A stretch of DNA of 64,000 nucleotides from Natronorubrum thiooxidans (GTDB lineage: Archaea; Halobacteriota; Halobacteria; Halobacteriales; Natrialbaceae), in contig NZ_FTNR01000009.1 in the NCBI RefSeq assembly GCF_900156475.1, forward strand, positions 1 to 64,000. Reading direction: 5' to 3'. Under the pieces are notes generated by a model. It was not told the origin of the DNA, did not search any database, and worked only from the letters and a program-made list of their open reading frames with translations. Within the stretch, counting starts at the first letter, position 1, and each line of letters starts with the position of its first letter. This document shows positions 1 through 64,000 of the stretch, piece by piece. The translations under genes were made by a program, and so were the position numbers.

Positions 1-278
1 TTTGCTGGATCTCCAGAATCGTGCTTCGACACTGCCGCACAACTCTATCTCCAGTAGGGACCGCTACCGGGTACGGATTTACTGGACGGTCTACTGAGTC
101 AGCCTGCGGTCCGGCCACGGCTGCTGCTGGGGCTTCCGGGGACCTATCAATGAGATCTCTCTCTCGGTACAGTCGCCACTGGCACACGACAGAGAGCCCG
201 CTCGGCTCCGCGAGCGGCGCGCTCTTGATCCAGTTGTACCACGAAAACGGCACGTTCGGCCGTCGATCGGCCGCTTTC
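1..278. other. Window edge and 3' flank of the prefoldin operon; no gene called
   Basis: I see no convincing coding region here; the open frame on the plus strand continues as a shadow across the prefoldin genes. The only structure I can point to is an inverted repeat at 198-217 (7-bp arms CCGCTCG and CGAGCGG, 6-nt loop). It lies downstream of the leftward DUF3194-type gene and could act as a transcription terminator or mRNA 3' structure. Confidence 0.4.
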
Positions 279-533
279 TTATTCGCCGAACAGTTCGTCG
301 ACCGCTTCCCGCGCCGCGAGTGCAGCGTCGTCGGCGACCTGTTCGGGAGTGGGCGTCCCCTCGCTGTCGGGTCCGTTGAGGTAGACGTCGACCTCGAGGA
401 CGCCGTCTTCGAACGTCACGGTGACGTCGAGATCGCGTACGGCCGACTGTTTGTACTGCGAGAAGACGTAGCCTTCTGCAGCGTCCGACGCCGTCTGGAC
501 GACGTCGGTGTCCGTCGGCTCGTCAGTCTGCAT
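279..533 (-). CDS. DUF3194 family protein, partner gene of prefoldin beta
   Basis: An 84-residue, very acidic protein of the haloarchaeal DUF3194 type; no biochemical role is established for this family. The body (about residues 10-80) has a helix, two beta strands and a helix, ending in an Ala/Glu-rich helix. The ATG directly abuts the TAA of the upstream prefoldin beta gene, so the two are almost certainly co-transcribed and translationally coupled. This pairing with prefoldin beta is what supports the assignment. No catalytic residues or membrane segments are visible. A role connected with prefoldin would be inference from context only. Confidence 0.75.
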   Translation of the reverse strand: MQTDEPTDTDVVQTASDAAEGYVFSQYKQSAVRDLDVTVTFEDGVLEVDVYLNGPDSEGTPTPEQVADDAALAAREAVDELFGE

Positions 534-935
534 TTATGCGCCGCCAGCGCCCGGGCCGCCTGGGCCGGCTGGGCCGCCCATGCCGCCGCCTGCGCCGCCG
601 AGGAGCTCTTCGAGCTCGCCCTGCAGGTCCTCGAACTGGTCCTGGACGCGCTCTTCCTGTTTCTCGAGGGTCTCGAGGCGAATCTCGAGGGAGTCGACCT
701 TGTCCTCGAGGTCGTCTTCGGCCTCGTCGTACTCCGTCTCGACGAGCAGTTCGCCGACCTTGCGGTACATTGGCGTCTCCTCGTCGATGTTCTCGAGTTC
801 CTCGAGGGCGTTTTCGGCCTCGGTGAGGCTCGATTCGGCTTCCTGCTTCTGGACGGCGACCGTCTGGGCGGTCTCCTGAAGATCCTGCAACTGTTCGATT
901 TTCTCCTGTGCTTCCGGCGGTAGATTACCCTGCAT
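534..935 (-). CDS. pfdB: Prefoldin subunit beta
   Basis: A 133-residue subunit of the archaeal hexameric prefoldin chaperone, which captures unfolded proteins in the cytoplasm and passes them to the thermosome. The N-terminus has the family form [13 protein letters not shown], followed by a long heptad-rich coiled coil (about residues 8-45), a short hairpin region around [11 protein letters not shown] (about 53-65) and a second coiled coil to about residue 115. The C-terminus is a Gly/Ala/Pro-rich tail common in haloarchaeal homologues. The ATG at 935 was chosen over the longer open frame because it matches the conserved N-terminus. It is followed without a gap by the DUF3194-type gene. Confidence 0.95.
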
Positions 936-1044
936 ATCTCGACCGTCGCCCTCCGGACTGATAAAGCCAAGCTTTGTCGTCGACCAGCAGGTCCCGGCGA
1001 GCGCAGCCCGGACAGCTATCCGAAACACCGCTGTGGGTATCGTG

Positions 1045-2115
1045 ATGCGACGACGGACGGCACTCGCGGCCGGTGGTTGCCTGCTCACCGCGTTTTCGGC
1101 CGGCTGCCTCGAAACGCTGCGTCGAGACGACGCGTGGCGCGAACTCGTCGTCGACCCGCCCGACGGCGTTTACGTCCCGCCCCACGTGGACGAAACGATG
1201 ACCTATGGGACGGCGACTACGAATGGGTGGTCGATTTCGCTTGCCGCAACCCGCCCGCACTCGTTCTGGCCGGTCGCCGGTACCGAGCGAAGCCGCGCCG
1301 ACGTTCGGTCGCGACACGCGTTGCACCTGATGGTGGGCGTCCACGACGCCGACTCGGGAGTGATCGTTCCCACATCGGTGACCACGACGATTCGGCGACA
1401 GAACGGGACGGACGACGGCGAACGCGTCGACGAACGATCGCTCTGGCCGATGCTCTCCCAGCGGATGGGACCACACTATGGCGACAACGTTGTCCTCGAC
1501 GGCGACGGCACGTACGCGGCGACGGTCCACGTCGGTCCAGCGAATGCTGTGAGGACCGAGTCGCTTGCCGACCGGCTGGACGAGCCGACGACCATCGATC
1601 TCGAGTTCACGTATAACACGGCCGAAATCGAGGGCCTCGAGCGCCGGCTGATCGACGCGGACGAAGGTCGGGGCGAGTCCAGTGCGCTCGAGCCGATGGC
1701 GGACCACCCCGTTCATCGCTCGGCAGTCGCATCCGGTGGCGCAACTCGAGTCGGTGTCGGACAAAGCGGTGACGTCGTCGTTCCCACTGCCCACATCAAG
1801 CGCGATGCTCGTTCGGGGTTCGAGACTCCATTGCTTGCGGTGACACCACAGACGAGACACAACCGGTATCCGCTCCTGTTCATGTCACTCTCGGCTACGG
1901 TGTCTCGAGGCGGCGACCGGATCGCCACCGAAGCGCTCGCCGAGACGATCGACGCCCAGTACGGCCACTGTTACAGCACCACGCTCGAGCCGGACGTTCT
2001 CGAGCGAGGCGACGAACTCACGCTCACTGTCGAAACGCCACCACAGATGGCCCGTCACGAAGGATACGAAACCGCCTTTCTCGAGCGCGGTTCGACGACG
2101 ATCGGGCTCGAGTGA
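1045..2115 (+). CDS. Tat lipoprotein of the P19/Tp34 iron-transport type (haloarchaeal DUF7350-like)
   Basis: A 356-residue exported lipoprotein. The N-terminus carries RRR followed by a hydrophobic stretch and the lipobox FSAGC, placing the lipidated Cys at residue 21. The central part resembles the bacterial P19/Tp34 periplasmic metal-binding family: a [12 protein letters not shown] segment, and later GPHYGDNV followed by [12 protein letters not shown], which corresponds to the GPHYG...G.Y signature of those proteins. The C-terminal half looks like a second beta-sandwich region. P19 proteins bind iron or copper next to iron permeases, but no FTR1-like permease is in the window, so the substrate is unknown. 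Start set at 1045 rather than 1033 because the RR motif begins there. It is divergent from pfdB. Confidence 0.65.
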
Positions 2116-2159
2116 GAAGAGTCCCGTCGTCCGATTTGCCGTTCTGCCTTCCACGACGG

Positions 2160-2633
2160 TTACGTCGCCGTGTGTCCGTCGGCGGCCCGCAAAACCGCGA
2201 GACCGAGCACGAGCAAGAGGATACTCACGGCGAGCCAGTGGGGGTTCCACGCTTCGGTGCCGTGGACGACGTTGTGGAGATCGAGTACGTAGTGGCTGAC
2301 GACCCCGTCGATGACGTTGAACACGCCCATCCCGACCACGACCGCACCGACGAGATAGCGGGTCGAAAACCGTTCGTCGGCCCCGTTGACGGTTCGCCAG
2401 AGGCCACCGAGCCCGCCGATCATCACGCCGAGCATGACCAGCAAGAACAGGCCGTCGATCATGACGTTCGTTCGCAACCCGTCGAGGCTGTAGGGGTCAT
2501 AGAACCCCGACAGGAGGTGGTGTGTCTGAAGCGTGACGTGGAAGATCATGGCGTCGATGACGGCACCGAAGCCAAACCCGACCGTTCCGCCCGACACCAA
2601 AAGCCGATGTCGCATACCGGCGGCTGTGGTCAT
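2160..2633 (-). CDS. DUF2243 family membrane protein
   Basis: A predicted integral membrane protein of 157 residues with four hydrophobic segments: around GGTVGFGFGAVIDAMIF, VMIDGLFLLVMLGVMIGGL, YLVGAVVVGMGVFNVIDG and WLAVSILLLVLGLAVL. The combination of F-H-x4-Q-x-H-H-L near residues 30-40, DGLFLL, and a late FNVIDGVVSHYVL...H matches DUF2243, whose function is unknown. The conserved His residues inside or beside the membrane suggest metal or haem binding, which is inference. ATG 2633 (MTTAAG) is preferred over an upstream in-frame start. It lies between pcc1 and the lipoprotein gene and breaks up the usual pfdB-pcc1-rpoP neighbourhood. Confidence 0.75.
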   Translation of the reverse strand: MTTAAGMRHRLLVSGGTVGFGFGAVIDAMIFHVTLQTHHLLSGFYDPYSLDGLRTNVMIDGLFLLVMLGVMIGGLGGLWRTVNGADERFSTRYLVGAVVVGMGVFNVIDGVVSHYVLDLHNVVHGTEAWNPHWLAVSILLLVLGLAVLRAADGHTAT

Positions 2634-2750
2634 ACGTCCGTTTTGCTCGTTGCGGGGAAAAATCACAAACCGGCGACTGCCAACGAGTACTGCATCGAGA
2701 CAGCGACTCGAGTGGCCACACGCAGCATAACTCGAGTCGAATAGACGCGC

Positions 2751-3017
2751 TTACGGCGACTCGAGCGTGCGCTCGCCGATGGTGGCCGTCTGTTCGGCGA
2801 CGTCGACGAGTGAAAACCAGGTGTTCAGTGCCGCTCGGAGGGCGATGACATCCGCGGCCTCGATATCGATGCGGACGACCGACTGCTGGTGCTCGATGGT
2901 CGTCTGGGAGCGGGCGTCGTCGATCTCACCGATCTCGCGGCGGACGCTATCGGCGATGAGTCGTGCACGAGACGGCGTCTCGTACTCGAACTCGAGGGTC
3001 GCGTCGTGAGAAGACAC
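2751..3017 (-). CDS. pcc1: KEOPS complex subunit Pcc1
   Basis: An 88-residue protein matching archaeal Pcc1, the small dimerisation subunit of KEOPS, which makes the threonylcarbamoyl modification on A37 of ANN-decoding tRNAs. It shows the Pcc1 plan: strand (TLEFEYET), helix (ARLIADSVRREI), two strands (QQSVVRIDIEAADV) and a C-terminal helix (ALRAALNTWFSLVDVAEQT). The gene lies immediately downstream of rpoP in the same orientation (stop-to-start gap 6 nt), the arrangement common in haloarchaea, which strengthens the call. The other KEOPS subunits are not in this window. Confidence 0.9.
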   Translation of the reverse strand: MSSHDATLEFEYETPSRARLIADSVRREIGEIDDARSQTTIEHQQSVVRIDIEAADVIALRAALNTWFSLVDVAEQTATIGERTLESP

Positions 3018-3023
3018 GCGCGG

Positions 3024-3158
3024 TTACTGAACGCCGACTTCCTTGACGTCGCGGCTGCGCTCTTTCAGGAGCACGCGGTGGCCGCAATAGGGGCAGCGAA
3101 CGCCACCGTACTCGTCGATCTGGACGTCGCGCTTACACCGGGAGCATTTGTAACTCAT
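3024..3158 (-). CDS. rpoP: DNA-directed RNA polymerase subunit P (Rpo12)
   Basis: A 44-residue zinc-ribbon subunit of archaeal RNA polymerase, homologous to eukaryotic Rpb12. It begins [12 protein letters not shown] and continues with [15 protein letters not shown]; two CxxC pairs (Cys5/Cys8 and Cys22/Cys25) form the zinc site and the basic C-terminal segment is typical. It sits between eL43 (upstream) and pcc1 (downstream) on the minus strand, the standard archaeal order. The 22-nt gap from the eL43 stop and the 6-nt gap to pcc1 indicate one operon. Confidence 0.95.
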
Positions 3159-3180
3159 ACTGAATCAGTGTCCGTGGTCG

Positions 3181-3441
3181 TTATTCGTCTTCGTCGAGTG
3201 CGGCGCGGATGGAGCGCTTGACAGTACGGCCGGCGGGTGTCTCCGGACGGTAAGCACCGCCGGTAAAGACTTCGCCGGTCTCTTCGTTCTTCCAGATACC
3301 GGTTCCGACGCGTTTGACGTCGTCACCGTCGACCTGGGAGTTTTGCATGTCGTCTTCGATCTCACTGACGCGACGTCGAGCAACGCGACCGTAGCGTGCG
3401 CCAAAGCGGCCTGCGCTACCGACTGTTCCTTTATCGGCCAT
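3181..3441 (-). CDS. rpl37ae: Large ribosomal subunit protein eL43 (L37Ae), zinc-finger-less form
   Basis: An 86-residue eL43. The N-terminal signature [21 protein letters not shown] and the C-terminal [19 protein letters not shown] are clear. The middle, where most archaeal and eukaryotic homologues carry a C2-C2 zinc ribbon, contains no cysteine at all: the region around [22 protein letters not shown] keeps the GTGIW core but has lost all four ligands. The protein is therefore predicted to fold without zinc. It is the first gene of the eL43-rpoP-pcc1 unit, with a promoter-like TTTAAG (minus strand) about 30 nt before the ATG. Confidence 0.9.
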
Positions 3442-3468
3442 AGTAGGACTAGCTATCCCCAGCGGATT

Positions 3469-3474
3469 CTTAAA
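3469..3474 (-). promoter_or_regulatory. TATA element of the eL43-rpoP-pcc1 operon
   Basis: On the minus strand the sequence reads TTTAAG at -33 to -28 relative to the eL43 ATG, matching the haloarchaeal TATA consensus position for a leader of only a few nucleotides. Confidence 0.6.
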
Positions 3475-3510
3475 CCTGTTGAGTCACACCGGAGCCGCCG
3501 GCGAACGTGA

Positions 3511-3717
3511 CTATGTGTCAGCCGCTGCCCTCGCGACTGGGCCGGCGAGTAGCTCCCGGAAGACGAACACGAGGGCAGCGAGGTAGCCGACGGGTGCAAG
3601 TGGAGCCGCAAGCAGTCCCGTTGCGACGCCCGTCATCGCGATGGCTGATCGAACGACGAGTCCACTCACCGCAAGCAGCGGAATCGCAGCCAGGACGGCA
3701 TCCGGTCGTTCGGGCAT
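3511..3717 (-). CDS. Small membrane protein, unknown function
   Basis: A 68-residue hydrophobic protein. Residues about 8-45 form one or two membrane segments (LAAIPLLAVSGLVVRSAIAM and ATGLLAAPLAPVGYLAALVFVF), followed by RELLAGPVARAAADT. The codon use is like that of neighbouring genes and the ATG is followed by a clean reading frame. No family is recognised. It lies between the eL43 operon promoter and the large exported protein, apparently as a single gene. The AT-rich sequence just upstream (3718-3740) may hold its promoter. Confidence 0.55.
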   Translation of the reverse strand: MPERPDAVLAAIPLLAVSGLVVRSAIAMTGVATGLLAAPLAPVGYLAALVFVFRELLAGPVARAAADT

Positions 3718-3959
3718 GACTAATTATATCTAATTACAGCCGCCCGGATAAGGGACTGACAACCAGCAGACAGTGTCACTTCCATCGGCTACTGACAGTA
3801 TTTGCGCCGTTCCACTCTACGTCGAGTTTCGATAGCGACCGGAACTCGGCCGCAGTCGTGTCGCTCCGAGACGGAGCCGGTGTTTGACGGCCCACATTCG
3901 CGTCGTTTTCGTAGCCGTCTCATCACAAAGAATAACGGTCAAAAGTTCCCTAACAATGC

Positions 3960-3966
3960 ATTATAC
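3960..3966 (+). promoter_or_regulatory. TATA element of the large CARDB-repeat gene
   Basis: ATTATAC lies at -30 to -24 from the ATG at 3990, in an otherwise AT-rich stretch, consistent with leaderless transcription. It supports the choice of ATG 3990 over the in-frame start at 3975. Confidence 0.6.
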
Positions 3967-3989
3967 CGTTTGTCGTGGTGTGTGACAAC

Positions 3990-6900
3990 ATGCGGCGACG
4001 AACATATCTCACCGCCGGGAGCGGTCTGGCGGTGACACTTATGGGGAGCGTGGAAGCAGTCGAACGGGGGCTCAGAAGACGGGGTCGCGCCGTCCAGAAT
4101 GACGGCGTCACCGAGGTCCGAATCCTCGAGACGAACGCACCCGTCAAGGGCGGGTCGCTGCTCGAGGTCACGGTCGAAGTCGAAAACACCGGCACCACGC
4201 CGGTGCGAGCGGCCGTCGACGCCTTTTACGAGGGTGAGCATCGGTCGACGATCGAGACGCCAGTCGATCCCGGGGCGACCCGAACGCTCGACTACGTCAG
4301 TTTCCGGACGTCTCCGGTCGAGCAGGACGACACGGTCATGGTCCGGTTCGAGGTCGATGGCGACGCAGCCGAGCAAACGGTCGATGTCCTCGCAGTTGAC
4401 GAACTCGACGCGACGCAGATGTGGCCGGACCGAGAGCTCACGGTTCAGCCGGGGACCACGGTCCTCTTCGAGGTCGAATCGGATGCGTTGGGAGAGTACG
4501 GTGGTCAAACGCAGTGGTTCGTCGACGGAGCGTACGCCGGCTGGTCGATGGGGCCCTGGCACAGCGCGTACTACGGCCATCGCGGGGCCGACTACTGGCA
4601 GACGACGTTCGACGCTGCTGGCACCTATGAGGTCACCGCCGCCGTCGGCGACGACAACCCTGCTCGAGCGACGTGGACGGTCACTGTGGCGGAAACCGGC
4701 ACCGCAGCGCCGACCGTCGAGAGGCAACGGCCGGCCGGCGACTCGATCGCGGTCGATCCTGACGACCCGATCGACCTCGAACTGGACGTCGCCCACCCCG
4801 ACGGCGCACTCGAGCGGGTGGTCTGGTGGCTCGGTCATGCGGACGTCATTCTGGGCGAAACGGCGGTGAGCGGCAGCGAAGATACCGCAACGCTTGCCCT
4901 CGAGAGCAGCTGTCACGGCTGTCCGATCATCACCTGGGTGATCGACGAGCACGGCTCCGTCACGTCCACCAGCCCGTGGATGATCGACGACGTCGGCGAC
5001 CCCGACGCGGAGTTGAACGTGACGATCACCGAGACGAACGATCCCGTTGACGCCGGTGCGGTGCTCGAGGTCACGACGACACTCGAGAACACGACCGACA
5101 CCGAACTGACACAGGATGTCGAGTTGATCGTCGGCCACGACCCCGAACTCGTCGACAGCCAATCGGTGACTGTCGGCGGTGGTGAGGCCGAAACGATCGA
5201 CCTCGAGTTCGAAACGGCGCTCGTCAGACGAACCCAGACGTTCCCTGTGCGGGTCGAAGCGGACGACAGCGCCGACGAGCGAACCGTCGAGGTGATCGGC
5301 ACCGACGATATCGGGTTGGACGTGACGATCACCGAGACGAATTCGCCGGTCCAGACAGGCGAGTTTCTCGAGGTGACTGCCGACGTCGAGAACACTCACG
5401 GTTCGGCACTCACCCGAGAACTCCAGTTCGTCGTCGGCCACAATCCGACCGTGGTCGACACGACGACGGTGACGCTCGAGCCGGGCGACAGCGAGACGAT
5501 CACGATGGGCTACGAGACCGCCGTCGTCGAGACTGCCCAGCGGTTCCCGGTTCGGATCGAAACCGAGGGCGATTTGGACGAGGTCCCGGTCTTCGTCTAC
5601 ATTGATGAGCCGCCGCTTGCAGTGACGAGTCTCGAGACGAACGACCCGGTGACGACCGGCGACGTCCTCGAGGTGACGGCGACGCTCGAGAACACCGCCG
5701 AGTCGGAGACGACCCAGGAGATCGAACTGATCGTCGGTCACGATCCCGAACTCGTCGACACCCAAACGGTGACGGTCGCCGGTGGCGACACTGAGACGGT
5801 CGATCTCGAGTTCGAAACGGCGCTCGTCCGGCGAACTCAGACGTTTCCCGTCCGAGTCGAAAGCGACGACGACGCGGCTGTCCGCGACGTCGAGGTGATC
5901 GGCACCGACGACGTCGACGTGAGCATAACGATCACCGGGACGAACGACCCCGTCGATGCCGGCGAGATCCTCGAGGTGACCGCCGAGATTGAAAACGCGA
6001 GCGCGGTCGCCGTGACCCAGGATCTCGAGTTCGTCGTCGGCCACGAGCCGACCGTCGTGGACAGCGCCGCGGTGCGACTCGAGCCAGGCGAGCGCGAGAC
6101 GGTCACGATGGCGTTCGAAACGGCGCTCGTCGAGAACGACCAGGAGTTTCCGGTTCGCGTCGAGAGCGCCGTTGCCTCTGACGAACGCACGGTTCTCGTC
6201 TACGGCACCGATGACGAAGACGACGACGACCCCGAAATCGAGTTCGTCGACTGTACGCAGGCCACCGTCTCCGGCGCGTTCGAGGACGGCGACGATCTGA
6301 CCGTCGAGACCCTCTTTGTCGACTCGGCGGGCGTCGGCAACGCTCATCATGGGCTCACGGTCGGCGAAGAAATCGACGCCCCGTTTTCCGGAACGATCCG
6401 GTTCGAGATCGGCGCGGGTGACGGCGTCGTCGACGAAACCAACGACGACGCCGTCGTCGGACTCCCGGATGACGGCTTCGGGTCGACTATCGGAACGATC
6501 ATCGTCAACTGGTTCGGACCGGACGAAATCCGCGAGGGCAACCCCGACGACTGCGTCGACGAACGGCGGCCCGAGCAGCCGACGATCGCCCTCGAGGACG
6601 TCGCGCCCGAGGAAGACGACAGCCTGGCGGTGACGTTCGGCTACGAGAACCCGAACGAGCTCGACCTCTTCGGCGGCGCGTTCGTCGCCGGGATGACCCC
6701 GGACGAACCGCCCACGCTCGAGCCCGGGTCCCACACGTTCACTGCCGAGTGGACGCCTGCATCCGACGACGAGCGGCTCGTCTGGGCGGTCGACCTCTCG
6801 TCGTATCTCTACGACGAGACGCTTCGGGCCGAAACAGAGCCCGCCGGCGACTACCTCGATCTGGAGCCGGAGTTTTCAGTCTCCATCCTCGAGGCGACCG

Positions 6901-7691
6901 ATCCTGTGGTGGCCGGTGAGACGCTCGGGGTGACGGTCAACGTCGACAACGTCGGCGGCTCGGCGGGGTCTCAGGAACTCTCACTCGAGATCGGTGGGCA
7001 AGTCGTGGACACGACACAGGTCGACCTCGAGGCTGGGGAGAGTGAAACCGTGACGCTGTCGTACCAGACCCAGCCCGAAGCCGTCGGCGAACTCGAGGTG
7101 ACGGTCCGCAGCGAGGACGACGAGGCGACGACACAGGTGACCGTCGAGGAACCACTCGAGCCAGCGACGCTCGAGATCTCGAGCGTCAGCGCACCCGACT
7201 CGGTTGAAGCTGGGGACACACTCGAGGTGGCTGTCGAACTGACGAACGTCGGCGGCGAAGCTGGCGAGACGGTCGTGGAGTTGGATCTCGACCAGCAACA
7301 GGGTGTTGACAGCCAGTCGACCTCGCTCGATCCGGACGAAACAGGGTCGGTTTCGCTGACATACCAGACGACTCAGGCGGATGTCGGCGACCGAACCGCG
7401 ACTCTGCGAACCGACGACGACACGGCATCGGTTCAGGTCACTGTGACCGAACCCGAGGAGGATACTGAACCGCCTGAGGACCCACCTGAGGACCCACCAG
7501 AAGAGCCAGGACCACCTGAGGACCCACCCGGGGAGCCACCGGAAGAATCAGGACCGCCTGAGGACACGCCAGGAGAGCCACCAGAAGAACCAGGACCACC
7601 CGAGGAACCACCGGCTGATCCCCCAGCAGAGCCGCCTGCCGAACCCGCGGACGAACCAGCAGACGAATCTCCCGACGACGAGTCGCCGTAA
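3990..7691 (+). CDS. Large Tat-exported surface protein with CARDB-like repeats and a Pro/Glu tail
   Basis: A 1233-residue exported protein. The N-terminus has MRRRTYLT followed by a hydrophobic core and no lipobox, a Tat signal. After it come a CARDB-like domain (about 38-130), a PKD/Ig-like region with an aromatic core (WFVDGAYAGWSMGPWHSAYYG), another Ig-like domain with a CHGC pair, four tandem CARDB-like domains of about 100 residues beginning (V/L)xVTxxETN, a unique domain containing a C...C pair (EFVDCTQ and NPDDCVDE), two more divergent CARDB domains and a tail of about 80 residues rich in P, E, D and G. CARDB domains are usually adhesion or cell-surface modules. No C-terminal membrane anchor or PGF-type sorting motif is present, so how it stays at the surface is unclear. 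A single gene with its own promoter. Confidence 0.8.
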   Translation: MRRRTYLTAGSGLAVTLMGSVEAVERGLRRRGRAVQNDGVTEVRILETNAPVKGGSLLEVTVEVENTGTTPVRAAVDAFYEGEHRSTIETPVDPGATRTLDYVSFRTSPVEQDDTVMVRFEVDGDAAEQTVDVLAVDELDATQMWPDRELTVQPGTTVLFEVESDALGEYGGQTQWFVDGAYAGWSMGPWHSAYYGHRGADYWQTTFDAAGTYEVTAAVGDDNPARATWTVTVAETGTAAPTVERQRPAGDSIAVDPDDPIDLELDVAHPDGALERVVWWLGHADVILGETAVSGSEDTATLALESSCHGCPIITWVIDEHGSVTSTSPWMIDDVGDPDAELNVTITETNDPVDAGAVLEVTTTLENTTDTELTQDVELIVGHDPELVDSQSVTVGGGEAETIDLEFETALVRRTQTFPVRVEADDSADERTVEVIGTDDIGLDVTITETNSPVQTGEFLEVTADVENTHGSALTRELQFVVGHNPTVVDTTTVTLEPGDSETITMGYETAVVETAQRFPVRIETEGDLDEVPVFVYIDEPPLAVTSLETNDPVTTGDVLEVTATLENTAESETTQEIELIVGHDPELVDTQTVTVAGGDTETVDLEFETALVRRTQTFPVRVESDDDAAVRDVEVIGTDDVDVSITITGTNDPVDAGEILEVTAEIENASAVAVTQDLEFVVGHEPTVVDSAAVRLEPGERETVTMAFETALVENDQEFPVRVESAVASDERTVLVYGTDDEDDDDPEIEFVDCTQATVSGAFEDGDDLTVETLFVDSAGVGNAHHGLTVGEEIDAPFSGTIRFEIGAGDGVVDETNDDAVVGLPDDGFGSTIGTIIVNWFGPDEIREGNPDDCVDERRPEQPTIALEDVAPEEDDSLAVTFGYENPNELDLFGGAFVAGMTPDEPPTLEPGSHTFTAEWTPASDDERLVWAVDLSSYLYDETLRAETEPAGDYLDLEPEFSVSILEATDPVVAGETLGVTVNVDNVGGSAGSQELSLEIGGQVVDTTQVDLEAGESETVTLSYQTQPEAVGELEVTVRSEDDEATTQVTVEEPLEPATLEISSVSAPDSVEAGDTLEVAVELTNVGGEAGETVVELDLDQQQGVDSQSTSLDPDETGSVSLTYQTTQADVGDRTATLRTDDDTASVQVTVTEPEEDTEPPEDPPEDPPEEPGPPEDPPGEPPEESGPPEDTPGEPPEEPGPPEEPPADPPAEPPAEPADEPADESPDDESP
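5013..6211 (+). repeat. Four tandem ~300-bp repeats with an ABAB pattern
   Basis: Units begin at about 5013, 5316, 5616 and 5919 and are 303, 300, 303 and about 293 nt long, each encoding one CARDB-like domain. Units 1 and 3 share HDPELVD, DLEFETALVRRTQTFPVRVE and EVIGTDD. Units 2 and 4 share PTVVD, LEPG, ETxTM and V(V/E)N/TxQxFPVR instead. The alternation indicates duplication of a two-domain (about 603-nt) block. Confidence 0.8.
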
Positions 7692-7754
7692 TCGACGACA
7701 CGCCCTCGAGCGAGTGGGCCGTCAGCGGCGACTGTTCGACGAGACGGCCGTCGA

Positions 7755-8507
7755 CTACTGAAACTCAGCGTCGGTCAGGACCTCGTTCAGATCGTCTCGA
7801 ATCATCTCGCCCATCTCCCGGTCACGAGCAGTTGTGACGACGCGGTTTTCCTGCACGCTCGAGCCATCTCGTAGGAGCATGCGAACGTTACCGCCGTTGT
7901 CGGCGCGGGTCACCTTCGCGCGGAGCCCGGACTGGGAGCCCTTCCCGCCAGCGTCGATCGGCCCCGGAATGACCTTCTTGACGTGGGGGTGGTCAGCGAC
8001 GGTGTGGATCGCCCGCATCCCTGTGCGGCCGCCGATGAGGGTGGTGTGGCTGCCGCCGATCTTTTCGGCCGGCGGCGTCTCGACGACGTCGAGGGCGCGA
8101 TTGCCGCGGCGCTCGAGGACCGCCTCGACAGGCTCTGCGTCGTCGACACGATAGCACGGGAAGTGAATGTCCTCACGAACGGCCCGGATCACGTCTCGCT
8201 CGCCGCCTGCGTACACTTCTTCGGGGCGCTTGCGCCGGATTTCGTCGCCAATCAGCCCTGCGAAGTTCCGCAGTTCGACGACCTCGTTCTCGCCGTCTTC
8301 GGGCATCGTCGTGATCGTCGTCTCACCAAGTATCGGATCGTCGAGCGTGGCCGTCGTCGGATCGTCGTCCTCCTCGCTCGCGAGCATCGTTAGTGTCGCC
8401 CGCTCGCGCCCCGCCTCGAGGACGATCGCCTCGGTGTTTCGCTCTCGACAGACCAGACAGTAGTCGCCGGGTTTCTCGAGCGGCGTGGCACAGTGGCGAC
8501 ACTCCAT
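7755..8507 (-). CDS. DUF2103 family protein with N-terminal zinc ribbon
   Basis: A 250-residue cytoplasmic protein. Residues 1-22 form a zinc ribbon with Cys3, Cys6, Cys17 and Cys20. The C-terminal half (about 150-240) carries the DUF2103 hallmark KIGGSHTTLIGGRTGMRAIHTVADHPHVKKVIPGPI, rich in His residues. The family has been described as predicted metal-binding, with unknown activity. The middle part (about 60-145) is acidic and probably helical. It lies tail-to-tail with the large surface protein and close upstream of surE on the same strand; the gap to surE is about 60 nt, so shared transcription is possible but not shown. Confidence 0.75.
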   Translation of the reverse strand: MECRHCATPLEKPGDYCLVCRERNTEAIVLEAGRERATLTMLASEEDDDPTTATLDDPILGETTITTMPEDGENEVVELRNFAGLIGDEIRRKRPEEVYAGGERDVIRAVREDIHFPCYRVDDAEPVEAVLERRGNRALDVVETPPAEKIGGSHTTLIGGRTGMRAIHTVADHPHVKKVIPGPIDAGGKGSQSGLRAKVTRADNGGNVRMLLRDGSSVQENRVVTTARDREMGEMIRDDLNEVLTDAEFQ

Positions 8508-8567
8508 ACCGCCAGTTCGGGCGGGACGTGTAAAGTTGACGTGTTTTCGATCGTCTCGAGACGGGCG

Positions 8568-9407
8568 TCAGAGCACGCGCTCGAGAATAGTCTGCACTGC
8601 ATCGGTCTCGACGACGTCGTAGGGGACTCGCATCGGCGACACCGAGACTCGACCCTCGAGCAGGGCGTGGCGGTCGGTGTCCTCGGGGTCAGGGATGTCC
8701 CGGTTGGCCATCTGCTGCCAGAGGCGGTTGGTCAACTGGAAGCCGCCGTCCTCGAAGGTAGCGTCCATCTCGTAGATTTCGGTCGGACGAGTCAACGCGA
8801 CGCCGTTGCCCTCCAGATCCGGCCGCGGCACGTTGACGTTCAGGTAGTCGATCCGGTCGAACAGGCCCGTCTCGTGGGTGTCTCGCGCCAGCGTTGCAGC
8901 GATCTCGCCGGCCCGTTCGAAATCCGCGGGCTCGAGGTCGCCGTCCATCCCGAGCGTGTCCATCGAGACCGCGATCGAGGGCGTGCCGAGAAACGCGGCT
9001 TCCATGGCGGCGCTGACGGTCCCCGATCGCGAAAAGACGTATGCGCCGAGGTTTGCCCCGGCGTTACAGCCCGAAACGACGAGATCGGGGGGCGACTCGA
9101 GGGCGTTGACGCCGACGATGGCACAGTCACAGGGGGTCCCGTTGACGGCGTAGCCCAGTTCGTGGTCGGTGTGGGGCACTGGCGAGGTAAAAGAACTCTC
9201 CTCGAGATCGAGCGTGAACCCGTCCGGATCGTCCGCCACGTCGCTCGTGCGACCGTACGACAGCGACCGACCAACCGCGCTCTGGTTGCGGTCCGGGGCG
9301 ATGACGGTGACCGATCCGACCTCCGTGAGCGCGTCGTAGAGCGCGCGAATACCCGGCGCGTCGATCCCGTCGTCGTTCGTCAGGAGAATGTCCGGCTGCT
9401 CGTCCAT
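8568..9407 (-). CDS. surE: 5'/3'-nucleotidase SurE (copy 1)
   Basis: A 279-residue SurE, a metal-dependent phosphatase of nucleoside monophosphates. The N-terminal metal site LLTNDDGID gives Asp12 and Asp13. NQSAVGRS supplies Ser43 and VSGCNAGANLG supplies Asn115, the four residues that bind the divalent metal in characterised SurE proteins. Compared with the second SurE at 59.6 kb it has a longer insertion (residues about 51-78) between the Ser and the DHELGYAVNGTPCDC segment. The length is normal for archaeal SurE. It is transcribed leftward after the zinc-ribbon membrane protein, with which it may share regulation. Confidence 0.93.
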   Translation of the reverse strand: MDEQPDILLTNDDGIDAPGIRALYDALTEVGSVTVIAPDRNQSAVGRSLSYGRTSDVADDPDGFTLDLEESSFTSPVPHTDHELGYAVNGTPCDCAIVGVNALESPPDLVVSGCNAGANLGAYVFSRSGTVSAAMEAAFLGTPSIAVSMDTLGMDGDLEPADFERAGEIAATLARDTHETGLFDRIDYLNVNVPRPDLEGNGVALTRPTEIYEMDATFEDGGFQLTNRLWQQMANRDIPDPEDTDRHALLEGRVSVSPMRVPYDVVETDAVQTILERVL

Positions 9408-9443
9408 ACAGTCCGTATTAGGGATGGGGCTGGATACGAGTAT

Positions 9444-9899
9444 CTATTCGTTCTCAGAACGTTCCGATGTGGATCCGTCCGAGAGTTTCACACCGCAGGC
9501 GCGGCAGTACCGTGAGCCCTCGGAGACGACTGCCTCACAGGCCGGACAGAGCACGCCACCGTCGGCTGCCGACCCGGCTCGCGGGTGGTCCTCGAGTGAC
9601 GCCCCACAGTCGGGACAGTACGTGGCGTCCGCGGAGACGGCCACGCCACAGTCGGGACAGCCCGCCGTCTCCTCCCAGAGCATGCGCCGCCGGGAGTTCG
9701 AGACGTAGTTGTACACTCCCCAGATGACGTTGCCGAGCCCGGCCGTCCACCAGAACGTCAGCAGCGCCACGACGACGTGTGAGGCGAGCGAGCCAAACTC
9801 CCGGTCGACCATCACGACGCGGTCGCGGTCCTCGTCTTCGATCCGCCAGCCCTGGGCGACGAGGTCGTCGATCTCGCGCTGCAGACGTTTGCTTCGCAT
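9444..9899 (-). CDS. Membrane-anchored double zinc-ribbon protein
   Basis: A 151-residue protein with an N-terminal charged helix (about 1-35), one hydrophobic segment (about 40-66, HVVVALLTFWWTAGLGNVIWGVYNYV) and two C-terminal zinc ribbons: Cys81/84 with Cys95/98, and Cys118/121 with Cys132/135. Both ribbons have the CPDCG or CxAC form seen in many archaeal zinc-ribbon proteins. The start ATG at 9899 (MRSKRL) was chosen because the longer open frame is a shadow of the divergent membrane-protein gene; an ATG at 9911 adding four residues is an alternative. Function unknown; a scaffold or regulatory role at the membrane would be inference. Confidence 0.7.
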   Translation of the reverse strand: MRSKRLQREIDDLVAQGWRIEDEDRDRVVMVDREFGSLASHVVVALLTFWWTAGLGNVIWGVYNYVSNSRRRMLWEETAGCPDCGVAVSADATYCPDCGASLEDHPRAGSAADGGVLCPACEAVVSEGSRYCRACGVKLSDGSTSERSENE

Positions 9900-10017
9900 G
9901 GACGATACCATGTCTCGAGTGGACAAAAACCTATGAGCGAAATCGGGGCCGATCGACGCTGCACCCGACAGTGACTGACACAGCAGTTTAATTCGACTCG
10001 GTGAGCTATCAGTAACT

Positions 10018-10539
10018 ATGATAGGACTCGTACAGTCTGCCCTGTTCACAGGACTGCTCGCCCAGGCCGATCCGGGCGTCGACATCGGCATCGGGACAGC
10101 CGACAACCTCGCCGGCGGTGCCGTCGGCGCGTTTCTGACCACGCTGATCGTCGGCGCGATCATGATCGCGATCATCCCCGAGTACACCGAGCGGATGATG
10201 GGCGACGTGCTCGAGGAACCCGTCGGCTCGTTCATGTATGGAGTTCTCGCGCTGGTCGGCATCCTCATCGTGGCGTTCGTTCTCGTCATCACCATCGTCG
10301 GGATCCTCGTGGCGATTCCGCTCGTGCTCGTCGCGTACCTGCTGTGGGCGATCGGCGCGGTGATCGCGTATCTCGCCATTGCCGACCGGCTGATCGGTCG
10401 CGGGGATGGCTGGCTGAAACCGTTGCTCGTCGCTGCCGGCCTCAACGGTGTGCTCACGCTGACGGGGATCGGCGGCCTTATCGCGTTCTGTATCGGCGCT
10501 GCCGGCTTCGGTGCCGTTCTCAAAAGTATCCTGCGCTGA
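10018..10539 (+). CDS. Four-helix membrane protein, unknown function
   Basis: A 173-residue integral membrane protein with four predicted transmembrane segments (about 38-58, 75-98, 100-122 and 138-165), rich in Gly, Ala, Ile and Val. Between the first two is a conserved-looking amphipathic stretch IPEYTERMMGDVLEEPVGSFMYG. Similar membrane halves occur attached to bactofilin-like polymer-forming domains in other organisms, but that soluble domain is absent here, so I do not assign a function. It is divergently transcribed from the zinc-ribbon membrane protein. Confidence 0.65.
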   Translation: MIGLVQSALFTGLLAQADPGVDIGIGTADNLAGGAVGAFLTTLIVGAIMIAIIPEYTERMMGDVLEEPVGSFMYGVLALVGILIVAFVLVITIVGILVAIPLVLVAYLLWAIGAVIAYLAIADRLIGRGDGWLKPLLVAAGLNGVLTLTGIGGLIAFCIGAAGFGAVLKSILR

Positions 10540-10572
10540 GTCCGTCACCGGCTGTCGAGTCGGGCCGACGGC

Positions 10573-10884
10573 TCACCCTCGAGTCCACCACGGAAGCGCT
10601 CGCCAGAGTCGTGCCAGCAATGGCGGTTCTTCGACCCGAATCCGTAGCGTAGTTCCCTCCGCCTCGAACGTCACGTCGGTCGCGGGAATCCGCTCGCCGT
10701 CGGGCAACCGAACGGACTGCTCGGCAGCCGGGACCGTGCCGCCGCTGGTGGCCCCGAACAGCGTCCGCGGGCGGCCCGTCGGTTCCGAGACGGGCACGCT
10801 GTACTCGAGTTCGTACACTGTCGTCCCGTCGGTCGTCGTTTTCCGCCAGTCGACGAGGTCGCGGTCGTCGTTCGGTCCGATCAT
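10573..10884 (-). CDS. Small hypothetical haloarchaeal protein
   Basis: A 103-residue protein beginning MIGPNDDRDLVDW. It appears to be a beta-rich domain: WRKTTTDGTTVYELEYSVPV, SVRLPDGERIPATDVTFEAEGTTLRIRVEEPP, ending in a Trp-rich LWRALPWWTRG. No signal peptide or membrane segment is visible and I recognise no family. The codon bias matches its neighbours and the start was moved inward from a longer frame to an ATG at 10884. It converges with the four-helix membrane protein gene. Confidence 0.55.
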   Translation of the reverse strand: MIGPNDDRDLVDWRKTTTDGTTVYELEYSVPVSEPTGRPRTLFGATSGGTVPAAEQSVRLPDGERIPATDVTFEAEGTTLRIRVEEPPLLARLWRALPWWTRG

Positions 10885-10986
10885 GCTCGAGAGATTGTAA
10901 CAACTGAAACGATTCACACACTAATTGCACGACACCCATCCGATAGACACTGATTTTCAGTGTCGCTACCGATCCGTGTCGGTTCG

Positions 10987-11838
10987 TTAGTCGTCAGCGG
11001 GTGTTGCCGTTTCGGTTCGGAACGTCGTGGACGTCTCGGCGATGGTCCGTTCGTTGTTCCTGACCCAGTTCAACAACAGGAACGCAAAGATGTATTTAGC
11101 GACGATGTCGAGCCCGGAGTAGCCCCACGAGGTGGTCGCGACCTCGAGAACGGCTAGCCCCTCCGACCCGAGCGCCCAGAAGATCGGGTAGCCAAACCAC
11201 ATAATAACTGTCAGAATCTTCAACAGGTTGAAGATCTCCGCTGTCCCGGCGAGTTCGGCGTCTCTGGGCCACTCGACGAGCAGGACGTACAACACCACGA
11301 GAAAGAACGCACAGCTGATCAGATACCAGAACCACCGCAAGGCGTACGAAGACGTGGTCAACGCGGCGGCAAGACCCGTAATACACATCGCGATATCGGC
11401 GGTGATGATCGTAAACAGTTTCGTCAGGTTCGTGCCTGCCAGCAAGCCAAGCGCCAGCAGGATCATCGGCGTCGATAGCGTCCAGGTCAGGTATCGCCCC
11501 CACATTGTGAGGACTTCCTCGCCTGCAAGGGCGTGTCCAGACGGCATCTCGAGGAAACTGATCGTGAGACCTGACACGAGGCCCAGATAGCTCGAGATCG
11601 AGACCAGCGGCACCAGAATCGTCGCCACGTAGATGAGCTGTGCACGCGGATCCGTCACGGTCCGACCCATATACACGAATAGCAGGATGGAAACCCCTGC
11701 CAGAGCAATGTTCGCCCAGAACGACGCGTTGAGCCACGTGTCCTCCTGGACTGTCTGCATTGTCTCCGCCTGTGTCATCTCGAGTGGGGGGCCAAACTGA
11801 GCGACGGCCCACATCTCGGCCACTACTGATTCTAACAT
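10987..11838 (-). CDS. hop: Halorhodopsin, light-driven chloride pump
   Basis: A 283-residue seven-helix retinal protein closely resembling Natronomonas pharaonis halorhodopsin. Helix C contains GRYLTWTLSTPMILLALG: Arg115, Thr118 and Ser122 occupy the positions that in proton pumps hold Arg, Asp and Thr/Asp, so the chloride-pump signature (Thr in place of the proton acceptor Asp) is present. Helix G has LDIVAKYIFAF, giving Asp244 and the retinal Schiff-base Lys248. The B-C loop (EMPSGHALAGEEVLTMWGRY) is about ten residues shorter than in the N. pharaonis protein. It imports chloride across the cell membrane in light. It stands alone: no bat, brp or crt genes are near. A TATA element lies 25-30 nt before the ATG. 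Confidence 0.96.
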   Translation of the reverse strand: MLESVVAEMWAVAQFGPPLEMTQAETMQTVQEDTWLNASFWANIALAGVSILLFVYMGRTVTDPRAQLIYVATILVPLVSISSYLGLVSGLTISFLEMPSGHALAGEEVLTMWGRYLTWTLSTPMILLALGLLAGTNLTKLFTIITADIAMCITGLAAALTTSSYALRWFWYLISCAFFLVVLYVLLVEWPRDAELAGTAEIFNLLKILTVIMWFGYPIFWALGSEGLAVLEVATTSWGYSGLDIVAKYIFAFLLLNWVRNNERTIAETSTTFRTETATPADD

Positions 11839-11862
11839 GACACGACGTATGGGTGCCTATTC

Positions 11863-11868
11863 AATAAA
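11863..11868 (-). promoter_or_regulatory. TATA element of the halorhodopsin gene
   Basis: TTTATT on the minus strand at -30 to -25 from the ATG suggests a leaderless mRNA. The 11839-12018 interval also holds a separate AT-rich patch around 11900-11925 for which I see no gene. Confidence 0.6.
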
Positions 11869-12018
11869 GCCACAGCCTAAACCGCCCTGTTCGGCCCTGT
11901 CTATAAGATATAGCGCGATTTATGTCATCGATGCTGTCAACATAACACGGGTGGAAAAGCCCCGTAATCGAACTGACATACATCCTGATAGATCCCCGCT
12001 GGCGGGTGCACTCGACTC

Positions 12019-13368
12019 TCAGCCCAGATCGATCGGATCGACCTTCAGGTACTCCCGCAGGACGACCGTCGCGTACGACCCCTTCGGCAGCGAAAACTCG
12101 AGTGTCAACGGATCGGTCTCGTACTCGAGCGGTGTCCGGACGAGGATCGCCCGACGGGTGCCACTCGAGTAGAACTCGCCGGGGAGGTCGAAATCCGCGG
12201 GCTCGAGGTCGAGATCGTCGAGAACGGCGCGTTCGATCTCACCCTGCTCGCCGTCGGCGAGGTCGGTGTCGGTGCCCACGAGCGGGGCGGTAACGAACGC
12301 GCGGCCGCGCTCGCAGTGGCGCGTCACGGATCGCACGCGGCGCTCATCGACCCGCTGGAGGCGGTCCGTGTCGGGCAACTCGAGGCCCGCTGGGGCGTCG
12401 GTGTCGGCGAAACAGGCAACGTCGCCCTCGACGGGCGTATCGAACGGCAGCCCGCGCTCGAGGCGCTCGCTGAGCATCAGATTGAACGCGTAGGACTGGG
12501 CGGCGTGGACGAACAGCCGCTGGAGGTTCGACGGGACGCGCTCGAGAGCGGCCCGGAAGTCGTCGGGGCCGGGCTCGCCGTCACACTCCGTGATCCCGTG
12601 GAGCATCGAGCGCTCGTAGCGCAAGCGGTTCGGGAAGCGCTCGAGGGCCTCCTGCCAGTCGCGCGTCTCCTGGACGAACGCGCGGGCGTCCTGTGTCCCT
12701 TCCGGCTCCGCGTCGGTCGGGTTGCCGAGATAGGCCATCACCGCGCCCTCCCAGTCGCCACGAGCGATCTCGAGGCCGACTTTGTGCGTCACCGGCCGCC
12801 GGCTGCCAAAGCGCTGCTGGCCAAAGAAGTTGGGGACGCCGACCATAGTGCTGTCGGTGTCCGCATCCTCGAGGCCGCCGAAGTCGTGCAGTTCGTCCGT
12901 AATGCCAGCTGCGTTTTCGGGCTGGTTGGGTTCGCTAACGACGAGTTCGAAGGCGTTGCCCGCCAGATCGCCGAACTCGAGCGAGCGACCGGCCCGGCCG
13001 AGGACCTCGATCTCGGCTCCGTCGATGTCCGGCAGGTCGTCGGGAGCAGCGCCGTAGACCGAAAACAGCTGCGTCGTCACCGCGTACTTGTCTTTCGTGC
13101 CAGCCCAGTTGACCCGCTCTCGAGAGATGCCGAGCGCGTCCGACAGTCGCGAGGCGAAGTCGTTGGTGTCCCACCCCGACAGCGTCGCCCGGAAGACGAG
13201 ATGTGGGTAGGCGTCCAGTGGCGCACCGACTGGTTCAGTCGAAAAGCGCTCGAGTTCGCGCACGCGAAAATGCTCGTCGTCCTCGCGCAGGTGGCCACCG
13301 ACGCCGTCGGTGTCGCTGACGTAGTACTCCATACCGACGGCCTGCTCTGTGGAATGTGCCGGGCGCAT
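12019..13368 (-). CDS. truD: tRNA pseudouridine(13) synthase TruD
   Basis: A 449-residue TruD, which isomerises U13 of tRNA. It begins [25 protein letters not shown], the usual haloarchaeal N-terminus, and has the catalytic loop [14 protein letters not shown] with the nucleophile Asp93. Further family segments are [22 protein letters not shown] and a C-terminal [14 protein letters not shown]. The length fits archaeal TruD with its insertion domain. Start 13368 was preferred to a longer frame that runs into an upstream non-coding sequence. The gene is preceded by a PRC-barrel-like gene in the same direction with about 100 nt between them. Confidence 0.95.
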
Positions 13369-13472
13369 ACTGATGAGCAGCGCTTTGGCCGCCGGGGATA
13401 AATCGGTTCGTTCTCGAGGTGGCTTTACTCGAGTCACAAAACCCAGACGAACAAGTCAGTCTGACACCACGC

Positions 13473-13730
13473 CTACGTCTCGCTGCTGAGGTCTGCGTCG
13501 ACGCGAACCTCCGAGTCGGTGATCGTCTCGATATTCTCGGATGGGATCTCGAGGTCGTCTTCGCCGGCATCGCCACGGCCGAGACTCTGGAGCCACGCGT
13601 TCGTGAGACTCGGATCAGGATCGACGTAGGCGACCTGTTCAATGGGGTCGATTTCGGTGACGATGCCGATCTGTTCGCCGCGAACATCCATCAGGAACTT
13701 GCCTTCGTCTTCTGTCGAGAGTACCGACAT
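13473..13730 (-). CDS. Small PRC-barrel-like protein
   Basis: An 85-residue acidic protein. Residues 8-45 (DEGKFLMDVRGEQIGIVTEIDPIEQVAYVDPDP) have the beta-rich pattern GxxlxDxxGexIGxVxxi of PRC-barrel domains, which occur in photosynthetic reaction centre H subunits and in RNA-metabolism proteins such as RimM. The C-terminal part is acidic (DDLEIPSENIETITDSEVRVDADL). No partner domain is present. Function unknown; an RNA- or protein-binding adaptor is the general expectation. It is followed in the same direction by truD. Confidence 0.65.
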   Translation of the reverse strand: MSVLSTEDEGKFLMDVRGEQIGIVTEIDPIEQVAYVDPDPSLTNAWLQSLGRGDAGEDDLEIPSENIETITDSEVRVDADLSSET

Positions 13731-13823
13731 TGTGGCTGTAACTTGTTGCGTTGACGAAAAGTATTTACTGGTGATAACAACGGAATGATAGTACGGTCGT
13801 CTCGACCGACGGCGCTGTCACCT

Positions 13824-14162
13824 CTAAAACAGCGAGAGGTCGCCGGTGACGCTGTCGACACGGCCGTCAGCTGCCGGGCCGACCGCCAGCGTGGTGACGG
13901 TTCCCGGCTCGAGTTGGGTGTGACCGGCGTCTCTGACGATCGCGTGTGGAATCCCGTTACTGTCGGCGATCGCGGCGAGTTCGTGCAGTTGGCGCTCGCT
14001 GTCGCCTTTCAGGACGACCTTCTTTTGACCGCCGCTTTTCCACTGGCTCTGGAGCTGGCTGTCTGCCTTCTCGTAGGCCGACAGCGACGCGTGGGCGACC
14101 TGTGCGGCGAGCTTTCCCTGTCCCATGCCGATGTCGGTGCGAGCGACGATGGCCTGTTTCAT
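13824..14162 (-). CDS. pth2: Peptidyl-tRNA hydrolase, archaeal type
   Basis: A 112-residue Pth2, which releases peptides from prematurely dissociated peptidyl-tRNA. It begins [27 protein letters not shown], the family's N-terminal signature with the catalytic region around Lys17/Gln21/His24, followed by [53 protein letters not shown]. The length is exactly that of archaeal Pth2. The longer open frame upstream is a shadow of the divergent DsbA-like gene, so ATG 14162 is used. Confidence 0.95.
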
Positions 14163-14264
14163 ACGCCGACACTCGAGGGCGACCGATAAAGCGTCGGCGA
14201 TCGGAGGGCCGGCTCCTGGATGGATGGCGGTACGTATTTCTACGCCGAATCGATAGCTAGTATC

Positions 14265-14864
14265 ATGAAACTCACGCGACGGACGGTTCTCGGGACGGCC
14301 GCGGCTGTCGGCATCGGAACCGGAGTTGCGGGCTGTCTCGGTAGTGAGGATCCACCGGAGCCACCCGTGCTTGGCGATCCGGACGCCGACGTGACGGTAA
14401 CCGTCTACGAGGATTTCTCCTGTCCGAGCTGTCGTCAGTTCAAACAGGAAATCTTCCCGGACATAGAGGAGGCGTACATCGAGCCGGGACGGATCAGATA
14501 CGAACAGCGTAACTACCCAATCCCGGTCGACGAGACCTGGTCGTGGGCGATCCCGTGTGCAGCGCGCGAGCTCTACGAGACCGAGGGCAACGACGCGTTC
14601 TGGGACTTTGCGGCCGGGATTTACGACTACATGGGCTCGTACTCCTACGACGTAATCGAAACGACCGCTGCCGAACTCGATCTTGATGGGGCTGCGGCCC
14701 GCGAGGCAGCCGAAGAGGAGACCCACCGATCACTGGTTGAAGACGACAAATCGTACGGCAGCTCGAACGGCGTCGAGGCAACGCCAGCCGTCTTCGTCGA
14801 CGGCGAGCAGATCGACCGTAGAGAGACACGGACGGCAACCGCCATCGACGCCGCACTCGAGTAA
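14265..14864 (+). CDS. DsbA-like thiol oxidoreductase, Tat lipoprotein
   Basis: A 199-residue exported lipoprotein. The N-terminus has TRRTVLG, a hydrophobic stretch and the lipobox VAGC (Cys24). A thioredoxin-fold domain of DsbA type follows, with [15 protein letters not shown] placing the CxxC active site at Cys53/Cys56, an all-helical insert (about 100-155) and a late cis-Pro segment [12 protein letters not shown]. It resembles the DsbA/SCO-like thioredoxin_4 family that catalyses disulfide exchange outside the membrane. Start 14265 is chosen because it gives a normal signal peptide. It is followed 44 nt later by dcd in the same direction. Confidence 0.85.
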
Positions 14865-14908
14865 CCCGGATCGAACGGTTTACACACCCACCGTTCGACT
14901 CGTCGGAT

Positions 14909-15511
14909 ATGATCCTCTCCGATGCGGACATCCTGCGACGGCTCGAGGAGGGCGACCTCGTCGTCGACCCTCTTGACGATCCCGAACTCCAGATCCAGCC
15001 GGCGAGCGTCGACCTCCGACTCGGCCGGGAGTTCCTCGAGTTCCAGCGGACGAACATCCCCTGTATCCACCCGACCTCCGAACGCGAGGTCGACGAGTAC
15101 GTCACCGAGACGGTCGTCGAGGAGGGCGACGACTTCATTCTTCATCCCGGCGATTTCGTGCTGGGGACGACCCACGAACGCGTCGAGATTCCGGCGGATC
15201 TGCTGGCGCACGTCGAAGGGCGCTCGTCGCTTGGCCGGCTCGCCGTCGTCGTCCACGCCACCGCCGGGCTCTGTGATCCCGGCTACCGCGGCCAGATCAC
15301 CCTCGAACTCTCGAATCTCGGCAGTGCCCCCGTCGCGCTCACGCCCGGCATGCGCATCTCCCAGCTGACATTTACGGAACTCAAGACCGAAGCTGAACGG
15401 CCCTACGGCAGCGATCGCGGTTCGAAGTATCAGGATCAAGATGGCCCGCAGGCCTCGCGCATCCAGAGCGACGACGAGTTCGGCGGCGATCAACTCGAGC
15501 GAAACGAGTAA
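14909..15511 (+). CDS. dcd: dCTP deaminase
   Basis: A 200-residue dCTP deaminase, which converts dCTP to dUTP in the pyrimidine deoxynucleotide route. The N-terminus [21 protein letters not shown], the [13 protein letters not shown] segment, the substrate-binding motif [17 protein letters not shown] (about 104-120) and [13 protein letters not shown] with the catalytic Glu at about 133 are all present. The C-terminal region ([20 protein letters not shown]) is the usual lid that closes over the triphosphate. The length is typical. Bifunctional dCTP deaminase/dUTPases are shorter and differ in the motif, so the monofunctional type is favoured. Confidence 0.95.
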
Positions 15512-15647
15512 GCGCCGACCACTGTCGGCACGAACGGATTAGTACCGCCGCTGACGTACCGTCCGGTTCAACGCTCTCGATGCGCTCCACGACGCCGATA
15601 TCGAAGGCCACAGTTATCCCGAGGGCGACCATACCGACACCAAACAG

Positions 15648-16547
15648 ATGCAATTCGTCGAAGAAATCGTCGTCGACGAGTTCCTGCCGACGGTCCGGTC
15701 GCTGCTGGCAGGAGCCCTCCGCGAGCGCGGCCTGACCCAGAGTGAGGTCGCCGGCGTCCTTGGAATTAGCCAGAGCGCCGTCTCGAAGTACGCCCACGGC
15801 GACGTCACCACGAACGACCGCATCGCCAACGACGAGCGCGTCGACGCGCATGTCACCGAACTCGCCGACGGACTCGCCGACGGCGACATCACGCCAGTGC
15901 AGGCGCTCATCGAGATCGAAGTCCTGATTCGGGACCTCGAGGCCGGCGGGGACCTGCTGGCGCAACTCCACGAAGACGCCGTGCCGGAACTCGCCGAGTA
16001 CGGCTCGAGTTTCCGCGTCCACGACCCCGAAAGCGATCTGCGAACCAGCGAGCGCGTGCTCTCGTCGCTCCGTGGCGGGCTGCGCACCCTCGAGAACGCG
16101 AGCGGCTTCACGCGGCTGATTCCCGCGGTCGGCTCGAATCTGGTCGCCTGCACGCCCGACGCCGACGACGTCGATGACGTCGCCGGTGTACCGGGACGCA
16201 TCTTTGACGTGAAAGGCCAGACGACTGTGCCCTCTAGTCCCGAGTTCGGGGTCTCCGAACACGTCGCGACGGTGTTACTTGCTGCTCGTCGCCACGGCGC
16301 GGCTGCGTCGGCAGCGATCAACATCACATACGATCCCGAACTGCTCGACGCGCTGGCCGAACGCGGCCACGTCACCGCCGAGTTCGACGAGGAGGGTGAC
16401 GTCGCCTCGAGCGTCGGCGCGGCGATCGAAGACGAACCGGAAGCGACCGTGCTCTACCAGACCGGCGGGATGGGGATCGAGCCGCTGATCTACGTGCTCG
16501 GGCCGGATGCAGAGTCGGTCGCGGAGACGATTCGCTCGCTGATCTGA
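15648..16547 (+). CDS. thiR: ThiR-type thiamine regulator: XRE-like HTH fused to ThiN domain
   Basis: A 299-residue DNA-binding protein. Residues about 18-55 (RERGLTQSEVAGVLGISQSAVSKYAHGD) form a helix-turn-helix; the C-terminal half (about 125-299) matches the ThiN domain, which in bifunctional enzymes makes thiamine phosphate. In halophilic archaea this HTH-ThiN architecture is known as ThiR, a repressor of thiamine genes that senses thiamine phosphates. The ThiN part retains NITYDPELLDALAERGH and DEPEATVLYQTGGMGIEPLIYVLG. thi4, a likely target, lies 2.9 kb away. The methyltransferase gene begins 1 nt after the stop codon, so the two are co-transcribed. Confidence 0.85.
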   Translation: MQFVEEIVVDEFLPTVRSLLAGALRERGLTQSEVAGVLGISQSAVSKYAHGDVTTNDRIANDERVDAHVTELADGLADGDITPVQALIEIEVLIRDLEAGGDLLAQLHEDAVPELAEYGSSFRVHDPESDLRTSERVLSSLRGGLRTLENASGFTRLIPAVGSNLVACTPDADDVDDVAGVPGRIFDVKGQTTVPSSPEFGVSEHVATVLLAARRHGAAASAAINITYDPELLDALAERGHVTAEFDEEGDVASSVGAAIEDEPEATVLYQTGGMGIEPLIYVLGPDAESVAETIRSLI

Positions 16548-16548
16548 G

Positions 16549-17268
16549 ATGGGATCGCTTCGCTCGGCGCTCGAGGCGCGCATGCAACCCGAAGACGCAC
16601 AGGCGTTTTACGGCCGCTGGGCGCGTCTCTACGACGTCATCGCGCGTCGAACGCCAGGTATTCCGGCGCTGCGGCGACGAGCGGCCGCTGCCTGCCGGCT
16701 CGAGCCCGGCGACACCGTCGTCGAGATGGGGTGTGGAACGGGCGCGAACCTGCCCTATTTGCGCGAACAGGTCGGCCCCGAGGGGACCGTCATCGGGCTC
16801 GATTTTACGGGACCGGTGCTCGAGCGAGCGCGCGAGCTGACGAGCGAGTACGACAACGTCCACGTCGTCCAGGGTGACGCCACGCGACCGCCGCTGGACG
16901 GGATCGACGACGAGACGACCGTCGACGCCGTTCTCGCGACGTTCGTCGTCGGGATGCTCGCCGATCCCGCGGGGGCGGTCGACGACTGGTGTGATCTCGT
17001 CGGCCCCGGCGGACACGTCGTCCTCGCCAACGCCGCCCGGAGCGAGGAATGGTATGCGCCGCCGGTCAACGCTGTTTTTCGAGCGATCGTTGTCCTTTCG
17101 ACGCCACCGACGACGAAACTGCGCTACGAAAACGACCCCCATTTGCGACTCGACGAGAAGATCGACGCTGCGCATACGCGTCTCCGCGAGCGATCCGTGG
17201 CCGTCGCCGATGAAACACACGTCTTCGGCGTCGTGCGGCTGACGGGCGGGCGACTCAAGGCGACGTAA
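16549..17268 (+). CDS. Class I SAM-dependent methyltransferase
   Basis: A 239-residue Rossmann-type methyltransferase. Motif I is VVEMGCGTGANLPYLRE (about 65-80), followed by GTVIGLDFTGPVLERARE and a motif II-like DAVLATFVVGMLADP. The N-terminal segment QAFYGRWARLYDVIARRTPG is typical of UbiE/phospholipid N-methyltransferase-like members. The substrate cannot be read from the sequence. The ATG follows the thiR stop by one nucleotide, implying translational coupling, though a link to thiamine metabolism would be speculation. Confidence 0.8.
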   Translation: MGSLRSALEARMQPEDAQAFYGRWARLYDVIARRTPGIPALRRRAAAACRLEPGDTVVEMGCGTGANLPYLREQVGPEGTVIGLDFTGPVLERARELTSEYDNVHVVQGDATRPPLDGIDDETTVDAVLATFVVGMLADPAGAVDDWCDLVGPGGHVVLANAARSEEWYAPPVNAVFRAIVVLSTPPTTKLRYENDPHLRLDEKIDAAHTRLRERSVAVADETHVFGVVRLTGGRLKAT

Positions 17269-17283
17269 CCGACCCCCGACCGT

Positions 17284-17706
17284 TCAGGACTGCGTCGACG
17301 CCTGTTCCGCGATGTCCTCGTACTCGCAAACCGGCTCTCGAACGTCGGGGGGAAGCGGCGACGGCCGTTTGGTTTCGGAATCGATGTGCACCATCGTTGT
17401 CTTGGCCGTCGCAGCAACGTCGCCGTCGACGCGGATCTCGTAGGCCATCGTCCAACTCGAGTCACCGAGGCTGGACACCCAGAGCGCGACGGTGGGGTCG
17501 TCACCGGCGACGATCGGCCGTTTGTACTCGATCTCGAGATTTGCGATGACAAACGAGAGGTCGTCGTCGGCCATCCCGACCACGTCTGATAAGTAGTCGA
17601 CGCGAGCGGTCTCGAGATAGCTCGCGTAGACGGCGTGGTTGACGTGATTCAGGGGATCGAGGTCGCGAAACCGGACGGGAACGTCGACGGTGAACGGTTC
17701 ACTCAT
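17284..17706 (-). CDS. Acyl-CoA thioesterase, hot-dog fold (4HBT)
   Basis: A 140-residue single hot-dog-domain thioesterase. The segment VPVRFRDLDPLNHVNHAVYASYLETARVDYL contains the 4-hydroxybenzoyl-CoA thioesterase-type active-site Asp and the conserved NH pair. IEYKRPIVAGDDPTVALWVSSLGDSSWTMAYEIR is the central sheet. Members hydrolyse acyl-CoA esters; the acyl chain preferred here is unknown. Start 17706 removes a non-homologous extension. It converges with the methyltransferase gene. Confidence 0.88.
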   Translation of the reverse strand: MSEPFTVDVPVRFRDLDPLNHVNHAVYASYLETARVDYLSDVVGMADDDLSFVIANLEIEYKRPIVAGDDPTVALWVSSLGDSSWTMAYEIRVDGDVAATAKTTMVHIDSETKRPSPLPPDVREPVCEYEDIAEQASTQS

Positions 17707-17767
17707 TGTATGTTGTTGCACTCGAGTCGGCGAAAAGAGAGCACCGGTTTCGTCTGACGGGCCGTCG

Positions 17768-18535
17768 TCACGAGTCGCCGTACAGACGGGCGTGAACCGC
17801 ACAGAACGGCGGATCGAGTAACTGGGCCTCGATCAGATCCTCGTGGGAGTGGGCGTTGAACAGGCGACATCCTGCTCGGTCACAAAACGCCTCGCCGGTC
17901 TCGAGGTAGTGGACGGCCTGCAACGCGTAGCCCTTCAGCGCGTCCGTCGATCGAGGATCGTTCTCGACGAGAAAGTCGCCCTCGACCTGATTCTCGAGTA
18001 CTTCCCGCGGCGGCGCGTCGCCCGACAGCAGGGCGTGGCGCTGCCTTTCCTTGTAGTAGGCCTCGGGCTTGGCTGGGGCTTCGTACAGCCCCGGCACCGA
18101 GACGAGCGCCGGCTGACCGAGGACGTTCACGCGCTTGTGCCAGCGGCCGTCGTGGTCGCCCCACGTGCCGATCGCTCGGTCGAGAATCGGGACATGCAGC
18201 GTCTCGAGGCCGCGCCCGTCGGTGGGGAGCGTGCTGTTCAGCGCCCGCTGGATCTGGACGCCGTCGTAGAGCACGCCACCCTTGCGCTCGGGGTGCTCGA
18301 GGGCGCGTTCCTCGTAGCGGATCGTCCCGAGCATCGTGTTGCCGGTCTCGCGGTCGTACGGCGAGGTGACCCGTGCCTCGGCGAATCGCTCGGCGAGGTC
18401 GTCGGTGTGATGGACGTCGAGGAATCGGCCCCGAACCGTGACCGCGGCGTCGATCCGGGCCTCGAGCCACGCGCCGAGCTCGTCGACGTCGACGACTGTC
18501 GTCGGGGCGCGATACAGGACGACGCTGTCGACCAT
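17768..18535 (-). CDS. Conserved haloarchaeal protein with C-terminal Cys/His cluster, next to thi4
   Basis: A 255-residue protein of no certain function. The N-terminal half includes DxHHTDDLAERFAEARV and RKGGVLYDGVQIQRAL; the middle holds ETLHVPILDRAIGTWGDHDGRWHKR. The C-terminus has a Cys/His cluster: Cys218, Cys223, His229, His231, Cys245 and His248 (FCDRAGCRLFNAHSHEDLI ... FCAVH). This recalls the putative metallopeptidases grouped as DUF6775 and the zinc-binding tails of archaemetzincins, but I see no HExxH motif and am unsure of the family. The gene starts 8 nt after the thi4 stop codon, so it is probably in the thi4 operon. Confidence 0.55.
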   Translation of the reverse strand: MVDSVVLYRAPTTVVDVDELGAWLEARIDAAVTVRGRFLDVHHTDDLAERFAEARVTSPYDRETGNTMLGTIRYEERALEHPERKGGVLYDGVQIQRALNSTLPTDGRGLETLHVPILDRAIGTWGDHDGRWHKRVNVLGQPALVSVPGLYEAPAKPEAYYKERQRHALLSGDAPPREVLENQVEGDFLVENDPRSTDALKGYALQAVHYLETGEAFCDRAGCRLFNAHSHEDLIEAQLLDPPFCAVHARLYGDS

Positions 18536-18543
18536 TGCAATCG

Positions 18544-19473
18544 TCAGTCGTCAGCGGACGCTGCTCGCGAGGTCAGTTCGACCGGGTTGGCATCGACCTC
18601 GAGTTCGTCTAAGGCGACCTGTGCCGCACGCTTCCCGGAGACGAGCATGGCACCGAACGTCGGCCCCATCCGCGGCAGCCCGTAGGTCGTCGCGGTGGCC
18701 ATCCCGGTCGCGATGAGACCCTCATGGACGAGGCCGGTGTGTTCGACGACGGCGTCCTCGCTTTTGCCGACCCACATGGAGTCGTGGCCGGGCGAGTCGT
18801 GGCCGGGTGCGCCGTAGCTGTCGTCGCCGGTCTGGTCCATCCCCGTCGCGTTCGCTTCGGCGTCGGCGATACCCGGTGCGTCGAGGACGCCGCGTTCGTC
18901 GAGTTTCTTGACTGCCATTGCGTCGTGACCCGTCGCGTCGATCACCAGATCCGCTTCGACGGCGATCGGATCGACACACGTGATTTCGCGTGGCAGGGCG
19001 TGGACTGGCGTCCAGTTCATGACGATGCCACCGACGCGGTGGTTCTCTCGGATGACGATGTCCGTGAACTCGGTCATGTTCTGCATCTTCGCGCCGGCGT
19101 CGCAGGCGGCCTTGATCAGCCCGGAACAGGCCTCTGGGCCGTTGGCGACGTACAGTCCCTCGCTGTCCTGGGACTGCTTGTAACTCACCTCGAGTTCGTC
19201 CAAGACCTGCTGGGCGGGGTCGCGAACGGTGACCTTGTTCATCAGGAAGCCGCCGAGCCAGAACCCGCCACCGAGGTAGTTGTTCTTCTCGACGACCATC
19301 GTCTTGACGCCGCGCTCGGAGAGTTCCTTTGCGGCTGTCAGCCCCGACGGGCCGCCGCCGACGATGATCACGTCCGAGTCCGAGAAGTCCATGAACTCCT
19401 CGGTCCACTCCTGTCCGATTGCGCGCGTGACATCCGCTTCACCGACCTGACTGAACTGTTCGAAGTCGCTCAT
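18544..19473 (-). CDS. thi4: Thiamine thiazole synthase Thi4, predicted cysteine-consuming type
   Basis: A 309-residue Thi4, which builds the ADP-thiazole precursor of thiamine from NAD and glycine. The FAD/NAD-binding motif [18 protein letters not shown] lies at 34-51. [19 protein letters not shown] and the C-terminal [20 protein letters not shown] are family signatures. The position that distinguishes the two mechanistic classes is Cys166 (REITCVDPI): methanogen-type enzymes carry His and use free sulfide, whereas enzymes with Cys, including the studied Haloferax one, depend on this residue and may give up its sulfur. ThiR, encoded 2.9 kb away, is the expected repressor. The sequence just upstream (19476-19500) has imperfect inverted and direct repeats (CTAGGTGGTATGACTTGGTAG) that could be an operator. 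Confidence 0.93.
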
Positions 19474-19475
19474 AC

Positions 19476-19505
19476 AACTAGGTGGTATGACTTGGTAGTG
19501 AAAAG
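19476..19505 (-). promoter_or_regulatory. thi4 promoter with a possible operator
   Basis: On the minus strand a TTTTCAC element lies about 31 nt before the thi4 ATG. Between it and the start codon is the imperfect repeat CTACCAAGTCATACCACCTAG, with CTA/TAG ends and two ACCA-type boxes. Its location over the expected transcription start would suit a repressor such as ThiR. Assignment to ThiR is inference. Confidence 0.35.
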
Positions 19506-19728
19506 TCTGTCGTAGCGATGGAGTCCCATGAACGCGACGTTGGTGTCAGGCTGGCACAGTTCGGGATTCTCGTCGCCAGCCGGGTGTCGCAGCTGTGCAG
19601 GTTCCGTGGCTCGGTCTCCGTGTCCCACATCGATGCATAGCGACGAGAATCCCCAAGTGAGACGGCCGTGTCCGTCCGATGTGCAACGACCCGAACGCTG
19701 AAGCCTCGCCCTCGTCTACAGTAGGCAG

Positions 19729-20118
19729 ATGCATCGTCGTGCGTTTCTCGCGTGTGCCGTCCTCGCTCCGCTCTCGGGCTGTCTGGACTTCCTCGAGGAC
19801 AACGGCGAGGAGATCACCGAACCGGGTGACGTCGAGATCGTCTGGGACGATCTCGTGCGTGAGAACCCCGGCACCGAAGACGAACGGGTGGTCGTCTGGG
19901 GTGCCGTCAGGAACGTCGGCGAGCGCACGCTGTCGTATATCGAGATCCGGGCGACGTTTTTCGACGCCGACGGCGAGGAACTCGAGACCGTCATCGAGAG
20001 CGTCACCGTCGACGACACCTCGAAGGAGGAGTGGGCGTTCGACGTCGAGTTCCCTCGCTTCGGCGAGGACGCGGCTGCCGTCGCGACCTACGAACTCGAG
20101 CCAGCAACGGGGGTTTAA
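19729..20118 (+). CDS. Small Tat lipoprotein with FxLYD-like domain
   Basis: A 129-residue lipoprotein. The N-terminus MHRRAFLACAVLAPLSGC ends in a lipobox with Cys18. The mature part is a single beta-sandwich: VVVWGAVRNVGERTLSYIEIRATFFDADGEELETVIESVTVDDTSKEEWAFDVEFP, the pattern of FxLYD domains, in which N(V/T)G, an aromatic-xVxVxFYD-like strand and an E-x-W-xF edge recur. Such proteins are attached to the outer face of the membrane; the function is unknown. It is followed by a flippase gene after 121 nt. Confidence 0.75.
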   Translation: MHRRAFLACAVLAPLSGCLDFLEDNGEEITEPGDVEIVWDDLVRENPGTEDERVVVWGAVRNVGERTLSYIEIRATFFDADGEELETVIESVTVDDTSKEEWAFDVEFPRFGEDAAAVATYELEPATGV

Positions 20119-20239
20119 TGGCCACAAACAGCATCACGAACCGACGGAAACAGTCGCTCGAGCGGGCAAGCATACGTAAGCTGAGGGGCTTGTCAATGGG
20201 CAAAAGCGCATCCACGATCACACGGGAATACGAATCGCG

Positions 20240-21814
20240 ATGAGCGATCCGGATACCGGTTCTGGATCCGCACACGGCCCGCACCCCGATGCCGGCGCTG
20301 GGCCGGAGCCGGACCGCGACGAAGGGGTGTCGACGCTCGCAAAGCAAGGCAGCATCACGTTCGCCGGGAACGTCGTCAAAGGGGTGTTGGGGTTTGCGAT
20401 CGTCATGCTGATGACTCGGTTCGTCAGCCCCTCGGTGTATGGCCTGTTCGTGCTGGCGACGTCCGTCATTTTGTTCACGCAGGTGTTCGCGAATCTCGGC
20501 TTGCCACTGGCGATCGACTACTTCGTGCCGCAGTATTTAGCCAGCGGCGAGCGCGGGAAGGCAAAAGGCGTGATCGTGCAGGTGACGGCGACCGTATTAG
20601 TCACGTCGTCACTGGTTGCGTTCGCACTCGCGTTCAGCGCGGCGTCGATCGGCGACCTCTTTCAGGAACCCTCGATGCGGGTCGCGCTGTTGTTCCTCTC
20701 GGTCACGATCCCGATGCTCGCGATCTACAAGGTCCTGTTGACCTCCTACTACAGCATCAAGAAACTCCAGTACCGAGTGCTGATGCGCGACCTGGTGCGG
20801 CCGATCGTCCGGTTTGTCGTCACTGCGGGCCTCTTGCTTGCTGGCTTCGGACTGCTCGGACTGATCGGCGGCTACGTCATCGGCCTGTTCGTCGCGATCA
20901 CGGTCGGCACAGCCGTCTTCACCTACAAGGCGTGGGACCTGTTGTCGGCCGAGATCGAACTCGTTGCACCGGGGCCACTGGTCACGTACTCGCTCCCGCT
21001 GGCGATGACCAGCGTCGTCTTCGTGTTGATGGGCCACGTCGACTACTTCATTCTCGGCTTCTTCCTCGAGTCGGATAACGTCGGGATCTACCGCGTCGGC
21101 TACATGCTCGGCTCGGGGCTGACGATCATCTTCAGTTCTCTCTCGCCCGTGTTCAAGCCGCTGATCGCCGAAACCCGGGATGATATCGACCTCGTCGAAC
21201 AGCGGTTCCGGATCATGGCCCGCTGGATCGCCGCGATCACGCTCCCGATCGCAATCTTCCTCTCGCTGGGAGCAAGTTCCTACCTCGCCGTCCTCTACAC
21301 GCCCCAGTACGCCGAAGCGAGCACCGTCGTCATCCTGCTCGCGGGAGCGTTCCTCTTCAACGTCACCTTCGGCGGCCCCGACGGCTCGCTGCTGCAGGGG
21401 CTTGGCTACTCGCGGGTCGTCTTCGTCAACACGCTCGTCCTCTTCGGCGCGAACTTCCTCGTCTCGCTCACGCTCGTCCCAATCGTCGGCATCGAAGGTG
21501 CTGCGATCGGGTCGGCGACGGCGCTCTTTCTCGTTGGCGGGCTGACCCTCGTCGAAATCTACTATCTCGACGGCATCCATCCTTTCACGCGGGATTTCGC
21601 CAAAATCGTCGGTGCCGGCGTTCCCGCGACCGTCGCCGGCGTGCCCGTCGTCTACTTCCTCGAGTCGAACACGATCACGGCCGGCGTGCTCCCGGTCGTC
21701 GTCGTCGGCACCTACCTGCTGACGCTGATCGCGACGGACGCCTTCACCGATGCCGACGCCCAGATGGCCGCGGAGTTTAGCCCGACGCTACAAAAGTGGC
21801 TCCCCAGTCGCTGA
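20240..21814 (+). CDS. Polysaccharide flippase (MATE/MVF superfamily, PST type)
   Basis: A 524-residue integral membrane protein with about 12-14 hydrophobic segments starting near residue 35 (ITFAGNVVKGVLGFAIVMLMTRFVSPSVYGLFVLA, the characteristic first helices of Wzx-like flippases). The N-terminal 33 residues are acidic and disordered. Family features include YYSIKKLQYRVLMRDLVRPIVR and YRVGYMLGSGLTIIFSSLSPVFKPLIAE. It probably flips a lipid-linked glycan across the membrane for S-layer glycosylation or exopolysaccharide. No glycosyltransferase is in the window, so it is an isolated member. It abuts the convergent MATE gene (stop codons adjacent). Confidence 0.88.
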   Translation: MSDPDTGSGSAHGPHPDAGAGPEPDRDEGVSTLAKQGSITFAGNVVKGVLGFAIVMLMTRFVSPSVYGLFVLATSVILFTQVFANLGLPLAIDYFVPQYLASGERGKAKGVIVQVTATVLVTSSLVAFALAFSAASIGDLFQEPSMRVALLFLSVTIPMLAIYKVLLTSYYSIKKLQYRVLMRDLVRPIVRFVVTAGLLLAGFGLLGLIGGYVIGLFVAITVGTAVFTYKAWDLLSAEIELVAPGPLVTYSLPLAMTSVVFVLMGHVDYFILGFFLESDNVGIYRVGYMLGSGLTIIFSSLSPVFKPLIAETRDDIDLVEQRFRIMARWIAAITLPIAIFLSLGASSYLAVLYTPQYAEASTVVILLAGAFLFNVTFGGPDGSLLQGLGYSRVVFVNTLVLFGANFLVSLTLVPIVGIEGAAIGSATALFLVGGLTLVEIYYLDGIHPFTRDFAKIVGAGVPATVAGVPVVYFLESNTITAGVLPVVVVGTYLLTLIATDAFTDADAQMAAEFSPTLQKWLPSR

Positions 21815-23278
21815 TCAGTCGTCGATCGGTTCCACGTCGCCGTCGTCCGTCGTCTGCTCGCCTCGAGGGCGGGATGGTGCACTCGCCTCCGACGCAGCGT
21901 CGTCGTCGATGATGCCTTCCGTCCACGTCCCCAGCCGGAACCAGCCGACGGCGACGACGAAGGAGGCAGCCATTCCGAAGGCGTAGGCCCACCAGATTCC
22001 GTTGACTCCCCAGTCGAGAGCGGCGATCTCGAGGCCGATGAACGGAACCGTCACGCTCCAGGCGAAGGCGAGCACGAGCGCGACGGGAACCCGGAAGATC
22101 CACCGCGAGAGAAAGGAGAGGACCATCGCCTCTTTCGTGTTGCCAGCGCCGCGGAACGCCCCCTGAATGACCATCACGCCGGCAAACAGCGCCCAGAAGG
22201 GAGCCATGATTCGCAGGAAGACGACGCCTTCGGCGATCACGTCGGGATCGGCGACGAAGATTCGCATTGCCTGTACGGGAAACGCAAGCAGCACGACGAC
22301 GACGGCACCGATCAGAACCATCGTCCCCGCGGTCGCCGTTCGCGTGACGGCAGCGGCACGGTCGGGTGTCTTCGCGCCGAGGTTCTGGCCGACGCCGGTC
22401 GCCGTCGCGTTTCCGACGGCACCCGAGACGGCCCACGTGACCGACATCAGCCGCACACCGATTCCATACGCCGCTGTGGGTGCTGCACCGAATCGGGCCA
22501 CGAAGCCGGCCATCGCGACCGATGCGAAACTGCGCGCCCAGCCATCGATCGTCGAGGGCGTGCCGATGTCGACCAACCGCCGGAGGAGTGTCGGATCGGG
22601 CGTGAGGTCCTCGAGGCGCAGCCGAACGCCAAACCGGCCGTCGAGCAGGATGTAGACGCCGGCGACGGTGGCAACACCACGAGCAATGAACGTTGCGACG
22701 GCCGCACCGCGCGTCCCCATCTCGGGGAACGGCCCCCAGCCGAGGATAAAAAAGGGATCGAGAACGACGTTGAGGCCCGCCGAGACGACCACGAGCCACA
22801 TCGCCGTCTTCGTGTCGCCAGCGCCTTGCAGCGACGAGCGAAACGCAAAGAACAGGAAGGTCAGCGGCAGCGCGAGGAAGATCACCTCAATGTAGGCGAG
22901 TGCTTCGACGAACACCTGATCGCGCGCGCCGATGAGGGTGAGCAGCGGCCGCCGAGCGGCGAGTCCAAGCGCCGCAAGGACCGTCGAGACGGCAAGCGTG
23001 AGCAGGATCGTCTGGCCGACGACTTTGTCGGCAAGCCGGTCGTCATCGGAGCCGACGTACTGGGAGACCAAGGCGATCGTCGCGGCGGTGATACCGATCG
23101 CCGTCGAGACGAACAGCCACGAGAGCGGAAACATCAGGGAGACGGCAGCGACGGCCTCGCTGCTCACGCGACCGACCCAGAACATATCGGCGAGGTTGTA
23201 GAACGTCTGGAGGAGATTGCCCAGAACCAGCGGCCAGGCCAGCGCCAGCAGTTTCGGGGGGATTGCCCCCGTCGTCAT
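21815..23278 (-). CDS. MATE family efflux transporter
   Basis: A 487-residue multidrug/toxin extrusion transporter with twelve hydrophobic segments. It starts MTTGAIPPKLLALAWPLVLGNLLQTFYNLADMFWVGRVSSEAVAAV, the MATE N-terminal signature, and an equivalent repeat half begins near TPSTIDGWARSFASVAMAGFVARFGAAPTAAYGIGVR. Such proteins export organic cations coupled to H+ or Na+. The C-terminal 30 residues are acidic and polar, as in many haloarchaeal membrane proteins. An in-frame GTG at 23314 is an alternative start. It converges with the flippase gene; the two belong to the same superfamily but are not close paralogues. Confidence 0.9.
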   Translation of the reverse strand: MTTGAIPPKLLALAWPLVLGNLLQTFYNLADMFWVGRVSSEAVAAVSLMFPLSWLFVSTAIGITAATIALVSQYVGSDDDRLADKVVGQTILLTLAVSTVLAALGLAARRPLLTLIGARDQVFVEALAYIEVIFLALPLTFLFFAFRSSLQGAGDTKTAMWLVVVSAGLNVVLDPFFILGWGPFPEMGTRGAAVATFIARGVATVAGVYILLDGRFGVRLRLEDLTPDPTLLRRLVDIGTPSTIDGWARSFASVAMAGFVARFGAAPTAAYGIGVRLMSVTWAVSGAVGNATATGVGQNLGAKTPDRAAAVTRTATAGTMVLIGAVVVVLLAFPVQAMRIFVADPDVIAEGVVFLRIMAPFWALFAGVMVIQGAFRGAGNTKEAMVLSFLSRWIFRVPVALVLAFAWSVTVPFIGLEIAALDWGVNGIWWAYAFGMAASFVVAVGWFRLGTWTEGIIDDDAASEASAPSRPRGEQTTDDGDVEPIDD

Positions 23279-23472
23279 ATCGACGCGCTTGCGGTCCGTC
23301 TCCGTCTCTCCCACAGTGTGTCTGCTACGAGTGAGTCCTGGTTCCGTAAAAAGCGCTTGGCTCCCCGGGCCCGTTGCCGGCACTGCGACCCCAGTCCGGA
23401 CAGCCAGACAACAATCTCGCACACGCGCGACCGCTCGAGGACGCGCACACCCGCGCTGTCGGCGGGTTTTGG

Positions 23473-23486
23473 CGAAAGCGTTATCA
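23473..23486 (+). promoter_or_regulatory. Putative topA promoter
   Basis: A BRE-like CGAAA (23473-23477) is followed by TTATCA (23481-23486), 25-30 nt before an ATG at 23511. The position predicts a transcript starting near 23508-23511, upstream of the topA GTG at 23567, and thus a leader of about 56-59 nt. Confidence 0.4.
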
Positions 23487-23510
23487 GAACTTCAGCCGTA
23501 GCCGCCGACG

Positions 23511-23576
23511 ATGCAGACTACTCGCCCACAGCCGGGGGGACCGACCGATATCGGAGGTGAGCCGCCGTGGAACTGA
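23511..23576 (+). CDS. Possible 21-codon leader ORF overlapping the start of topA
   Basis: An ATG at 23511 opens a 21-residue frame starting MQTTRPQPGG, ending with TGA at 23574-23576, ten nucleotides inside topA in another frame. If the promoter at 23473-23486 is right, the ATG lies at the very 5' end of the mRNA, where haloarchaea initiate leaderless translation efficiently. It could couple or attenuate topA translation. This is a hypothesis; the peptide itself has no recognisable features. Confidence 0.3.
   Translation: MQTTRPQPGGPTDIGGEPPWN
23553..23560 (+). promoter_or_regulatory. Strong Shine-Dalgarno of topA
   Basis: GGAGGTGA, complementary to the 16S rRNA 3' end, lies six nucleotides before the GTG at 23567. 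It fixes the topA start. It is notable because most genes in this window lack a Shine-Dalgarno sequence. Confidence 0.75.
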
Positions 23577-26053
23577 TCATTACGGAAAAAGACAACGCCG
23601 CACGGCGGATCGCCGACATTTTGAGCGGCGGCACGTACGACTCGAGCCGTGAGAACGGTGTCAACGTCTACGAGTGGGGTGGCAAGCGCTGTGTGGGGCT
23701 GTCGGGCCACGTCGTCGGCGTCGACTTCCCCTCGGAGTATTCGGACTGGCGAGACGTCGAACCCGCCGAACTCATCGACGCGGACGTCGAGAAGACGGCG
23801 ACGAAAGAGAACATCGTCGCGACCCTTCGAATCCTCGCGCGAAAGGCCACACAGGTCACGATCGCGACGGACTACGACCGCGAGGGCGAACTCATCGGCA
23901 AGGAGGCCTACGAGATCGTCCGCGACGTCAACGAGGACGTCCCGATCCAGCGGGTCCGGTTCTCCTCGATCACGGAAAACGAGGTCCAGAGCGCCTTCGA
24001 GGAACCCGACGAACTCGACTTCGATCTGGCGGCCGCGGGCGAGGCTCGCCAGATCATCGACCTCATCTGGGGGGCATCGCTGACGCGATTCCTGTCGCTG
24101 TCTGCCGGCCAGCTCGGCAACGACTTCATCTCGGTCGGCCGGGTTCAGTCGCCGACGCTCAAGCTGATCGTCGACCGCGAACGCGAGATCGAGGCGTTCG
24201 ACCCCGAAACCTACTGGGAGCTGTTCGCCGACCTCGAGAAAGACGACGACACCGATGCCTTCGAGGCCCAGTACTTCTATCGCGACGAGGACGACAACGA
24301 GGCCGAACGCGTCTGGGAGGAAGCCATCGCCGACGAGGTCTACGACACGCTCTCGAGTCACGAAACGGCGACGGTCGTCGACGTTAACCGCCGAACCCGA
24401 ACCGACACGCCACCGACGCCGTTCAACACGACCCAGTTCATCCGCGCGGCGAGTTCGATCGGCTACACGGCGAAACGAGCGATGTCGATCGCCGAAGAGC
24501 TCTATACCGCGGGGTATGTTACCTACCCGCGAACCGACAACACGGTCTACCCCGACGATCTCGAGCCCGAGGAGTTGCTCGACGACTTCGTCGGCCACTC
24601 GACGCTTGGCGAGTCGGCAGAGTCGCTGCTCGAGGCCAACGAGATCACCCCGACGGAGGGCGACGAGGAGACGACTGACCACCCGCCGATCCATCCGACC
24701 GGTGAGATTCCGACCCGCGGTGACGTCTCAGACGACGAGTGGGAAATCTTCGAACTCGTTGTCCGGCGCTTTTTCGCGACGGTCGCCGACGCGGCCGTCT
24801 GGGAACACCTCAAAGTCGTCGCCGAGGTCGACGACTCTCGGCTCAAGGCAAACGGCAAACGGCTCGTCGAACCGGGCTATCACGACGTCTACCCCTACTT
24901 CAGTACGACGGAGAACTTCGTGCCAGACGTCGACGAGGGCGAGGAGGTGTCGCTGACGGACGTCGAACTCGAGGAGAAAGAGACCCAGCCACCTCGCCGG
25001 TACGGCCAGTCGCGGCTCATCGAAACCATGGAGCAGATGGGGATCGGAACGAAGTCGACCCGTCACAACACCCTCGAGAAGCTGTACGACCGGGGCTACA
25101 TCGAGAGCGATCCACCGCGGCCGACGAAGCTCGCGATGGCCGTTGTCGACGCGGCCGAGAGCTACGCCGATCGGGTCGTCAGCGAGGGGATGACTGCCCA
25201 ACTCGAGGCCGACATGGACGCCATCGCACACGGCGAGGCGACGCTGGACGACGTTACCGACGAGTCCCGCGAGATGTTAGAAGAGATCTTCGCCAACCTC
25301 GCGGACTCTCGGGAGGAGATCGGCGACCATCTGCGCAAGTCGCTCAAAGACGACAAGCGGCTGGGTCCCTGCCCGGAGTGTGGCGAGGACTTGCTCGTCA
25401 GGCGCAGTCGCCACGGCTCCTATTTCATCGGCTGTGACGGCTACCCGGACTGCGAGTACACGCTGCCGCTGCCGTCGACGGGCAAGCCACTGATCATGGA
25501 GCGCGAGTGCGAGGAGCACGACTTGAACGAGGTCAAGATGCTCGCCGGCCGCCAGACGTTCGTCCACGGCTGTCCGCTCTGTAAGGCCGAAGACGCCGGT
25601 GAAGGGCCGATTCTGGGCGACTGCCCCGACTGTGGTGACGAGCACGGTGGGGAACTCGCCGTCAAGACCCTCCAGAGCGGCTCGCGACTCGTCGGCTGTA
25701 CGCGCTATCCCGACTGTGAGTACTCGCTGCCGCTGCCACGGCGGGGCGATATCGAGGTCACCGACGACCGCTGTGAGGAACACGACCTGCCCGAACTCGT
25801 CATCCACAGCGGCGACGAGCCGTGGGAACTGGGCTGTCCGATCTGTAACTACCAGGAGTTCCAGGCCCGCGAAAGCGAGACCGGCTCCGAACTCGAGGCG
25901 CTCGAGGGGATCGGTGCCAAAACGGTCGAGAAACTCGCCGACGTGGGCATCGAGAGTATCGACGACCTGACTGAGGCCGACCCCGATACCGTCGCCGACG
26001 ACGTCGATGGCGTCAGCGCCGACCGGGTTCGAACCTGGCAGGCGAAGGCCTGA
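23567..26053 (+). CDS. topA: DNA topoisomerase I (type IA), archaeal
   Basis: An 828-residue type IA topoisomerase that relaxes negative supercoils. The Toprim domain begins LIITEKDNAARRIADIL and includes TDYDREGELIG (Asp102, Asp104, Glu107). The nucleophile is Tyr320 in YVTYPRTDNTVYP. The C-terminal part has several zinc ribbons: CPECGEDLLVRRSRHGSYFIGC, a CxLC ribbon, and DCPDCGDEHGGEL with CTRYPDC and CPIC. A final helix-hairpin-helix domain (ALEGIGAKTVEKLADVGIESIDDL) ends the protein. It starts with GTG behind a strong Shine-Dalgarno. No reverse-gyrase helicase part is present, as expected for a mesophilic haloarchaeon. Confidence 0.95.
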   Translation: MELIITEKDNAARRIADILSGGTYDSSRENGVNVYEWGGKRCVGLSGHVVGVDFPSEYSDWRDVEPAELIDADVEKTATKENIVATLRILARKATQVTIATDYDREGELIGKEAYEIVRDVNEDVPIQRVRFSSITENEVQSAFEEPDELDFDLAAAGEARQIIDLIWGASLTRFLSLSAGQLGNDFISVGRVQSPTLKLIVDREREIEAFDPETYWELFADLEKDDDTDAFEAQYFYRDEDDNEAERVWEEAIADEVYDTLSSHETATVVDVNRRTRTDTPPTPFNTTQFIRAASSIGYTAKRAMSIAEELYTAGYVTYPRTDNTVYPDDLEPEELLDDFVGHSTLGESAESLLEANEITPTEGDEETTDHPPIHPTGEIPTRGDVSDDEWEIFELVVRRFFATVADAAVWEHLKVVAEVDDSRLKANGKRLVEPGYHDVYPYFSTTENFVPDVDEGEEVSLTDVELEEKETQPPRRYGQSRLIETMEQMGIGTKSTRHNTLEKLYDRGYIESDPPRPTKLAMAVVDAAESYADRVVSEGMTAQLEADMDAIAHGEATLDDVTDESREMLEEIFANLADSREEIGDHLRKSLKDDKRLGPCPECGEDLLVRRSRHGSYFIGCDGYPDCEYTLPLPSTGKPLIMERECEEHDLNEVKMLAGRQTFVHGCPLCKAEDAGEGPILGDCPDCGDEHGGELAVKTLQSGSRLVGCTRYPDCEYSLPLPRRGDIEVTDDRCEEHDLPELVIHSGDEPWELGCPICNYQEFQARESETGSELEALEGIGAKTVEKLADVGIESIDDLTEADPDTVADDVDGVSADRVRTWQAKA

Positions 26054-26222
26054 TCGAGCGCCGTCGAATCCCCTCCCCGTTTTCTCCGAATACAGCCGTC
26101 AAAGCGCCCCCTACGGGCGGTAAGGGCCGCATACAGGAGGTAGAATTAACTGCGTGTCACCGGTCCCTCAAAATATTCGCACGGCCGCGCGCGACTCGAG
26201 CGCGCGTCGTGCTCGACTCGCT

Positions 26223-29200
26223 ATGACGCACCCGGACACCTACGCAACCGACCGCGACCGCCAGTTCGACGAACAGGGCGACGGAATCGAAGTCACCGTC
26301 GGTAGAACGGAACTCGAGCGGTTTCTGACGGCCGACGATCCCGAAATACGGGCGTACGCGGCCAGCACGCTCGCGAACGAGGCTACACAGCGCCCGGAGG
26401 GCGTTCTGTCCGCCGTCGGCGCACTGACCGACCGCCTCGAGGACGACCCGGACGTCAGCGCACACGCCGCGACTGCACTCGCAGCCGTCGCAACCGAACA
26501 CCCCGATGCGGTTCGGGCGGCGGTCCCCGACCTCATCGACGGTCTCGAGGGGCCGACGGCGGTTCGGACGGCGGCGGTCGACGCGGTCGCGGCCGTCGCA
26601 GCCGACCGTCCCGTCGTCGTTTACGGCTCGGTCGAGACGCTCGAGCGGTACGTAACCGACGAGAACGAACGTGTTCGAATCCAGACGACGGCCACACTCA
26701 AGTCGCTCGCCGAGGCCGACGCCGAGGCAGTCGTCGCCGTCGTCGACGCGATTGCCGACGCCGCCACCGACGAGACGGCCGCCGTTCGCGAGCACGCGAC
26801 CGCGATCCTCGAGGCGGTCGCGACGGACCGACCCGCCGACGTGCTCGATCGCGTGTCGCTGCTCGTCGATCGGCTGGACGACGAGACAGCCGTCGCGAAA
26901 CACGCGATACAGGCGCTCGAGGAACTCGCACTCGAAGACCCGTCGGCGGTCGAAGCCGCAATCGATCCCGTTGCCGATCGCCTCGCAGACGACTGTGAAC
27001 GGATCCGAACAGCCGCTGCCGTTGCCCTCGCGGCCGTCGCGGCGGCCCGTCCGGCTGCCGTCCACAAGGCCGTCGAGCCACTCGCCGCGCGACTCGACGA
27101 TGTCGCCGACGTGCGCCGTGAGAGCGTCCGCGCGCTTCGGGCCGTCGCCGACAGCGAGCCGACGGCTGTCGACTCGGCTGTCGCTCCGCTCATCGGTCGG
27201 CTCGATGATCCACTCGAGGCCGTTCGGACGGACGCCGCCTGCGTGCTGTCGGCGCTCGCGACGGAGCGCCCCGAAGCGGTCGTCGACGCCGTGCCGGTGG
27301 TGGCCCGTCGGCTGGACGAGAGCGAGCCGACGTTTCGACGCCACGGCAGTTCGCTCGTCGCGGCCGTCGCAAAGGCGCAACCGGCCGCCGTCGACCCCGT
27401 CCTCACCGATCTCGCTCGCGTCTTCGCCGTCGACGACGAGCGCGTCCGCCTCGAGGCCGTCCGGGCGACCGCTGCCGTCGCGGATGCCTCGCCGACGTCG
27501 ATCCGACCCGTCGTGTCCGCCCTCGCCGATCGTCTCGACGATTCACACGATCCGGTCCGTCGCCACGCGGCCGAGGCGCTGTCCGCCATCGCGCTCGAGG
27601 CCTCGGCTGCCGACCCGGACGTCGCCGCGCTCGTCGATCGGCTGGCCGACGGCGACGAGTGGGAGCAGGGGTACGCCGCTCGCGCGCTCGCCGACGTGGC
27701 CGAGTCGCAGGTCGCCGACGCCCATCCGGCGATCCGAGCGGCGCGTGGCCGCCTCGAGGCCGACGCAGTTGCCGTTCGACGGGCGGCGGCGCGTGACCTC
27801 GCGACTGTCGCAAGCGAGCGACCGCGAGACGTCCGCGACACGGTCGGCCCGCTCGGAGCGCGACTGGACGACGAGGACGCGACCGTCCGGAACAACGCGG
27901 CGATCGCCCTCTCGCGACTCGCCGAGGCGTCCCCGGACGCCGTCCGCGACGGCGACATGCTGGGACCGCTGCTGGGTGCGCTCGACGACCCGGATCGGTC
28001 CGTTCGGGCGACCGTTCGCCGGACGCTTGCCGCGATCGCTCCACGGACGGAAGCGGACGTCCGTCCCGCGCTGTCGGTCGCGCTCGAGGCGACGACACAT
28101 CCCGACGAAGCCATCCGTGTCGCCGGCTGCGAGGCGCTTGCCGTGGTTGGCCTCGAGACGGGAGCGGAAACGAACGCCGCCGTCGAGGCCGTTTGCGCCC
28201 TCCTGTCCGAGCCGACGCCGGCCGTCCGGGTCGCCGCGCTGAACGCGCTCGAGGCGACTCTCGACGCCGAGACGGAGCCGACGCCACTCGCGGCTGCGGT
28301 CGACGCGCTGTCGGACGGTGGCGAACGCGGGGCCGCCGTCGCCTCGGGACTCGCGGATATCGCCCGCAGCGAGCCCGCGCTCGTCGCGGACGCCGCACCC
28401 GCGCTGGCCGACCGACTCGAGTCGGCGACCGGCAGCGAACGGCGAGCGCTCCTGTGCGTGCTGCCGTCGGTCGCCGACGAAGCCGGCCGAGAGCCAGTGA
28501 CGGCGTCCCTGCTCGAGCGACTCGAGGACGCCCCACAGCCGATCGCCCGCGATATCGCGCGGCTTGCAGTCACGGCTCCTGACGACGTCGCGGCCAAACG
28601 GGAGCGACTGGTCGCGCTGCTCAAGGACGGCTCGCAGGGCGACGAGGCGGTTCGCGGGTCCATCACGCTCGCACTCGCAACCCTCGCGGCGACCGGTCAC
28701 GGCGACGGAGCGCTGGCGTCGACACTCGAGTCGGTCGACGACCGGCAACGCGAAGCCGCCGCGCTCGCGGCCGGGATCGACACGCCAACACACACCGACG
28801 AGATCACCACGCAACTGTCGGCAATGGGTCGGCTGCTGGACGACGATCCCGACCCCTGGACGGCGGGGCTCGCTGCGCTGGCGCTTGCCGCACTAGCCGA
28901 CGAATCCGAGGCGCTCCGATCATCGGGAATCTCGAAACTCGCCCACGGCACCGTCGGCGACAACGAACTCGGCCGGCTCGTCGCGGCCGATGCCCTCGAG
29001 CGGCTGGCGACGGTCGATCCGACCGGGTTCGAAGAGACGATCCCGGCGCTGCTCGACGCGCTCGAAGATCCCGACGCCGACGTCCGAGCGAGCGCCGCGG
29101 GTGCGCTTGCGACGTGTGCCCAACGCGACGCCGGACCGTCCGTCGCTGACACCGACCGCGACCACGTCGCGGCGCTTCGGCCGTGTCTCACCGATCCCGA

Positions 29201-30431
29201 CGCCCGTGTTCGCGCTCGAGCGAGTCGAACGTTCACTGCACTCGAGGAATCCGACGCGCTGGAGGCGATCCGGCCGCTGACCGACGACCCCGTGTCGATC
29301 GTTTCGACAGCGGCGTCGACCGCGACGAGTCGGCTCGAGTACGCCCAAACCGACGCTGACGACGCCGCGACCGAGCGGGTCGACTGGGCGATGGCACGCG
29401 CAGGACCGACGCGCAACGGGGCCGTTTCGGGCAGCAGCGACCTCATCGGCCGACCGACCGAGCAGTGGCGGATCGCTCCGCAGGGCGACACCGCACTCGA
29501 GGCCGCGCCGGCAGTCGTCGACGGGGTGGCCTACGTCGGCCGCGACGACGGTATCGCCGCGCTGGCGCTTTCGGACGGCAGCAAACGCTGGCGCGTCAAA
29601 ACCAACGGGGCGGTCGCAACGACGCCGGCAGTCGCCGACGGAGTCGTCTACGTCACCAGTCGCGACGGCGACGTCTCCGCACTCGAGGCCGACACCGGCG
29701 AGCGTCTCTGGCAGTACCGAACGGATGGTCGCGCTCGCACGGCACCGGTCGTCGACGACGACACGGTGTACGTCGGCGGTGACGCCCTCCACGCGATCGA
29801 CGCCGACACGGGCCAGTCGGCGTGGACGGCCGATCTCGGCGGCGAGACCACCGGTCCAGCGGTCGCCGACGGAACGGTGTATGTCGCCGCCGACGAGCGA
29901 CTGGTCGCCCTCGAATCGGCAGACGGCAGTCACCGCTGGACGACCGACCTCGAGGACGCGGCCGGCACATCACCGGCGGTCGCCGACGGGACGGTGTACG
30001 TCGCCGCCGGCGAAACGTTGTTGATCTGTGCGAGTGCGGACGGCTCACGGCAGGGTCGATTCGAGACCGGCGGGCGGATCGAGACGCCACCGGCGGTCGC
30101 CGACGGGACGGTCTACGTGGCCAGTTCGGACGACAGCGTGTACGCCATCGACACGACGACGTGGAGCGAGCGCTGGCGGGTCGCGTTCGGCACGTCGAAA
30201 ACGGGGCCCGTACTCGTCGGTAACACACTCTGTCTGGCGGACAACGACGGGTCTGTCCACGCACTCGCGACGGGAGATGGGTCACGACGGTGGCGGTACG
30301 AGTGTGACGCGACGGTTACCGCACTCGCCGTCGCAGACGGCCACCGCTATGCTGTCGGTGACGGGATCACAGCGATCGGCGACGAGCGTACGTCGTGGAC
30401 GGACTCGCTTTCGGGCCTGTTCGGCGGGTGA
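26223..30431 (+). CDS. Giant HEAT-repeat plus PQQ-like beta-propeller protein
   Basis: A 1402-residue protein with no signal peptide or membrane segment. Residues about 20-1040 are some 26 HEAT/armadillo-type repeats of about 38 residues with the recurring form (A)VxxLxxRLDDxxxxVRxxAAxALxxVAxxxPxAV. After a short linker (about 1055, MARAGPTRNG) comes a seven- or eight-bladed beta-propeller of PQQ type, with blades such as PAVVDGVAYVGRDDGIAALALSDGSKRWR, VVYVTSRDGDVSALEADTGERLWQ and TVYVASSDDSVYAIDTTTW. Such propellers are usually exported, whereas this one follows a HEAT solenoid without an export signal, so a cytoplasmic scaffold is predicted. Function unknown. ATG 26223 (MTHPDTYATD) is preferred. 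The DNA is strongly repetitive but the units have diverged. Confidence 0.8.
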   Translation: MTHPDTYATDRDRQFDEQGDGIEVTVGRTELERFLTADDPEIRAYAASTLANEATQRPEGVLSAVGALTDRLEDDPDVSAHAATALAAVATEHPDAVRAAVPDLIDGLEGPTAVRTAAVDAVAAVAADRPVVVYGSVETLERYVTDENERVRIQTTATLKSLAEADAEAVVAVVDAIADAATDETAAVREHATAILEAVATDRPADVLDRVSLLVDRLDDETAVAKHAIQALEELALEDPSAVEAAIDPVADRLADDCERIRTAAAVALAAVAAARPAAVHKAVEPLAARLDDVADVRRESVRALRAVADSEPTAVDSAVAPLIGRLDDPLEAVRTDAACVLSALATERPEAVVDAVPVVARRLDESEPTFRRHGSSLVAAVAKAQPAAVDPVLTDLARVFAVDDERVRLEAVRATAAVADASPTSIRPVVSALADRLDDSHDPVRRHAAEALSAIALEASAADPDVAALVDRLADGDEWEQGYAARALADVAESQVADAHPAIRAARGRLEADAVAVRRAAARDLATVASERPRDVRDTVGPLGARLDDEDATVRNNAAIALSRLAEASPDAVRDGDMLGPLLGALDDPDRSVRATVRRTLAAIAPRTEADVRPALSVALEATTHPDEAIRVAGCEALAVVGLETGAETNAAVEAVCALLSEPTPAVRVAALNALEATLDAETEPTPLAAAVDALSDGGERGAAVASGLADIARSEPALVADAAPALADRLESATGSERRALLCVLPSVADEAGREPVTASLLERLEDAPQPIARDIARLAVTAPDDVAAKRERLVALLKDGSQGDEAVRGSITLALATLAATGHGDGALASTLESVDDRQREAAALAAGIDTPTHTDEITTQLSAMGRLLDDDPDPWTAGLAALALAALADESEALRSSGISKLAHGTVGDNELGRLVAADALERLATVDPTGFEETIPALLDALEDPDADVRASAAGALATCAQRDAGPSVADTDRDHVAALRPCLTDPDARVRARASRTFTALEESDALEAIRPLTDDPVSIVSTAASTATSRLEYAQTDADDAATERVDWAMARAGPTRNGAVSGSSDLIGRPTEQWRIAPQGDTALEAAPAVVDGVAYVGRDDGIAALALSDGSKRWRVKTNGAVATTPAVADGVVYVTSRDGDVSALEADTGERLWQYRTDGRARTAPVVDDDTVYVGGDALHAIDADTGQSAWTADLGGETTGPAVADGTVYVAADERLVALESADGSHRWTTDLEDAAGTSPAVADGTVYVAAGETLLICASADGSRQGRFETGGRIETPPAVADGTVYVASSDDSVYAIDTTTWSERWRVAFGTSKTGPVLVGNTLCLADNDGSVHALATGDGSRRWRYECDATVTALAVADGHRYAVGDGITAIGDERTSWTDSLSGLFGG

Positions 30432-30449
30432 TACGTGTCTCGAGGACGG

Positions 30450-31082
30450 CTACGCCGTCTGTTCATCGCTGCGCTCGTCGGTTGCGTCGGTGTCGGCCTC
30501 GTCGGTTGCGTCGGTGTCGAACGTCTCGGTCTCGAGGACCGATTCGACAGCGCCGACGATCCTGTCAGTGCCCTGGACGCCGGTTTCCTCCCAGTGTTTC
30601 TCGCCATCAGTGTCGACGACGATCGTGACGGGAAAGCCGACGACGCCGTAGGATCCGGCGAGCCCCGAGTCGTAGCCGACGTTCCAGTTCCCGCTGTGGG
30701 TGGTCCACCACTCGCGCAGATCGGCCTCGGGCAGTGTGTCGGGTGTCTGGTACGTAGCGGAGAGAAACTGTACGCGGTCGCCGTGTTTGTCGACGAGTTC
30801 CTCGCGAGCGGCTGCCAGCCGCGGCATCTGGGCCTGACAGTTGCCACAGCCGGTGGTAAAGAACATAATGGTCGTGACGCCGTCGGTCGGGACGGCGAAC
30901 GTGCCCGCCTCGCTGCCTTCGGCGTGGATCGTCTCGACCTCGAGCGGGTTACGGTCGTTCTCGCCGTCGGCCGTCTCGGAACCGTCGTCGCCGAACGACG
31001 GGAGCCCGCGGACGAGGACGGTGCCGGCACCGCCGAGAACGCCGACGCTACCGATCCCCGCGAGGAGTTCGCGTCGGTTCAT
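30450..31082 (-). CDS. TlpA-like thioredoxin-fold protein, Tat exported (CGNC active site)
   Basis: A 210-residue redoxin. The N-terminus MNRRELLAGIGSVGVLGGAGTVLV is a Tat signal without a clear lipobox, so it may remain as a signal anchor. The thioredoxin domain has VTTIMFFTTGCGNCQAQMPRL with Cys79 and Cys82, then LSATYQTPDTLPEADLREWWTTHSGNWNVGYDSGLAGSYGVVGFPVTIVVDTDGEKHW, where the cis-Pro follows GF. The C-terminus is an acidic Asp/Thr-rich tail. TlpA proteins reduce extracytoplasmic disulfides, for example in cytochrome c or copper-site maturation. A paralogue with a changed active site lies 0.85 kb away at 31927. Confidence 0.85.
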   Translation of the reverse strand: MNRRELLAGIGSVGVLGGAGTVLVRGLPSFGDDGSETADGENDRNPLEVETIHAEGSEAGTFAVPTDGVTTIMFFTTGCGNCQAQMPRLAAAREELVDKHGDRVQFLSATYQTPDTLPEADLREWWTTHSGNWNVGYDSGLAGSYGVVGFPVTIVVDTDGEKHWEETGVQGTDRIVGAVESVLETETFDTDATDEADTDATDERSDEQTA

Positions 31083-31279
31083 CGGACGCTCACCGCTGTC
31101 GGTCGACAGCCAGTGTCAGCCCACCGAGACGAGAGACGCTGCATATAGTATGATACGGGCTGAATGATCAAGATACCACTGGTTCGATCGTGGAATCGGC
31201 CGCACGCGGTGGCCGATCCACCCAGCGCGCGGGCTCGAGGGAGCCAACCATCAAATGGGTCTCGCCCGTCTGTTGGACC

Positions 31280-31912
31280 ATGTCCGACGAGCGCGAGCGG
31301 TGGAACGAAAAGTACAGCGGCGTCGACTTCAGCCTCCCAGACGACCCCATCCCGGAACTCGAGCGCCGATGCTCGACCCTGCCGGACGGCCGCGCGTTAG
31401 ACGTCGCGACCGGTAACGGGCGCAATGCGCTCTTTCTCGCCGCAGCAGGCTACGATGTCGACGCGATCGATATCTCCGACGTCGCACTCGAGCAGGCCCG
31501 CCGCCGCGCCGACGAGCACGGCGTCGACGTCAACTGGACGCGCGCGGATCTGGCCGAGTTCGACGTTCCCATCGGCGAGTACGACGTGATTACGGTGAGC
31601 TTTTTCGCCGCCCTCGAGCACCTGCCTGCGCTCAAGGAGGCGCTCGCGCCGGGCGGCGTACTCATCTACGAACACCACATCCGTTCGAGCGACCCTCTCG
31701 AGATCGGTCCCTCGAGCAAGCGTCACCGGTACCGATCGAACGATCTCCTGCGGGCGTGTCTCGATCTGACGATCCTCTCCTACGAGGAGCGCCGCCGGCC
31801 GGTCGCGGGCGGGGTTGCTGCGGTGGCGACGCTGGTCGCACGCAACTCGAGTGGCGGCACGCAGTCGTATCCGAAGCTGACGGCCCGAACGCAACCGCCA
31901 TCGCAAGAGTAG
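31280..31912 (+). CDS. Class I SAM-dependent methyltransferase (TehB-like)
   Basis: A 210-residue methyltransferase. It starts MSDERERWNEKYSGVDFSLPDDPIPELER and has motif I ALDVATGNGRNALFLAAAGYDVDAIDISDVALEQAR, then VITVSFFAALEHLPALKEALAPGGVLIYEHHIRS. This N-terminal W-N-x-K-Y pattern and short length resemble TehB/thiopurine-type enzymes. Substrate unknown. It sits between the two oppositely oriented TlpA-like genes, which could suggest a shared sulfur or selenium/tellurium theme, but that is only context. ATG 31280 was selected because upstream codons look non-coding. Confidence 0.8.
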   Translation: MSDERERWNEKYSGVDFSLPDDPIPELERRCSTLPDGRALDVATGNGRNALFLAAAGYDVDAIDISDVALEQARRRADEHGVDVNWTRADLAEFDVPIGEYDVITVSFFAALEHLPALKEALAPGGVLIYEHHIRSSDPLEIGPSSKRHRYRSNDLLRACLDLTILSYEERRRPVAGGVAAVATLVARNSSGGTQSYPKLTARTQPPSQE

Positions 31913-31926
31913 GCCACGGCTGCGGC

Positions 31927-32502
31927 TCACTCGGCCCGTGACTGGGCCTCGAGCGCCGCTTCGACGCCCGAGACGATGTTGTTCGCCGTCGTCGGGCCGT
32001 CGGTACGCCAGTGTGTCTCGCCGGTGCCGTCGATCGCGATGGCGACCGGAAAGCCGCTGACCTCGTAGTGGTCGTTGAGCAACCCGCGTTCGTCCATCCC
32101 GATCGTCCAGTTGCCGTCGTGTTTGCGCCACCAGTCGGCCAGTTCCTCCGGCGACGGCTGCGGGCCGACACTCCGGTCGATGACGGAGACGACGTCGACG
32201 TCTCGTCGTCGAAGGCTCACGACCGCCTCGCTGATATCGGCGAGAAACCCCTGACTGGTCGGGCAGAACATGCGGGTGAAGTTGATGAGCATGACCCGTC
32301 CTTCCCGTGGGATCTGCACCGTCCCCGCCTCGCTCCCCGGTGCGTCGACGGTCCGGATATCGAACGGTGGCGACCTATCGACAGGGGAGGAGAGTTCTTC
32401 GTTCGCATCCGTACCGTCGTCTGTCCCCCTCCCGTCGTCCAGACAGCCGGCTATCGGTATCGTCACTGCCGTCGTCGCAGCGAGCAGTGTCCGCCGATTC
32501 AT
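31927..32502 (-). CDS. TlpA-like lipoprotein with altered active site (CPTS)
   Basis: A 191-residue Tat lipoprotein: MNRRTLLAATTAVTIPIAGC with lipobox Cys20. It is a paralogue of the protein at 30450: both share SEAGT(F/V), a LINF/IMFF strand, a WW(R/T)xHxGNW segment, Y-x-V-x-GFPV and a GxxHW motif. Where the paralogue has CGNC, this one has Cys80-Pro-Thr-Ser83 (TRMFCPTSQGF), so the resolving cysteine is gone. A monothiol mechanism, metal binding or loss of redox function are all possible. Start 32502 gives a proper signal peptide. Confidence 0.8.
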   Translation of the reverse strand: MNRRTLLAATTAVTIPIAGCLDDGRGTDDGTDANEELSSPVDRSPPFDIRTVDAPGSEAGTVQIPREGRVMLINFTRMFCPTSQGFLADISEAVVSLRRRDVDVVSVIDRSVGPQPSPEELADWWRKHDGNWTIGMDERGLLNDHYEVSGFPVAIAIDGTGETHWRTDGPTTANNIVSGVEAALEAQSRAE

Positions 32503-32714
32503 ACCGGACTCGTGAGTTGACTCGAGTGTCGGTCGCGGTACGTGGCCAGTGGTATCATAGCACACATATGTTGGCACAGTGCCAACTCACGCGTTTCCAT
32601 GTTGCCCTTTCGTTTCGCAGCGTAAAGAGGCGATGGTCACCGGCGATGGTGGTGGTGTAGCTGTGACGTCGCCGGATCGCATTCGATGGGGGACGACTCA
32701 CCGAAAAGACTATG

Positions 32715-32720
32715 TTAAAT
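32715..32720 (+). promoter_or_regulatory. TATA element of the winged-helix gene
   Basis: TTAAAT at -30 to -25 from the ATG at 32745. Its position argues that the ATG at 32745, not the one at 32712 (which overlaps this element), is the true start. Confidence 0.55.
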
Positions 32721-32744
32721 GTTACCGTGATGGTTGCTACCACG

Positions 32745-32960
32745 ATGATCCGCTGTTCGAGCCGCGGGCTTCTTGCCGTTCTGGACGAGCGTGGGCCGGC
32801 TCCAGCGACGTCGCTGGCGGCAACGCTCGATGCACACCCGATGACGGTGCGAGCGAAGTGCCACGAACTCCAGTCTGCTGGCTACGTTCGCCAGATTTCG
32901 GGCGATGTATACACGATCACCGAACGCGGCAGGGACCATCTCTCGAGGCTCACAGAGTAG
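32745..32960 (+). CDS. Small winged-helix DNA-binding protein
   Basis: A 71-residue protein starting MIRCSSRGLLAVLDERGPAPATSLAATLDAHPMTVRAKCHELQSAGYVRQISGDVYTITERGRDHLSRL. This is a complete winged helix: three helices, with the recognition helix around HPMTVRAKCHELQ, and a wing (VRQISGDVYTITERG) of the PadR/ArsR/MarR general type. It has no effector domain, so it may act as a dimer on nearby promoters. Its target is unknown. A start at 32712 would add eleven residues but conflicts with the TATA position. It is convergent with the EamA transporter. Confidence 0.7.
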   Translation: MIRCSSRGLLAVLDERGPAPATSLAATLDAHPMTVRAKCHELQSAGYVRQISGDVYTITERGRDHLSRLTE

Positions 32961-32980
32961 CTAGCGCTCCGAGTTTTCCA

Positions 32981-33886
32981 TCAGTCTGTCGGGCTGTGCC
33001 GTCGTTCTCGTTTGATCGTCGTCAAGTAAATCCCCGCGAGAACGACCAGTCCGCCGACCACCGTCACCGTGTCGGGCACCTCCGCGAGCAAGACGAGCGC
33101 GAGTAGCGTCGCGCCGACGGGTTCGCCCAGCCAGGCGACGCTGACTACGACCGACTCGAGGTGTTTCAACGCCCAGTTGACGACGGTGTGGCCGAAGATA
33201 CCGGGGCCGACAGCCATAGCGAAAAAGAGCAGCCACTCACGAGGAGGGTAGGCGACGTACGCGTGGCCCTGTACGCCGACGAGGGCGAACAACGTTATTG
33301 CACAGGCGATGTAGACGACGGTGACGTAGGGAAACAACGACACGCGCTGGCGGATCGAGCGACCGGCGAGCACGTAGCCCGCGACGGTGACCGCCCCGAG
33401 CAACGCAAGCGAGTTGCCGTACAGCGTCGCGTCGGCGAGCGGTGCCTGTCCGGCATCGCCCAGCGACATCACGGCTGCCCCACCGATCGCGACGGCGATT
33501 CCCAGCGCGGCCTCGCGGGTGATCCGCTCGCCGAGGACGAACACGGCACCGAGAGCCACGAAAACGGGCTGGGACTGGACGATGGTGACACTCGCCGCGA
33601 CGCTCGTGTAGTTTAAACTCTCGAACCACGCCGCGAAGTGGGCCGCGAGCGCGACCCCGGCGACGGCCGCAAAGCCGAGATCACGCCTCGAGAGACGGGC
33701 AAACGCCTCGCGATGGCCCAGTACTGCGATGGGTGTGACGAGTGCCGTCGTGAACAGCACCCGGTAGAAGGCCGCGACCGAACTCGGGGCCTGACTCCAG
33801 CGAACCAGAATCGCGCTGGTGCTCGCTGCGAACACCGCAAAGGCCAGGGCGACGGCCGGCGTCACCTCGAGGTCGGACGCGTTCAC
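32981..33886 (-). CDS. DMT superfamily transporter (EamA domains)
   Basis: A 301-residue permease with ten hydrophobic segments arranged as two EamA repeats. The first begins VALAFAVFAASTSAILVRWSQAPSSVAAFYRVLFTTALVTPIAVLG and the second SLALLGAVTVAGYVLAGRSIRQRVSLFPYVTVVYIACAITLFALVG. Segments such as PVFVALGAVFVLGERIT and LGEPVGATLLALVLLAEVP are typical repeat ends. Members export amino acids or other metabolites; the substrate here is not deducible. The start is GTG at 33886. Confidence 0.85.
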   Translation of the reverse strand: MNASDLEVTPAVALAFAVFAASTSAILVRWSQAPSSVAAFYRVLFTTALVTPIAVLGHREAFARLSRRDLGFAAVAGVALAAHFAAWFESLNYTSVAASVTIVQSQPVFVALGAVFVLGERITREAALGIAVAIGGAAVMSLGDAGQAPLADATLYGNSLALLGAVTVAGYVLAGRSIRQRVSLFPYVTVVYIACAITLFALVGVQGHAYVAYPPREWLLFFAMAVGPGIFGHTVVNWALKHLESVVVSVAWLGEPVGATLLALVLLAEVPDTVTVVGGLVVLAGIYLTTIKRERRHSPTD

Positions 33887-33966
33887 ATCGGAGAGAAATC
33901 AGGCACGGGCCCAAACCCCTTGCGAAACGGCGTCTGTCGGTCGCACTCGAGTCTCAATCGCCAGTC

Positions 33967-34569
33967 TTAGAGTCGATTCCCACGATAGATCGACGCGATC
34001 TCGACATCGACGTCCTCGAGGCCGATAATGTCGTCCTCGGTCAGACTCTCCGCGTCCCACTCCTCGAGGTAGGCAACGGCATCGTCGTGGTCGGCGAACA
34101 CGCGCGGGTTGATATCCATCGGATCGTCGGCCGCGGTCGCGTCGGTGACGACCACGAAATGGGCGTCGGTGGCGTCGATGAGGTCGCCTGTCCCGTGGTC
34201 CGTTGCCCACGCGCCGGCGACCGCCGAGTCGGACGAGGTGGCGACGAGGTAGGCGAACAGACAGCCCGGCGTATCGAAGACGGCACCTGTTCCGTCCTTG
34301 TGGGCGAGCTGGCTCTGCCACTGGGGGTAGTCCGTCGGCGTCATATTGCAGACGGCACAGCCCTGCGTCTCCGCGAATTCGATCGGGTCGTCACCCGGAT
34401 GCTCGTCGACGTTTGGATCGTAGCTGTTGCCAGCCTGGTCGCCGTCGACATGCGCGCTCCCGTCGTCACCGTCTCCCCCCAGACAGCCCGCGACGCCGGC
34501 CACCGTGCCTGCTCCGAGGAGACCGAGAAACCCCCGCCGTCCGATCGGCAGCCCACCGCGTTCAGTCAT
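33967..34569 (-). CDS. nosL: NosL-like copper lipoprotein
   Basis: A 200-residue lipoprotein. The N-terminus GRRGFLGLLGAGTVAGVAGC is a Tat signal with lipobox Cys29. The mature protein has GCAVCNMTPTDYPQW with Cys71, Cys74 and Met76, the Cu(I)-binding CxxCxM motif of NosL, followed by a GAVFDTPGCLFAYLV segment and FVVVTDATAADDPMDINPRVFADHDDAVAYLEEW. NosL chaperones copper to nitrous oxide reductase. No nosZ, nosD, nosF or nosY lies in the window, so this copy may serve another copper enzyme. Start 34569 is selected for the signal peptide. Confidence 0.85.
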   Translation of the reverse strand: MTERGGLPIGRRGFLGLLGAGTVAGVAGCLGGDGDDGSAHVDGDQAGNSYDPNVDEHPGDDPIEFAETQGCAVCNMTPTDYPQWQSQLAHKDGTGAVFDTPGCLFAYLVATSSDSAVAGAWATDHGTGDLIDATDAHFVVVTDATAADDPMDINPRVFADHDDAVAYLEEWDAESLTEDDIIGLEDVDVEIASIYRGNRL

Positions 34570-34612
34570 GCCTACTCTTACTGGCTCGGGTGGCAAAACG
34601 CGTACGGTTCAC

Positions 34613-35110
34613 TCACTCGAGGCGTACTTTCGTCATCCGGTGGCGCGTCCGGAACATGGTCTCGAAGCCAAGCTGTGAGACAGCCGTGATTCCGTTTCCG
34701 AGGCCGACGACGCCCTCGAGGCCACCACGGGGGAGGGTGTAGTCGACGCGATCGTGGACGATCGTGCGATCGCCGTCAGCGTAAAACGAGTGCGTGTGTT
34801 CCCAGCGGTCGAAGGGGCCGTGGGCCATCTCGTCGCGAAAGAACGCGCTCCCGTCGACGCGCTCGCGGGCCGTGATCAGCGACGTCCAGTGCTGGCGTGG
34901 CCCGACACCGAACGGGCGCATCGAGAGCGCGATTTCCGAGTCCGGCTCGAGAACGTCCGGATCCGGCTCGCCGTCGGGGCCGATCACGCGCTCGACGCGC
35001 AGCCCCATCCAGTCGGGCGTCAGTGCCTCGAGCCCGCTGATTCGCGAGTGAAATTGCCAGACCTCCTCGAGCGGTGCGTCGACCGTCGTTCGGCGTTCGT
35101 ACGTTGGCAT
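34613..35110 (-). CDS. SRPBCC (START-like) family protein
   Basis: A 165-residue protein of the SRPBCC/polyketide-cyclase-like fold. It starts PTYERRTTVDAPLEEVWQFHSRISGLEALTPDWMGLRVE and continues through a beta sheet to the conserved DEMAHGPFDRWEHTHSFYADGDRTIVHDRVDYTLPRG and a C-terminal amphipathic helix. This subgroup is often annotated as ligand-binding or cyclase; the ligand is unknown. It lies 43 nt upstream of nosL in the same direction and may share its transcript. Confidence 0.82.
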   Translation of the reverse strand: MPTYERRTTVDAPLEEVWQFHSRISGLEALTPDWMGLRVERVIGPDGEPDPDVLEPDSEIALSMRPFGVGPRQHWTSLITARERVDGSAFFRDEMAHGPFDRWEHTHSFYADGDRTIVHDRVDYTLPRGGLEGVVGLGNGITAVSQLGFETMFRTRHRMTKVRLE

Positions 35111-35178
35111 CGCCCGTATCTACGGCGGCCGGCATCAAAACGAAGTGGCCATACAGTGTCCTGTCACGACCGACCACA

Positions 35179-35607
35179 TTACTTCAGTCGCTCTTGGAGA
35201 AACGACGGGTGGGCCGCAGTGACGCCGTCGATCTCGAGGAGTTCGTCGGAGATGATCTCGCCCAGTTCGTCGCCGTCTTTGGCACGAACCTCGGCCATCA
35301 GCATGTGATCACCGCTGGAACTGTACAGCGCCTCGACCTCGTCGAGTTGCTTGAGTGCTTTCGTCGCCTCGACGTAGCGTTCGCTCGCGACGTCGAAACC
35401 GACCAGCGCGATGGTCTTGCTCGAGAGCTTCTTCGGGTCGATGTCGGCCGAGTAGCCGACGATGACGCCCTCCTCTTCGAGTTGGTTGATATACTTTCGA
35501 ACTGTCGGCTTTGAGACGTCCGCCCGGTCGGCGATCTCGGCGTAAGACGCCTGGGCATCCTCCTCGAGAACATCGAGGATGCGATCTTCTGTCGCCTGTG
35601 TACTCAT
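35179..35607 (-). CDS. lrpA: Lrp/AsnC family transcriptional regulator
   Basis: A 142-residue Lrp-type regulator. It has an N-terminal winged helix (RILDVLEEDAQASYAEIADRADVSKPTVRKYINQLEEEGVIVGYSADIDPKKL) and a C-terminal RAM/ligand-binding domain (TIALVGFDVASERYVEATKALKQLDEVEALYSSSGDHMLMAEVRAKDGDELGEIISDELLEIDGV). Haloarchaeal LrpA1-like proteins respond to amino acids and often control their own gene. A palindrome directly upstream of its TATA element fits autoregulation. Start 35607 is supported by that promoter spacing. Confidence 0.92.
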   Translation of the reverse strand: MSTQATEDRILDVLEEDAQASYAEIADRADVSKPTVRKYINQLEEEGVIVGYSADIDPKKLSSKTIALVGFDVASERYVEATKALKQLDEVEALYSSSGDHMLMAEVRAKDGDELGEIISDELLEIDGVTAAHPSFLQERLK

Positions 35608-35630
35608 ACTACTCTCTTTTGCTCCGACGG

Positions 35631-35637
35631 AAAAATA
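35631..35637 (-). promoter_or_regulatory. TATA element of the Lrp gene
   Basis: TATTTTT on the minus strand at -30 to -24 from the ATG at 35607, indicating leaderless transcription. Confidence 0.6.
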
Positions 35638-35639
35638 TC

Positions 35640-35654
35640 TTTTGTATACGAAAA
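35640..35654. promoter_or_regulatory. Palindrome upstream of the Lrp promoter, candidate operator
   Basis: TTTTGTATACGAAAA is a GTATAC palindrome flanked by T4 and A4 with one extra G. It lies 33-47 nt before the Lrp start, just upstream of the TATA box, and between divergent genes. It is a plausible site for Lrp itself. Confidence 0.4.
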
Positions 35655-35777
35655 CGGTTGGTCTTCCGACGGAAGCGGCGGAAAACGCCGGTTTCATCGG
35701 GTCAGCGCGGCCGACTGCGACGCGACCACGGGACCGTCGGACTTATTCGCCTCCTGGTCCCAGTGTCGGCGAACGAC

Positions 35778-36104
35778 ATGGTCGACGCGAACATCATCAG
35801 CGGGACCGTCTGGCTGCTTTGTGGCCTCGCAATCTTGTATCTCGGCTATCTGATCGCCATCCGTGGGCGAGCCGATCTCCACGCCAACTACGACGAATCG
35901 GTCGATCCCGAGTACGTCTCGCGATGGGCCGGCGGCACGGCGATACTCATGGGCATACTCGTCATCGCCTATGCAATTCGAGAGTTTGTCTACGGCTTCC
36001 AGCCCTACGCGCTCGGTGGATTGCTCGTCTCCCTGCTTGTCTTGAGCTACGTGACGAAGCTGTTCGCTCGCGGTGTCGGCTACCGCGGCGACTACGATGG
36101 GTGA
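35778..36104 (+). CDS. Small DUF3784-like membrane protein
   Basis: A 108-residue protein with three hydrophobic segments: IISGTVWLLCGLAILYLGYLIAI, GGTAILMGILVIAYAIREFVYGF and ALGGLLVSLLVLSYVTKLFAR. Between the first two is RGRADLHANYDESVDPEYVSRWAG, the short polar loop with a conserved Y-D pattern of DUF3784-like proteins. Function unknown. ATG 35778 was chosen because the long upstream frame overlaps the lrp control region and looks non-coding. The gene ends only three bases before copy 1 of the palindromic repeat. Confidence 0.65.
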   Translation: MVDANIISGTVWLLCGLAILYLGYLIAIRGRADLHANYDESVDPEYVSRWAGGTAILMGILVIAYAIREFVYGFQPYALGGLLVSLLVLSYVTKLFARGVGYRGDYDG

Positions 36105-36107
36105 CTC

Positions 36108-36188
36108 ATACGGGCTGCTGTACCGGTTTACCGCCGATTACCAGAGACGGGTCGGTGATCGGCGGTAATTGACTACAGCAGTCCGTAT
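36108..36188. repeat. Palindromic intergenic repeat, copy 1
   Basis: An 81-bp nested inverted repeat. The outer arms are 36108-36122 (ATACGGGCTGCTGTA) and 36174-36188 (TACAGCAGTCCGTAT, one mismatch). The inner perfect arms are 36128-36138 (TTACCGCCGAT) and 36158-36168, around a 19-nt loop. A copy with about 94 percent identity lies at 42559-42640. It could form a long cruciform or RNA hairpin. It resembles miniature mobile elements (MITE-like) of haloarchaea; the family is not identified. Confidence 0.85.
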
Positions 36189-36261
36189 CACCCCGGGACG
36201 CGATCGACCTGTCGGCACCGAGCCGATGACATAATAGGGCTTGACTGTGATCTTTTCTGTC

Positions 36262-37431
36262 ATGCGTGTTCCCGCTGCCGATCACACCCCGATCCGCATC
36301 GCCGCCGCGCTGTTTCTCACCGTGGTGCTCGCTGGCTGTGTCGCCGTTCCGGATGCCGGTCCCTCACAGGCCCACCTCGAGGACCAACTCGCCGACACCG
36401 AGCCACCGGACGAGTTCGCCGCAACCGTCGACGTTCGCGAGACGGTCGACGGCGAGACAACTCAGCACACCGAAGCCGTCTGGTTACGTGCCGACGGTAC
36501 TAGCCGGATCGAAACCGCCGACAACGGCAGCGAGCTCGTCATCGTCAGCGACGGCAGCGACCGGTACATTCACGACCTCGAGCGCGACACCATCCGCAGC
36601 TACGAACGCGATCCGGATGCGAGATCGTTGCTCGAGGGGCTCTCCGCCCAGCCCGAGCGATACCTCGACGCCTACGACGTGACCGGCCTCGAGGAGACAC
36701 AGGTCAACGGTCGGGACGTCTACCACGTCGAATTCGAACCGCCGGCAAACGAGACGATCGAGCGCTCGGTTGGCGTCCGGGTCGGCCAGACGGAGTACGT
36801 CTTTCCGCTCGAGACGAGCGAGACTGGCCCCTACGAACGAAGCGCCGACCGAGTCGAACTCTGGCTCGATCGAGAAACCTTATTTCCTGTCAAACACACC
36901 ATCGCGGGCGACGACATCGAACTGACGACGACCTACCGCAACCTCTCGATCGACGGGGGACTCGATGACGACCTGTTCGAGCCACCGACCGTCGCCGAAG
37001 ACAGCGACGCCGACGAGACTGAGTTCGTCTTCCCAACAATCGACCAGTACGACACGATCGCCGACGCCGAGGCGGCAGCGCCGTTCGCGGTCGCCGAGCC
37101 GTCAGCCGACGCGCTGCCGGATGCCGTCGCCTTCGACGGCGCAAGCAGCTACGAGTTCCATGACGAGGACCGCAGACAGGTGTCGCTCTTTTACCGCAAC
37201 GGCGGTGGCGAGTCAGTGACGGTCACCACGAGCGACGGCCCTCGAGCGTTCGCGACCGACGGCGACTCGGTCAGCGTCGGTGAGGCGACGGGCACGCTCG
37301 AGACCACCGAGCAGGGGACAGAACTGCAGTGGTCGTGTGACGGGCTGTACTACTCGGTGTTCGTCAGCGACGAGTACGGCGACGCAGAACTCGCGCTCGT
37401 GGTTAGCGAGTCGCTGGGCCTCGAGTGTTGA
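36262..37431 (+). CDS. LolA-like haloarchaeal lipoprotein
   Basis: A 389-residue lipoprotein. The signal (RIAAALFLTVVLAGC) ends in a lipobox Cys at residue 26; it lacks RR, so Sec export is likely. The mature N-terminal domain (about 45-245) resembles the LolA/LppX/RseB-type half-barrel: FAATVDVRETVDGETTQHTEAVWLRADGTSRIE, DLERDTIRSYERD, VNGRDVYHVEF and a RVELWLDRETLFPVKHTI edge. A second domain (about 270-389) is DUF4367-like with a Cys pair near the end (LQWSCDGLYYSV ... LGLEC). It is a paralogue of the lipoprotein at 52356-53501. Lipid or hydrophobic ligand binding is inferred from the fold only. Confidence 0.72.
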   Translation: MRVPAADHTPIRIAAALFLTVVLAGCVAVPDAGPSQAHLEDQLADTEPPDEFAATVDVRETVDGETTQHTEAVWLRADGTSRIETADNGSELVIVSDGSDRYIHDLERDTIRSYERDPDARSLLEGLSAQPERYLDAYDVTGLEETQVNGRDVYHVEFEPPANETIERSVGVRVGQTEYVFPLETSETGPYERSADRVELWLDRETLFPVKHTIAGDDIELTTTYRNLSIDGGLDDDLFEPPTVAEDSDADETEFVFPTIDQYDTIADAEAAAPFAVAEPSADALPDAVAFDGASSYEFHDEDRRQVSLFYRNGGGESVTVTTSDGPRAFATDGDSVSVGEATGTLETTEQGTELQWSCDGLYYSVFVSDEYGDAELALVVSESLGLEC

Positions 37432-37700
37432 GTGTTTTCGATTGCTGTGCGGTCGGGACGCAAACAGTACTTTCGCTCCACTCGCTACAGATGCGGACTG
37501 GCCGCCGAATATGCGACCTGTTGTGAGAGACGTTTCGAGACGTGTGTGAGATACATAGCGCGTATCGTTCACCGGCTACGCTTCTTTCAGTCCGTGCAAA
37601 TTCGGCGGTAGATGACGCTATCTGACTGCTCCCCATAGTGAGACACGGGTGAGCTGACGCATGCCCGAAATTGGACCTGTCTGGATGCAGCCCTGCCTTG

Positions 37701-37820
37701 GTGAACTACTGCACGGTCTACGCGCTCGATCGGCCCGGTCGCGGTGCGAGCGGCGACGCCGACGGGTACAGCCTGGAGACCGTCTTCGAGCTCAATGAAA
37801 ACGTGAAGCCAGCCAAGTAG
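37701..37820 (+). pseudogene. Remnant of an alpha/beta-hydrolase gene
   Basis: A short frame in the 405-bp gap 37432-37836 reads ALVNYCTVYALDRPGRGASG followed by DADGYSLETVF and then a stop at 37818. The VYALDRxGRGASGDADGY stretch is the strand/loop of a haloarchaeal alpha/beta hydrolase between the oxyanion region and the nucleophile. No start, oxyanion HG motif or catalytic Ser is present, so this is a fragment left by deletion, perhaps when the adjoining monooxygenase gene arrived. The remaining part of the gap (37432-37700) shows nothing I recognise. Confidence 0.55.
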
Positions 37821-37836
37821 ATAAGTACTGAATCAG

Positions 37837-39270
37837 ATGACATTAACAACTGTACCACAGTACGACAGTGAACAGATCGCCGACAGAGAGGGGCATGCGG
37901 TAGTGGTCGGCGCAGGCATAGCCGGTCTGCTGGCTGGCCGTATCCTTGCAGATGCATTTGATGAGGTCACGGTGCTTGATCGTGATCCGCTGCCCGATGA
38001 ACCAGTTGCACGTCCCGGTGTCCCCCAAGCCCGCCAAATCCATATTCTGTGGGAGGCCGGACGGGCGACGCTGGAAGAACTTTTCCCGGGCTACAGCGAA
38101 GCGTTGCGTAGCGCTGGCGGGGTGGTAATCGATGGTCAGCGGGACTTCTACATGTACAGCCAAGGCGGTTTCCTTGCCGCCGGATCGGAGCCGTTTCAAC
38201 TTTACGCAGCGACGCGGCCGCTGTACGAGCAGTTGCTCCGAGGACGTGTCTCCGAACTTGACGGCGTCAAGCTACGGGGGAACTGTCCATTTCTTGAGTA
38301 TCTCGCTGACGACGGAGTGACCAGCGTGAACGGTGTGATGATCCGAGACGATGGCGCTGAGCAGGAACTCGCCGCCGATCTGGTCGTTGATGCCACGGGC
38401 CGAACGAGTCGGACGCCGAACTGGCTAGCGAAACACGGTTACACGCCGCCTGCAACCGAGGCGGTACACGTCGACTTAGCCTACAGCGCCAGCCTTATTG
38501 AGCGACCTGCTGACGACCACCGAATGATCGGTGTGCTGGCCGAGGCACCGCGTACCCGTGGTGGGGCAGTGTTACCCGTTGAAGACAATCGTTGGCTGGT
38601 GAACTTACACGGGATCCACGGTGATCATCCACCGACAGATGTCGAGGAATCCAACGACTTCGCAGCGAGTCTGCCCACCCCAATCGTGAAAGACCTCCTC
38701 GAGGAGCGCCCCAGGGTGTCCACGGAGATCCCTTTCTATCCATTCCCGTCGAACCGGCGATACCGGTACGAAGAACTCGACCGCTTCCCGGATGGTCTGG
38801 TCGTCATGGGTGATGCGATCGCCAATTTCAATCCGATCTACGGACAGGGCATGTCTGTGGCTGCGCTCGAGGCGCTGATGCTTCACCACACGCTTGCGAC
38901 GGACGATCGGAAACAGTTCGGACGTCGCTTTTTCGATCGTGCCACAGAGGTCGTCGAGCCCGCGTGGATGCTAGCGACTGGAGCGGATTTCAGCTTCCCA
39001 CAGACAAAAGGCGACAAACCTCGAGGAACTGCCTTCTTTAACTGGTATCTGGGCCGACTGTTCCGAAAGGCACATACAGACAGCGTCTTGACTGACGCCT
39101 TCACTCGCGTCCTCTCGATGCAGCAGCCTCCTACCTCGCTGTTACATCCCAGTGTACTATGGCGCGTGCTACGGCCGGGCCAGAAAGACACGCAATCGTC
39201 GCTACGTGAGTCGCCCCACAGTCACGTACCGAGTCACGTCGAAGACGACGAGACGAGTCCATTCCCATGA
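37837..39270 (+). CDS. FAD-dependent monooxygenase/oxidoreductase, atypical composition
   Basis: A 477-residue flavoprotein. The dinucleotide-binding motif is HAVVVGAGIAGLLAGRILADAF (about 20-41), followed by VTVLDRDPLPDEP. Later come VVDATGRTSRTPNWL and the FAD-binding GDAIANFNPIYGQGMSVAALEA, where G-D-A-x6-PxxGQG is diagnostic of the aromatic hydroxylase/squalene epoxidase/geranylgeranyl reductase superfamily. The substrate is unknown. Codon choice is visibly less G/C-biased than in neighbours (for example TTA, CTT, GTA and ACA codons), the flanks contain a gene remnant and palindromic repeats, and similar proteins occur in actinobacteria, so acquisition by transfer is likely. Confidence 0.8.
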   Translation: MTLTTVPQYDSEQIADREGHAVVVGAGIAGLLAGRILADAFDEVTVLDRDPLPDEPVARPGVPQARQIHILWEAGRATLEELFPGYSEALRSAGGVVIDGQRDFYMYSQGGFLAAGSEPFQLYAATRPLYEQLLRGRVSELDGVKLRGNCPFLEYLADDGVTSVNGVMIRDDGAEQELAADLVVDATGRTSRTPNWLAKHGYTPPATEAVHVDLAYSASLIERPADDHRMIGVLAEAPRTRGGAVLPVEDNRWLVNLHGIHGDHPPTDVEESNDFAASLPTPIVKDLLEERPRVSTEIPFYPFPSNRRYRYEELDRFPDGLVVMGDAIANFNPIYGQGMSVAALEALMLHHTLATDDRKQFGRRFFDRATEVVEPAWMLATGADFSFPQTKGDKPRGTAFFNWYLGRLFRKAHTDSVLTDAFTRVLSMQQPPTSLLHPSVLWRVLRPGQKDTQSSLRESPHSHVPSHVEDDETSPFP

Positions 39271-39499
39271 GATGGAACCAGCATTGACGCGACTGATGGC
39301 CCTTGAATTCAGTCGAGATGCCAGGTCGTGTTTTGGTCCCCAGTTCCTTTCGGAGAAGTGAACCTTACTCGATAAATCTCTGATGTAACGAGTAGCTTCC
39401 GTTCAGATAACTCTCTGGCGCAGTTGTGACTCCGTCCTCGCTCGAGACGACCACACTCACATAAAAGATAAAATCGTCCAGCGAGACGACCGCCGACGC

Positions 39500-40435
39500 T
39501 TACTTGTGACGGTCGAGCAGGTCGTAGCTGCGCTCCCACTCGGCGTCGTCGTCGAAGTAGCGCTCGACGAGCGGTTCGTCGGGCAGTTCGCCGACGGCCG
39601 ATTTCTCCTCCTGATAGGATGGCCGGTCCTCGTCGACGTAGTACCGGCCGGTGAGGACGGTGCCCTCGTTGAGGACGTCCTCGGTCTCGTGCATCATCTC
39701 GGCGGCCTCGCGACGATCCGTAATGTCGAAGTCGTAGTCGTCGGACTCCTGGACGTCGATATAGGGGACGTACTGGCGTGCGTCCTTGTTCCAGGTCGGA
39801 CACTGCGTCAGGAAATCAACGTGGGCGAAGCCGTCGTGTTCGATGGCTTCTTTGATGATTTCTTTGGCCTGGTTGGGGTTGACCGCGGCGGTACGGGCGA
39901 CGTAGCTCGCACCGGCGTTCAGCGACATCGACAGTGGACGCAGCGGCGTCTTCGCGCTGCCGGATGGCTGGGTCTTCGACTTGTGACCTTTCGGGCTCGT
40001 CGGCGAGGTCTGGCCCTTCGTCAGGCCGAAGATCTCGTTGTTGAACACGATGTAGGTCATGTCGTGGTTCTCACGGGCCGTGTGGATCCAGTGGTTGCCG
40101 CCGATGCCGTACCCGTCACCGTCACCGCCGGCGGCGATGACCTCGAGTTCGGGGTTGGCGAGTTTGGCGGCACGGGCCACGGGCAGCGAACGGCCGTGGA
40201 TGGTGTGGAACCCGTAGGTGTCGAGATAGCTGCTCAGCTTGCCCGAACAGCCGATCCCAGTGACCGTCAGCACTTCCTCGGGTGTCTTGCCGACTTCCGG
40301 GAGGGCCTGCTTCAGCGACTTCAGGACGCCGAAGTCACCACAGCCCGGACACCAGGTCGGCTGCGGTTCGACACCGGGGGTAAACTCGTCCCGGTCGATC
40401 TCTCGCTCCTCTCCGATCGCGTTGAATGCACTCAT
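39500..40435 (-). CDS. korB: 2-oxoacid:ferredoxin oxidoreductase, beta subunit
   Basis: A 311-residue thiamine-diphosphate subunit of the haloarchaeal 2-oxoacid:ferredoxin oxidoreductase, which decarboxylates pyruvate or 2-oxoglutarate and passes electrons to ferredoxin. Cys29 and Cys32 (WCPGCGD), Cys63 (GIGCSGK) and Cys212 (TQCPTW) are positioned to bind the single 4Fe-4S cluster. The ThDP motif is AAGGDGDGYGIGGNHWIHT. The C-terminus has an extended acidic region. It begins two nucleotides after the korA stop. Substrate choice (2-oxoglutarate rather than pyruvate) is based on general similarity only. Confidence 0.9.
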   Translation of the reverse strand: MSAFNAIGEEREIDRDEFTPGVEPQPTWCPGCGDFGVLKSLKQALPEVGKTPEEVLTVTGIGCSGKLSSYLDTYGFHTIHGRSLPVARAAKLANPELEVIAAGGDGDGYGIGGNHWIHTARENHDMTYIVFNNEIFGLTKGQTSPTSPKGHKSKTQPSGSAKTPLRPLSMSLNAGASYVARTAAVNPNQAKEIIKEAIEHDGFAHVDFLTQCPTWNKDARQYVPYIDVQESDDYDFDITDRREAAEMMHETEDVLNEGTVLTGRYYVDEDRPSYQEEKSAVGELPDEPLVERYFDDDAEWERSYDLLDRHK

Positions 40436-40437
40436 GG

Positions 40438-42342
40438 TTAGTCACCTGCTGCGGGTTCGATTCGGACCTGTGCGGTCGGTTCACGGTCTTCCTCGGCGAC
40501 GTTGACCTCGTAGCCCTCGACGACCTCTGCTGGTTCGAATGGGTTTCCGTTGTACTTGAGCAGGCTCGTCAGTTTCTCGCCGAAGCGACCGAGTTCCTTC
40601 TGGATGAGCCCGCGGAACTGGCCGGTCCCGTTCATCTCGACGACCATCGCCTCGTCGACGCTCTCTAAGAACTCGGTCATCTCGGTCTCGGGGAACGGCA
40701 TCATATCGGAGACGCTGATTCCTTTGACCGAGTGGCCGGCCTCGTTCAGGCGGGAAACGGCTTCCACGACGGCGCCCTGGCTCGAGCCCCACGTGATGAC
40801 TCCGTAATCGGCCGTCTCGTCGCCGAAGTAGGTCTGGTTCGAGGGGTGGTCCTCGTCGAGTTCCTCGCGGATGGAGTCGAGTTTCTCCAGTCGGCGAGTC
40901 ATCTGGAAGACGCGGTTGTCCGAGTCCTCTTCGATGTGACCAACGGGGCTGTGTTCGTTCCCGGTTGCGAGGTAGCGCCCGCCTTTCTGGCCGGGCAGCG
41001 AGCGTTTGCTAACGTTGCGTTCGTTGTCGTCGTAGCCGAAGCGCTCGAACTTCCCGGAGGCGTCGTGTGCGGCCTCCTTGAGTTCTTCCTCGGTCAGCGT
41101 CGAGCCGAGTCCTGGCTCTGGCTCGCGGTCGAAGAACTCGACGTCGACGTTCGTGTTCTCGCCGGAGAGCTTCTGGTCGTAGATGATGATCGTCGGGATC
41201 TGGTACTCCCAGGCGATATCGAAGGCCAGTCGGGTCTGCTCGTAGGCTTCCTCGATCGTGCCCGGCGCGAAGACGACGCGCGAGGAGTCGCCCTGGCTCG
41301 TATAAAGCACGAACTCGAGGTCGCTCTGTTCGGGCTTGGTCGGCATCCCGGTCGACGGACCGGCACGCATCGACTCGACGAGGACCAGCGGCGTCTCGGT
41401 CATCTCGGCGAGGCCGAGCGGTTCGCTCATGAGCGCAAAGCCACCGCCGGAGGAGCCGGACATGGCTTTCACGCCGGCGTGGCTGGCACCGACGGCCAGT
41501 GCGGCCGCGGCGATTTCGTCTTCGACCTGCTCGGAGACGCCACCCATGTCGGGGAAGTTCTGGCTGAGGATCGTAAAGACGTCCGTCCACGGCGTCATCG
41601 GGTAGCCGGCGATGAACCGGCAGCCACCGTCGATCGCACCGTAGGCGATCGCGTTCGAGCCCGACAACAGCGCCTGCTCGGTCTCGTGGGTGCCTTCAGG
41701 TGCGCGAAGGTCGTGTTCGAACTCGTACTCCTCCCGAGTCGTCTCGTAGGCCTCGTGGAGGATCTCGAGGTTCGACTCGAGGATGTCCCCGCCCATCGCG
41801 TCGGACATCAGGTCCTCGATGTGCTCGAGGTCCATATCGAGCAGCGCCGCCGTGACACCGACACCGGCGGTGTTGCGCATGACTTCACGGCCGTGCTCTC
41901 TGGCGAGGCCGCGAAGGTCCATCGGGAAGACGTGCCAGTTGTTCTCCTCGGCACGTTCCTCGAGGTCGATCGCGTCGACGTCCTCCTCGCTGATGAGGCC
42001 CTCGTCGTAGACGATGATCCCGCCTTCTCGCAGCTCGTCTAAGTTCTCCGAGAGGGGCTTGATCTCTTCGTTGCCGTAGTAGGCGTCTTCCTGTGGGTTG
42101 CGGGCGAAGGAGTCGCCAAGCGAGAGCAGGAAGTTGTAGCCGTCCCCTCGTGACTGTACCTCGTGGTCTGCGGCCCGGATTTCGACGTACGTGTGGCCAC
42201 CGCGGATCCGAGACGGATAGTGGCGGTGGGTAAAGATGTCGAGCCCCGAGCGCATCAGCGCTTTTGCGAAGTTCTGGCTCGTCGAGTCGATTCCGTCTCC
42301 GGAACCGCCTGCGATTCGCCAGATGAGTTCGTCGTCGCTCAT
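40438..42342 (-). CDS. korA: 2-oxoacid:ferredoxin oxidoreductase, fused gamma-alpha subunit
   Basis: A 634-residue fusion typical of haloarchaea. Residues 1-200 are the gamma domain (WRIAGGSGDGIDSTSQNFAKALMRSGL and HRHYPSRIRGGHTYVEIR). The alpha domain begins at about 225 (LSGSNAIAYGAIDGGCRFIAGYPMTPWTD) and contains SSGGGFALMSEPLGLAEMTETPLVLVE, MPTKPEQSDLEFVLY, and the C-terminal WGSSQGAVVEAV ... DMMPFPETEMTEFL and VVEMNGTGQFRGLI. There is no ferredoxin-like delta subunit, as in other halobacterial enzymes. The pair is transcribed leftward; the promoter may be the AT-rich stretch at 42380-42440. Confidence 0.92.
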   Translation of the reverse strand: MSDDELIWRIAGGSGDGIDSTSQNFAKALMRSGLDIFTHRHYPSRIRGGHTYVEIRAADHEVQSRGDGYNFLLSLGDSFARNPQEDAYYGNEEIKPLSENLDELREGGIIVYDEGLISEEDVDAIDLEERAEENNWHVFPMDLRGLAREHGREVMRNTAGVGVTAALLDMDLEHIEDLMSDAMGGDILESNLEILHEAYETTREEYEFEHDLRAPEGTHETEQALLSGSNAIAYGAIDGGCRFIAGYPMTPWTDVFTILSQNFPDMGGVSEQVEDEIAAAALAVGASHAGVKAMSGSSGGGFALMSEPLGLAEMTETPLVLVESMRAGPSTGMPTKPEQSDLEFVLYTSQGDSSRVVFAPGTIEEAYEQTRLAFDIAWEYQIPTIIIYDQKLSGENTNVDVEFFDREPEPGLGSTLTEEELKEAAHDASGKFERFGYDDNERNVSKRSLPGQKGGRYLATGNEHSPVGHIEEDSDNRVFQMTRRLEKLDSIREELDEDHPSNQTYFGDETADYGVITWGSSQGAVVEAVSRLNEAGHSVKGISVSDMMPFPETEMTEFLESVDEAMVVEMNGTGQFRGLIQKELGRFGEKLTSLLKYNGNPFEPAEVVEGYEVNVAEEDREPTAQVRIEPAAGD

Positions 42343-42558
42343 AGGTAAATCAGTGGCCTGTGGGCCAACCGTACCGGAATTTTGCCCTACTCAACCTAAA
42401 GCCTTTGCTATACATTACCATATATCTATCGTGAAGAATGAACAATCATCCAGTACTCGGCACAGGCGCGCGAACCTTCTGGAAAGATCATCCAAAATTA
42501 CCTGTATTCGATAATCGTGCATCCAGTTCAAACTGGCCGCTTCGAGCAGTGTCCGTTC

Positions 42559-42640
42559 ATACGGTCTGCTGTACCGAGTTACCGCCGATTACCAGAGACG
42601 GGGTCGGTGATCGGCGGTAATTGATTACAGCAGTCCGTAT
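42559..42640. repeat. Palindromic intergenic repeat, copy 2
   Basis: An 82-bp copy of the element at 36108-36188, in the same orientation. The outer arms 42559-42573 and 42626-42640 match with one mismatch; the inner arms TTACCGCCGAT / ATCGGCGGTAA match perfectly. The copies differ at about five positions, one of them an inserted G in the loop. It lies in the 362-bp gap between the korA and E2-OsmC start codons (42343-42704), which otherwise holds only promoter-like AT-rich sequence. Confidence 0.85.
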
Positions 42641-42675
42641 CAGACCGTCTCACAATCACGGAGCCACCGGTACGC

Positions 42676-42681
42676 TTTATG
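42676..42681 (+). promoter_or_regulatory. TATA element of the E2-OsmC gene
   Basis: TTTATG at -29 to -24 from the ATG at 42705, consistent with leaderless transcription. Confidence 0.55.
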
Positions 42682-42704
42682 TGGTTGTTATGCTATGAGA
42701 TGCC

Positions 42705-44513
42705 ATGGGTTACATCGTCAGGATGCCAAAACTCGGGCTGGAAATGGAACGCGGCGAACTCCTCGAGTGGCGGATCGATGCAGGTGGGACCGTCGAGGAG
42801 GGCGAGACGATCGCGGAGGTCGAGTCCGAAAAGAGCATCGCCGAAGTCGACGCTCGAGAGGATGGCGTCCTCAGAGAGACGTACCTCGAGGAGGGTGGGA
42901 CGGTCCCGCCAGGAACACCGATCGGAATCGTCGCGCCCGAAGACGCCGATATCGACGACCTCGAGGCAGAGGCATCGGCCGACATCGAGGAGGCGACGGG
43001 CGAGACGGCGGCCGAGGAGCCAGCAGCCGACGAGCCAGCGGCCGAAAGCGCCGACAGCGGCACGACGAGCGAGACGGCAGCCGCGACGGACACGGCCGAC
43101 GGCGACGTTCAGGCCTCGCCGCGGGCCCGCGAGCGCGCCGCGGAACTCGAGGTCGACCTCTCGAGCGTCGAGGGGACGGGCTACCAGGGGTCGATCACGG
43201 AAGACGACGTCGAAGCGGCCGCCGAATCGGGTGGGGCCGCCGAAGCGGACGTCAACGCATCTCCACGCGCACGCAGTCGCGCCGAGGAACTCGGCGTCGA
43301 CCTCATAACCGTCGAGGGGACCGGGTATCAGGGCTCGATCACCGAAGACGACGTCGAGGACGCGGCCGGCAGCGGCGATCGAACGCCGATCGAAACGCGG
43401 CCCTTCAGCGGGATGCGCCAAACGATCGCCGCCCGCCTCGGTGAGAGCTACCGGGAAGCCGTCCACGTGACGGTCCACCGCAAGGCAGATGTCGAGGCAC
43501 TGTTCGACGCCACCGACGCCGCGGATGAGGTCCTCGAGACCGACGTCTCGATTCAGGACCTGCTCGTACTCGCCATCTCGGCGACCCTCGAGGACCATCC
43601 CGAATTCAACGCGACGTTCGAGGACGAGGTCCACACGCTCTGGGCGGAACACAACGTCGGTATCGCCGTCGACGTCGAACACGGGCTGATCGCCCCCGTG
43701 TTGGGCGACGTCGGGAACAAGTCGCTTGCGACGATCGCCGACGAACGCCGCGACCTCGTTGGATCGGCCCTCGAGGGCGAGTACACGATGGACGACCTCC
43801 AGGGTGGGACGTTTACCGTGACAAACCTCGGCGTCCTCGGCGTGGAGTCGTTCGACCCGGTCATCAACCCCCCGCAGGTCGCCATTCTCGGCGTCAACGC
43901 GATTTCGGAGGCCCCCACACGCGGCCCGAACGACGAGGTGGAGTGGCGACAACAGCTTCCGCTGGATCTCTCCTTCGACCACCGCATCGTCGACGGAGCC
44001 GACGCCGCCCGCTTCCTCGAGAGCCTCGTCGAGCATCTCGAGGAGCCGTGGGCGCTGCTGCCCGAAGAAATCAGCGCCGGAGCCGGCGCGGGAGCGGGTG
44101 CGCCAACGGAGATGCCCGAGCGCACGGTTACGGCACACAACCCCGACGGCATGGCTGGCACGATCGAGGCTGGCTCGTTCGAGTGGGGCTACGACGAACC
44201 CGAGGAGGCCGGCGGCACCGAAACGGGGCCGACGCCAGTCGACGTCTTCCTCGGCTCGCTCGCCGCCTGTCTGTCGCTGAGCATTCGCTTCCAGGCCGAA
44301 AAGCGCGACACACCAGTCAACGGAATCGACGTCACGACGACGGCCGAACCCGAACATGGCGGCGTCGAACACCTCGAGGCGACGGTTCAACTCGAGTCCG
44401 ATGCCGACGACGACACCCTCGATCGACTCATCGATCTGGGCGAGCGGGGCTGTCACGTCTCACAGCTGACTCGAGACGACCTCGAGGTCGAGATCAGCTG
44501 GGAGCGGGTCTGA
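42705..44513 (+). CDS. Dihydrolipoamide acyltransferase (E2) fused to a C-terminal OsmC domain
   Basis: A 602-residue multidomain protein. Residues 1-78 are a lipoyl domain with the lipoyl-lysine at Lys43 (ESEKSIAEV). An acidic Ala/Glu linker leads to two E3/E1-binding domains (about 137-170 and 185-220), both reading SPRAR...GTGYQGSITEDDVE, a duplication. The catalytic acyltransferase domain (about 228-455) ends with SFDHRIVDG, giving His426 and Asp430. A Gly/Ala linker (458-467) then joins an OsmC-like domain (about 470-602) with both expected cysteines, Cys522 (GSLAACLSL) and Cys583 (ERGCHV). OsmC/Ohr proteins are thiol peroxidases known to be reduced by lipoyl groups, so the fusion could be a self-contained lipoyl-dependent peroxidase as well as the core of the oxoacid dehydrogenase encoded convergently. 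E3 is not in the window. Confidence 0.92.
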   Translation: MGYIVRMPKLGLEMERGELLEWRIDAGGTVEEGETIAEVESEKSIAEVDAREDGVLRETYLEEGGTVPPGTPIGIVAPEDADIDDLEAEASADIEEATGETAAEEPAADEPAAESADSGTTSETAAATDTADGDVQASPRARERAAELEVDLSSVEGTGYQGSITEDDVEAAAESGGAAEADVNASPRARSRAEELGVDLITVEGTGYQGSITEDDVEDAAGSGDRTPIETRPFSGMRQTIAARLGESYREAVHVTVHRKADVEALFDATDAADEVLETDVSIQDLLVLAISATLEDHPEFNATFEDEVHTLWAEHNVGIAVDVEHGLIAPVLGDVGNKSLATIADERRDLVGSALEGEYTMDDLQGGTFTVTNLGVLGVESFDPVINPPQVAILGVNAISEAPTRGPNDEVEWRQQLPLDLSFDHRIVDGADAARFLESLVEHLEEPWALLPEEISAGAGAGAGAPTEMPERTVTAHNPDGMAGTIEAGSFEWGYDEPEEAGGTETGPTPVDVFLGSLAACLSLSIRFQAEKRDTPVNGIDVTTTAEPEHGGVEHLEATVQLESDADDDTLDRLIDLGERGCHVSQLTRDDLEVEISWERV

Positions 44514-44540
44514 CACCGGTTGCAGAACCGTTCGGCTTGC

Positions 44541-45050
44541 CTACTCGGGATAGGTCATCTCCGGTTCGGGGATCGAATCGACGTTCGCCGCCGTCTCGAA
44601 GATCGTCCCGTTGAGTTCGTCGGCCGTATCGAAGTACCAGTACTCGACGCCGTCGAAGTTGCCGCTCTGGATCACGGGCATGCCGGCGTCTTCGAACGTC
44701 TCGACGACCGCGTGTGGATCGTCGAACGCGAAACAGGCGACGTGGTGGAGCCCTTCGCCATGCTCGTCGAGGTGTTCGGTGTAGATGCTCGGCCCCTCGA
44801 GCGGCTCAATTAGCTCGAGCATCGTCTCGCCGAGTTGGGCCAGCGCCAACCGCATCGAGTACTCGTGGGACTCCCCGCGGAAGGTGCGGTCGGTCAACGC
44901 CGGGGGCTCGAATCGATACACTTGCCACGGGCCGACCCCGAGCAGCCCTTCGAAGCGGTCCATGCCGTCTTCTAAGTCTTCGACGACGAACGCGACCTGT
45001 GAGAGCTCCGGAATCTCGACGTCTAGCTGTGGTATGGTATTCCTAACCAT
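44541..45050 (-). CDS. VOC family (glyoxalase-fold) protein
   Basis: A 169-residue VOC protein. The first half has PELSQVAFVVEDLEDGMDRFEGLLGVGPWQVYRF; the second has GEGLHHVACFAFDDPHAVVETFEDAGMPVIQSGNFDGVEYWYFDTADELNGTIFE. It resembles methylmalonyl-CoA epimerase-like members, with a metal ligand His in GLHHVA and Glu residues at the sheet ends. The reaction is unknown. It lies 72 nt downstream of the AcoX-like gene but has its own TATA element, so it is probably separately transcribed. Confidence 0.85.
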   Translation of the reverse strand: MVRNTIPQLDVEIPELSQVAFVVEDLEDGMDRFEGLLGVGPWQVYRFEPPALTDRTFRGESHEYSMRLALAQLGETMLELIEPLEGPSIYTEHLDEHGEGLHHVACFAFDDPHAVVETFEDAGMPVIQSGNFDGVEYWYFDTADELNGTIFETAANVDSIPEPEMTYPE

Positions 45051-45070
45051 GATATCTTGTCCACACCGGG

Positions 45071-45077
45071 CAAAATA
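45071..45077 (-). promoter_or_regulatory. TATA element of the VOC gene
   Basis: TATTTTG on the minus strand at -27 to -21 from the ATG at 45050. Confidence 0.5.
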
Positions 45078-45092
45078 GTGTTTATTGTACTC

Positions 45093-45112
45093 TCGAGTGA
45101 GTGAACACTCGA
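45093..45112 (-). terminator. Hairpin after the AcoX-like gene
   Basis: A perfect inverted repeat (TCGAGTG and CACTCGA, 6-nt loop) lies just past the stop codon of the gene at 45123 and before the VOC promoter. There is no clear U-tract, so termination is a guess. Confidence 0.35.
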
Positions 45113-45122
45113 TCCGGGGCGA

Positions 45123-46148
45123 TCAGTCCTCGGTCGACTGCAGCCGCTCGGCGTGCTCGAGCGCGCCAGCCTCGACACCGGCTGCGAGCGTCGCATCGAC
45201 GTCGACGAGTCGGGGCCCGTCGGGAACGGGCGTGAGTTCGACCGTCGTTTCGGTGAGTTCGAGTTCGCGTTCGCCATCGGCTCCAACGACGCCGTCGGGC
45301 ACGTCGAATTCGGCGGGCTCGTTCCACTCGAGTCGCTCGATCGACTCGATGCCAACGGTTGCAGTGACGCCCGGAGCGAGCACCGCACGGACGGTCCGTG
45401 CGGCGTCGTCGGGCTCAGTTAATCGAACGGCGACACCGCCCGGCTCGGTCGGCTCGAGGCACTCGACGGCCCCCGCGATGGCGGCGAGCCCGATATCGCC
45501 CGGATGGGCCCGCGAGACGACACCACCGCGGAGATCACCGGAGTCGAGCAGCGCCCGCGTTCCGATAAACGACTGCGCGGACACCTCGGCGGCTGCAAGC
45601 GCCGAGAGCTGTTGTGTGCCCCCTGCGGTCTCCGCGCGGGCCTCGATCATCCCATGGCGCGTGGTCGCGTCGGTCGCCGGAACCACACCCGTCGCGAGTA
45701 GCGCCGCAGCGACGCCCGCGACGGTCCCGTCGACGGCCGTCGGCACGACGTTGTTCGTCCCGGTCGAGACGGCGACCACGGGCACGTCACCGATCTCGCA
45801 GGCGACGTCGCGGGTCGTCCCGTCACCCCCAAGGGCGACGACGACGTCGACGTCGCCCTCGCGAAACAGACTCGCCGCCCGGCGTGTGTCGGCTGCGGTG
45901 CTCTCGACGAGCATCTCGAGTGGTTTTACCTCGAGTCCAGCCGGCGCTTCCTCGAGGACGTGGTCGGAGATGCCCCGTCTGTCGGGCATAACTGCCACGT
46001 CCGGCGGCTCGTCGACCGCCGTCAGTCCGTCGAGGACGCAGGTCGCGACTCGACGCTTCGCGTAGTTGTCGACGACGCTCGCGCCACCGGTGAGCCGCCG
46101 GATATCGCGGCCCGCAGCAGGGTTGACGATCAGTCCGACGCGGCTCAC
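45123..46148 (-). CDS. AcoX-like ATP-NAD kinase family protein
   Basis: A 341-residue protein of the NAD kinase superfamily. It starts VGLIVNPAAGRDIRRLTGGASVV and has the nucleotide motif VVALGGDGTTRDVA (GGDGT at 107-111) and VVAVSTGTNNVVP, as in AcoX proteins found in acetoin dehydrogenase operons. The C-terminal half is a beta sandwich typical of this kinase fold. AcoX has no firmly established reaction. The gene starts 5 nt after the E1 beta stop codon, so it belongs to the E1 operon, consistent with the acetoin-type cluster architecture. Confidence 0.82.
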   Translation of the reverse strand: MSRVGLIVNPAAGRDIRRLTGGASVVDNYAKRRVATCVLDGLTAVDEPPDVAVMPDRRGISDHVLEEAPAGLEVKPLEMLVESTAADTRRAASLFREGDVDVVVALGGDGTTRDVACEIGDVPVVAVSTGTNNVVPTAVDGTVAGVAAALLATGVVPATDATTRHGMIEARAETAGGTQQLSALAAAEVSAQSFIGTRALLDSGDLRGGVVSRAHPGDIGLAAIAGAVECLEPTEPGGVAVRLTEPDDAARTVRAVLAPGVTATVGIESIERLEWNEPAEFDVPDGVVGADGERELELTETTVELTPVPDGPRLVDVDATLAAGVEAGALEHAERLQSTED

Positions 46149-46153
46149 GATGG

Positions 46154-47161
46154 CTATGTCACCCGCCGGATCGCGTCACGGACGTCGTCGCCGGAAGGCA
46201 GCACTTCCTGCTCGAGTGGTGGACTGAACGGGATGTGCGTGTCGGGCGTGCCGACGCGCTGGATTGGCGCGTCGAGGCTGAAGAAGGCCTCTTCTTGGAC
46301 GCGGGCGACGATTTCGGCGTGAGTGCCGTAGGACAGCGGGCTCTCGTCGGCGACGATAAGCCGGCCGGTCTTCTTGACGCTCTCGACGATGGTGTCGATG
46401 TCGAGCGGGTACAGCGACCGCGGGTCGATCACTTCGACGCTCGTGTCGTCGGCCATGTTTTCGGCGGTCTGCAGGGACTCGCCGACGAGCCGTTGGGTCG
46501 CGACGACGGTGACGTCCTCACCCTCGCGTTCGATGGCGGCCTCGCCGATCGGGACGGTGAAGTCCTCGTCGGTCGGCACGGCACCTTTCTGCTCGTAGAT
46601 CATCTTGTTCTCGAAGACGAAGACGGGGTCGTTCGAGCGGATGGCGGCTTTCGTCAGTCCCTTCGCCGACGCTGCAGTCCCGGGGGCGACGGCTTTCAGG
46701 CCGGGGAAGTGAGCGATCCAGGAGTGGACCGTCCCCGAGTGCTGGCTCGCCGCGCCCATGCCGCCGCCTTCGGTGGTGCGGACGGTGACCGGCATCTCCG
46801 CTTTGCCGCCGAACATATACCGCATCTTCGCCATCTGGTTCATGATCTGTTCCATCGCGACGCCGGCGAAGTCGGAGAACATGAGTTCGACGACCGGCCG
46901 CGTGCCGGTTGCCGCCGCGCCCGTCGCTGCGCCCATGAAGCCAGCTTCGCTGATCGGCGTGTCCTTGATGCGCTCCGGGCCGAAATCGTCGTACAGATCG
47001 CCCGTGACCTCGAGGACGCCGCCGAAGACGCCGATGTCCTCGCCGATGAGGAAGACGTCCTCGTCGCGCTCGAGTTCCTCACGCATCGCTTGTCGGATCG
47101 CTTCTCTGACGGTCAGTTCCTCGGTTTCAGTCTCGAGTTCGGATTCTACTTGTGCAGTCAT
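46154..47161 (-). CDS. 2-oxoacid dehydrogenase E1 component, beta subunit (AcoB-like)
   Basis: A 335-residue transketolase-type beta subunit. Features include the N-terminal LTVREAIRQAMREELERDEDVFLIGEDIGVFGGVLEVTGDL, then DTPISEAGFMGAATGAAATGTRPVVELMFSDF, GGGMGAASQHSGTVHSWIAHFPGLKAVAPGTAASAKGL and a C-terminal VADESPLSYGTHAEIVARVQEEAFFSLDAPIQRVGTPDTHIPFSPPLE. With the alpha subunit it forms the decarboxylating E1. Its ATG overlaps the alpha-subunit stop codon by one base (TAATG). Substrate is not settled; acetoin, pyruvate or branched-chain oxoacids are all compatible. Confidence 0.93.
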   Translation of the reverse strand: MTAQVESELETETEELTVREAIRQAMREELERDEDVFLIGEDIGVFGGVLEVTGDLYDDFGPERIKDTPISEAGFMGAATGAAATGTRPVVELMFSDFAGVAMEQIMNQMAKMRYMFGGKAEMPVTVRTTEGGGMGAASQHSGTVHSWIAHFPGLKAVAPGTAASAKGLTKAAIRSNDPVFVFENKMIYEQKGAVPTDEDFTVPIGEAAIEREGEDVTVVATQRLVGESLQTAENMADDTSVEVIDPRSLYPLDIDTIVESVKKTGRLIVADESPLSYGTHAEIVARVQEEAFFSLDAPIQRVGTPDTHIPFSPPLEQEVLPSGDDVRDAIRRVT

Positions 47162-48204
47162 TATCGGTCACCTCCCGGGCGGCCACCGTCCGTGCGGGCG
47201 GCGCTGGCAAAGCGTTCGATCTCCGGCGGCATCTCCGCGAACATGTCTTCGTAGGCCTCGTGTGGTTCCGGTGCTGGAGCGTCCTGGGCGAACTCGATCG
47301 CGGCATCGATTTCGGCCTCGATGTCGGCCTGCAGCTCGTCGAACTCCTCTTGGGTGAGTTCGCCGCGGTCGATCAGGCGCTCTTTGAACGACTCTATCGG
47401 GTCACGCTCTTGCCAGCGTTCGATCTCTGCGTCGTCGCGGTACGGTTCCTCGTCGCCCTCGTAGTGGCCGCGGTAGCGGTAGGTCTCGGCCTCGACAATC
47501 GTCGGCCCGTCGCCCGCTCTGGCACGGTCTCGAGCCTCCGAGACGGCTTCCGCGACCGCGGTGATGTCCATCCCGTCGACGGTTAGGCCCGGAATGTCGT
47601 AGGCCTGTGCCGTGTCGCTCAGGTTGTCGAGGTTGTGCTGGTCCTCGACCGCCGTCCCCTCACCGTAGTGGTTGTTCTCGATGACGAAGACGGCGGGCAG
47701 GTCCCACGTCGCCGCGATGTTGATCGCCTCGTGGACCTGTCCCTGGGCGACGGCCCCGTCGCCGAGGAAGCCGACCGCGATCTGGTCGCGGTCCTGATAA
47801 TCGATCGACAGCGCCGCGCCGGTCGCCATCGGTGGCCCCGCGCCGACGATGCCGTTCGCGCCGAGCATCCCGGCATCGACGTCTGCGATGTGCATCGAGC
47901 CGCCTTTGCCGTTACAGTAGCCCTCGGCCTTGCCGTAGAGTTCGGCCATCATGTACTGTGGGTCGAGTCCCTTCGCGATACAGTGGCCGTGTCCTCGGTG
48001 CGTGCTCGCGATGTAGTCGTCCGGATCGAGTGCGGCGCAGGCGCCGACCCCGACCGCCTCCTCGCCGATATACAGGTGGACGAACCCTGGTATTTCGCCG
48101 TCTGCGAATCGATCCCCCGCCTCCTCGTCGAACGCCCGGATAGTTACCATCCGTCGCAGCGCCTCGAGTCGGCCCTCTGTGCTCTGTAAGTCAAAGTCTG
48201 CCAT
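47161..48204 (-). CDS. 2-oxoacid dehydrogenase E1 component, alpha subunit (AcoA-like)
   Basis: A 347-residue ThDP-binding subunit. FVHLYIGEEAVGVGACAAL is the N-terminal signature, STHRGHGHCIAKG the substrate-channel segment, and GDGAVAQGQVHEAINIAATWDLPAVFVIENNHYG the ThDP motif (GDG...NN). RYRGHYEGDEEPYR is the phosphorylation-loop equivalent. The first gene of the alpha-beta-AcoX operon. A TATATC element lies about 32 nt upstream (48231-48238 region) and a small palindrome (ACCAT-ACA-ATGGT, 48251-48263) lies just beyond it. ATG 48204 (MADFDLQ) is preferred. Confidence 0.93.
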   Translation of the reverse strand: MADFDLQSTEGRLEALRRMVTIRAFDEEAGDRFADGEIPGFVHLYIGEEAVGVGACAALDPDDYIASTHRGHGHCIAKGLDPQYMMAELYGKAEGYCNGKGGSMHIADVDAGMLGANGIVGAGPPMATGAALSIDYQDRDQIAVGFLGDGAVAQGQVHEAINIAATWDLPAVFVIENNHYGEGTAVEDQHNLDNLSDTAQAYDIPGLTVDGMDITAVAEAVSEARDRARAGDGPTIVEAETYRYRGHYEGDEEPYRDDAEIERWQERDPIESFKERLIDRGELTQEEFDELQADIEAEIDAAIEFAQDAPAPEPHEAYEDMFAEMPPEIERFASAARTDGGRPGGDR

Positions 48205-48250
48205 GATCCATACTGATATACAACAATCTTCGATATAAGTGCTAGCAGCC

Positions 48251-48263
48251 ACCATACAATGGT
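48251..48263. promoter_or_regulatory. Small palindrome upstream of the E1 operon promoter
   Basis: ACCATACAATGGT, arms of 5 bp around ACA, lies about 47-59 nt before the E1 alpha ATG and just upstream of the likely TATA element, a typical activator position. No regulator can be assigned. Confidence 0.3.
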
Positions 48264-48336
48264 ACAACTCAGTTGTCACTTTCATCGACCAGTTCGCGAC
48301 AGAAACAATCGAAATCGGTTCCGAACCGAGACTGTC

Positions 48337-49488
48337 CTACTCGTTTCGGGGGTTGCTCGGATGGTAGTCCGTGTCGTACGTGCCGGGCTGGCCGTCGACG
48401 CGGTCGGGGTTGAGCCGACCCGACAGCAGCATGAAGTCGACGAGCGTGAGCGCGAGCATCGCCTCGACGACGGGGACGCCTCGTGGCGGGAGCACGGGGT
48501 CGTGGCGACCGATGACTTTCTCCTCTTTGAGTTCGCCCGTCTCCCAGTCGGCCGTCTGCTGGGTCTTCGGGATCGACGTCGGCGCGTGCAGCGTGACTTC
48601 GCCGTAAATCGGCTCGCCCGAGGAGATGCCACCCTGAATGCCGCCGTGGTCGTTCTCGACCGGGACAGGGGTCCCATCGTCGTCGAACTCCCAGTCGTCG
48701 TTTCGCTCCTTGCCGGTCCACTCGGCGGCCTCCGTGCCGAGCCCGAACTCGAACGCCGTCGTCGCCGGGACAGCCATCATGGCCTGTCCGAGTCGCGCGG
48801 AAAGGGAGTCAAAGCGCGGTGCCCCGAGACCGACGGGAACGCCTCGAGCCTCGAACTCGATGCTGCCGCCGATGGAGTCGCCTTCCTCCTGGTAGTCAGC
48901 GATCAGCGCTTGCATCTCCTCGGCCGTCTCGGGATGGGCACATCGGACGTCGTTTTCTTCCGAGTGCTCGAGCATCTCCTCGAAGCTCACGTCGGGAGCT
49001 TCGACGTCGCCGATCTGGTTGACATGGGCCTTGAGTTCGATCCCCTCTCGCTCGAGGAGTTTCTTCGCAATGGCACCTGCAGCGACCCAGTTGACCGTCT
49101 CACGTGCGGAGGAGCGACCGCCGCCGCCCCAGTTTCGCGTGCCGAATTTGGCCGAGTAGGTGAAATCGCCGTGGCTCGGCCGTGGCGCAGTAATGAAGGG
49201 CTCGTACTTGCCCGAGCGGGCGTCTTTGTTCTGGATAACCAGTCCGATCGGCGTTCCCGTGGTGTAGCCGTCCTGAACCCCCGATTTGATCGAGACGTCG
49301 TCGGGTTCGCCGCGGCTGGTCGTGATCATCGACTGGCCCGGCTTGCGCCGATCTAAGTCCTTCTGGATGTCTTCTTCTGTCAGCTCGAGGCCGGCGGGAC
49401 AGCCCGAGACGGTACAGCCCATCGCCTCCCCGTGGCTCTCGCCGAACGTGGTCACCTGAAAGAGGCGACCGAAGCGGTTGCCGTTCAT
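48337..49488 (-). CDS. aroC: Chorismate synthase
   Basis: A 383-residue chorismate synthase, the last step of the shikimate pathway (EPSP to chorismate, reduced FMN-dependent). N-terminal MNGNRFGRLFQVTTFGESHGEAMGCTVSGCPAGL, then RRKPGQSMITTSRGEPDDVSIKSGVQDGYTTGTPIGLVI, RPSHGDFTYSAKFGTRNWGGGGRSSARET and C-terminal NDHGGIQGGISSGEPIYGEVTLHAPTSIPKTQ are all family signatures. ATG 49488 is selected. aroA lies 1.5 kb away on the same strand, with a lipoprotein, a zinc-finger gene and a mobile-element relic inserted between them. Confidence 0.96.
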   Translation of the reverse strand: MNGNRFGRLFQVTTFGESHGEAMGCTVSGCPAGLELTEEDIQKDLDRRKPGQSMITTSRGEPDDVSIKSGVQDGYTTGTPIGLVIQNKDARSGKYEPFITAPRPSHGDFTYSAKFGTRNWGGGGRSSARETVNWVAAGAIAKKLLEREGIELKAHVNQIGDVEAPDVSFEEMLEHSEENDVRCAHPETAEEMQALIADYQEEGDSIGGSIEFEARGVPVGLGAPRFDSLSARLGQAMMAVPATTAFEFGLGTEAAEWTGKERNDDWEFDDDGTPVPVENDHGGIQGGISSGEPIYGEVTLHAPTSIPKTQQTADWETGELKEEKVIGRHDPVLPPRGVPVVEAMLALTLVDFMLLSGRLNPDRVDGQPGTYDTDYHPSNPRNE

Positions 49489-49680
49489 TACGGCCCACTC
49501 AGTGATGGGGACACTTAGCGGTGCATGGTTCGGCAATGCCCGTGTTTCGGCCGCAGTCTTCGGTCATCTCGCCCACGGCTCGCTGACATGGGGTCGGCGA
49601 GCACCTCACCGGGTATTTCCGTCGCCGGCACTGGCCTGCCCAATACCCTTTATTTCATCCCCTGTCTGACAGGCCACACA

Positions 49681-50241
49681 ATGAATCGTCGATCGTTGCT
49701 CGCCGTTGCCGGACTCTCGAGTGTCGCTGCCGGGTTCGCGGGCTGTGTCTCCCTCAGCGAGTCGGCAGACGAACAGGACGCCGAAAACGATGCCGACGGA
49801 GCGGGCGACGACCACACCGAGGACGGGCAGGAGTCCGAGACCACCGACGACGAACCCGACGAGGCGACCGTCGAACCGCCCGCCGACCCGGACGACCCGG
49901 TCGGACGTTCGGTCATCGGCTCGCAGTCGAGCGACGATCCACCCCACCGCGTCCGACTCTGGAACCTCGACGACGAGCGCCACGCCGTCAGCCTCGATAT
50001 CGACTCCGCCGACGGCTCGATCTCCTCGAGCGGCTCCTACGACCTCGATCCCGAGGCTCACATCGCCGTCTTCCTCCACGGGCGACACGAGTTCGACGTG
50101 ACCGTCACCGTCGACGGCGATCCGGTCGACGCGCCCGATATCGAGGCCGAATCGTTCGATGACCCCTGTCCGGCAACGGAGCTGTTCGTCCTCGAGGACG
50201 GCTTCGAGTCGACGACCGAATCCGAGTCGGATCACTGTTAG
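49681..50241 (+). CDS. Acidic Tat lipoprotein
   Basis: A 186-residue lipoprotein. MNRRSLLAVAGLSSVAAGFAGC is a Tat signal with lipobox Cys22. Residues about 30-75 are an Asp/Glu-rich spacer. The mature domain is a small beta sandwich (VRLWNLDDERHAVSLDIDSADGSISSSGSYDLDPEAHIAVFLHGRHEFDVTVTVDG) with two Cys residues near the C-terminus (DDPCPATELFV ... DHC), possibly a disulfide. No family is recognised. It is divergent from aroC. Confidence 0.7.
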   Translation: MNRRSLLAVAGLSSVAAGFAGCVSLSESADEQDAENDADGAGDDHTEDGQESETTDDEPDEATVEPPADPDDPVGRSVIGSQSSDDPPHRVRLWNLDDERHAVSLDIDSADGSISSSGSYDLDPEAHIAVFLHGRHEFDVTVTVDGDPVDAPDIEAESFDDPCPATELFVLEDGFESTTESESDHC

Positions 50242-50366
50242 CAGCCGTTAGTAATACGGTTTCGTTACTCAGAGTAGATGGTAAAACCCGCAGTCAGTAC
50301 AGGGTACAGCGTTAACGGTAGGGTTCTGGCAAATAATAATACCCTGAGACCTTGTTACTTCATTCT

Positions 50367-50537
50367 ATGGTCAAATGTGCTCGATGCGGCCGTGATGTGG
50401 ATGACGTTGAAAACATCACACCAGATGTTATCACGAAAGAACTAATAGACTCAATCGATCACGGCGAAGAAGACCTTGCCGGGGAGGATGATCTGAAAGT
50501 TTGCGCCGAGTGTATGGATGAACTGAAGGGTGACTGA
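50367..50537 (+). CDS. Small two-CxxC zinc-finger protein
   Basis: A 56-residue protein beginning MVKCARCGRDVDDVENITPDV and ending with LKVCAECMDELKGD. The two CxxC pairs would make one zinc site, as in the many small zinc-finger proteins of haloarchaea, some of which affect growth or stress responses. The central part is acidic. Its codon use is more A/T-tolerant than that of its neighbours. An in-frame start five codons earlier is possible. No known target. Confidence 0.7.
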   Translation: MVKCARCGRDVDDVENITPDVITKELIDSIDHGEEDLAGEDDLKVCAECMDELKGD

Positions 50538-50649
50538 AAACGAAGTGGTTTGCGTTACTGACGATTTCAGCACGATCTGGATTACAAAATTCGCGCCCTG
50601 TATTCGGCACGCTGTTCCGAATCTCTCTCAGTCTTGGTAGACCGTCCAG

Positions 50650-50945
50650 CATTCATTGACATCCACCTCCGCGTGAACACGGAGGAATCCCGAGCGGACG
50701 GGAATCACAGATTCCCGAGCCTCGCAACCCAGAGGGTTGCTCAACGGTGGGAGTTTCAGGTCTACAACCAAGGACGCCGCCACTTCGCGGGTCCGTTCGC
50801 TCACGGGTCGTTCCTCCCCGTTCGCGTTCCCGCGGTTCTCGCTCACGTCGTTCGCTCCGAACCGCGCACGCTCCGAACCGCGCTCCCGTCGTGCGATGCG
50901 GTGTGCACTGACGTTCAGTGGCTACTATCTCTACTGTGAGGACTC
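50650..50945 (-). mobile_element. Non-autonomous IS200/IS605-type relic (PATE/MITE-like), with omega-RNA-like right end
   Basis: The 456-bp gap 50538-50993 has no gene but a structured block. Three successive hairpins lie at 50666-50685 (CCTCC...GGAGG), 50699-50717 (CGGGAAT-cacag-ATTCCCG) and 50724-50740 (GCAACCC-aga-GGGTTGC). A further perfect hairpin, CACTGA-CGT-TCAGTG, lies at 50906-50920. Read on the minus strand, the end GCGGAGGTGGATGTCAATGA matches the right end that follows haloarchaeal tnpB genes of the IS1341/IS605 group. No transposase is present. This fits the known palindrome-ended derivatives of such elements in haloarchaea. The exact boundaries are uncertain. Confidence 0.55.
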
Positions 50946-50993
50946 GCTGTTTCCATCGCAAAAAGCAAGTTGCGACTCGAGCGAACGGAAGAG

Positions 50994-52286
50994 TCAGGAC
51001 TGGCGCTCGAGCGAACACCCGAGCTCCTCGAGCAGGTCGAAGAAGCCGGGGAACGAGACGTCGACGTGGTCCGCGCCTTCGACGGTCGTCTCGCCGTCGG
51101 CGACCAGCCCCGCGAGCGCGAGCGCCATGATGATCCGGTGGTCGGCCCGGCCGGAGACGGTCGCGCCCTCGAGGGTCGAGTCGCTGCCGTGGATCGTCAG
51201 CGAGTCGTGCTCTTCGGTCGTTGCGACCCCCATTGTGCCCAACTCCTCGGCCATCGCGCTCACGCGGTCGGTCTCCTTGTAGCGAACGTGCTCGGCGTTC
51301 GTGATGTGGGTGTCGCCGTCGGCGACGGCTCCGAGGGTTGCGATCGTCGGCAGCAGGTCGGGCGTGTCCTCGACGGAGACCTCGATCCCCGACAGCGAGG
51401 CGCTCGAGACGTCGATCGTTCCCGCCTCGCGGTCCCACTCGACGTCGGCCCCCATCCGGTCGACGATGTCGACGATGGCCGTGTCACCCTGCGCGCTCGG
51501 GTTGGCTCCCTCGATGCGGATGTCGTCCTCGCTGGCGATCGCCCCCGCGGCGAGCGGGTAGGAGATCGACGAGAAGTCGCCGGGGACGGCGTACTCGCCG
51601 CCCACCGGATCGTATGACTGGCCGCCCTCGACCGAGAACCCGTCGGCTGTCTGGCGCGCCTCGACGCCGAAGGCCTCGAGCACCTCGAGCGTGATGTCGA
51701 CGTACGGCGCGGACTTGAGTTCGGTCTCGAGGACGACGTCGATTCCCTCATCGGTGACGGCCCCGGCCATCAACAGGGCGGTGATGTACTGCGAGGAGAC
51801 GTCGCCCGGAATCGCGACCTCGCCGCCGTCGATGGGGCCGGTGACGACCAGCGGGGCCTGTCCGTTCCCGCGCGTGCTCCGTGCGTCGCCGCCGAGGTCA
51901 GCGATCGCCTCGAGCAGCGGCCCCTGTGGGCGCGAGCGCAGCGACTCGTCGCCCGTGAGGACGGTGGTACCGTCGGCGAGGGCGGCCGCGGCCGTGACGA
52001 GCCGCATCGTCGTCCCGCTGTTGTCACAGTCGATGACGTCCGCTGGCACGTCGGGTCGGCCGTCGAAGCCCTCGACCTCGAGCGTGGCGTCGTCGGCCCG
52101 CGAAACGGACCCGCCAAAGAGATTGACGGCCCGCGCGGTCGCCTGCGTGTCGGCGCTCCAGAGCGCGTCTCGAACTGTCGTCTGGCCCGCATACCCCGAC
52201 GCGAGAATCGCTCTGTGGGTGTAGCTCTTCGATGGCGGTGCCTGTGCCGTCCCCTGCAGCCTCGAGGGCGTGATCGTGACGTTCAT
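50994..52286 (-). CDS. aroA: 3-phosphoshikimate 1-carboxyvinyltransferase (EPSP synthase)
   Basis: A 430-residue EPSP synthase that joins phosphoenolpyruvate to shikimate 3-phosphate. The N-terminal [13 protein letters not shown], the [18 protein letters not shown] loop, [32 protein letters not shown], and C-terminal [17 protein letters not shown] and [17 protein letters not shown] motifs are intact. The two globular domains are of equal size. ATG 52286 ([10 protein letters not shown]) is selected. It is upstream of aroC in the same orientation. Confidence 0.96.
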
Positions 52287-52355
52287 GCTCTGTCTGTGGG
52301 ATGGCCCTGCCTTACCGGTACCGATCCACACGATAGCTGCAGGGCGATCGAACCG

Positions 52356-53501
52356 TTATGGACAGCCGATCGAGGCCACGATCTCGGCCAGCGGCGCGTC
52401 GTCGGTCAGACTCGAGACCTCGTAATTGAGGTCCTCGCAGGCCCAGAAGACACTCTGTATCCGCCCGTCGCGACGGTAGACCGTGCGGCCGTCGACCTCG
52501 GTTTCCTCGAGGGCGTCCGGGTTGAACCGCTGGACGTTACGGACGGCGACGAACAGTTCGCGGGCGATGACGGTCGGGTCGTTGTACCACAGCATCGTTG
52601 TCGTCCCGAATCCCTCGCCTTTCTCGACGACGGTGACGCGGTCGAGGACGTACGAATCCGGCACGTCCGGCTCCGGCAGGCTGTACGGAAGGATCTCCTC
52701 GGCCGCCGTACGGGTCTCGAAGACACCCTCAGGCTCGATCCCGTCGGTGACGACGGTCGCGTCCGCGGGTGGCTCGTACGTGAACGTCTCGGGCTCGAGT
52801 CCCGTATCGATCGCTAAGTCCTCGTAGGTGACGGCGACGCGGTGGAGCGTCTCGTCGTCGTCGCTGATCGTATTTTCCTCCTTGATCGGATACCGGTACT
52901 CGTCGTCGATCCAGACGGTCCGGGAGACGTCCAGTTCCTCGAGGTCGCCCGTCACGCGCAGCGGCACGACGAACGTCGTATCCCCGACGACGAGATCGAT
53001 CGTCGGCCCGATATCGTCGACCGGCGGCTTCGTTTCGATGACGTGTGCCTCCCGGCCGTCGACGGTTGCCGTTTCCTCGTATCCGAGTCGGTACTCCTCG
53101 AGTAAGTTCTCGAGGACGCGTCGTGTGCGGTCGGCGTCGACCTTGTTCGGATGGAACTGCTTGTCGACGATCTCCGTTCGGGGATTGTACTCCCACGTTG
53201 CCGCACGATTCGTCACCGTGACTGATCCGACTGGGACGCTCGGGTCAGTCGACTCGAGCACCTCGATGCGCTGTTTGGCCGGCGGCTGCCGTGTGACGGC
53301 TTCCGTCCGCTCGGTCGTCTCGTCGGGCGTTTCGACCGTCATGGTCCGACGAGCCGTGAGGTCGGTCATCCGCTTTCGTGTCTCGATCGCATCTCGGACG
53401 AGCTCCACGCTGGTTGGGGAGTCGTCACTGTTGGCAGTGTAGCTCACACAGCCGGCCAGTGCAGCTACGGCCCCCGCTGCGAGGACCCGTCGGCGATTCA
53501 T
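52356..53501 (-). CDS. LolA-like haloarchaeal lipoprotein (paralogue of 36262-37431)
   Basis: A 381-residue Tat lipoprotein: MNRRRVLAAGAVAALAGC with lipobox Cys18. The first mature domain has a LolA/RseB-type half-barrel pattern: TMTVETPDETTERTEAVTRQPPAKQRIEVL, ATWEYNPRTEIVDKQF, VDGREAHVIETKPP and SRTVWIDDEYRYPIKEEN. The second (about 270-381) is DUF4367-like with WACEDLNYEV ... ASIGCP, keeping the same late Cys pair as its paralogue. The two share domain order although sequence identity looks low. The substrate is unknown. It is divergent from the M24 peptidase gene, with 130 bp between the starts. Confidence 0.72.
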   Translation of the reverse strand: MNRRRVLAAGAVAALAGCVSYTANSDDSPTSVELVRDAIETRKRMTDLTARRTMTVETPDETTERTEAVTRQPPAKQRIEVLESTDPSVPVGSVTVTNRAATWEYNPRTEIVDKQFHPNKVDADRTRRVLENLLEEYRLGYEETATVDGREAHVIETKPPVDDIGPTIDLVVGDTTFVVPLRVTGDLEELDVSRTVWIDDEYRYPIKEENTISDDDETLHRVAVTYEDLAIDTGLEPETFTYEPPADATVVTDGIEPEGVFETRTAAEEILPYSLPEPDVPDSYVLDRVTVVEKGEGFGTTTMLWYNDPTVIARELFVAVRNVQRFNPDALEETEVDGRTVYRRDGRIQSVFWACEDLNYEVSSLTDDAPLAEIVASIGCP

Positions 53502-53600
53502 ATGTCCCAGATAGTCGCATTTATTGATAAGAATGTGGGTTCGAATCCAGCCGTACGAAGCGAGTCCCGAACTGCCACTCACACCTGACGACAGCGAACA

Positions 53601-53607
53601 GTATATG
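53601..53607 (+). promoter_or_regulatory. TATA element of the M24 peptidase gene
   Basis: GTATATG at -31 to -25 from the ATG at 53632, supporting that start and leaderless transcription. Confidence 0.6.
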
Positions 53608-53631
53608 TGGCCGCCCGTTAGACACCCGGCC

Positions 53632-54819
53632 ATGAACGTAGACGTCGACCTATCGCCACTGCGCGAGTCGCTCGAGGCCGAAGGCATCGACGGGTACTGT
53701 ATCGACGCCGACGGGACCGATTCGGACCAGCGGTACGTCTCCGGCTTCACCGCGCCGGATCCCTATCAGACGCTCGTCACGGCTGAGGGCATCCACCTAC
53801 TCGTCTCCGGCCTCGAGTACGGCCGCGCGAAGGCGGACGCGAGCGCCGACTCGGTGACGCGCCGGTCGGCCTACGACTACCAGCAACTCGTCGCCGACCA
53901 TGGGCCCTACGAGGGTAAGTGTCGTATGCTCGCAGCGTTCTGTGCCGACCACGGCGTCGACTCGCTTGCCGTCCCGCGATCGTTCCCGACGGGAACCGCG
54001 GACGGGTTGCGAGCACAGGACCTCGAGGTCACGGTCGAACCCGAGGGCATCATCGAGGGGATTCGGGCGACAAAAACCGACTGGGAACGCGAGCAGATCC
54101 AAGCAAGCCAGCGTGCCAACGAGGCCGCGATGGCGACCGCCGAGGCACTGATCGCGACTGCCGACGTCGAAGACGGCGTGCTCGTCCACGACGGCGAGCC
54201 ACTCACCAGCGAGCGCGTTAAGACCGAAATCGAGGTCACACTGCTGCGCCAGGGCTGTAGCCTCGACGACACTATCGTCGCCTGCGGCGCCGACGGCGCG
54301 GACCCGCACAACCGAGGCAGTGGCCCGCTCGAGGCCGACGAACTGATCGTGATCGACATCTTCCCGCGGGACAAGGAGACGGGCTACTTCGCGGACATGA
54401 CCCGCACCTTTGCCCGCGGCGACCCGGGTGAGGAGGCCCGACGACGGTACGAGGTGACCAAAGCGGCCCACGAGGCCGCCCTCGAGGCCGTCGAGGCGGG
54501 TGTCACCGGCGCAGACGTCCACGACGTCGCCTGTGATGTGATCGAAGACGCCGGCTACGACACCCTGCGGAGCGATCCCAGCGCCGAGACTGGCTTCATC
54601 CACGGCACGGGCCACGGCGTCGGCCTCGATATCCACGAGGCACCGAGCGTCTCGCCCTCCGGCGGCGACCTCGAGGCCGGCCACGTGATCACGATCGAAC
54701 CCGGTCTCTACGACCCCGACGTTGGCGGCGTTCGGATCGAGGATCTGGTTGTCGTCACCGAGGACGGCTACGAGAACCTGACCGACTACCGCGTGGCCCT
54801 CGAGCCAACTGCCGAGTAG
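53632..54819 (+). CDS. M24 family (Xaa-Pro) metallopeptidase
   Basis: A 395-residue two-domain pita-bread peptidase that removes N-terminal residues before proline. The N-terminal creatinase-like domain begins SPLRESLEAEGIDGYCIDADGTDSDQRYVSGF. The catalytic domain has the metal ligands in VIDIFPRDKETGYFADMTRTF (two Asp), HGTGHGVGLDIHEAPSV (His), TIEPGLYDPDVGGVRIEDLVVV (two Glu). The C-terminus appears cut: a 28-bp-period duplication creates the TAG stop, and before it the frame would have run to 54898 and added about 17 residues. Cytoplasmic. Confidence 0.92.
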   Translation: MNVDVDLSPLRESLEAEGIDGYCIDADGTDSDQRYVSGFTAPDPYQTLVTAEGIHLLVSGLEYGRAKADASADSVTRRSAYDYQQLVADHGPYEGKCRMLAAFCADHGVDSLAVPRSFPTGTADGLRAQDLEVTVEPEGIIEGIRATKTDWEREQIQASQRANEAAMATAEALIATADVEDGVLVHDGEPLTSERVKTEIEVTLLRQGCSLDDTIVACGADGADPHNRGSGPLEADELIVIDIFPRDKETGYFADMTRTFARGDPGEEARRRYEVTKAAHEAALEAVEAGVTGADVHDVACDVIEDAGYDTLRSDPSAETGFIHGTGHGVGLDIHEAPSVSPSGGDLEAGHVITIEPGLYDPDVGGVRIEDLVVVTEDGYENLTDYRVALEPTAE

Positions 54820-54846
54820 CGCGGCCCTCGAGCCAACTGCCGAGTA
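54795..54846 (+). repeat. Tandem duplication at the 3' end of the peptidase gene
   Basis: A perfect 24-bp sequence at 54795-54818 recurs at 54823-54846, a 28-bp period. The junction makes the in-frame TAG. Read from the second copy, the frame continues through GAG TAC GAA GCG to a TGA at 54896-54898. Confidence 0.85.
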
Positions 54847-54886
54847 CGAAGCGGATTCGACGTCGGCTGCTGCGGTGGCGCGCGCT

Positions 54887-54919
54887 GGACCACGATGAGC
54901 GACGAGCGAATCGTGGTCC
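54887..54919. terminator. Strong inverted repeat between convergent genes
   Basis: Perfect 10-bp arms (GGACCACGAT and ATCGTGGTCC) with a 13-nt loop lie between the convergent peptidase and FAD oxidoreductase genes. This suits a bidirectional transcription terminator. Confidence 0.45.
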
Positions 54920-55043
54920 GACACTGTGCGAGGGATGAGCGAGCGCCAGCGGAGCGCGAATCGGCTGGGGAGGACGTGGCGATCAGTGGTGCCAGTGTGA
55001 GCGAGCCAGTGGCTCGTCGTCGCCCAACGCGACAGTCAACACC

Positions 55044-56081
55044 CTACTCATTACCTACAACGCGATCGCCGACCTCGAGCCCGTTCCGTAACGCAGCGTG
55101 GATCCGCGCCTCGCCGGCGACCCAGTCGCCGAGACAGTACAGCCCCTCGGCTTCGACCCGCCGGAGCGGCTCCCGATCGACTGCAGCCTCGGGCTGGGCG
55201 TAGCGCCAGCCCTGGTGGTCTGTCCAGTCGGGCTCGAGCAGGCGATCGTCGTCGAATACAGCCGCAGTCAGCGACGCCAGCTCCTCGAGGTTCGCCTCGG
55301 GGTCGGCGTCGTAGTGGTCGACCGACCACTCGTGGTTGGCCTGGACGATCAGCAGGGACTGGCCCTCGGGGACGTGGCCTGGCTTGCACTCCTCGCGGGA
55401 GATCCAGCCGATCTCGTGTTCTTTGTCCGTGTTGACCAGCCCATAGTAGGGGACCTCGAGGGCGAACGGGTAGTGGAAGACGCCGGTCCAGATCGTTCGG
55501 TAGGGGACAGCGTCGATGGCTTCGAGCAGCGGCTCGCGCCGGTCGCTGTCCCACTCGGCCGACCGTACCAGCTCGGCCGTCTGTGGCGCTGGCGGGTTCA
55601 GGAGGACGATATCGAAGGGACCCCACTGGTCGCCATCAGTGTCCTCGAGATGCCACGTCTCGCCGTCCCGTCGAAGCGTCTCGACGCGCGTCCCGCGGTG
55701 GATCGTCGCGTCGGTGCGGGCAAAGAGGTGTTTGGCGAGTTGGGTCAGCCCCTCGCGGTAGGTCCACTTGTGCTCGTCGACGTCTCGGCCCTCGGAAACG
55801 CAGCTCTCACTGTCGAACGTCCAGACCGGCTCCGTGATATCGACGAGGCCGTCGGTCTCGAGGGTCTCCGTGAGCAACTCGACCACGCGCTCGTCGGCGT
55901 CTTTGATGTAGTTCGCGCCGTAGTCGTACCTGATGCCGTCACGGCGTCGTGTTGCCGCACGACCACAGAGGCCGCGGGATTTCTCGAGGACTGTCACCGA
56001 GACGTCCTTGTGTGTGGTTTCGATCCGAGAGGCCGCAGCCGCGGCGGCGACACCAGCGCCGACGATACCGATTCGTGTCAT
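55044..56081 (-). CDS. FAD/NAD(P)-dependent oxidoreductase, renalase-like
   Basis: A 345-residue flavoprotein. It has a dinucleotide-binding motif RIGIVGAGVAAAAAASRI at residues 2-20, then VTVLEKSRGLCGRAATRR and YDYGANYIKDADE, the pattern of renalase/amine-oxidase-like proteins. The C-terminal motif DWVAGEARIHAALRNGLEVGDRVV closes the FAD site. Its substrate is unknown; renalases oxidise dihydropyridine isomers of NAD(P)H. Start 56081 (MTRIGIVGAG) is used. It converges with the peptidase gene. Confidence 0.85.
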   Translation of the reverse strand: MTRIGIVGAGVAAAAAASRIETTHKDVSVTVLEKSRGLCGRAATRRRDGIRYDYGANYIKDADERVVELLTETLETDGLVDITEPVWTFDSESCVSEGRDVDEHKWTYREGLTQLAKHLFARTDATIHRGTRVETLRRDGETWHLEDTDGDQWGPFDIVLLNPPAPQTAELVRSAEWDSDRREPLLEAIDAVPYRTIWTGVFHYPFALEVPYYGLVNTDKEHEIGWISREECKPGHVPEGQSLLIVQANHEWSVDHYDADPEANLEELASLTAAVFDDDRLLEPDWTDHQGWRYAQPEAAVDREPLRRVEAEGLYCLGDWVAGEARIHAALRNGLEVGDRVVGNE

Positions 56082-56174
56082 GGCTGATACTCCGGGGTGA
56101 GAACTGAAATAGTCCGAGCCAACCAGTGTCACTTGCCGGAGACTACCCTGACGGCAAACCGGGAGTCGACACCG

Positions 56175-56906
56175 CTACAGCTCGCGGGCCATCATCACCT
56201 CGTCGACGAGGTCGCCGTCGATCGCGTAGTGGTCCCGGCGGATCGCCTCGGTATCCCAGCCGTGATGGGTCAGAAACTCGAGGGCGCGATCGTTGGTGAT
56301 TGGCACGCTGTTGTACAGCTTCCGGTAGCCGTTGGCTTCGGCCCACTCGAGACCGCGGCTCAGGAGCTTGCTGCCGATCCCGTGGCCGCGGTGGGCCTCG
56401 CGGACGCCGACCGTCTGCTGGGCAGTGCCGTGCATCTGCTCGATCTGTGGCAGATCGAGATGCGTCCAGCCGACGACCTCACCATCGACCGTCGCGACGA
56501 AGAACACCCGGGACCTGACGGCGTTGTGTCTGGTGACGGTATCGTCGTACAGCAACTCCTCCGCGATGGTTTCGGCGACAATGTACGTTTCCTCCGACGT
56601 CACGTCACGGATCGTATTAATCAGGCCGTCGAAATCGGACTGTTGGCCCGGCCGGATGACGAACTCGACTCCATCGAGCTCGTGTTTCGTCACCGTTCCG
56701 AACTCGAGTGCGATCTGGAGCGTTCCACCCTCTTCTTGCAGATACCCGTCGGCTTTCAACTCCTCGAGATGAGACTGGAACTCGTCGGACGAGAGTGACA
56801 CGACGTCTAAGAGCTTGTGTCGCTTGACGGTCCCGTTGCGCTCGACGTACTCGTAGAGACGCCGCTTGGCGTCGGATGTAAACGTTGGCCGTTCGGTCGC
56901 TCCCAT
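56175..56906 (-). CDS. GNAT N-acetyltransferase with N-terminal winged-helix-like domain
   Basis: A 243-residue protein. Residues 8-65 (FTSDAKRRLYEYVERNGTVKRHKLLDVVSLSSDEFQSHLEELKADGYLQEEGGTLQI) form a winged-helix-like module. The GNAT domain (about 80-230) has FFVATVDGEVVGWTHLDLPQ and the acetyl-CoA loop TVGVREAHRGHGIGSKLLSRGLEWAEANGYRKLYNSVPITNDRALEFLTHHGW. Known haloarchaeal members of this arrangement are not characterised. It may acetylate proteins or metabolites and sense state through the HTH. Its start is close to the divergent tyrA region. Confidence 0.85.
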   Translation of the reverse strand: MGATERPTFTSDAKRRLYEYVERNGTVKRHKLLDVVSLSSDEFQSHLEELKADGYLQEEGGTLQIALEFGTVTKHELDGVEFVIRPGQQSDFDGLINTIRDVTSEETYIVAETIAEELLYDDTVTRHNAVRSRVFFVATVDGEVVGWTHLDLPQIEQMHGTAQQTVGVREAHRGHGIGSKLLSRGLEWAEANGYRKLYNSVPITNDRALEFLTHHGWDTEAIRRDHYAIDGDLVDEVMMAREL

Positions 56907-57079
56907 AGCGTTCGTATGGGGACTGGTGACTTAGATATAGGGTGATGCTATCAATAATCAGTATTGTGCGCGACCGCAGGTCGAAATCCGAGGCCCGTAG
57001 CGACACCTCGAGCGACCGGACGGTCCCGCGAGCCGATCGATCGAACGCCTTTTGCAACGTCGGGAGGTAGGTGGCGTCG

Positions 57080-57937
57080 ATGGACGTACTGATCGTCGGC
57101 GCGGGCGCGATGGGGACGTGGTTCGGCCAGGCCACGGACGCCGCGGTCACGTTCGCCGACGTAGACGAAGACGCTGCCGTCGCCGCCGCCGATGCCGTCG
57201 GAGCCGACGCCGAAACCACCGCTCTCGAGGGCACGGACAGCTACGACGTCGTCTGTCTCGCGGTCCCGATGCGCCACGTCGTCGACGCGATCGCCGACCA
57301 CGCCGATCGGGCCGAGCGCGCGATCGTCGACGTCTCGGGCGTGATGGACCCCCCGCTCGAGGCGATGGCCACCCACGCACCCGACCTCGAGCGAGCGAGT
57401 TTTCACCCGCTGTTTGCCCCTGAGCGGGCACCCGGCTCGATCGCCGTCGCCAGCGACAATCCGGGACCGGCGATCGATGCACTGCTCGAGGCGTTCGTCG
57501 CGCGTGGCAACGACCCGCTTGAGACGACCGCGACGGAACACGACGAGGCGATGGAGACGGTGCAGGCGGCAACCCACGCCGCTGTGCTCTCGTTTGCCCT
57601 CGCCGCGGAGTCCGTGCCGGATGGCTTCGAAACGCCAATTTACCAGCAGCTCCGCCAGCTGACAGAGCAGGTGACCGAGGGGACACCGCGTGTCTACGCC
57701 GATATCCAGCACACCTTCGACGGCGCTGACAAGGTCGCCGCTGCCGCCGAACGGATCGCCGACGCCGACCCGAAAACGTTCGAGTCGCTGTACCGGGAGG
57801 CCGCCACGCAGTGGCAGCCAGCGGCTCACTCCCCTGCCAAACACGACCCCGAACGGGCCGAAAGCCGTCACACCGCTCCCGACGACACGGACGGACGAAC
57901 GGACACCGATGAGAGCAATGGAGGACCTACCGCATGA
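57080..57937 (+). CDS. tyrA: Prephenate dehydrogenase
   Basis: A 285-residue prephenate dehydrogenase, converting prephenate to 4-hydroxyphenylpyruvate for tyrosine. N-terminal Rossmann motif MDVLIVGAGAMGTWFGQA, then VVCLAVPMRHVVDAIADHA, IVDVSGVMDPPLEAM and FHPLFAPERAPG. The helical second domain includes EHDEAMETVQAATHAAVLSFALA. The C-terminal 30 residues are polar and acidic. A GGAGGT at 57063-57068 supports ATG 57080 rather than GTG 57071. Its stop overlaps the start of the Rsm22-like gene (ATGA), so the two are co-translated. Confidence 0.92.
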   Translation: MDVLIVGAGAMGTWFGQATDAAVTFADVDEDAAVAAADAVGADAETTALEGTDSYDVVCLAVPMRHVVDAIADHADRAERAIVDVSGVMDPPLEAMATHAPDLERASFHPLFAPERAPGSIAVASDNPGPAIDALLEAFVARGNDPLETTATEHDEAMETVQAATHAAVLSFALAAESVPDGFETPIYQQLRQLTEQVTEGTPRVYADIQHTFDGADKVAAAAERIADADPKTFESLYREAATQWQPAAHSPAKHDPERAESRHTAPDDTDGRTDTDESNGGPTA

Positions 57938-59487
57938 GTGATCACCGAGACGCCGTCCGATCGAACGCCAAGTATCTCCGCAACGTCAGACCAATCGACC
58001 CCGAGGAGATCTGCGACTACATCGACGGCTCTCCCCACCCGGCGGTCGTCCGCCAGCACCTCCGGGAGTTGGCGGTCGAACTCGGCCTGCTCGAGCGCGA
58101 GGACGGCGCGTTCGTCCCCGTCTCGGACGAGCCGGTGTCACCACGACGCGGGCCCGTCACACAGCTCCCAGCGGCGTACGAACGCCGGCTCGACGACCTG
58201 TTGGCTGACCGGTACGGCGTCAACTGGCACGAAGACGCGACCGGTGACCTGCTTCGGTCGACGATCCGTCGGTTCAAAGCTCACTACCTCGAGGGGCGAC
58301 CGGTCGAATACGATGACGACGTCGCCGCCGGCTACGCGATCTACCACCTGCCGGGGTACTACGCCGCCGTCCAGTACGCGCTGGGCGACCTCGCCGAGCG
58401 CGGGCTGTTAGATCGCAGCATGCGCGTCCTCGACCTCGGCGCTGGCGTCGGCGGCCCGGCGCTCGGGCTCTGTGAGTACCTGCCCGACGACTCGTTGCTC
58501 GAGTACCACGCCGTCGAACCCAGCGCCGCCGCGGATATCCTCGAAGACCTCCTCGACGAGACAGGGCAAAACGTCCACTCGACGATCCACCGGACAACCG
58601 CCGAAGCGTTCGATCCCGCGACCGTCGCCGACACTGACGATGACGGGTTCGATCCGACAGCTCCCGACGACGGATTCGATCTCGTGCTCGCCTGTAACGT
58701 CTTGAGCGAACTCGACGAGCCGGCAGCCGTGCTCCGTTCGGCACTCGAACTCCTCGCGCCGGATGGGACAGCCCTCGCGATGGCCCCTGCCGACAAAAAC
58801 ACCAGCGTCGGGCTTCGCGAGGTCGAACGCGAACTCGAGGACGAGCGTCTCTGGCAGCCCGAGGCGCTGGGGCTCGCCGAGGAGGGTGACGATACCGACG
58901 GCCGACACGGCCGGGTGACCGTCTACGGCCCCACCGTTCGGCTCTGGCCCGGCGAGCGACCCACCGATCGCGGCTGGTCGTTCGACGTCCGCCCCGACCT
59001 CGAGGTGCCACGCTTCCAGCGAAAGCTCGACGAAGCGACGCCGGCTGACGACGACGAGCACGCCCCCGGCGAGTTCGTCAACGTCGACGTCCAGTTTTCC
59101 TACGCACAGTTACGACTCGATGGCCAGCGACGGCTCGACGTCGCACTCGAGACCAGCGAGTGGGCGACGATGGCCGATATGGATGCCCACGTGACCAACC
59201 GGATCGATATCGTCGCGGCGAAGCTTAGCCGCTCGCTGAGCGAGTCCGATTCGGACGGCGGCGGCCACTCGAGCAGGTCGAACCCGCTGTTCAAGATCAG
59301 CGACGGCAGCGAGACGATCGACCACTACGCCGTCCTCACGAGCGAAACCGAACTCAACCGACCGCTGCTCGAGGCCGACTACGGCGACCTCTGTTCGTTC
59401 GAACAGATCCTCGCGCTCTGGAACGACGACGAGGGCGCGTACAATCTGGTCGTCGACGAGAACACGATCGTCGACCGGCTCAGCTGA
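57934..59487 (+). CDS. Rsm22-like SAM-dependent methyltransferase
   Basis: A 517-residue protein of the Rsm22 type, a family linked to the small subunit of mitochondrial ribosomes. An N-terminal helical part (about 1-130) precedes the methyltransferase domain, whose motif I is VLDLGAGVGGPALGLCEYL (about 163-181) followed by YHAVEPSAAADILEDLL and DLVLACNVLSELDEPAAVLRSALELLAPDGTALAMAPA. A C-terminal OB-like region ends the protein (FKISDGSETIDHYAVLTSETELNRPLLEADYGDL). I do not see the cysteine cluster of eukaryotic Rsm22. The ATG overlaps the tyrA stop; the pairing is suggestive but unexplained. Confidence 0.8.
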   Translation: MSDHRDAVRSNAKYLRNVRPIDPEEICDYIDGSPHPAVVRQHLRELAVELGLLEREDGAFVPVSDEPVSPRRGPVTQLPAAYERRLDDLLADRYGVNWHEDATGDLLRSTIRRFKAHYLEGRPVEYDDDVAAGYAIYHLPGYYAAVQYALGDLAERGLLDRSMRVLDLGAGVGGPALGLCEYLPDDSLLEYHAVEPSAAADILEDLLDETGQNVHSTIHRTTAEAFDPATVADTDDDGFDPTAPDDGFDLVLACNVLSELDEPAAVLRSALELLAPDGTALAMAPADKNTSVGLREVERELEDERLWQPEALGLAEEGDDTDGRHGRVTVYGPTVRLWPGERPTDRGWSFDVRPDLEVPRFQRKLDEATPADDDEHAPGEFVNVDVQFSYAQLRLDGQRRLDVALETSEWATMADMDAHVTNRIDIVAAKLSRSLSESDSDGGGHSSRSNPLFKISDGSETIDHYAVLTSETELNRPLLEADYGDLCSFEQILALWNDDEGAYNLVVDENTIVDRLS

Positions 59488-59590
59488 CGCCGTCCGCCTC
59501 CCACATCCGTCGCTCGGTGGGTCTCATCCAGTGTTCCGATCGGATTCGTCAAAGCGGTGGGCTTTTCGCCCCTGGCTCCAACCCGGTGAT

Positions 59591-60388
59591 ATGAGCGATC
59601 CCCTCGAGATCCTGCTGACGAACGACGACGGGATCGACAGCACCGGCATTCGGGCGCTCCACGATGCGCTTTCCGAACACGCCAACGTAACCGTCGTCGC
59701 TCCCGCAAACGACCACAGCGCCTGCGGACGCTCGATCTCACACGAGGTCGACGTCAGCGACCACGAACTGGGGTACGCCGTCCACGGGACGCCCGCCGAC
59801 TGCGTCGTTGCCGGCTTGGCCGAACTCGGGCCGTTTCCCGATCTCGTCGTCGCGGGCTGTAACAAGGGAGCGAACCTGGGCGAGTACGTCCTCGGCCGCT
59901 CAGGGACGATCAGCGCCGCTGTCGAGGCCGCCTTCTTCGATGTGCCCGCGATTGCGACCTCGATGTACGTTCCCGCCCCCGGAACGTCGCTACGTGAGAT
60001 CGACCTCAGTATTGACGACTACGCCGAAGCGACCCGCGTGACGAGCTATCTGGTCGACCACGCCCTCGAGGCCGGCGTGTTCGACCACGCCGCGTATCTC
60101 AACATTAATGTCCCGGTTGCTGATGGCGCGCCGGCCCCCTTCGAGGTCACGCGACCCTCGAAACGGTACGAGATGGACGCCGAACGCGACGGGGATCGCG
60201 TCCACCTCAAAGACCGCGTCTGGGAACAGATGGATCCAGAGACGCTGCCTGACCCTGAGGGGACAGACCGCAGAGCCGTCGTCGAGGGCCGGATCAGCGT
60301 CTCCCCGCTTACGGCACCCCACTCGACGAACCACCACGAGACGCTCACCGCACTCGCGGAGACGTATCTGGAGACGGTCGAACACTAA
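59591..60388 (+). CDS. surE: 5'/3'-nucleotidase SurE (copy 2)
   Basis: A 265-residue SurE. Metal ligands are Asp12 and Asp13 (LLTNDDGID), Ser43 (NDHSACGRS) and Asn91 (AGCNKGANLG). Compared with copy 1 at 8568-9407 it lacks the insertion after the Ser motif and has a different central loop (MYVPAPGTSLREIDLSIDDYAE). Both retain the full active site, so both are expected to be active, perhaps on different nucleotides. ATG 59591 follows the usual N-terminus. It is probably a single-gene unit. Confidence 0.92.
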   Translation: MSDPLEILLTNDDGIDSTGIRALHDALSEHANVTVVAPANDHSACGRSISHEVDVSDHELGYAVHGTPADCVVAGLAELGPFPDLVVAGCNKGANLGEYVLGRSGTISAAVEAAFFDVPAIATSMYVPAPGTSLREIDLSIDDYAEATRVTSYLVDHALEAGVFDHAAYLNINVPVADGAPAPFEVTRPSKRYEMDAERDGDRVHLKDRVWEQMDPETLPDPEGTDRRAVVEGRISVSPLTAPHSTNHHETLTALAETYLETVEH

Positions 60389-60461
60389 GTTGCTCGCGGA
60401 TCGATACCGGAGAACGCACCGCTACCGAACGCATTTGTATCGGGATAGTGAATCCTCGAGT

Positions 60462-60542
60462 ATGACGAGCATCGAGATTGAGGACCGCAGCGAGACGTCT
60501 GACGTCGATGAGCTCGTCCAGCAGGTGCGTGATCGACTGTGA
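60462..60542 (+). CDS. Possible 26-residue small protein
   Basis: An ATG at 60462 opens a frame MTSIEIEDRSETSDVDELVQ..., 26 residues, acidic and helical, ended by TGA at 60540. An AT-rich TTTGTAT is centred about 25 nt upstream, a promoter-like position. It could be a genuine small protein or a truncated N-terminus. The remainder of the 356-bp gap (60389-60744) holds a 7-bp-arm palindrome at 60634-60651 (TACGGTA-ctca-TACCGTA) and an AT-rich stretch likely to be the promoter of the next gene. Confidence 0.4.
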   Translation: MTSIEIEDRSETSDVDELVQQVRDRL

Positions 60543-60633
60543 CCACGATACCCGCACATCGCGTGTGTCGAATCGGTGATGTGATAACTGACTTGCGGGT
60601 CGCAAGGCCGTCGCTATTCGCCGACAGAAGCAT

Positions 60634-60651
60634 TACGGTACTCATACCGTA
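60634..60651. promoter_or_regulatory. Palindrome upstream of the winged-helix gene
   Basis: TACGGTA-CTCA-TACCGTA, perfect 7-bp arms, about 95 nt before the ATG at 60745 and close to an AT-rich TATA-like stretch (60671-60677). Possible operator for the encoded DNA-binding protein. Confidence 0.35.
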
Positions 60652-60744
60652 CTCAGTAGCGACAGGGATAGATACTAAATGAAACATACTATCACGGTAG
60701 ATGCGCGTACGATGACGGATCGTTTCCACGGAAAGTGATCAACA

Positions 60745-61134
60745 ATGGTATTCAACACACTCTGGACCCGACTCTCGTCTCTCTGGTCGACGGATTCGGC
60801 GGATGAGACGGCACCCAGCGAGTCCACGACCGACGAATCAGGCGACGATACTGGCGACGAGACACTGAGCTATGCGGAGGAAGTCGAATACGGTGTCGAC
60901 GAACGGGACCTGCCCGACGAAGACAAGATTCTCAGACTCCTGGTCAAACGGGGCGGCCGTGTGGACCGGGAAACCGTTCGAGAAGAAACCGGCTGGTCGG
61001 ACGAGCATCTGGCGGACGTCATCAGCCGAATGGAAGACGACAACCAGGTCAGTGCGATCTCCGTCGGCCGGAAACGGGTTATCTGCCGGCGCGGATTCGA
61101 ACCCAAAGGGTATCGATCACATCTCAACGAGTGA
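60745..61134 (+). CDS. Winged-helix protein, DUF7343-like
   Basis: A 129-residue protein. Residues 1-55 are an acidic, Ser/Thr-rich region. The C-terminal domain (about 60-129) is a winged helix: PDEDKILRLLVKRGGRVDRETVREETGWSDEHLADVISRMEDDNQVSAISVGRKRVICRRGFEPKGYRS, matching the haloarchaeal DUF7343-type HTH. Other members carry membrane domains, which this one lacks. The start may follow a leader: a 19-codon ORF (60679-60738) ends 6 nt before the ATG, and AAAGTGAT could act as Shine-Dalgarno. DNA target unknown. Confidence 0.72.
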   Translation: MVFNTLWTRLSSLWSTDSADETAPSESTTDESGDDTGDETLSYAEEVEYGVDERDLPDEDKILRLLVKRGGRVDRETVREETGWSDEHLADVISRMEDDNQVSAISVGRKRVICRRGFEPKGYRSHLNE

Positions 61135-61359
61135 CGAGTCAGGGCCGACGAGTCTTGTATCGTCGCGACCGACGACCGCGAGTGCTTCTCGAGTCCGGTT
61201 TCGACCACGACAGTCCCCACCATCGTTTTCGACACTCGCCTCGAGCATGACGACAGCGAGACGACTCAAAGCCGAACATCGACGAGGGAAAGCCATACAC
61301 CGTCCCGTTCGGCGTATTCAGGCCGAATCCACTTCCGCTGAACGACCCTCCGAACACCC

Positions 61360-61506
61360 ATGCTAGAACTCGCACTGCTGTTTTTCGTGATCGCGATCAT
61401 CGCCGGGGCACTCGGCGCAACCGGCGTCGCGGGCCTCACCATGGCTATCGGGAAGTGGCTGGTGGTCCTCTTTCTCGTCCTCGCCGTCCTCTCGTTGTTG
61501 CTGTGA
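61360..61506 (+). CDS. DUF1328 family small membrane protein
   Basis: A 48-residue protein starting MLELALLFFVIAIIAGALGA and ending GKWLVVLFLVLAVLSLLL. Two membrane segments separated by a short TGVAGLTMAIG turn match DUF1328, widespread in bacteria and haloarchaea and of unknown function. The length is right. It lies alone in a 490-bp stretch between the winged-helix gene and the HalOD1 gene. Confidence 0.85.
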   Translation: MLELALLFFVIAIIAGALGATGVAGLTMAIGKWLVVLFLVLAVLSLLL

Positions 61507-61624
61507 GGCGGCAGGCGACGCAGACGGGTTGCTGCCACTGTGTCCTGGCGTGTCCCACGCCGGGTCGCGGTCGCTCTGAACCTGACGGACACCAGCCCGT
61601 CTCATCGGCCCGCTCGAGCGAGGT

Positions 61625-61945
61625 TCATCCACACGAATAAACCGATGACGGCCGTTGGAGCGCCAGCTCCGTTCGACAGAGTACACCGTCGACGAACAGC
61701 CGTCCGTCGCTCGCGATCGTCACCTCGTGGTCGGCGACCGCGAAGGTAAACTCCCACGTGTTGCCCTCGTCGTCGGCCAACTGCGTCAGAATCTCTGGAT
61801 TGAGATACTCATAGAGGGTGTACTCGACTTCCTCGGGCTCGAGCCGATCGGCCTCGGCCAGTGCCTCGATCACGTCGACGAGGAGGCGGTCTTGCGTGTG
61901 CTGTGCAGCCATCGTCCGAGTCGGCCTCGAGTGCTCTGGATTCAT
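61625..61945 (-). CDS. HalOD1 domain protein
   Basis: A 106-residue protein consisting of a Halobacterial output domain 1. RLLVDVIEALAEADRLEPEEVEYTLYEYLNPEILTQLADDEGNTWEFTFAVADHEVTIASDGRLFVDG has the typical helix followed by beta strands and the DG(R/T)xxVxG end. HalOD1 is thought to be a signalling output domain in haloarchaea. It is a stand-alone copy without sensor domains. ATG 61945 or 61912 are both possible; the former leaves AATACAC at about -32. Confidence 0.75.
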   Translation of the reverse strand: MNPEHSRPTRTMAAQHTQDRLLVDVIEALAEADRLEPEEVEYTLYEYLNPEILTQLADDEGNTWEFTFAVADHEVTIASDGRLFVDGVLCRTELALQRPSSVYSCG

Positions 61946-62274
61946 AACGAACTCCGATATCGTGGTCGCGAGTGTATTCTGCCTCGTTGGTCGGCTCAGT
62001 GTTAACTAGGGTGTCACTACGCCACCGACATGGACACGCATCGGTTACGTACGCTGTTCCTGACGGTCGTTTGCCGCCGATTTCGCTACAGATAGAGCCG
62101 CACTCTGACTCCACGTCGCCCGCCGGTGAGCGGAGACACGACGTGTCACCTGTCGTGTCTCACCACGCGTGTGGCATCCACATCGCTGTCGACCGAAAGG
62201 CGGGAGTCTTGGGGATCCAGCCACAACGTCCTGATACAGATGCGTCCCAACACCGACGACGCGGGGTGGCGTCG
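61946..62274. other. 329-bp intergenic region between divergent genes
   Basis: I see no gene, RNA or repeat. It separates the leftward HalOD1 gene from the rightward hypothetical gene and should contain both promoters. A long open frame on the plus strand running through it into the next gene has atypical codons and was not called as coding upstream of 62275. Confidence 0.4.
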
Positions 62275-62667
62275 ATGATCCTCGACGATCCGACTGGCAC
62301 CGCAGCCGAGTACGAGGCGCTCGCCGACGCCCTCGAGGACCTGCGCGACGACGTTGCAGCCCAGCCGATCAAGGAGTCGCGACTCGAGGCCCTGTTCGAC
62401 GAAGCGACCACGAGCGATCCCCAGATCTGGAACACCGTCACCGCCTTCATCGACCTCGAGGACGGCGACGCGGTCGTCACGGAGGAGTCGAAACTCGCCC
62501 GTGGGAAGTGGGCTCCCGAGATCGTCGACGACTGCGATGCGATGCTCACCGTCGACGTCGAGTACGGCCAGATGCCCGACGCGTTCAAATACACCGTCGT
62601 GAAGAAACTCGACGCACAGATCGAGGACGCTCGAGAACGGGCAGCCGCGGCTCGAGACGACGAGTGA
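62275..62667 (+). CDS. Conserved haloarchaeal hypothetical protein
   Basis: A 130-residue acidic protein starting MILDDPTGTAAEYEALADALEDLRDDV. It is mostly helical at the ends, with a central beta portion (QIWNTVTAFIDLEDGDAVVTEESKLARGKWAPEIVDDCDAMLTVDVEYGQMPDAFKYTVVKKLD). No signal, membrane segment or known motif. Codon bias is typical for the genome, which supports it being real. Function unknown. Confidence 0.6.
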   Translation: MILDDPTGTAAEYEALADALEDLRDDVAAQPIKESRLEALFDEATTSDPQIWNTVTAFIDLEDGDAVVTEESKLARGKWAPEIVDDCDAMLTVDVEYGQMPDAFKYTVVKKLDAQIEDARERAAAARDDE

Positions 62668-62778
62668 GCGGCTTCGGGTGGTGTTTTTGCGGTGGGCTCG
62701 AGGACTACTCCAACGCGCGCAGACAGGGGTGATGATTTTGAGTGAAGTTACTACACAAAAAGTAACCAGATTCTATCT

Positions 62779-63201
62779 TCAATGCTCTTCTTGATGTTCC
62801 ATCTCAAATACCAATACTTGTCGTCCATCCTGTCGCTCAAACCGATAATCGTGGACATCAACTAATCCCTGATACTCCCATTCTCCGTCCCCCGAATCCT
62901 GATAAAAGAAGTGAACCGGAGTCCCCGAAGAAATCGCATCAATTAGGACCGAATTTCCCGGAGAGGATTCACTCTGGTCTCCCGAGAGACCTTCTCCGAT
63001 GTACTCGAACCTCCCCTGTGTTACAGAATCACCATATGGCCCATCTTCGTTGGCAAATAGCAATACATACCGTTTATCTTGACTGTCACGCCTCGGATTG
63101 ATTCCAGAAATTTGGTAACCAAAGCCCGTATCGAAGGTCGCCTCGATTTCGTCCTTTTCGTAGCGATTACCGACTGTGATTCCTTCGGGAGGTGTGCGCA
63201 T
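62779..63201 (-). CDS. Stand-alone SRA-like (PUA-fold) domain protein of low G+C
   Basis: A 140-residue protein starting MRTPPEGITVGNRYEKDEIE. It resembles the N-terminal SRA-like DNA-binding module of haloarchaeal HNH endonucleases: GYQISGINPRRDSQDKRYVLLFANEDGPYGD, then FEYIGEGLSGDQ, GNSVLIDAISSGTPVHFFYQ and GEWEYQGLVDVHDYRF. No nuclease follows, so it is either a modified-DNA reader on its own or the remnant of a restriction gene. The codons are much more A/T-rich than elsewhere in the window. It is next to tRNA-Ala, a usual integration site. In-frame upstream codons (KLILLGCGSGD) might be an older N-terminus. Confidence 0.6.
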   Translation of the reverse strand: MRTPPEGITVGNRYEKDEIEATFDTGFGYQISGINPRRDSQDKRYVLLFANEDGPYGDSVTQGRFEYIGEGLSGDQSESSPGNSVLIDAISSGTPVHFFYQDSGDGEWEYQGLVDVHDYRFERQDGRQVLVFEMEHQEEH

Positions 63202-63431
63202 GTCACCACTGCCACAGCCCAGTAGTATCAACTTGTATGTCTATCCAGTGAGATCAGGTAGGGAAGAACTGTTACTATCCTCGAATACGATGTTCTCCGC
63301 GAAACCGACGTACAGATCGAGTAACACAGCAGACACGAATTCTATGGATTCACCGGGGTTAAGCAAACGCGAAGCGGTTGCGATGTTCGGCGAGCTCACT
63401 GATCGAAGCGAGTAAAACGAGCGGAGAGAAG

Positions 63432-63503
63432 TGGACTCGCCGGGATTTGAACCCGGGGCCTTCCCCGTGCCAGGGGGATGATCTACCGCTGATCTACGAG
63501 CCC
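63432..63503 (-). tRNA. tRNA-Ala(GGC)
   Basis: A 72-nt tRNA gene. On the minus strand the acceptor arm 5' GGGCTCG pairs with CGAGTCC, leaving discriminator A. The pair at position 3:70 is G-U, the identity element of alanine tRNA. The D-arm is GATC-AGCGGTA-GATC. The anticodon stem TCCCC/GGGGA holds the loop CTGGCAC, giving anticodon GGC (codon GCC). The T-arm is CCGGG-TTCAAAT-CCCGG. CCA is not encoded and no intron is present. Confidence 0.95.
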
Positions 63504-63858
63504 TCGTTCGCATCCAGTCCTTTCGCTGGGTGATAAATAAACCCCTCGAAACGCTCGAGCCCACCCAGATGTTGCCACACATACGGGAGCCGGCTGGCGA
63601 CGAGAGTGACGGACTCGAGGGGATGCACTCGCTGGAACCGAACGCGATTGTCCTGCCGACGTCGCCTGTCGAACTCGCGAACCCGGTCTAGAAACCCTTT
63701 AGTCGGTTCGACCGAAAGCGGTGGTGGGAAGCGCGCGGCCGCAAATCCGACTGTGTCATCCACTGTTTCGGATGGCTTGGGATTGCGGAAGTGCACCGGC
63801 AGTCGACCGATTCGACTGTTGCGTACGGAGCGGTCAGTGCGGTTCCTATCCTCGACCA
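63504..63858. other. 355-bp region between tRNA-Ala and the uS15 gene
   Basis: Apart from the tRNA promoter I see nothing I can name. A minus-strand frame across it starts inside the uS15 start region and is treated as a shadow. No clear TATA box lies 25-33 nt before the uS15 ATG, so its mRNA may have a longer leader. Confidence 0.4.
63532..63541 (-). promoter_or_regulatory. Promoter of tRNA-Ala
   Basis: TTTATTTATC on the minus strand, 29-38 nt before the mature 5' end of the tRNA, a good archaeal TATA box at the expected distance for a short 5' leader. Confidence 0.65.
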
Positions 63859-64000
63859 ATGGCACGAATGCATACCCGCCGTCGTGGCTCGTCCGGTTCG
63901 GACAAGCCAGCGGCAGATGAACCGCCGGAGTGGAGCGACGTCGACTCGGACAAGATCGAAGCCCGAGTCGTCGAACTAGCAGAGCAGGGCTACGAGCCGA
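63859..64000 (+). CDS. rps15: Small ribosomal subunit protein uS15 (N-terminal part, cut by window end)
   Basis: The first 47 codons of archaeal uS15: MARMHTRRRGSSGSDKPAAD, then EPPEWSDVDSDKIEARVVELAEQGYEP. The N-terminal MARMHxxRRGxSGSxxP followed by PxW is diagnostic of archaeal/eukaryotic S15, which has this extension compared with bacterial S15. It binds 16S rRNA helix 22. The gene continues beyond the window. Confidence 0.95.
   Translation, partial: MARMHTRRRGSSGSDKPAADEPPEWSDVDSDKIEARVVELAEQGYEP

Follow-up and report, generated by a model that had tools for sequence, protein, structure and literature searches.

The E2-OsmC gene of Natronorubrum thiooxidans, found in the 64,000-nucleotide stretch of contig NZ_FTNR01000009.1 analysed here (the window), encodes an ordinary E2 subunit joined in one chain to an accessory domain of known fold, OsmC. 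This architecture is conserved and apparently undescribed so far; no description was found in the searchable literature, from which subscription journals are mostly missing, and a paper on lipoylation in archaea makes no mention of OsmC. With moderate confidence, we interpret the OsmC domain as a separable two-cysteine thiol-redox module that is tethered to a 2-oxoacid/acetoin dehydrogenase complex. A previous sequence-only reading had instead proposed a lipoyl-dependent peroxidase. This proposal is not supported, as the Arg and Glu of Ohr proteins are missing from every full fusion, which carries a YhfA-like site instead. Its assignment of the lipoyl arm as electron donor stands in part; the arm, both cysteines, and flexible linkers are present, but the OsmC domain outlives the lipoyl lysine in six lineages.

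The gene is a single uninterrupted frame from ATG to TGA (Table 1). A Pfam scan, in which all matches exceeded their curated cut-offs, bore out the domain order initially read from the translation (i.e., lipoyl, two E3-binding, intact acyltransferase, and OsmC domains), with E3_binding matching in two stretches (7.4e-26). Lys43, His426, Asp430, Cys522, and Cys583 were found exactly at the positions proposed for them; in an alignment of 28 sequences, Asp430 is at least 90% conserved and the other four residues are invariant. Judged from sequence, the features of an E2 that were examined are present: a lipoyl-lysine, an E3-binding domain, an HxxxD catalytic domain, and nearby E1 genes. The frame continuity of the C-terminal OsmC domain holds as well, both in the window and in 41 other loci, and E2-OsmC is therefore not a sequencing or assembly artefact.

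Table 1. Features of the E2-OsmC gene and of the genes that follow it in the window.
Feature	Position	Strand	Extent and basis
E2-OsmC fusion gene	42705..44513	+	602 aa; ORF and translation, Pfam scan, 41 further loci
Lipoyl domain	42705..42938	+	residues 1-78; Pfam Biotin_lipoyl 5-74, 1.7e-13
Lipoyl-lysine Lys43 codon	42831-42833	+	motif ESEKS; Lys in 42/42 full fusions
First E3-binding domain	43110..43220	+	about residues 136-172; Pfam E3_binding, AF2 model helices 139-148 and 166-175
Second E3-binding domain	43251..43358	+	residues 183-218, best Pfam E3_binding stretch
Acyltransferase catalytic domain	43392..44060	+	residues 230-452; Pfam 2-oxoacid_dh 2.1e-67
Acyltransferase motif DHRIVDG	His426 43980-43982, Asp430 43992-43994	+	28-orthologue alignment
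Gly/Ala-rich linker, E2 core to OsmC	44061..44111	+	residues 453-469; sequence, pLDDT <50 at 459-470
OsmC domain	44112..44510	+	residues 470-602; Pfam OsmC 504-597, 5.7e-16
OsmC active-site residues	Cys522 44268-44270, Cys583 44451-44453	+	Met483, Val512, and conserved Asp513 alongside
Glyoxalase_4 / methylmalonyl-CoA epimerase-like gene	44541..45050	-	Pfam, NCBIfam; synteny
AcoX-like ATP-NAD-kinase-domain protein	45123..46148	-	Pfam NAD_kinase 4.6e-11; conserved position beside E1b
E1-beta	46154..47161	-	transketolase pyrimidine-binding and C-terminal domains; Pfam, NCBIfam PRK09212 above cut-off
E1-alpha (Dehydrogenase E1 component)	47161..48285	-	Pfam E1_dh 1.5e-92; TIGR03182 just under cut-off

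AlphaFold2, run with 28 orthologues, predicted confident domains (pLDDT 85-92 for the lipoyl domain and 95.4 for the OsmC domain modelled alone) separated by low-confidence linkers at residues 100-133, 176-181, and 459-470; the last of these bears out the Gly/Ala linker that had been noted between the E2 core and OsmC. With regard to the proposed reach of the swinging arm to the OsmC site, the predicted flexibility of the linkers makes contact between lipoyl arm and OsmC domain geometrically possible, but the pTM of the full-chain model is 0.43, and the model thus does not fix the positions of the domains relative to one another. A Foldseek search with the OsmC model returned Ta0195 (2onf) as best match, followed by YhfA (1ml8).

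Beyond the divergent intergenic region upstream of E2-OsmC lies a 2-oxoacid:ferredoxin oxidoreductase gene pair; the glyoxalase/epimerase-like gene, which often belongs to the cluster, is convergent with E2-OsmC, and a chorismate synthase gene lies beyond E1-alpha. Across relatives, the fusions usually adjoin genes for E1-alpha, E1-beta, and the AcoX-like protein. As the name AcoX was assigned from gene context, and as the acetoin-type label of the complex depends on this AcoX-like gene, both the label and the substrate are putative. While a family search found no E3 gene on the E2-OsmC contig, contig C35 of the same genome carries a second full E2 with a neighbouring E3 candidate, and lipoyl-ligase-family genes are also encoded elsewhere in the genome. 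Among the immediate neighbours examined, a Pfam scan found no sulfur-oxidation genes. The divergent intergenic region also holds an 82-bp imperfect palindrome (42559-42640; 35-nt arms, 83% complementary, 12-nt loop), with a similar copy at 36106-36190; about 40 similar copies are scattered across the genome, which suggests an element of the MITE or REP kind. Contig C42 of genome G000 carries, at 170171-170887, a separate frame of 310 aa that gave two partial matches with the catalytic domain of the E2.

How widely the fusion occurs, a question raised by the sequence-only reading, was answered by searching 392 genomes from the order, from which 58 loci were fetched; after removal of three unusable rows, the resulting set comprised 56 members, including the gene in the window. 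Full E2-OsmC fusions account for 42 of these members and occur in at least five families of this one order; the remainder are 10 truncated forms and four stand-alone OsmC genes. The lipoyl lysine and both OsmC cysteines are retained in 42/42 full fusions, while the cysteines, as well as an Asp or Glu at position 513, are present in 56/56 members. In a tree with other OsmC proteins of haloarchaea and of the wider phylum, the OsmC domains of these 56 members form one group (support 94/95), indicating that the fusion originated once in haloarchaea. No comparably strong match was found outside the order in the phylum sample, and a plasmid collection yielded only one weak relative. A search with the OsmC domain alone identified nine haloarchaeal relatives, including those of Natronorubrum bangense and N. 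sulfidifaciens (95% and 93% identical, respectively, to the OsmC domain in the window). A long OsmC frame in locus L069 was judged a spurious read-through and excluded from the set. Genome G335, which has an intact fusion, also carries a second, degraded copy of OsmC (L073; C1:3945580-3945941) that is interrupted by in-frame stops and lies next to a glyoxalase fragment; this copy is 63-67% identical to the OsmC domain in the window.

The complex occurs without OsmC, and OsmC occurs without the complex. In 16 loci with an orthologous catalytic domain (at least 55% identical) and no strong OsmC match in the E2 frame, none (0/16) has a fused OsmC domain, and 14 have the same E1a, E1b, and AcoX neighbours; the OsmC domain is thus accessory. 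These OsmC-less orthologues end with the PWxLL segment at the C-terminus of the core, directly after which OsmC is joined in the fusions. Conversely, the four stand-alone OsmC genes of the fused clade (L057, L074, L093, and L094), all from one genus, are located beside E1/AcoX genes, with AcoX, E1b, and E1a lying between the OsmC gene and its E2. In L057 and L074, for which the E2 was measured, the lipoyl and E3-binding domains are of the usual kind and the catalytic domain is 31-35% identical to that in the window, an apparent domain swap as judged from these identities. In one OsmC-less cluster (L130), a different stand-alone OsmC gene (10820-11290, minus strand) is located immediately upstream of E1a; the copy in L137 looks disrupted.

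The truncated forms represent natural deletions in which the OsmC domain was kept. In L058-L063, six genomes from the family to which the window belongs, a short protein joins a lipoyl fold directly to OsmC and is encoded at the same site on the chromosome, between the genes for ferredoxin oxidoreductase and chorismate synthase, and L065 encodes a similar form at a different site. Half a lipoyl domain is left before OsmC in L064 and L066, while L072 has kept the core and lost most of the lipoyl domain together with the E3-binding domains. A remnant in L058 that resembles the C-terminus of the catalytic domain is consistent with an in-frame internal deletion. The lipoyl lysine is absent from 10/10 truncated forms, which have T, A, S, G, R, H, or E instead, as compared to Lys in 42/42 full fusions; this loss occurred in at least six independent lineages, with six losses forced by well-supported branches of the tree. 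As the lysine is missing in every one of them, the short lipoyl-OsmC proteins were rejected as proof of a coupling between the two domains. Neither an orthologous E1-beta nor, apart from that of L072 itself, an orthologous catalytic domain was detected in the ten genomes with truncated forms, although these absence calls are weaker in two genomes, one 85% and one (G089) 70% complete. The best E1b in all ten genomes is 40-49% identical, versus 71-98% in five of the six other genomes with full fusions; the sixth (G267) has no E1b orthologue yet keeps the lysine. Estimates of dN/dS for OsmC were about 0.18-0.40 in truncated pairs versus 0.12-0.31 in full fusions where estimable, indicating that the OsmC domain of the truncated forms is functional and under purifying selection. 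Retention of OsmC in six lineages that lost the lipoyl lysine in cis indicates that the retained function does not require the fused lipoyl group, and retention of the lysine only with the whole E2 chain, nearly always beside E1, suggests a function of the arm in acyl transfer.

The active site of the fused OsmC domain was compared with those of V. cholerae Ohr, B. subtilis OhrB, Ta0195, E. coli OsmC, and E. coli YhfA by alignment. The position of the catalytic Arg of Ohr (Arg19 in X. fastidiosa Ohr) is occupied by Met483, with Arg in 0/42 full fusions, and that of the catalytic Glu (Glu51) by Val512, with an acid one residue later (Asp513), as in YhfA; His584, Glu580, and Arg581 are, like Asp513, conserved near the cysteines. 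The domain thus has the OsmC fold and both cysteines of Ohr/OsmC peroxidases and lacks their Arg and Glu, and two cysteines without the Arg/Glu pair are a feature of YhfA as defined in PMC8945050. The reactivity of Ohr depends on this pair (PMC5962072). In YhfA proteins, the pair is missing and peroxidase activity is not established (PMC8945050); with respect to thiol-peroxidase activity, YhfA has been singled out as the exception within the OsmC family (PMC4069020). From its motifs, the fused domain looks like a member of the YhfA subfamily, and a sequence-profile search ranks 1ml8 below Ta0195 and several Ohr proteins. Four truncated copies of three origins (L063, L064, L065, and L066) have an Arg at the Ohr position, which would be suggestive of reactivity re-acquired after loss of the lysine; the association of Arg gain with lysine loss, seen in 3/6 independent pairs, is not significant (p = 0.25).

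These results bear directly on the hypothesis of a one-chain hydroperoxidase, according to which the Lys43 arm, reduced either by E1 and an oxoacid or by E3 and NADH, would reduce the Cys522-Cys583 pair, and the OsmC domain would remove organic hydroperoxides. Lipoyl groups are described as reductants of Ohr/OsmC proteins (Cussiol et al. 2010, cited in PMC8945050 and PMC10332631), and the joint retention of lysine and cysteines in all full fusions, the predicted flexible linkers, and the E3 candidates and lipoyl-ligase-family proteins encoded in the genome would fit such a system. The Arg/Glu pair needed for Ohr-like catalysis is missing, however, and of the lineages from which most of the E2 chain or the lipoyl domain disappeared, 6/6 also lost the lysine, with OsmC intact. 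If OsmC were the partner of the arm, the lysine would be expected to outlive E1 and E2, and the opposite was observed. Taken together, the active site and the repeated loss of the lysine disfavour the strict model, in which the fused arm is the necessary donor to a hydroperoxidase, and we consider this hypothesis unlikely; any hydroperoxide reduction would be much weaker than that by Ohr or would proceed by another mechanism, since an Ohr-like site is absent. A related idea, which we regard as tentative and doubtful, is that the full fusions are self-contained redox machines whose arm could either transfer acyl groups to CoA or directly reduce the tethered OsmC disulfide, such that oxoacid oxidation or NADH and E3 would drive reduction of an oxidant by a new OsmC mechanism independent of Arg and Glu.

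At the other extreme, the OsmC domain may be autonomous and use another reductant, with the fusion merely co-localising the two parts or carrying OsmC as a neutral passenger. Survival of OsmC next to degenerate or halved lipoyl domains, and as a gene of its own, is consistent with this possibility, but occurrence of the fusion in dozens of genomes, with both parts constrained, exceeds what would be expected of a passenger, and seven truncated forms still keep a degenerate lipoyl fold; we judge full autonomy to be distinctly unlikely. A structural role, in which the OsmC fold would bridge or reorganise E2 trimers and the cysteines would provide stability rather than catalysis, could draw on the attachment of OsmC directly after the PWxLL anchor of the core and on the finding that active OsmC and Ohr are homodimers (PMC8945050). 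This role appears improbable, as OsmC is also kept in truncated forms that lack the E2 core on which it would act and as merely structural cysteines would leave the conserved residues around them unexplained. Finally, it seems highly improbable that the two-cysteine site swaps sulfur with lipoyl or low-molecular-weight persulfides rather than acting on peroxides; while lipoate-binding proteins participate in microbial sulfur oxidation, according to PMC6067878, and a different substrate would fit the missing Arg/Glu pair, the neighbours examined include no sulfur-oxidation genes.

We thus return to a separable thiol-redox module. In the full fusions, the lipoyl arm, E3-binding domains, and core are intact, and most copies have inherited them together with E1. 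The OsmC domain is a two-cysteine unit under constraint, and the fused lipoyl group is not essential to its retained function, as OsmC persists where the lysine and the bulk of the E2 have been lost. In a 2-oxoacid dehydrogenase complex that is associated with AcoX and probably of the acetoin or pyruvate type, the E2 subunit would have gained a YhfA-type OsmC domain once, with acyl transfer between E1 and E2 remaining the probable main job of the arm. Cys522 and Cys583 would reversibly form a disulfide, with dithiols as reductants, provided either by the lipoyl group in cis or by lipoyl and other carriers in trans; lipoyl reduction by a trans donor or, in the full fusions, by an optional donor in cis is possible. 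The OsmC domain could then reduce some oxidant at or near the complex, with a task that may be protective or regulatory. Three points weigh against this interpretation: the degenerate lipoyl fold kept in truncated forms would be needless for a purely autonomous OsmC domain; two full fusions (L070 and L080) keep the lysine, and the stretch examined showed no E1; and the redox activity of YhfA-type OsmC domains, the disulfide, and the substrate are putative.

The fusion connects the central carbon metabolism of haloarchaea with thiol-redox chemistry, and, as natural deletions in six lineages separate its parts, the need of OsmC for a lipoyl donor can be tested within one gene family, through which the role of YhfA-type OsmC proteins becomes directly testable as well. 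Among known systems, pyruvate/acetoin-type E2 proteins from acoX-E1-E2 clusters have the same lipoyl, E3-binding, and catalytic domains with E1a, E1b, and an AcoX-like gene adjacent, but E2-OsmC has an additional C-terminal OsmC domain and two E3-binding domains. Ohr/OsmC peroxidases (e.g., X. fastidiosa Ohr, E. coli OsmC) share the fold and two cysteines at equivalent positions, and Ohr structures were matched by the OsmC model in Foldseek (E about 1e-8 to 1e-7); they are separate small proteins, however, that are reduced in trans and have Arg and Glu rather than Met483 and Val512. Thermoplasma Ta0195, the best match by both sequence profile and fold, is also a stand-alone protein and, unlike the fused domain, carries an Arg and a Glu where the alignment places the catalytic pair. 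E. coli YhfA shares the P-x-P-hydrophobic-acid motif before the first cysteine and is the second-best fold match (TM 0.82/0.85, rmsd 2.0, only 19% identity), but stands alone. In Trichomonas, OsmC reportedly acts with an incomplete glycine decarboxylase complex, and thus also with parts of a lipoyl complex, in peroxide reduction (Nyvltova et al. 2016, cited in PMC10332631); there, the partners are separate proteins and the parts are those of glycine decarboxylase, whereas here OsmC and an E2 form one chain.
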